Shown here one piece after another: positions 1 to 15,303 of a stretch of DNA of 15,303 bases. The position numbers and the translations under genes were made by a program. Each line of letters starts with the position of its first letter. Position 1 is the stretch's first letter. The DNA is from Bacteroidota bacterium (lineage in GTDB: Bacteria > Bacteroidota > Bacteroidia > Bacteroidales > Prolixibacteraceae): positions 1-15,303 of the forward strand of contig JAUYTA010000326.1 in assembly GCA_030695265.1 (NCBI GenBank), given 5' to 3'. The notes beneath the pieces are model-generated. The model saw only the letters and a program-made list of their open reading frames with translations, searched no databases and was not told where the DNA came from.

Positions 1-642
1 TTCAGGAACAATCCTGATTTGTTTAACAAGGCTCCAAGAATTGTTAAGCCAAACAATGTTGCCAACGATAACCAGAAAAAGTTGTTGAGTACTGCAACCA
101 ACATTCTGGACGTGATTAAAACCATAAAACCCTACAAATTGACGAACAATCAGATTGTATTTTATGGCAGCGAAAACTCTTTGAATTATCAGGGGGGCGC
201 ATTAATTGTAATAGACGGGCAGCAAATTGGAACCGACATTTCGGCCATCACCAGCATTTCTCCGGTAGAAGTTGAACGCATCAATGTTTCCACCAATCCG
301 ATGGATATACAGCGTTATACAGGGCTCAACTCTGTTGGTATTGTTGAAATATTTATGAAGAGGGGTCCGCAATTAACTACTCCTGAAACTGAAAAAAATA
401 CCAGTCGTGACAAGTATGACAATCTGGGTTCAAAGATATTTCAGCCTGAACCTTCGAATGTACGACGTGATTTCAGAACAACATTGCAATGGATTCCTGA
501 AATTATCATCGGCGAAACTGGTGAGGCCGAAATATCTGTCACTGCCGGAAAAGTAATTTCCGATTTTGTGATTGAAGTTCAGGGAATGAGCACAAATGGA
601 AGGATTGGCAGCGGAAACGAAAAATTTCAGGTGGTAAAATAA
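1..642 (+). CDS. A2M/MG2-type envelope protein with TonB-plug-like domain, C-terminal part
   Basis: The reading frame is open from the first base, so the gene begins upstream; the TTG at 19 is not a credible start. The visible 213 codons hold a TonB-receptor plug-like segment (GGALIVIDGQQIG, then SISPVEVERINVSTN and IQRYTGLNSVGIVEIFMKRG). After it comes a short beta-rich tail (LQWIPEI, then GEAEISVTAG, FVIEVQGMSTNGRIGSG). That tail is typical of the C-terminus of large Bacteroidota proteins that combine MG2/alpha-2-macroglobulin-like domains with a plug domain. Such proteins are expected in the periplasm or outer membrane. Their role is poorly defined, so no substrate is claimed. It is transcribed in the same direction as maeB, with 135 nt between them. 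The family call rests on the plug pattern and the RIGSG ending. Confidence 0.72.
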   Translation, partial: FRNNPDLFNKAPRIVKPNNVANDNQKKLLSTATNILDVIKTIKPYKLTNNQIVFYGSENSLNYQGGALIVIDGQQIGTDISAITSISPVEVERINVSTNPMDIQRYTGLNSVGIVEIFMKRGPQLTTPETEKNTSRDKYDNLGSKIFQPEPSNVRRDFRTTLQWIPEIIIGETGEAEISVTAGKVISDFVIEVQGMSTNGRIGSGNEKFQVVK

Positions 643-777
643 TAGCTTTTTAAATTAATGTTGCGGCATGTTCGTTTCATGAATCCTGTCATATTTTTAT
701 CACAAATATTTGTCTTAACTTTAATTGTCATTTCGTACGAAACCCAAATATTAATCACGCCTCAAAAATTTAATATT

Positions 778-3048
778 ATGGCAAAAATAACGAAAGAAGA
801 CGCCCTGCGTTATCATGCCGAAGGACGTCCCGGAAAACTGGAAGTCGTAACTACAAAACCACACACCACCCAACGCGATCTATCGCTGGCCTACTCGCCC
901 GGAGTGGCGCATCCTTGTCTTGAAATTGAAAAGAATTTTGAAGATATTTATAAATATACTTCAAAAGGAAACCTTGTTGCAGTAATATCCAATGGAACTG
1001 CTGTGCTTGGATTGGGCGACATTGGCGCAGGAGCCGGGAAGCCTGTTATGGAAGGCAAAGGTTTTCTGTTTAAGATATTTGCAGACATTGATGTTTTTGA
1101 TATCGAAGTTGAAACCAAAGATATTGATCAATTTATTGAAACCGTTAAAAATATTGCTGTTACGTTTGGTGGAATCAATCTGGAAGACATTAAAGCGCCT
1201 GAATGTTTTGAAATCGAAGAGAGGTTGAAACGTGAAATTCATATTCCGCTGATGCACGACGATCAGCATGGAACAGCCATTATTTGTTCAGCAGGAATAA
1301 TAAATGCGCTTGAATTAGCCGGCAAAAAACTTGATGAAGCAAAAATCGTGATGAACGGCGCCGGGGCAGCTGCCATTGCTTGCGCAAAACTGATTGTTTC
1401 GCTTGGTGCAAAGAATGAAAACATGGTGATGCTGGACTCGAAAGGAGTACTTCGAAAAGATAGAACCGACCTGAATAAATACAAAGCTGAATTTGCCACC
1501 GATCGGGATATAAATACTTTACAAGATGCGATGAATGGCGCTGATATCTTTTTGGGCTTATCGCAAGCCAACCTGGTTTCGAAAGAAATGGTGAAATCCA
1601 TGGCAAAAGACCCAATCATATTTGCAATGGCCAATCCCGATCCTGAAATCCCCTACGATGAAGCGATGTCGGTACGCGATGACCTGATCATGGCAACCGG
1701 ACGTTCCGATTTTCCGAATCAGGTAAACAATGTGCTCGGATTTCCCTTTATTTTCCGCGGTGCGCTTGATGTGCGGGCAACGTGTATTAATGAGGAAATG
1801 AAACTGGCTGCTGTTTATGCCCTTGCCAGCCTTGCGAAAGAAGTGGTTCCCGAAACGGTTAGCAAAGCATACAATGTTACCAACTTAATTTTCGGGAAAG
1901 ATTATATTATCCCGAAACCCCTCGACCCACGACTTATTTCCACAGTAGCACCAGCCGTTGCAAAAGCAGCAATGGAAAGCGGAGTGGCCCGCAAACCGGT
2001 TGCTGACTGGGATCAGTATAAACTGGAACTAAGCCAACGACTTGGATTAGACAACCAATTGCTGCATGGAATTGTTATCAAAGCAAAACAAAATCCGAAG
2101 AAAGTTGTATTCGCCGAAGGCAATAACCTGAAAATACTGAGAGCTGCGAACCAGGTATTGCACGATGGTATCGCATTTCCTATTCTACTGGGAAATGTGG
2201 GGGAAATAAGGCAACTGATTGCAGATAACCAACTCGACTTAATCACGACCCCGATTATCGATCCTCATTCAACTGAAACCGAAGAAATACGGAAGTCGTT
2301 TGCAGAATTAATCTGGAAGAAGCGTCAACGCAAGGGAATTACGATGGAGGAGGCATATGAGCTGACTTTCAACCGTAATTATTATGGAATTATGATGGTT
2401 GATACCGGATTGGCCGATGCAATGATTTCAGGAATAACAAGCCATTATGGAGATGTAATGAGCCCGGCGCTTAAATTAATTGGCCCCAAGCCAAACACCA
2501 AACATATTTCCAGTATGTATGTAGTGATTACAAAACGAGGTCCTCTTTTCTTTGCAGATACCACTGTTAACCTCGATCCTGATGTTCAGACACTCATCGA
2601 AATTACCTTGCTGACGGCTGAAGAAGTCAGAAAATTCAATATTGAGCCTGTAATAGCAATGGTTTCGTACTCAAACTTTGGTTCGGTTAAATCATCGGAA
2701 CATACCCGGACACTAGACAGGGTAAGGCAAACGATCGCATTTCTGCACCAAAACCATCCTGAATTAATTGTGGATGGTGAGATTCAGATGAATTTCGCAC
2801 TCAATAAGGAGATGCGCAGTCAAAAATTCCCGTTTACCCGATTGGAAAACCGGGAAGTAAATACGATCATATTCCCGAACCTGACTTCAGGAAATATTGC
2901 TTATAAATTGATGCAGGAAATTGGCGGTGCTGAAGTCGTTGGCCCGATTTTGATGGGCATGAAAAAGCCGATTCATGTTGTGCCAATTGAATGTTCGGTA
3001 CGCGAAATCGTAAACATGACCACCATTGCCGTGGTGGATGCTCAGTAA
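778..3048 (+). CDS. maeB: NADP-dependent malic enzyme with C-terminal phosphotransacetylase-like domain
   Basis: Cytoplasmic enzyme converting malate plus NAD(P)+ to pyruvate, CO2 and NAD(P)H, feeding pyruvate and reducing power to biosynthesis. The 756 residues match the usual MaeB length of about 755-760. The N-terminal malic domain shows [36 protein letters not shown] and DDQHGTAII (about residue 161). The NAD-binding domain has [15 protein letters not shown] (about 191-205). From about residue 430 a phosphotransacetylase-like domain begins ([20 protein letters not shown]). In this family that domain usually serves allosteric control rather than catalysis. The frame is open back to an ATG at 658, but the 40 extra residues are hydrophobic and not part of the family, whereas [13 protein letters not shown] at 778 is the standard start. 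No clear Bacteroidota promoter was found upstream. Confidence 0.95.
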
Positions 3049-3364
3049 TAAATTTAGTGAATCCTAATATCATGAGCTTCGCCTGAACCTCTTGGGAAAC
3101 GTATACTTTCAGTTAATTCCTGCACTTCGAAAGGCGGTGCAGTATATCTGGAAACAATAATTGAAACCAGAAAACTCCTTTCCATAACGTTATGTATGGA
3201 TAACTTAGATTTAGCCACTTTGTGGGAAAAAGCGTTGAATTTAAAAACAACTTTGAAATACGAATAATAAAGGCACTTTTTCTGGTTGCTTTCTTAACCC
3301 TTACCCATTTCTCTTTTCCGTCAGAAGCAATATTTCAAACATCAATATTTCAGACCAAATATAC
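3049..3364. other. Intergenic region upstream of the truncated AraC gene
   Basis: This stretch of 316 bases holds no gene that can be supported. It contains a weak hairpin (CTGCAC at 3120-3125 and GTGCAG at 3137-3142, 11-nt loop, no following T-run). A GTG-started frame from 3222 to 3368 would encode 48 residues including ALFLVAFLTLTHFSFPSEA, which resembles a signal peptide, and would overlap the regulator's ATG as ATGA. With no ATG and no known homologue, I regard that frame as possible debris rather than a gene. The missing sensor half of the downstream AraC regulator is not recognisable here in any frame. Confidence 0.4.
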
Positions 3365-3853
3365 ATGAGATTGAATCCGCAGTTTTATTACCTGAAAATC
3401 GGGCATTTCAATGTATTCAGATTAGAACCATTTGTAGAAGGGAAACCAACCAACATACCATACGCTTTGAAAATTCAGCCTTCAGTTAATCTTAAAAAGC
3501 AGGCCCCCAGCGCTTCCCAAAGAATATCAACTTTGTTTCTGGAATTGTTGGAACGTCAGTTTCCTCTTGATGATCACCACCAGACGGTATGCCTGCGTTC
3601 GGCCTCCGAATTTGCCAATCAGTTAAATGTTCACGTCAATCACCTGAACCGGGCAGTAAAAGAGATGGCTCAAAAGACAACCTCCCAAATCATTGCCGGG
3701 CGCATTTTACAGGAGGCAAAAATTATGCTGAAGCACAGTTCCTGGAGTGTATCTGAAATTGCGTACGCACTTGGTTTTACTGAAGTCACCCATTTCAATA
3801 ACTTCTTTAAAAAACATATTCGGTTAAGCCCGTTAAAATTTAGAAATCAATAA
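3365..3853 (+). CDS. AraC-family regulator lacking its N-terminal sensor domain
   Basis: The 162-residue product is essentially the DNA-binding half of a Bacteroidota AraC regulator. Full members of this group are usually about 280-300 residues. After a short N-terminus, RISTLFLELLERQF leads into two helix-turn-helix units: the first around SASEFANQLNVHVNHLNRAVKE, broken here as SASEFANQLNVHV and NHLNRAVKE, and the second around WSVSEIAYALGFTEVTHFNN, followed by FFKKHIRLSPLKFR. The cupin-like N-terminal domain is absent, and the region upstream does not encode it in another frame. The gene could be a decayed remnant, or a constitutive DNA-binding protein if translated from the ATG. It sits 181 nt upstream of the molybdenum-hydroxylase genes in the same direction, so a past or present role in their control is a reasonable inference. 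Confidence 0.75.
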   Translation: MRLNPQFYYLKIGHFNVFRLEPFVEGKPTNIPYALKIQPSVNLKKQAPSASQRISTLFLELLERQFPLDDHHQTVCLRSASEFANQLNVHVNHLNRAVKEMAQKTTSQIIAGRILQEAKIMLKHSSWSVSEIAYALGFTEVTHFNNFFKKHIRLSPLKFRNQ

Positions 3854-4034
3854 AAACCATAATAACCAACTGTAAATTAATAAAAATGATTTTATTCTAT
3901 GAACTAAATGAATTTTTCTCTTGTTATGGTTTTGTCTTAGAGAATATTATGTGATTTTTTATAAAATACTGTTTGATTTTAGTAAGTTTATTTAGACCGG
4001 ATACCTAAATCTATATTTTAAAACTCTCAAAACT

Positions 4035-4490
4035 ATGGCAATATTTAATTTAAAAGTTAACACCAAAGAATATCAGGTAGATGTAGATCCATCGACTCCG
4101 ATGCTTTGGGTACTCAGAGATCATCTTAACCTGGTAGGAACAAAATTTGGTTGTGGCGTAGCAGAATGCGGCGCTTGCACCATTCATGTTGATGGTATTG
4201 CAGTGCGTTCGTGCGTAACTAAGGTAGATTCTGTAGGAGACAAAAAAATAACAACAATCGAGGGGCTTTCTGAAAATGGGGATCATCCGCTTCAGCAGGC
4301 GTGGATTGAACATGATGTTCCGCAATGTGGTTATTGCCAGAGTGGACAAATAATGACTGCTGCTGCCTTATTAAAAACGAATCCTCATCCAACCGATCAA
4401 GAAATTGAATCAGTAATGGATGGCAATATTTGCCGTTGTGGTACCTATACCCGAATCAAAGCAGCCATAAAAACTGCCGCTAATTCTTAA
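4035..4490 (+). CDS. iorA: [2Fe-2S] subunit of xanthine dehydrogenase-family molybdenum hydroxylase
   Basis: Small electron-transfer subunit (151 residues) of a molybdenum hydroxylase of the isoquinoline 1-oxidoreductase/aldehyde oxidase type. The N-terminal plant-type ferredoxin cluster has the spacing CGVAECGACTIHVDG with a further Cys at AVRSC. The C-terminal four-helix cluster has QCGYCQSGQIM and NICRCGTYTRI. All eight expected cysteines are present. It passes electrons from the molybdopterin centre of the next gene product to an external acceptor; no FAD subunit lies in this window, as is usual for two-subunit IorAB-type enzymes. The 73-nt gap to the large subunit suggests one operon. 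The symbol names the family; isoquinoline as substrate is not implied. Confidence 0.9.
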   Translation: MAIFNLKVNTKEYQVDVDPSTPMLWVLRDHLNLVGTKFGCGVAECGACTIHVDGIAVRSCVTKVDSVGDKKITTIEGLSENGDHPLQQAWIEHDVPQCGYCQSGQIMTAAALLKTNPHPTDQEIESVMDGNICRCGTYTRIKAAIKTAANS

Positions 4491-4563
4491 CGGACTTTTC
4501 ATTTCAGATCCGTTACAAATCTTCTTTGTTAACAGATAAAAAGCTCATCTAAAATCACGAAAA

Positions 4564-6810
4564 ATGACAATTGTAAAAACGGAACTCAACAGACGTTCCT
4601 TTATAAAAAGTTCCTTTCTAGCCGGTGGAGGTTTGCTGATAGGTTTTAACTGGCTGGCAGCATCCTGTAGTTCAGATACGCCCAAGCGTCTGACAATTCC
4701 TGACGAATGGTTCGAAATTACTGGATATTTAAAGATTGGTGAAAACGGTGTGGTAACCATCATGTCGCCTAACCCTGAAATCGGTCAGAATGTAAAAACC
4801 TCCATGCCCATGATCGTGGCAGAGGAACTGGATGTGGACTGGCAAAATGTACTGGTTGAACAGGCTCCGCTAAACATTGCCATTTTTAACAGGCAGCTGG
4901 CCGGAGGAAGTGATTCCATAAAACAAAGCTGGCCCGGCCTTCGCATGGCGGGTGCATCAGCTAGAAAAATGCTGATGGATGCTGCTGCAAAAAAATGGAA
5001 TGTTCCGGTGGAAGAAATCACAACCGAACTGGGTATTTTGTATCATAAAAGCAGTGGCAAAAAAGCCGGTTACGGCGAAGTAGCTTCGGCAGCGGCTCAA
5101 TTGCCCGTTCCGAAAGAGGTAGAATTAAAAGACGTAAAAGATTTTAAAATTATCGGGACTTCCAAAAAAAATGTGGATGGACTTAAAATCGTGACTGGCC
5201 AACCCTTATTTGGCCTCGATTACAAAAAAGAAGGAATGCTCATTGCCATGATCGTTCATCCTCCGGCTTTTGGCATGAAACTGAAATCGTTCGACGCCAC
5301 GGAAGCAAAAGCCAAGCCTGGAATCAAAGACGTTTTTAGCATTAAAACCTACAATGATGACTATAAACCACAGTGGTGCGATACAACTTCGTTCACCGAG
5401 TTGGTAGCTATTGTTGGCAACTCAACGTGGGAAGTAATGAGTGCCAGAGAGTATTTAACAGTCGAATGGGAACCCTTTGCCGAATATAAAATTACAATGG
5501 AGGGCTGGGGAGGAGATCAGATTGTCACTGTTCCTTCAGGGCTTGAAAGTACATCCGACCACAATGCAAAAATGATGGCCGCAGCTGCAAAGCCCGGTCA
5601 GATAGAACGAAGAGATGGCGAGCCGGAAGAAGCTTTTAAAAATGCAGCGAAGGTGATTGAACGAACCTATACGGCGCCATTCCTTGCACACAATCCGATG
5701 GAGCCGATGAACTTTTTTGCCGATGTAACAGCTGACAATGCGGTATTAATTGGCCCAATCCAGTCTCCTGAATATATGGAAAAGACTTTATCTGCACGGC
5801 TAGGTTTGCCATTGGAAAAGATTGACATTCAGATGACCCGCATGGGAGGTGGCTTCGGACGACGTTTGTACGGACACTTTATGGTGGAAGTCGCATTGAT
5901 CTCGCAAAAAGTGAAAGCGCCTGTTAAATTGATTTATTCCCGTGAAGATGAAATGACATTTGGTATTTATCGTCCGGCTTATCATGCCTTGTATCGTGCA
6001 GCGCTTGATGCAAACAATAATCTAATTGGTTTTCATGTCAAGATGGGAGGCGTTCCTGAAAATGCACTCCATGCCAACCGGTTTCCCGCCGGAGCCGTTG
6101 ATAACTATCTGGCCGAAAGCTGGGCAATTGAATCGAACATTAGTGTTGGGGCAATGCGGGCGCCCGGCTCCAACTTCAATGCCGTGGCCGAGCAGTCGTT
6201 CCTCGACGAAGTGGCTGAAGCGATGGGCAAAGATCCCATCCAGTTTCGTCTCGATTTGTTGAAACGGGCAAAGGAAAATCCGGTGGGAGAAAAAAACGAT
6301 TACGATGCGGCCCGTTATGCCGGAGTTCTCGAATTGGTGCGCGAAAAATCAGGCTGGGATAAAGATTCATCCGGAAAAAATCGTGGAGTTGCAGCTTATT
6401 TCTGTCATAGTTCGTATGTGGCCAATGTGGTGGATATCACGGTTGATAAGGATACACCCGTCATTCAAAAAGTATATGCCGCTATCGATTGTGGTATTGT
6501 GGTGAATCCTGATGCCGCCATTAACATGACTGAAGGTAGCATTGTAGATGGAATTGGTCATGCAATGTACAGCGAGCTCACTTTTAGAAAAGGTCAACCG
6601 GATCAGGATAATTTCAGCTCATATCGTTTGATCCGGCATTCCGAGGCTCCAAAATCTATTGAAGTACATTTTGTTGAAAATGAAATTAATCCCACCGGGC
6701 TTGGTGAACCACCATATCCTCCTGTGATGGGGGCACTGGCAAATGCCTTATACAAAGCAACCGGCAACCGTTACTATCATCAGCCCTTTGTTAACAACAC
6801 CTTCGATTAG
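4564..6810 (+). CDS. iorB: Molybdopterin-binding subunit of xanthine dehydrogenase-family hydroxylase, exported
   Basis: Large catalytic subunit (748 residues) of the IorAB-type molybdenum hydroxylase, which hydroxylates aldehydes or N-heterocycles using water. The N-terminus has a twin-arginine leader (NRRSFIKSSF, R10-R11), a hydrophobic stretch, then LAASC with Cys35. It could therefore be a Tat-exported lipoprotein, or be cleaved nearby. The cofactor-binding motif MGGGFGRR is at residues 427-434. GAMRAPGSNFNAVAEQSFLDE is present (given here as GAMRAPGSNF and NAVAEQSFLDE). The C-terminal GLGEPPYPPVMGAL places the expected catalytic glutamate at about residue 715. The protein presumably folds with its iron-sulfur partner and molybdenum cofactor in the cytoplasm and crosses the membrane as a complex, since the small subunit has no leader. 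The natural substrate cannot be deduced. Confidence 0.92.
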   Translation: MTIVKTELNRRSFIKSSFLAGGGLLIGFNWLAASCSSDTPKRLTIPDEWFEITGYLKIGENGVVTIMSPNPEIGQNVKTSMPMIVAEELDVDWQNVLVEQAPLNIAIFNRQLAGGSDSIKQSWPGLRMAGASARKMLMDAAAKKWNVPVEEITTELGILYHKSSGKKAGYGEVASAAAQLPVPKEVELKDVKDFKIIGTSKKNVDGLKIVTGQPLFGLDYKKEGMLIAMIVHPPAFGMKLKSFDATEAKAKPGIKDVFSIKTYNDDYKPQWCDTTSFTELVAIVGNSTWEVMSAREYLTVEWEPFAEYKITMEGWGGDQIVTVPSGLESTSDHNAKMMAAAAKPGQIERRDGEPEEAFKNAAKVIERTYTAPFLAHNPMEPMNFFADVTADNAVLIGPIQSPEYMEKTLSARLGLPLEKIDIQMTRMGGGFGRRLYGHFMVEVALISQKVKAPVKLIYSREDEMTFGIYRPAYHALYRAALDANNNLIGFHVKMGGVPENALHANRFPAGAVDNYLAESWAIESNISVGAMRAPGSNFNAVAEQSFLDEVAEAMGKDPIQFRLDLLKRAKENPVGEKNDYDAARYAGVLELVREKSGWDKDSSGKNRGVAAYFCHSSYVANVVDITVDKDTPVIQKVYAAIDCGIVVNPDAAINMTEGSIVDGIGHAMYSELTFRKGQPDQDNFSSYRLIRHSEAPKSIEVHFVENEINPTGLGEPPYPPVMGALANALYKATGNRYYHQPFVNNTFD

Positions 6811-6854
6811 CGTCCAGTCATACGATAATAATTACTTGTAATCCTGATTTGATT

Positions 6855-7871
6855 ATGACTCATGAAATAAGACTATTGTTTCAAACATTAAAAAGCTGGC
6901 AGAAAATTGGCAAAAAGGCTGTTTTTATTTCGGTAGTTGCCCTTGAAGGTTCATCGTATCGTCGACCCGGTGTTTGCATGATTATGAGTCAGGATGGTGA
7001 GATGGTCGGAGCCGTGAGCGGTGGTTGTGTCGAAACTGAGATTGAGCGGCAAGCGCAGCGGGTTTTCCAGACCTGCAAGGCCAAAGTAATTGTTTACGAT
7101 GGTCGTTTCCGGATTGGCTGCGAAGGCATCATTCATATTTTGATTGAACCGGTTTTTCTCTCCGATGAACTATTTTCAGCGTTCGAAAAGCAGGTTGAAA
7201 ACAGACAGTCCTTTCGGATGGAATCCTGGTTTTACCGTGAAGTTGGAGAATATGGCGATGTGGGCACAAGGATGGTTTTGAATGGGAAAAAATATGCTCT
7301 GAATCCTTCATTTACAACCGACCAGATTGCGCAGCATGAATGCTTTTCGCAAACTTTAAAACCACTTTTCCAGCTCTTCATTTTTGGTGCCGAACACGAT
7401 GCCGTTCAGTTGTGCCAGTCGGCTAAACTACTTGGGTGGAAAGTTACCGTAGTTGCTTCGCCCGACGAATCAAAATCATGCGAATATTTTCCGGGAGCCA
7501 GTTCGCTTATTTCTCCAACTTTCGATGCTATAGATACATCAGAAATTGATGAACAAACAGCGGTGGTATTAATGACACATAGCTTTAACAAAGACGTTCA
7601 GTACCTGATGGCCCTAAAAGACACACAGCCAGCTTATCTCGGACTGCTTGGATCGAACAACCGGAGAGAACGTGTTCTTTCGATGCTGCTCGATTATATG
7701 CCCGATATTTCGACCGACTTTCCGGAACAGATTCACGGGCCCGCCGGGATTAGCATTGGCGCCGAGAGCGCTTCAGAAATTGCAGTGTCCATTCTTGCTG
7801 AAATATTGAGTGTGATTCGTCACCAGAAACCCATTGCCCTGACTGAGAAAATAGGTTCTATTCATGGCTAA
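6855..7871 (+). CDS. xdhC: XdhC/CoxI family molybdenum-hydroxylase maturation protein
   Basis: The 338-residue protein belongs to the XdhC/CoxI family, which binds the molybdenum cofactor, promotes its sulfuration and delivers it to the hydroxylase. The N-terminal domain shows EGSSYRRPGVCMIMSQDG, GAVSGGCVETEIERQA and IGCEGIIHILIEP. The C-terminal Rossmann-like domain begins at LFIFGAEHDAVQL and contains VVLMTHSF, YLGLLGSNNRR and IHGPAGISIGAES. I chose the ATG at 6855; a TTG two codons earlier is in frame but less likely. The gene follows the molybdopterin subunit by 44 nt and its 3' end overlaps the next gene by 8 nt, indicating translational coupling and co-expression. Confidence 0.92.
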   Translation: MTHEIRLLFQTLKSWQKIGKKAVFISVVALEGSSYRRPGVCMIMSQDGEMVGAVSGGCVETEIERQAQRVFQTCKAKVIVYDGRFRIGCEGIIHILIEPVFLSDELFSAFEKQVENRQSFRMESWFYREVGEYGDVGTRMVLNGKKYALNPSFTTDQIAQHECFSQTLKPLFQLFIFGAEHDAVQLCQSAKLLGWKVTVVASPDESKSCEYFPGASSLISPTFDAIDTSEIDEQTAVVLMTHSFNKDVQYLMALKDTQPAYLGLLGSNNRRERVLSMLLDYMPDISTDFPEQIHGPAGISIGAESASEIAVSILAEILSVIRHQKPIALTEKIGSIHG

Positions 7872-8466
7872 AATTCCGATTCTACTTTTGGCTGCCGGTG
7901 GTTCAACCCGGATGGAACAACCCAAACAATTGTTGCCCTGGGGTGAACAAACACTCATCGAACATCAAATTCAAACATTGCTAAAAACTGGTAATCCGGT
8001 AAGTGTTGTTTTAGGTTCATATTCAAATCTCATAGTACCGGTTATTGCAAAATATGAAGTTGACATTTTTATTAATACTGAATGGGAAAGTGGAATGGGT
8101 AGCTCAATTTCGTTTGGAATCAGTCAGATAATTCAAAAATTTCAGGATGCAAATGGGATTTTGATTACCCTGCTGGACCAACCATTGATTACAACTTCCT
8201 ATATTGAAAAAATGCTTGGCGCCTTTGAGGCGGGTTCGCAACAAATTATAGCTTCACGCTCCACTTCAGGATGGACTGGCGTACCTGTGCTTTTTAACAA
8301 ATGCTTTTTTAAAGAACTTACCGAATTGAGTAATGACGAAGGCGCAAAAAAAATCATTAAGCGCCACGAAAAAAGCGTTATCTTTTTGGAAGGGGGAGAA
8401 TTATTGGAAGACATGGATACTCCTCAAACCTATCAACAATTGTTAAGTAAATACTTTAATGATTAA
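7864..8466 (+). CDS. mocA: MocA/MobA-like molybdenum-cofactor nucleotidyltransferase
   Basis: The 200-residue protein is an NTP-transferase of the MobA-like group. Members of the MocA branch attach CMP to molybdopterin to form the dinucleotide cofactor used by xanthine dehydrogenase-family enzymes. The nucleotide-binding signature LLAAGGSTRMEQPKQLLPW begins at about residue 6. LLDQPLIT at 103-110 contains the Asp-Gln-Pro (D105) expected at the metal site. GWTGVPVLF and DEGAKKII match the later conserved blocks of the family. The ATG lies inside the end of xdhC, an 8-nt overlap typical of coupled genes. It completes the hydroxylase, insertion factor and cofactor set. Cytidylyl rather than guanylyl transfer is inferred from the neighbours. 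Confidence 0.88.
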   Translation: MAKIPILLLAAGGSTRMEQPKQLLPWGEQTLIEHQIQTLLKTGNPVSVVLGSYSNLIVPVIAKYEVDIFINTEWESGMGSSISFGISQIIQKFQDANGILITLLDQPLITTSYIEKMLGAFEAGSQQIIASRSTSGWTGVPVLFNKCFFKELTELSNDEGAKKIIKRHEKSVIFLEGGELLEDMDTPQTYQQLLSKYFND

Positions 8467-8525
8467 CCGGTAATCAAAAAAACAGAATCATAAAAAATAA
8501 GAGGCAATTTTTGATAGCGCACCCG

Positions 8526-9986
8526 TTATTCGGTGATTACCTTCACATCCTTGAACATGAATGGGTTGTCGCTAATTCTCAAAGTCTTGCCGCTTGCCGT
8601 GGTCACCTTCCGGAGAATGACTTCCCTGGTTTTGACATAGGGAAACTTTTCCACGTAGGTATCGTCAGTCATTTTTGGATTGAAATTGCCAAAAATTGCA
8701 GGTCCCTGATAGTCCTCCGGATGTTTGGAGTCATCAATGTGAAGGTTTTCGATGGTGATCCGTTCAGGCATATAACAGGTATAGCCGAAATCATGCTGCC
8801 CCGAATAAGATCCGCCGATCAGACTGGCGCTGGTTGGCCTGCCACCTGCGGGCACCAAAGTGCAGTTGCGGATGATGAATTCGCCCTGCCAGGTACTGCC
8901 GTAATCGGAGCGAAGATTGATGAGGGTTCTTCCGCGGATGGTGGAATTCTCCACGATAAATGTCCCGCTGCCGATCGCATTTATTCCCTGGTGTCCCAGG
9001 GTCGAGTTTCGGATGGTGGCATTTGCAACTCCCATGTGGGCATCGAACCGGGAAAAGATGCAATGGTCGTAAATCAGATTCTTGCAGTAATTGGACCCTA
9101 AAATACCCCAGTACCTGCTGTCGTTGATGTCATTCGTCTGGCTGCAGTTCACGAATGATACGTTGAGGGCGCGGTTGACGGAGAGGTCGTAGCTGCCCAT
9201 GGAGACCGTAACTCCAGCCGCACCAATGGTCTGGTACATTTTACGTCCGGTCAGGATGGTGTTCCGGACTGTCACGTAGGAGCAGTCGCCGACATTGATG
9301 AAGCCGCCATAAGGTGCGCCATGGTCTCCTTCACCGGTGACACGGTGCTCAAGCCCATCAACAATAACATTGGAACGCCTGATCGCTATGCCCCGGCTGT
9401 AGTAGGTATATTTCGATTCTGCCTTGTTGGCTATTGTGGTGAAACGCCCTCCGGTGATGGTCAGCTTTGTGTCGTCTATAGGGAGCGCCGTGATGTCAGT
9501 GATCTGGTCAAAATTCCAGATGATCGGAGCGTCCATATCCACCTTGCCGTTTTTGTCAACGATAAAAATATCCGTCTGCGATGATCCATTGTTTTGATTC
9601 GGACCAAAGCGTATGTACCTTTTTATGTTGGAATTGGTGACGGTGACAATGCAGGTTCCGGGCAAGGTGACGCCAATTTTTTCCTGATTTCTTTTAAGAG
9701 CTGAAACCCCTTCAAGTTTGAACGATTGTAATCCTGAACTAACCAGGAATACATGTGTATTGCGGTTTTGGACGTTGGTATCGTCGATGATAAACGCCGC
9801 CTTGCCAAAATCGGTGTCGGTACGGATGACAGCAGTGCGATTCTTTCCACTGATGTAATAGGTAGCTCCATCGTCGGCTTTTACAGAAAGGCTGTGCTGA
9901 TTGGCGAACGCATGGGCCGCAGCGATGGCGTCTGCATCATCGGTTTTGCCGTCGCCCCTGGCGCCAAAGTCACTATAGCGAACCAA
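8526..9986 (-). CDS. Right-handed beta-helix (pectate lyase superfamily) protein, 5'-truncated
   Basis: The 486-residue frame begins with the pectate-lyase-3 type motif VRYSDFGARGDGKTDDADAI. It then has the parallel beta-helix pattern of short repeated strands, such as NVIVDGLEHRV, YVTVRNTILTG, ATIRNSTLGHQG, TFIVENSTIRG and EFIIRNCTLVP. Such proteins bind or cleave polysaccharides and are normally secreted. Here there is no signal peptide. The only start is a TTG, and an in-frame stop lies three codons before it; the first internal Met is far downstream. So the 5' end is probably lost, which makes this a likely pseudogene or fragment. Two 60-base samples inside it each contain 32 G+C, against about 18 in a line of the neighbouring mocA gene, suggesting foreign origin. 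It is convergent with mocA and divergent from the fasciclin gene. Confidence 0.68.
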   Translation of the reverse strand: MVRYSDFGARGDGKTDDADAIAAAHAFANQHSLSVKADDGATYYISGKNRTAVIRTDTDFGKAAFIIDDTNVQNRNTHVFLVSSGLQSFKLEGVSALKRNQEKIGVTLPGTCIVTVTNSNIKRYIRFGPNQNNGSSQTDIFIVDKNGKVDMDAPIIWNFDQITDITALPIDDTKLTITGGRFTTIANKAESKYTYYSRGIAIRRSNVIVDGLEHRVTGEGDHGAPYGGFINVGDCSYVTVRNTILTGRKMYQTIGAAGVTVSMGSYDLSVNRALNVSFVNCSQTNDINDSRYWGILGSNYCKNLIYDHCIFSRFDAHMGVANATIRNSTLGHQGINAIGSGTFIVENSTIRGRTLINLRSDYGSTWQGEFIIRNCTLVPAGGRPTSASLIGGSYSGQHDFGYTCYMPERITIENLHIDDSKHPEDYQGPAIFGNFNPKMTDDTYVEKFPYVKTREVILRKVTTASGKTLRISDNPFMFKDVKVITE

Positions 9987-10163
9987 ACCTTTGTTTTAAA
10001 TTTCCGAAAAGATTAATAAGATGGTTAGATGTGAAATTCTCTTATAAAAATCACCCTAAACTAGCAATTTTCACTCAAACTCAAATAGGAATACGCAAAG
10101 TTTCCGGTTTATGCTTAGTTTTATTCTTTTTAGGGTAAAATATTTTGGAATTGTATTTTTATA

Positions 10164-11933
10164 ATGAGAAATCATAAAACCTATTTGCTTCTCCTGGGCA
10201 TTTTTTTCTGCCTGATCGTTGGTTGTGAAGAGCTGCCTGAACACGAGAAATATAAAAGACCCGACTGGCTTCCCGGAAAATTGTTTACTACGGTGTCGGT
10301 TCAGGAGAATCTTACCATGTTTACCGAGTGTTTGCGACTTACCGGTTTGGACACCATTATTGATGTTTCGGGAAGTTGGAGCGTTTTTGCGCCAACAGAT
10401 GAAGCCATGAAACTGTATCTGTCGGAAAACAGCTATGCCAGTATTTCAGATATCCCATTGGATGAGCTTAAAAAAATCACCAAATTCCATATTATTCAGA
10501 ATCCGTGGTCGCTTGAGCAATTGAAAAGCCTGGGTGTAAATGGATGGAAAGCGCCAGATGATGCAAATTCGAATCCATACGCATACAAGCGCGAGACAAT
10601 CCTGAAAAATTCAGACGAAAAGTATTGGATCAAAAGGGCGAACAAGAAAGAAGTGATCGTGGTAGATTCAACTATATCAAGAAATTACAAAATGGTGTTT
10701 GTTCAATCAAGAAAATATGTACCTATTTTTTACGATGCGTATCTGACTAAAAATGGTATTACTTCTGAAGATTACAAGTTTTATTTTGACAGAACTTATG
10801 AACCGGGAAATGTTTTTTATGCAGGAGCCAAAATACTCAAGGCTGATATTTTTGCCGAAAATGGATTTGTACATGTTATAGATAGGGTTGTTACCCCAAT
10901 GCTAAACGCGAAGGAAATACTTGATAAAAAAGAGATGGTCGGTGAATCCTATAAACTCTTCCTGGAAATGGTTTATTGGTATTATCCGAAATTTGAGCCA
11001 AACTTAACTGCAACTTATAATCAACCAGCGGCAAGGCTTGGGGCGGTTTTCGATACATTGTGGGACTTAAATTACGCTGCACTGGCATTTGATCTTCACA
11101 AGGAACGTTTCGATATTATTAATCAAACCCTGATACGACACAACGGTTTCATTGCCCCAACAGATGAAACTTTCAGGAAATTCATTGATGGCATACTGAC
11201 CACAAAGTCAGGTTTCCCTCACTGGCCCGACATGAAATCCCTCCCGAATGATGTTGTTGATCTTATTGTCGCTCAAAATTTTAAGTCTTCTCCTCTGTAT
11301 CCTTCAACAAGTCAGTATCAGAAAATTTTCAAGGGAGCGAACCGATACCACCAGGATGAGAAAGCGATTATCAAAAAGGATTTCGGGAGCAATTGTACTT
11401 TCATCGGACTCGAGACTTATATGCCCGACCGGGTATTTACCAGTGTAACCGGGCCGGTATTCTGTCGGCCGGGTTTTTCCATATTCAGGAGGGCAATGGC
11501 ATATTCCGGTGTCCTGGATGCCATCGCTAACTATAAAGGCAAATTGTACTTTTTCCCGATTCCTGATAATGCCCTGATGGCTGATTCTTCGTTGATACTG
11601 AATTGGCTTGATAAAACCAGTTACAATTTTATGGCCTATAACAGGATGAAGCGTCAAATGGAGAACCTTGGAAGTAATACCCTTAAAAACTGGATGCTGA
11701 ACCAGGTTGGAACTTCCACGAATAACGCGAGCGCCGGTAAGGAAATCATACGAACCCTGGGGGGAAGGTTCATCACCTGGGACCATTCCAACAACACAAT
11801 TCAGGGGACTTACCCCAGCACTGTAGGGTACAAAGGTACAAATGTTGGTATCTGCACGCCGGTTCCGTTAAACGAACCCGCTGATAACGGCAAAAGCCTG
11901 TCTGTCAATTATTGGTTCAATTTTGGGAATTGA
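10164..11933 (+). CDS. Fasciclin (FAS1) repeat lipoprotein
   Basis: The 589-residue protein starts with a lipoprotein leader ending LIVGC (Cys21). The residues after it, EELPEHE, are acidic, as in Bacteroidota lipoproteins displayed on the cell surface. Three FAS1-like modules can be seen. The first carries WSVFAPTDEAMKLYL and closes with ENGFVHVIDRVVTPML. The second has HNGFIAPTDETFRKFIDGIL and DVVDLIVAQNF. The third is more divergent, around YSGVLDAIANYKGKLYFFPI with DNAL. FAS1 domains mediate adhesion or polysaccharide contact. In Bacteroidota they often accompany SusC/SusD pairs, but none is in this window, so the role is open. It stands alone, 177 nt from the divergent beta-helix gene. 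Confidence 0.85.
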   Translation: MRNHKTYLLLLGIFFCLIVGCEELPEHEKYKRPDWLPGKLFTTVSVQENLTMFTECLRLTGLDTIIDVSGSWSVFAPTDEAMKLYLSENSYASISDIPLDELKKITKFHIIQNPWSLEQLKSLGVNGWKAPDDANSNPYAYKRETILKNSDEKYWIKRANKKEVIVVDSTISRNYKMVFVQSRKYVPIFYDAYLTKNGITSEDYKFYFDRTYEPGNVFYAGAKILKADIFAENGFVHVIDRVVTPMLNAKEILDKKEMVGESYKLFLEMVYWYYPKFEPNLTATYNQPAARLGAVFDTLWDLNYAALAFDLHKERFDIINQTLIRHNGFIAPTDETFRKFIDGILTTKSGFPHWPDMKSLPNDVVDLIVAQNFKSSPLYPSTSQYQKIFKGANRYHQDEKAIIKKDFGSNCTFIGLETYMPDRVFTSVTGPVFCRPGFSIFRRAMAYSGVLDAIANYKGKLYFFPIPDNALMADSSLILNWLDKTSYNFMAYNRMKRQMENLGSNTLKNWMLNQVGTSTNNASAGKEIIRTLGGRFITWDHSNNTIQGTYPSTVGYKGTNVGICTPVPLNEPADNGKSLSVNYWFNFGN

Positions 11934-11952
11934 GGAAAGCAGGCTGTGAAAA

Positions 11953-11981
11953 TGATAAGTCGAAAATTTCAACACTTATCA
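11953..11981. other. Small inverted repeat after the fasciclin gene
   Basis: TGATAAGT at 11953-11960 and its exact complement ACTTATCA at 11974-11981 form an 8-bp stem around a 13-nt loop, 20 nt after the fasciclin stop codon, followed by ATTTATTATAA. The stem is A/T-rich and there is no T-run, so it is at best a weak terminator or a protein-binding site for the fasciclin-cas6 gap. Confidence 0.3.
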
Positions 11982-12061
11982 ATTTATTATAATCCGTAAT
12001 TTCAGATTAAAGCTATCTTTGGAAGAGTAATATAATAGATTAAATACAAAATCGTATCATT

Positions 12062-12844
12062 ATGAGATTTAAAATTACCCTTAACCGCACCGGAAGACAA
12101 CGTATGCTTCCAATGGATTACCAGTATTACCTGAGTGCCTGGATTTACAAAGTAATCGGTAAAGCCGATCCTGAATTTTCCGCCTTTCTCCATGCCAAAG
12201 GATATTCCAGCGGAAATAAGAAATTCAAACTCTTTTGTTACTCGCCGTTAAACTTTGGCAGACCCACACTTTGGAAAGAAAAAGCATTGTTTGAAATTCA
12301 TACCGATCAACTTTTTCTGTCGGTCTCTTTTCATTTAGCCGAAGCCGCCGAAAAATTTATCATCGGGTTGTTCAATAACCAGCAGGTTTATGTTGGCGAC
12401 CAGTTTAACGGATTGGATTTGGTGGTAGGGCAGGTTGAACGCTTGCCCGAGGCAGAATTGAAAGGCACCATGAATTACCGTGCTATCTCGCCAGTGGTGA
12501 TAAGCCTAAAAGAAGAAACGGAAAAATATGCCCAATACCTTTCTCCTGCTCATGAGAATTACACCGATCTGCTTCGGCAGAACTTATGGAATAAGTACGA
12601 TTCCATTCCGGTTGTGGCCACTTTGCCCGAAGATTTGAACTTTCTGTTTAAGCTGAAAGGCGAATCAAAATCGAAACTGGTAACGATAAAACCCAATACT
12701 CCGGAACAAAGCAAAGTCCGTGGTTTTGTGTTTGATTTCTCGCTGACTTGCCCTGCTGAAATTCACCAATTAATACTGGCGACAGGTATCGGTGAGAAGA
12801 ATTCGATGGGGTTTGGATGGGTGAGAGGGATTGAGGGAGATTGA
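12062..12844 (+). CDS. cas6: CRISPR-associated endoribonuclease Cas6, orphan
   Basis: The 260-residue product has the hallmarks of Cas6, the RNase that cuts CRISPR precursor RNA within repeats. The N-terminus reads LPMDYQYYLSAWIYKVIG, then FSAFLHAKGY with His44 where the family's catalytic His usually lies. The C-terminus carries the glycine-rich RNA-binding loop GIGEKNSMGFGW (about residues 242-253). Length and layout match Cas6 of type I-B and type III systems. No other cas gene and no CRISPR array is present in the window, so it would have to act in trans or be a remnant. The last codons (IEGD, stop) already lie in the first units of the downstream GATTGAGG minisatellite, so the native C-terminus may have been altered by repeat expansion. 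Confidence 0.9.
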   Translation: MRFKITLNRTGRQRMLPMDYQYYLSAWIYKVIGKADPEFSAFLHAKGYSSGNKKFKLFCYSPLNFGRPTLWKEKALFEIHTDQLFLSVSFHLAEAAEKFIIGLFNNQQVYVGDQFNGLDLVVGQVERLPEAELKGTMNYRAISPVVISLKEETEKYAQYLSPAHENYTDLLRQNLWNKYDSIPVVATLPEDLNFLFKLKGESKSKLVTIKPNTPEQSKVRGFVFDFSLTCPAEIHQLILATGIGEKNSMGFGWVRGIEGD

Positions 12845-13007
12845 GGGGATTGAGGGGATTGAAGGGATTGAGAGGATTGAGGGAGATTGAAAGGATTGAG
12901 GGAGATTGAAGGATTGAGGGAGATTGAGGGGATTGAGGGAGATTGAGGGGATTGAAGGGATTGAGGGAGATTGAAGGGAGATTGAAGGGATTGAAGGGAT
13001 TGAAGGG
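12830..13007 (+). repeat. G-rich minisatellite of ATTGA(A/G)GG-type units
   Basis: Nineteen consecutive units each starting with ATTGA and ending in a G-rich tail fill exactly 178 bases. By hand count the units are 8 to 11 nt long, mostly 9 (ATTGAGGGG, ATTGAAGGG) or 10 (ATTGAGGGAG). The array begins within the last codons of cas6 and is followed by ATGAGGAAAGAGA. The plus strand has almost no C. Many GGG runs are separated by 5-7 nt, satisfying the usual G-quadruplex pattern (for example GGG, AGATTGA, GGGG, ATTGA, GGGG, ATTGAA, GGG at its start). There are no spacers, so it is not a CRISPR array. Slippage is the likely origin of the length variation. Confidence 0.93.
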
Positions 13008-13021
13008 ATGAGGAAAGAGAC

Positions 13022-13344
13022 CTGTCAGCGTGCTCCCGAGAATTCAGCGATTTTTCAGGTGTTTCCGTTTTAGTGTATGATATATAATTTACTCATTTAG
13101 AATTGGTTAATCAGTTATTCAGTAGAATTAAATATGGCGGCATTTTTTTATCATTATTAAGGTAATAAGGTTGCTTTTCCTCTGTTAGCCTTTCTACTTA
13201 GGTTTGATGGAAAAAAATAGTTTTTTTTTGAAAACATAGAAAACTTATTTTCAATTTGTTAACCTTAGTAGAAAAGTTATACATTTGATTAATACTATAA
13301 AATGGATATACTCTATAAAATCGTTGAGAATTCGGGACTGACAG
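13022..13344. mobile_element. MITE-like non-coding segment with imperfect inverted ends
   Basis: The left end (13022-13054) contains CTGTCAG, TCCCG, AATTC and CGATTTT in order. The right end (13317-13344), read on the minus strand, contains CTGTCAG, TCCCG, AATTC and CGATTTT in the same order, with small gaps between the blocks. The interior is A/T-rich and carries no credible gene. It contains a nested near-inverted pair (13189-13202 with 13263-13276, 12 of 14 pairing) enclosing a further hairpin (TTGAAAA 13228-13234 with TTTTCAA 13248-13254). Size, inverted ends and lack of coding capacity fit a miniature inverted-repeat element, but I found no clear target duplication. With the minisatellite it accounts for the gene-free stretch 12845-13400. 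Confidence 0.45.
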
Positions 13345-13400
13345 CGTCAATAAAAATGTACAGACATTTAATTTATTAACTTAAATATTTTCGATAAATT

Positions 13401-13964
13401 ATGGCTTATCAATTTAAAATTCAGTTAAAAGACGTGACCAAACCACCGGTTTGGCGACAGGTAATTGTTCCTGAAAAGATTACTTTTCACAAGTTTCACC
13501 AACTTATCCAACTTGTTTTTGGTTGGGAAGATTATCATCTCTACCAGTTCAGCCCCAAAGGTTATGGTTCGCACCCTTTGATTTCCATCCCCTCAACAGA
13601 GGATTGGGATCAAGCAGACTATGATCCCAGAAAAATAAAAATCAATCAGGTTTTTAATGCCCCAAAACAGACATTTGATTACATCTATGATTTTGGCGAT
13701 GATTGGATCCACCGGATTACACTCGAAAAACTCCTTCCCGAAATGATTAAACATCCGGTTTGTCTGGATGGAAAAGGTACTTGCCCACCTGAAGATTGCG
13801 GTGGTCCGTGGGGCTACGAAAACCTGAAACAAATCCTGGCCGACCCCAAACATGAGGAGCACCAGGAAATGAAAGAATGGCTGGGAATGGCTGAGGACGA
13901 AGATTGGGATGCCAATTGTTTTGATTTGTATGAGGTAAACGAAATGCTGAAAGGGTTTAAATAA
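13401..13964 (+). CDS. pRiA4b ORF-3-like family protein
   Basis: The 187-residue protein matches the plasmid pRiA4b ORF-3-like family (IS1096 TnpR-like fold), common in mobile or accessory DNA and without a proven function. Family landmarks are the opening YQFKIQLKDVTKPPVWRQV, then FHKFHQLIQLVFGWEDYHLY, FDYIYDFGDDWIHRI, and CLDGKGTCPPEDCGGPWGYE with the usual cysteines. The end DANCFDLYEVNEML is also typical. It appears complete. It is followed after 4 nt by the 39-bp palindrome and then a DUF3024-like gene in the same direction. The family has been linked to insertion sequences by name only, so no recombinase activity is claimed. Confidence 0.87.
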   Translation: MAYQFKIQLKDVTKPPVWRQVIVPEKITFHKFHQLIQLVFGWEDYHLYQFSPKGYGSHPLISIPSTEDWDQADYDPRKIKINQVFNAPKQTFDYIYDFGDDWIHRITLEKLLPEMIKHPVCLDGKGTCPPEDCGGPWGYENLKQILADPKHEEHQEMKEWLGMAEDEDWDANCFDLYEVNEMLKGFK

Positions 13965-13968
13965 TCCG

Positions 13969-14007
13969 TTCAGACCTGACAGGTTTTCAAAACCTGTCAG
14001 GTCTGAA
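13969..14007. repeat. REP-like palindrome, copy 1
   Basis: A perfect inverted repeat with 19-bp arms (TTCAGACCTGACAGGTTTT and its complement) around one central C. It lies 4 nt after the pRiA4b-like stop codon. Palindromes with the core CCTGACAGG are frequent in Bacteroidota genomes and are the kind of sequence associated with RAYT transposases. A RAYT gene carrying a second copy is located 475 nt further on. As RNA the palindrome would form a very stable hairpin followed by AAAAACG, so it may also end or attenuate transcription of the upstream gene. Confidence 0.92.
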
Positions 14008-14031
14008 AAACGAACAAAAAAAAATAAACAG

Positions 14032-14418
14032 ATGAAAAAGAATGTATGGATTAAAGGCAATCCAAAGCCGCAAAAACTGGATAACTCAAAGAAAATGGAA
14101 ATGATAAAAGAAGTGGAATCTTTTATTGAAAATTCACAAAAACTATCGAAAACTATCAATCGTTTCGAGCTAAGAGCTGGGCGCATTTACTTTTTTCAGC
14201 TCGTTGAACAGTTTGGATGGAATGATCCGAATGCCCGTTTTATCATGCCCCTTATTGATGGGCGGTATGCTGAATTCAAATACGCCCGGATCACAATTTA
14301 TCCCTACGAATGCTCACTCGATTGGCAGCGCCACAACGACCAATGGATGACTGTTTTTAGCGGGACTTTTACAGAATGTCTTCAACAGATGGACGAAAGT
14401 GATGATTTTTTTCAATGA
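14032..14418 (+). CDS. Small hypothetical protein, DUF3024-like
   Basis: The 128-residue product is lysine-rich at the N-terminus (MKKNVWIKGNPKPQKLDNSK), then has a short helix (MIKEVESFIENSQKL). The C-terminal half includes RFIMPLIDGRYAEFKYARI, LDWQRHNDQWMTV and FTECLQQMDESDDFF. The pattern of paired tryptophans around DWQRHNDQW and the acidic C-terminal end recalls DUF3024 proteins, small proteins without known function. This is a recollection of pattern, not an alignment. The ATG at 14032 follows an A-rich leader and lies 24 nt after the REP-like palindrome. It may be co-transcribed with the pRiA4b-like gene if the palindrome does not stop transcription. Confidence 0.6.
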   Translation: MKKNVWIKGNPKPQKLDNSKKMEMIKEVESFIENSQKLSKTINRFELRAGRIYFFQLVEQFGWNDPNARFIMPLIDGRYAEFKYARITIYPYECSLDWQRHNDQWMTVFSGTFTECLQQMDESDDFFQ

Positions 14419-14430
14419 TCTGGAACGCCT

Positions 14431-14463
14431 GACTTTTCGGCGTCCGAAGCTCCCCGAAGAGTC
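14431..14463. other. Hairpin upstream of the RAYT gene
   Basis: GACTTTTCGG (14431-14440) pairs with CCGAAGAGTC (14454-14463) over ten positions with one T-G wobble and a 13-nt loop. It lies 12 nt after the DUF3024-like stop and 18 nt before the RAYT start. A smaller alternative stem is ACGCC with GGCGT. There is no T-run on the plus strand, so a simple terminator is doubtful. It may be a boundary hairpin of the RAYT unit or a translational control structure. Confidence 0.4.
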
Positions 14464-14481
14464 ATAAAAACGAAAAATGCG

Positions 14482-14664
14482 ATGCAGAAACTCGAACCAT
14501 TGACCTACGGAAATTATTTCCACATTTATAACCATGGAGTTGGTGAACGCGATTTGTTTCGAAAACCAGAGAATTATGAGTATTTCCTGAGTTTATATGA
14601 CGAATACATCGCACCTGTGGCCGAAACGTATGCATGGGTACTGATGCTTTACCCTGTCAAATAA
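14482..14664 (+). pseudogene. RAYT (REP-associated tyrosine transposase) gene, N-terminal fragment
   Basis: This is the first part of a Y1-type transposase related to IS200/IS605 TnpA, the group that mobilises REP palindromes. The 60-codon frame reads YGNYFHIYNHGVGERDLF, NYEYFLSLYDEYIAPVAET and YAWVLM, a typical start for the family. It then enters the inserted GIY-YIG element and stops after LYPVK, the residues PVK and the stop codon being element sequence. The rest of the gene resumes at 14966: joining 14649 to 14966 gives WVLML then NHFHLLVRIK in frame, restoring the HUH motif HFH. A Leu stands where most relatives have Pro before the NHFH. The gene is therefore interrupted rather than decayed. 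Confidence 0.9.
14648..14664. repeat. Left terminal inverted repeat of the GIY-YIG element
   Basis: TTTACCCTGTCAAATAA is the exact reverse complement of the sequence at 14951-14967. The 17-nt match stops abruptly on its outer side. Its innermost bases include the stop codon that ends the N-terminal RAYT fragment. Confidence 0.95.
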
Positions 14665-14965
14665 TTTTAAATTTTTCGAATGGAACAATTCTATTACATA
14701 TATGTGTTGCGCAGTTTGAACGATGGAAAGAACTATACGGGATACACGAAAAATTTAAAATTAAGATTTGAACAACATTGTAAAGGTGAAGTCGAATCAA
14801 CAAGAAACAGGCGTCCGTTGGTTTTAATCTATTTTGAAGGATGTTTGAATCAACAAGATGCAACACATCGCGAGAAGTATCTTAAAACTCACTTTGGTAA
14901 AATGTTTTTAAAAAATAGATTAAAACAATGGAGCGATGAAAGTTCAAATCTTATTTGACAGGGTA
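14650..14965 (+). mobile_element. GIY-YIG nuclease mini-element inserted in the RAYT gene, copy 1
   Basis: A segment of about 316 bp separates the two halves of the RAYT gene. It starts TACCCTGTCAAATAA, ends TTATTTGACAGGGTA, and encodes a single GIY-YIG protein that fills nearly all of it (279 of 316 nt including the stop). Removing exactly this segment rejoins RAYT in frame at its catalytic HFH motif. Only about 37 nt are non-coding, so it cannot be a group I or II intron, and the stop codons rule out an intein. A second copy, identical over the visible 79 nt, begins at about 15225. The outer limit is uncertain by a few bases because the inverted repeat extends two bases further each side, and the second insertion shares only ACCCTG onward. 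No target duplication is obvious. Confidence 0.85.
14680..14958 (+). CDS. GIY-YIG nuclease family protein
   Basis: The 92-residue protein is a single, complete GIY-YIG domain. YYIYVLRS stands for the GIY strand and YTGYT for the YIG strand. LKLRFEQH carries the conserved Arg, and ATHREKYLKTHFG carries the conserved Glu. It ends KNRLKQWSDESSNLI. All residues expected for catalysis are present, so it may cut DNA. It resembles the small stand-alone YhbQ/UPF0213-like proteins frequent in Bacteroidota, whose roles are unknown, and has no extra DNA-recognition domain as many homing nucleases do. The ATG lies 30 nt inside the left end of the element, after an A/T-rich leader, and the stop codon lies inside the right terminal inverted repeat. 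It is the only candidate within the element for a mobility function, which is inference. Confidence 0.92.
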   Translation: MEQFYYIYVLRSLNDGKNYTGYTKNLKLRFEQHCKGEVESTRNRRPLVLIYFEGCLNQQDATHREKYLKTHFGKMFLKNRLKQWSDESSNLI

Positions 14966-14967
14966 AA
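14951..14967. repeat. Right terminal inverted repeat of the GIY-YIG element
   Basis: TTATTTGACAGGGTAAA exactly complements 14648-14664. It contains the last codons and stop (14956-14958) of the GIY-YIG gene, so coding sequence and inverted repeat are fused at this end. The adjoining CCATTTTCATTTG is RAYT sequence. Confidence 0.95.
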
Positions 14968-15238
14968 CCATTTTCATTTGTTGGTGAGAATTAAGGATCA
15001 GGTGGAGGTAGTTGCAACTTTAAACCTGACAGGTTTCGAAAACCTGTCAGGTTTAAAGCCACTTCACCAACATTTTTCCAACTTATTTAACGCTTACACC
15101 AAAGCTTATAACATCCGTTTAGGAACCCGGGGCGCTTTGTTTGAACGTCCGTTCAAACGCAAACGAATTGACAATGATCATTATTTGAAGCGGGTTATCC
15201 TTTATATCCATAACAATCCCGTCCACCCTGTCAAATAA
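14966..15238 (+). pseudogene. RAYT transposase gene, central/C-terminal fragment, interrupted a second time
   Basis: This continues the RAYT gene from NHFHLLVRIKDQVEVV, which holds the HUH metal-binding motif. It runs through a 14-residue in-frame stretch encoded by a palindrome (NLTGFENLSGLK) to FSNLFNAYTKAYNIRLG, RGALFERPFKRKRID and LKRVILYIHNNPVH. The last block includes the tyrosine I regard as the likely nucleophile of the family. The frame then enters the second GIY-YIG element copy and stops after PVK, just as in the first fragment. The normal C-terminal part (after YIHNNPVH) would lie beyond the window. The frame is also open upstream to an ATG at 14936, but those ten codons are element sequence read out of frame. 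Confidence 0.88.
15018..15058. repeat. REP-like palindrome, copy 2, within RAYT coding sequence
   Basis: CTTTAAACCTGACAGGTTT (15018-15036) and its exact complement (15040-15058) flank a 3-nt loop CGA. The central AACCTGACAGGTTT is shared with the palindrome at 13969-14007, while the outer bases differ. It lies in frame inside the RAYT gene, between VEVVATL and PLHQHFS, adding residues rather than breaking the frame. Confidence 0.92.
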
Positions 15239-15303
15239 TTTTAAATTTTTCGAATGGAACAATTCTATTACATATATGTGTTGCGCAGTTTGAACGATGG
15301 AAA
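15225..15303 (+). mobile_element. GIY-YIG mini-element, copy 2, cut by the window end
   Basis: The bases from 15225 to the end are identical to 14651-14729, 79 of 79 by direct comparison. This copy is in the same orientation and enters the RAYT frame in the same phase, producing the same PVK-stop ending. It lies directly after the codons for NNPVH. Only the left end, leader and first codons of its GIY-YIG gene are visible, so its right end and integrity are unknown. Confidence 0.9.
15254..15303 (+). CDS. GIY-YIG nuclease family protein, second copy, partial
   Basis: The ATG and the following 16 codons (MEQFYYIYVLRSLNDG and on) are identical at the base level to the start of the GIY-YIG gene at 14680. 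The gene runs off the window. Identity including the leader suggests a very recent duplication or gene conversion. Confidence 0.85.
   Translation, partial: MEQFYYIYVLRSLNDG

Follow-up and report, generated by a model that had tools for sequence, protein, structure and literature searches.

A candidate miniature transposable element with inverted ends and a single GIY-YIG nuclease gene in Bacteroidota and Patescibacteria

The window analyzed here, a whole contig (C254) of 15,303 nucleotides from a Bacteroidota bacterium of the family Prolixibacteraceae, carries near its right end a RAYT gene interrupted by a short segment with one small GIY-YIG nuclease gene (Table 1). The segment is bounded by a perfect 17-nt inverted repeat, TTTACCCTGTCAAATAA...TTATTTGACAGGGTAAA, which lies inside a longer imperfect pair, and the perfect inverted ends that the initial annotation had placed around the GIY-YIG ORF were thus confirmed. 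A RAYT homologue of the same genus (L152, genome G008) has no interruption at the insertion point. Its DNA is 89% identical to the left flank up to ATGC and 90% identical to the right flank from AAACC, with one base between them (...CTGATGC-C-AAACCAC... in L152 versus ...CTGATGC-element-AAACCAT... in the window). The expectation of an empty site in relatives was therefore borne out by one close case, at ca. 90% DNA identity; no further site close enough was found in the genus Sunxiuqinia (7 genomes) or in the genus of the window (23 genomes).

Table 1 Features of the element and its host gene in the window.
Feature	Position	Strand	Basis or remark
Interrupted RAYT gene, 5' part	14482..14647	+	tblastn, 94.5% to L152
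Element copy 1	14648..14963	-	316 bp; net insertion relative to L152, RAYT frame restored on removal
Polarity of copy 1		minus, 5'-CCC...GGGTAAA-3', after host TTTA	proposed; inferred from flanking 4-mers
Left terminal inverted repeat, TTTACCCTGTCAAATAA	14648..14664	+	sequence read and repeat search
GIY-YIG nuclease gene, 92 aa, stop codon in right arm	14680..14958	+	PF01541, E 2.7e-16
Right terminal inverted repeat	14951..14967	-	sequence read, repeat search, L152 alignment, flanking 4-mers
Interrupted RAYT gene, middle part to second copy	14964..15224	+	91.9% to L152
Second element copy, left 79 nt only (contig end)	15225..15303	+	79/79 identical; in RAYT motif NNPVH

Deletion of the 316 nt restores ...AWVLMLNHFHLLV... 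and gives WVLM-LNHFHLLV, in which the residue at the restored junction is L in the window, P in L152, and P, K, or R in other RAYTs. The element had been described as ending at 14967. Its left end and its size of 316 nt stand, and the span of 320 nt is 4 nt too long because the net insertion relative to L152 is 316 nt; likewise, the RAYT frame is restored by removing 316 nt but not by removing all 320. The extra four nucleotides (14964-14967, TAAA, or TTTA on the minus strand) are probably host target sequence. The RAYT gene is broken twice because the second copy begins in the same gene, and this copy still truncates it once copy 1 is removed. In Sunxiuqinia (L043), a complete copy sits at the RAYT position of the second copy. 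The middle part of the RAYT gene matched REP_Tyr_transpos with an E value of 3.3e-5, below the cut-off of that model. Copies beyond these two were not found in the 1074 contigs of the window genome. REP-like palindromes (AACCTGACAGGTTT..AAACCTGTCAGGTT) lie upstream of the RAYT gene (13969-14007) and in frame inside it (15018-15058), and the 7-mer CCTGTCA is common to them and the element ends. The window also contains a Cas6 gene (12062-12844; PF01881, E 7.3e-24), and the seven ORFs of that scan yielded no further cas gene.

In an alignment of 14 relatives of the 92-aa protein, the columns of Y8, Y19, Y22, R29, and E65 were invariant and that of N79 was nearly so; we take these residues to be the catalytic positions of the GIY-YIG domain. 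The AlphaFold2 model has a mean pLDDT of 89.3. The nearest solved structures in both sequence and fold were UPF0213 protein BH0048 and Slx1, whose PDB titles mention branched DNA; absence from the matches listed in the fold search excludes no family. The PF01541 match, the invariant columns, and the fold place the protein in the GIY-YIG superfamily, and the first two agree with the earlier description of the element's sole gene as a GIY-YIG nuclease with the expected residues. This was the only domain recognised inside the ends, where neither a recognised transposase gene (DDE, HUH, or Ser/Tyr recombinase) nor a Y1_Tnp/RAYT enzyme was found. PHROGs and PADLOC gave no match at E 0.01. In the clade of the window, the ORF terminates in a different frame than in relatives ending in YLTG or YFTG; therefore, the conservation of the right arm cannot be due to coding alone.

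The protein search returned 3107 relatives, of which 120 were listed, and a genome scan gave 347 loci, from which the top 80 were retained. With four loci added from another genome search and one duplicate removed (L099, the same as L012), 83 distinct loci of close relatives from Bacteroidota, Patescibacteria, and other groups were compared. A loose motif located both ends in 77 of them, with the consensus TTYACCCYGTNAAAT / ATTTNACRGGGTRAA, or (TTY)ACCCYGTNAAAT / ATTTNACRGGGT(RAA) with the outer bases; some Flavobacteriia copies have shorter outer ends. The motif failed to anchor L051, L068, L073, L083, L084, and L119, and reading revealed inverted arms in L051 (11 nt), L073 (17 nt with a mismatch), and L119 (10 nt). 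The stem base N, which the motif left free, matched between the two ends in 68 of the 77 loci versus 25.4 expected (maximum of 39 in 2000 shuffles), and 68 is a low count because some mismatch rows, such as L062, match on reading. The same architecture occurs in the named isolates Mangrovibacterium, Sunxiuqinia, Tangfeifania, and Draconibacterium, the last with a complete genome. A compact element of inverted ends plus one GIY-YIG gene, as initially annotated, thus recurs in relatives, where it lies in genes unrelated to one another, and there is an empty site. Close gene-bearing copies (at least 140 bits) numbered only one or two per genome in 17 genomes, and a strict pattern, ACCCYGTNAAATN{261,291}ATTTNACRGGGT, matched in 1 of 395 Bacteroidota genomes, that of the window itself, with none for the reversed control among the matches listed. 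In Draconibacterium (G041, L143), a partial GIY-YIG match (model positions 32-85; 4998376-4998537) lies just upstream of a complete gene.

Paralogues in Patescibacteria have other inverted ends (GTTAGAG, ACCCCCACACTTAA, and CCCGTCCAAATCT types), and CCC stands at their outer end or close to it; distinct GIY-YIG subfamilies thus have distinct inner stems and share the outer ends CCC...GGG. A scan of paralogue ends covered 42 loci, among which several are closely related and some have unrelated hairpins. Scores of at least 12 were obtained in 18 loci; in the null, 95% lay at 11 and 99% at 16, and the highest value was 37, an inflated distribution given that ends are common to the rows of a family. 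Such ends were absent from five of ten further genes (L277, L279, L283, L284, and L285), and more distant GIY-YIG genes in the order of the window lack the ends described here. The association of the gene with these ends, which homologues elsewhere could have contradicted, accordingly holds for the nearest kin (77/83) and does not extend to distant genes, which have no inverted repeats or other ones. Boundaries are not identical throughout either, as some copies differ by a few bases. Carriage by a virus or plasmid was rejected: no relative was confirmed in IMG/VR, and phages and plasmids gave no match.

The genes interrupted by the element were given provisional names by reading their translations for characteristic motifs. 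On this reading, they encode RAYTs (9 loci, including the window), four-helix-bundle proteins (10), NDP-sugar-epimerase-like proteins at GGAGF/IG (11), GxxExxY proteins (2), RHS proteins (2), and HEPN-like proteins (2), and many other copies are intergenic or at gene ends. All nine RAYT rows fall into the clade of the window, a starred clade in a tree built from 84 columns and mostly unresolved (45 of its 79 inner branches are open), and they occupy four RAYT positions, of which WVLM/NHFH is occupied in the window, L041, and L044. The element DNA of the window is 77-86% identical to that of eight copies (L041-L047 and L049), whereas protein identity over the RAYT flanks of these loci, wherever tblastn gave an alignment, drops to 25-74%. 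In all nine loci tested at the epimerase-like site, a repeat of the gene's 5' end follows immediately behind the element (identity 76/78 in Mesonia, 73/80 in Oceanihabitans, and down to 27/32 in L080), and therefore the host gene is kept. In two Flavobacteriia loci (L082 and L096), an ORF-less hairpin (ACCC..GGAGCTC..GGGT) directly precedes the gene-bearing copy, and ca. 80 bp of the epimerase-like 5' end is duplicated around the pair. In L118, L059, L086, L087, and the copies of G066 (L227-L236), gene-bearing and ORF-less elements share longer flanks of the AAACCTT...GCTGAATTTT type, as if nested in another dispersed repeat. From these sequence comparisons we infer that the element is mobile.

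The tetranucleotides outside CCC...GGG were TTYA at the left in 49 and TRAA at the right in 40 of the 77 anchored loci. The combinations TTTA..TGAA or TTCA..TAAA occurred 28 times versus 6 times for TTTA..TAAA or TTCA..TGAA (Fisher p = 0.0002), and the short copies described below had the same asymmetry (17 versus 5, p = 0.02). We read this as one flank being a host target tetranucleotide and the other belonging to the element, independent of the ORF direction. A simple test for exactly one end being TTTA was not significant (p = 0.13). The nucleotides to be removed beyond CCC...GGG to restore the reading frame were counted in 31 candidate open frames from 28 loci, a set that probably includes some chance frames. 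The remainder modulo 3 was 1, the value for 4 nt, in 18 frames, 0 in 10, and 2 in 3, so that 13 of the 31 do not fit the addition of 4 nt. Homologues of the four-helix-bundle gene, compared by eye, agree in residue count with L012 minus CCC...GGG plus 4. Identical direct 4-mers flank 2 of 77 gene-bearing and 6 of 43 short copies, many copies having TTYA/TRAA instead. A simple 4-bp target duplication for all copies was therefore rejected; it fits L043 and four copies in G062 but not most.

ORF-less relatives, mostly 44-67 nt long, have the same ends around two small hairpins, giving a three-way junction, and reach up to 24 copies per Patescibacteria genome. The pattern ACCCYGTNAAATN{15,45}ATTTNACRGGGT matched in 12 of 24 genomes (24 copies in G059, 10 in G066, and 8 in G063), four of the 24 having been included because an ORF-less copy had already been seen there; its reversed control gave none among the matches listed. 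In the phylum of G059, the pattern occurred in 8 of 286 sampled genomes, including G059. Of 43 short copies fetched, 37 were distinct, and 31 of these fold with two inner hairpins, the mean inner energy of the short copies being -12.3 versus -5.1 for simple shuffles. In 13 copies of one layout, 10 of 26 pairs showed two-sided changes, and 330 of 338 cells paired versus a shuffled mean of 303.8, although selection of the copies (at least 23 of 26 pairs) favours pairing. Scanning of 18 loci gave no Rfam match overlapping the short copies. Near a short element in G062, Rfam identified a group I intron (918-1144 of L191).

Short elements were present in 8 of the 18 carriers of the gene that had not been chosen for having them, versus 7 of 285 genomes of the phylum sample (p = 1.4e-7, not corrected for kinship), and within that sample in 2 of 4 carriers versus 5 of 281 other genomes (p = 0.003, likewise uncorrected). 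With G059 set aside, five of the seven sampled genomes with short elements had no gene copy at 130 bits or more. The stem base N of gene-bearing and short copies agrees in G073 (G, 3/3) and disagrees in G065 (G versus T); in G059, both gene copies that were read (L062 and L275) have G, and the short copies have T (14), G (6), or C (4).

A ribozyme or intron was considered and rejected. The whole element of the window folds far better than shuffles (z = -7.8), but over 22 loci the inner part is near random, with a mean z of -0.9 versus -4.3 for whole elements, and therefore only the terminal stem looks conserved. Rfam gave no match to an intron RNA core at the gathering cut-off in the window and 15 relatives, the only matches being two tRNAs elsewhere. 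A relation of the ends to tRNA or Rfam families was also rejected, as no overlap was found in the loci scanned (sets of 16 loci, 16 sources, and 18 loci).

Because insertion recurs in unrelated genes, an empty site exists, the ends covary, and ORF-less derivatives occur, we regard the segment as transposable, and the reading we favour, with a probability of ca. 0.7, is that of a miniature transposable element that is autonomous and whose only enzyme would act on its own hairpin ends. The mobile unit would comprise CCC...GGG and one terminal tetranucleotide, with the two ends pairing into a stem of 12-17 bp and a stand-alone GIY-YIG nuclease of the UPF0213/SLX1 type as the only recognised gene. 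This nuclease may recognise the hairpin or three-way junction that its own ends adopt while the strand is single, as in replication, repair, or DNA uptake, and nick at the stem base; the freed or copied strand would then be attached beside a TTYA-like tetranucleotide, and host repair would finish the process. The stem and junction design, the kinship with SLX1, and the asymmetric 4-mers are our grounds for proposing that a single strand able to form a hairpin is nicked and then joined with the help of the host. GIY-YIG enzymes are hydrolases, and therefore strand joining would need the host. The same nuclease might act in trans on the ORF-less hairpin elements.

The recurrent use of the same gene positions, namely WVLM/NHFH in the window, L041, and L044 and GGAGF/IG in 11 loci, is what a homing endonuclease gene would produce by cutting conserved sites and being copied by flanking homology, the inverted repeats serving only as a terminator or regulator, and the restoration of the epimerase-like host gene in 9 of 9 loci also fits such a gene. 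However, one clade sits at four RAYT positions, the family also occupies four-helix-bundle, GxxExxY, RHS, and intergenic sites, covarying inverted ends are superfluous for homing, and ORF-less elements that carry these ends are scattered, reaching 24 copies in one genome, so that we consider homing unlikely. A little less likely again is a non-autonomous MITE-like element moved in trans by a RAYT/Y1 or an unrelated transposase, with the GIY-YIG gene as a passenger. That nine of nine rows in the clade of the window lie inside RAYT genes, that its ends share CCTGTCA with a REP-like palindrome, and that most sampled short-element genomes lack a close gene copy speak for it, and PMC3733652 describes genes of the RAYT type that have terminal inverted repeats on both sides and dispersed repeat families. 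Movement by the host RAYT, as suggested in the initial annotation, is not supported, as Y1_Tnp (E ≤ 0.001) was not detected in 5 of 25 element-bearing genomes, among them the named isolates Oceanihabitans and Hanstruepera as well as G059; this transposase search covered Y1 only. RAYT seems not to be needed because G059, whose 24 short copies are the most of any genome in the short-pattern scans, has no detectable Y1 transposase. The correspondence of distinct GIY-YIG subfamilies to distinct inner stems, moreover, is expected if the GIY-YIG protein itself reads the stems.

It is improbable that the gene is no transposon but a nuclease gene beside copies of its own recognition hairpin, self-limiting or competence-related and spread by natural transformation and recombination. 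The GIY-YIG single-strand nuclease of Neisseria (Ssn), which reportedly cuts a repeated sequence, would be a precedent, but genes are interrupted at sites that have no relation to one another, and the ORF-less copies are scattered. An assembly artefact or chance repeat can be suspected because the window genome is fragmented (1074 contigs, 9.69% contamination) and the second copy stops at a contig end, but the same architecture in named isolates and the lack of any reversed-pattern control match among the matches listed make it hardly credible, and for copy 1 this reading is already refuted.

If the favoured reading of an autonomous miniature element is correct, a protein of ca. 90 residues with no known transposase fold would, together with host repair, suffice to run a transposable element among the smallest autonomous ones known to us, and SLX1-type nuclease activity would be tied directly to mobility. 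It would also help explain the abundance of small 'putative endonuclease' GIY-YIG genes (3107 matches, only part of which were tested for inverted ends) and account for the dispersed three-way-junction repeats in small Patescibacteria genomes. The elements apparently form a scattered, undescribed family of mobile elements; the literature search found nothing alike, and since this check was thin, novelty is a weak claim. There is about an even chance that they represent a new class of transposable element, with a stand-alone SLX1-like GIY-YIG nuclease, working on the hairpin or three-way junction into which its own single-stranded ends fold, as the sole enzyme and some clades specialised in RAYT genes, themselves another selfish system. 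This class would have two forms, autonomous gene-bearing and non-autonomous two-hairpin elements, across Patescibacteria and Bacteroidota.

The protein of the element resembles the UPF0213/SLX1 nucleases 1zg2, 1ywl, and Slx1 in sequence and fold, although Slx1 exceeds it in length and was solved together with a partner; to our knowledge, no solved member is mobile or flanked by inverted ends. Ssn nucleases are likewise small GIY-YIG proteins acting on a repeated, possibly hairpin sequence, and we do not know of any Ssn that is a transposable element. In contrast to GIY-YIG homing endonucleases of the I-TevI type, the element has no separate DNA-binding domain or intron, and it has inverted ends and ORF-less derivatives. 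Penelope-like retroelements are also mobile with a GIY-YIG endonuclease but need a reverse transcriptase, which the element lacks. IS200/IS605 elements have hairpin ends, no clear target duplication, and a target-like tetranucleotide at one side with another at the other end; the element resembles them in its hairpin ends, its mostly unclear target duplication, and its tetranucleotide per side, whereas IS200/IS605 elements have a Y1 transposase and subterminal hairpins and the element has no Y1 and one long inverted repeat. TIRtrons and REPtrons combine RAYT or TIRYT genes and repeats of the REP or TIR type. Their enzyme is an HUH tyrosine transposase, whereas that of the element is a GIY-YIG nuclease, with carriers in which Y1_Tnp is undetectable. 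Common to these systems (PMC3733652) and the element are one small gene, for the transposase there, inverted ends, and dispersed gene-less repeats.
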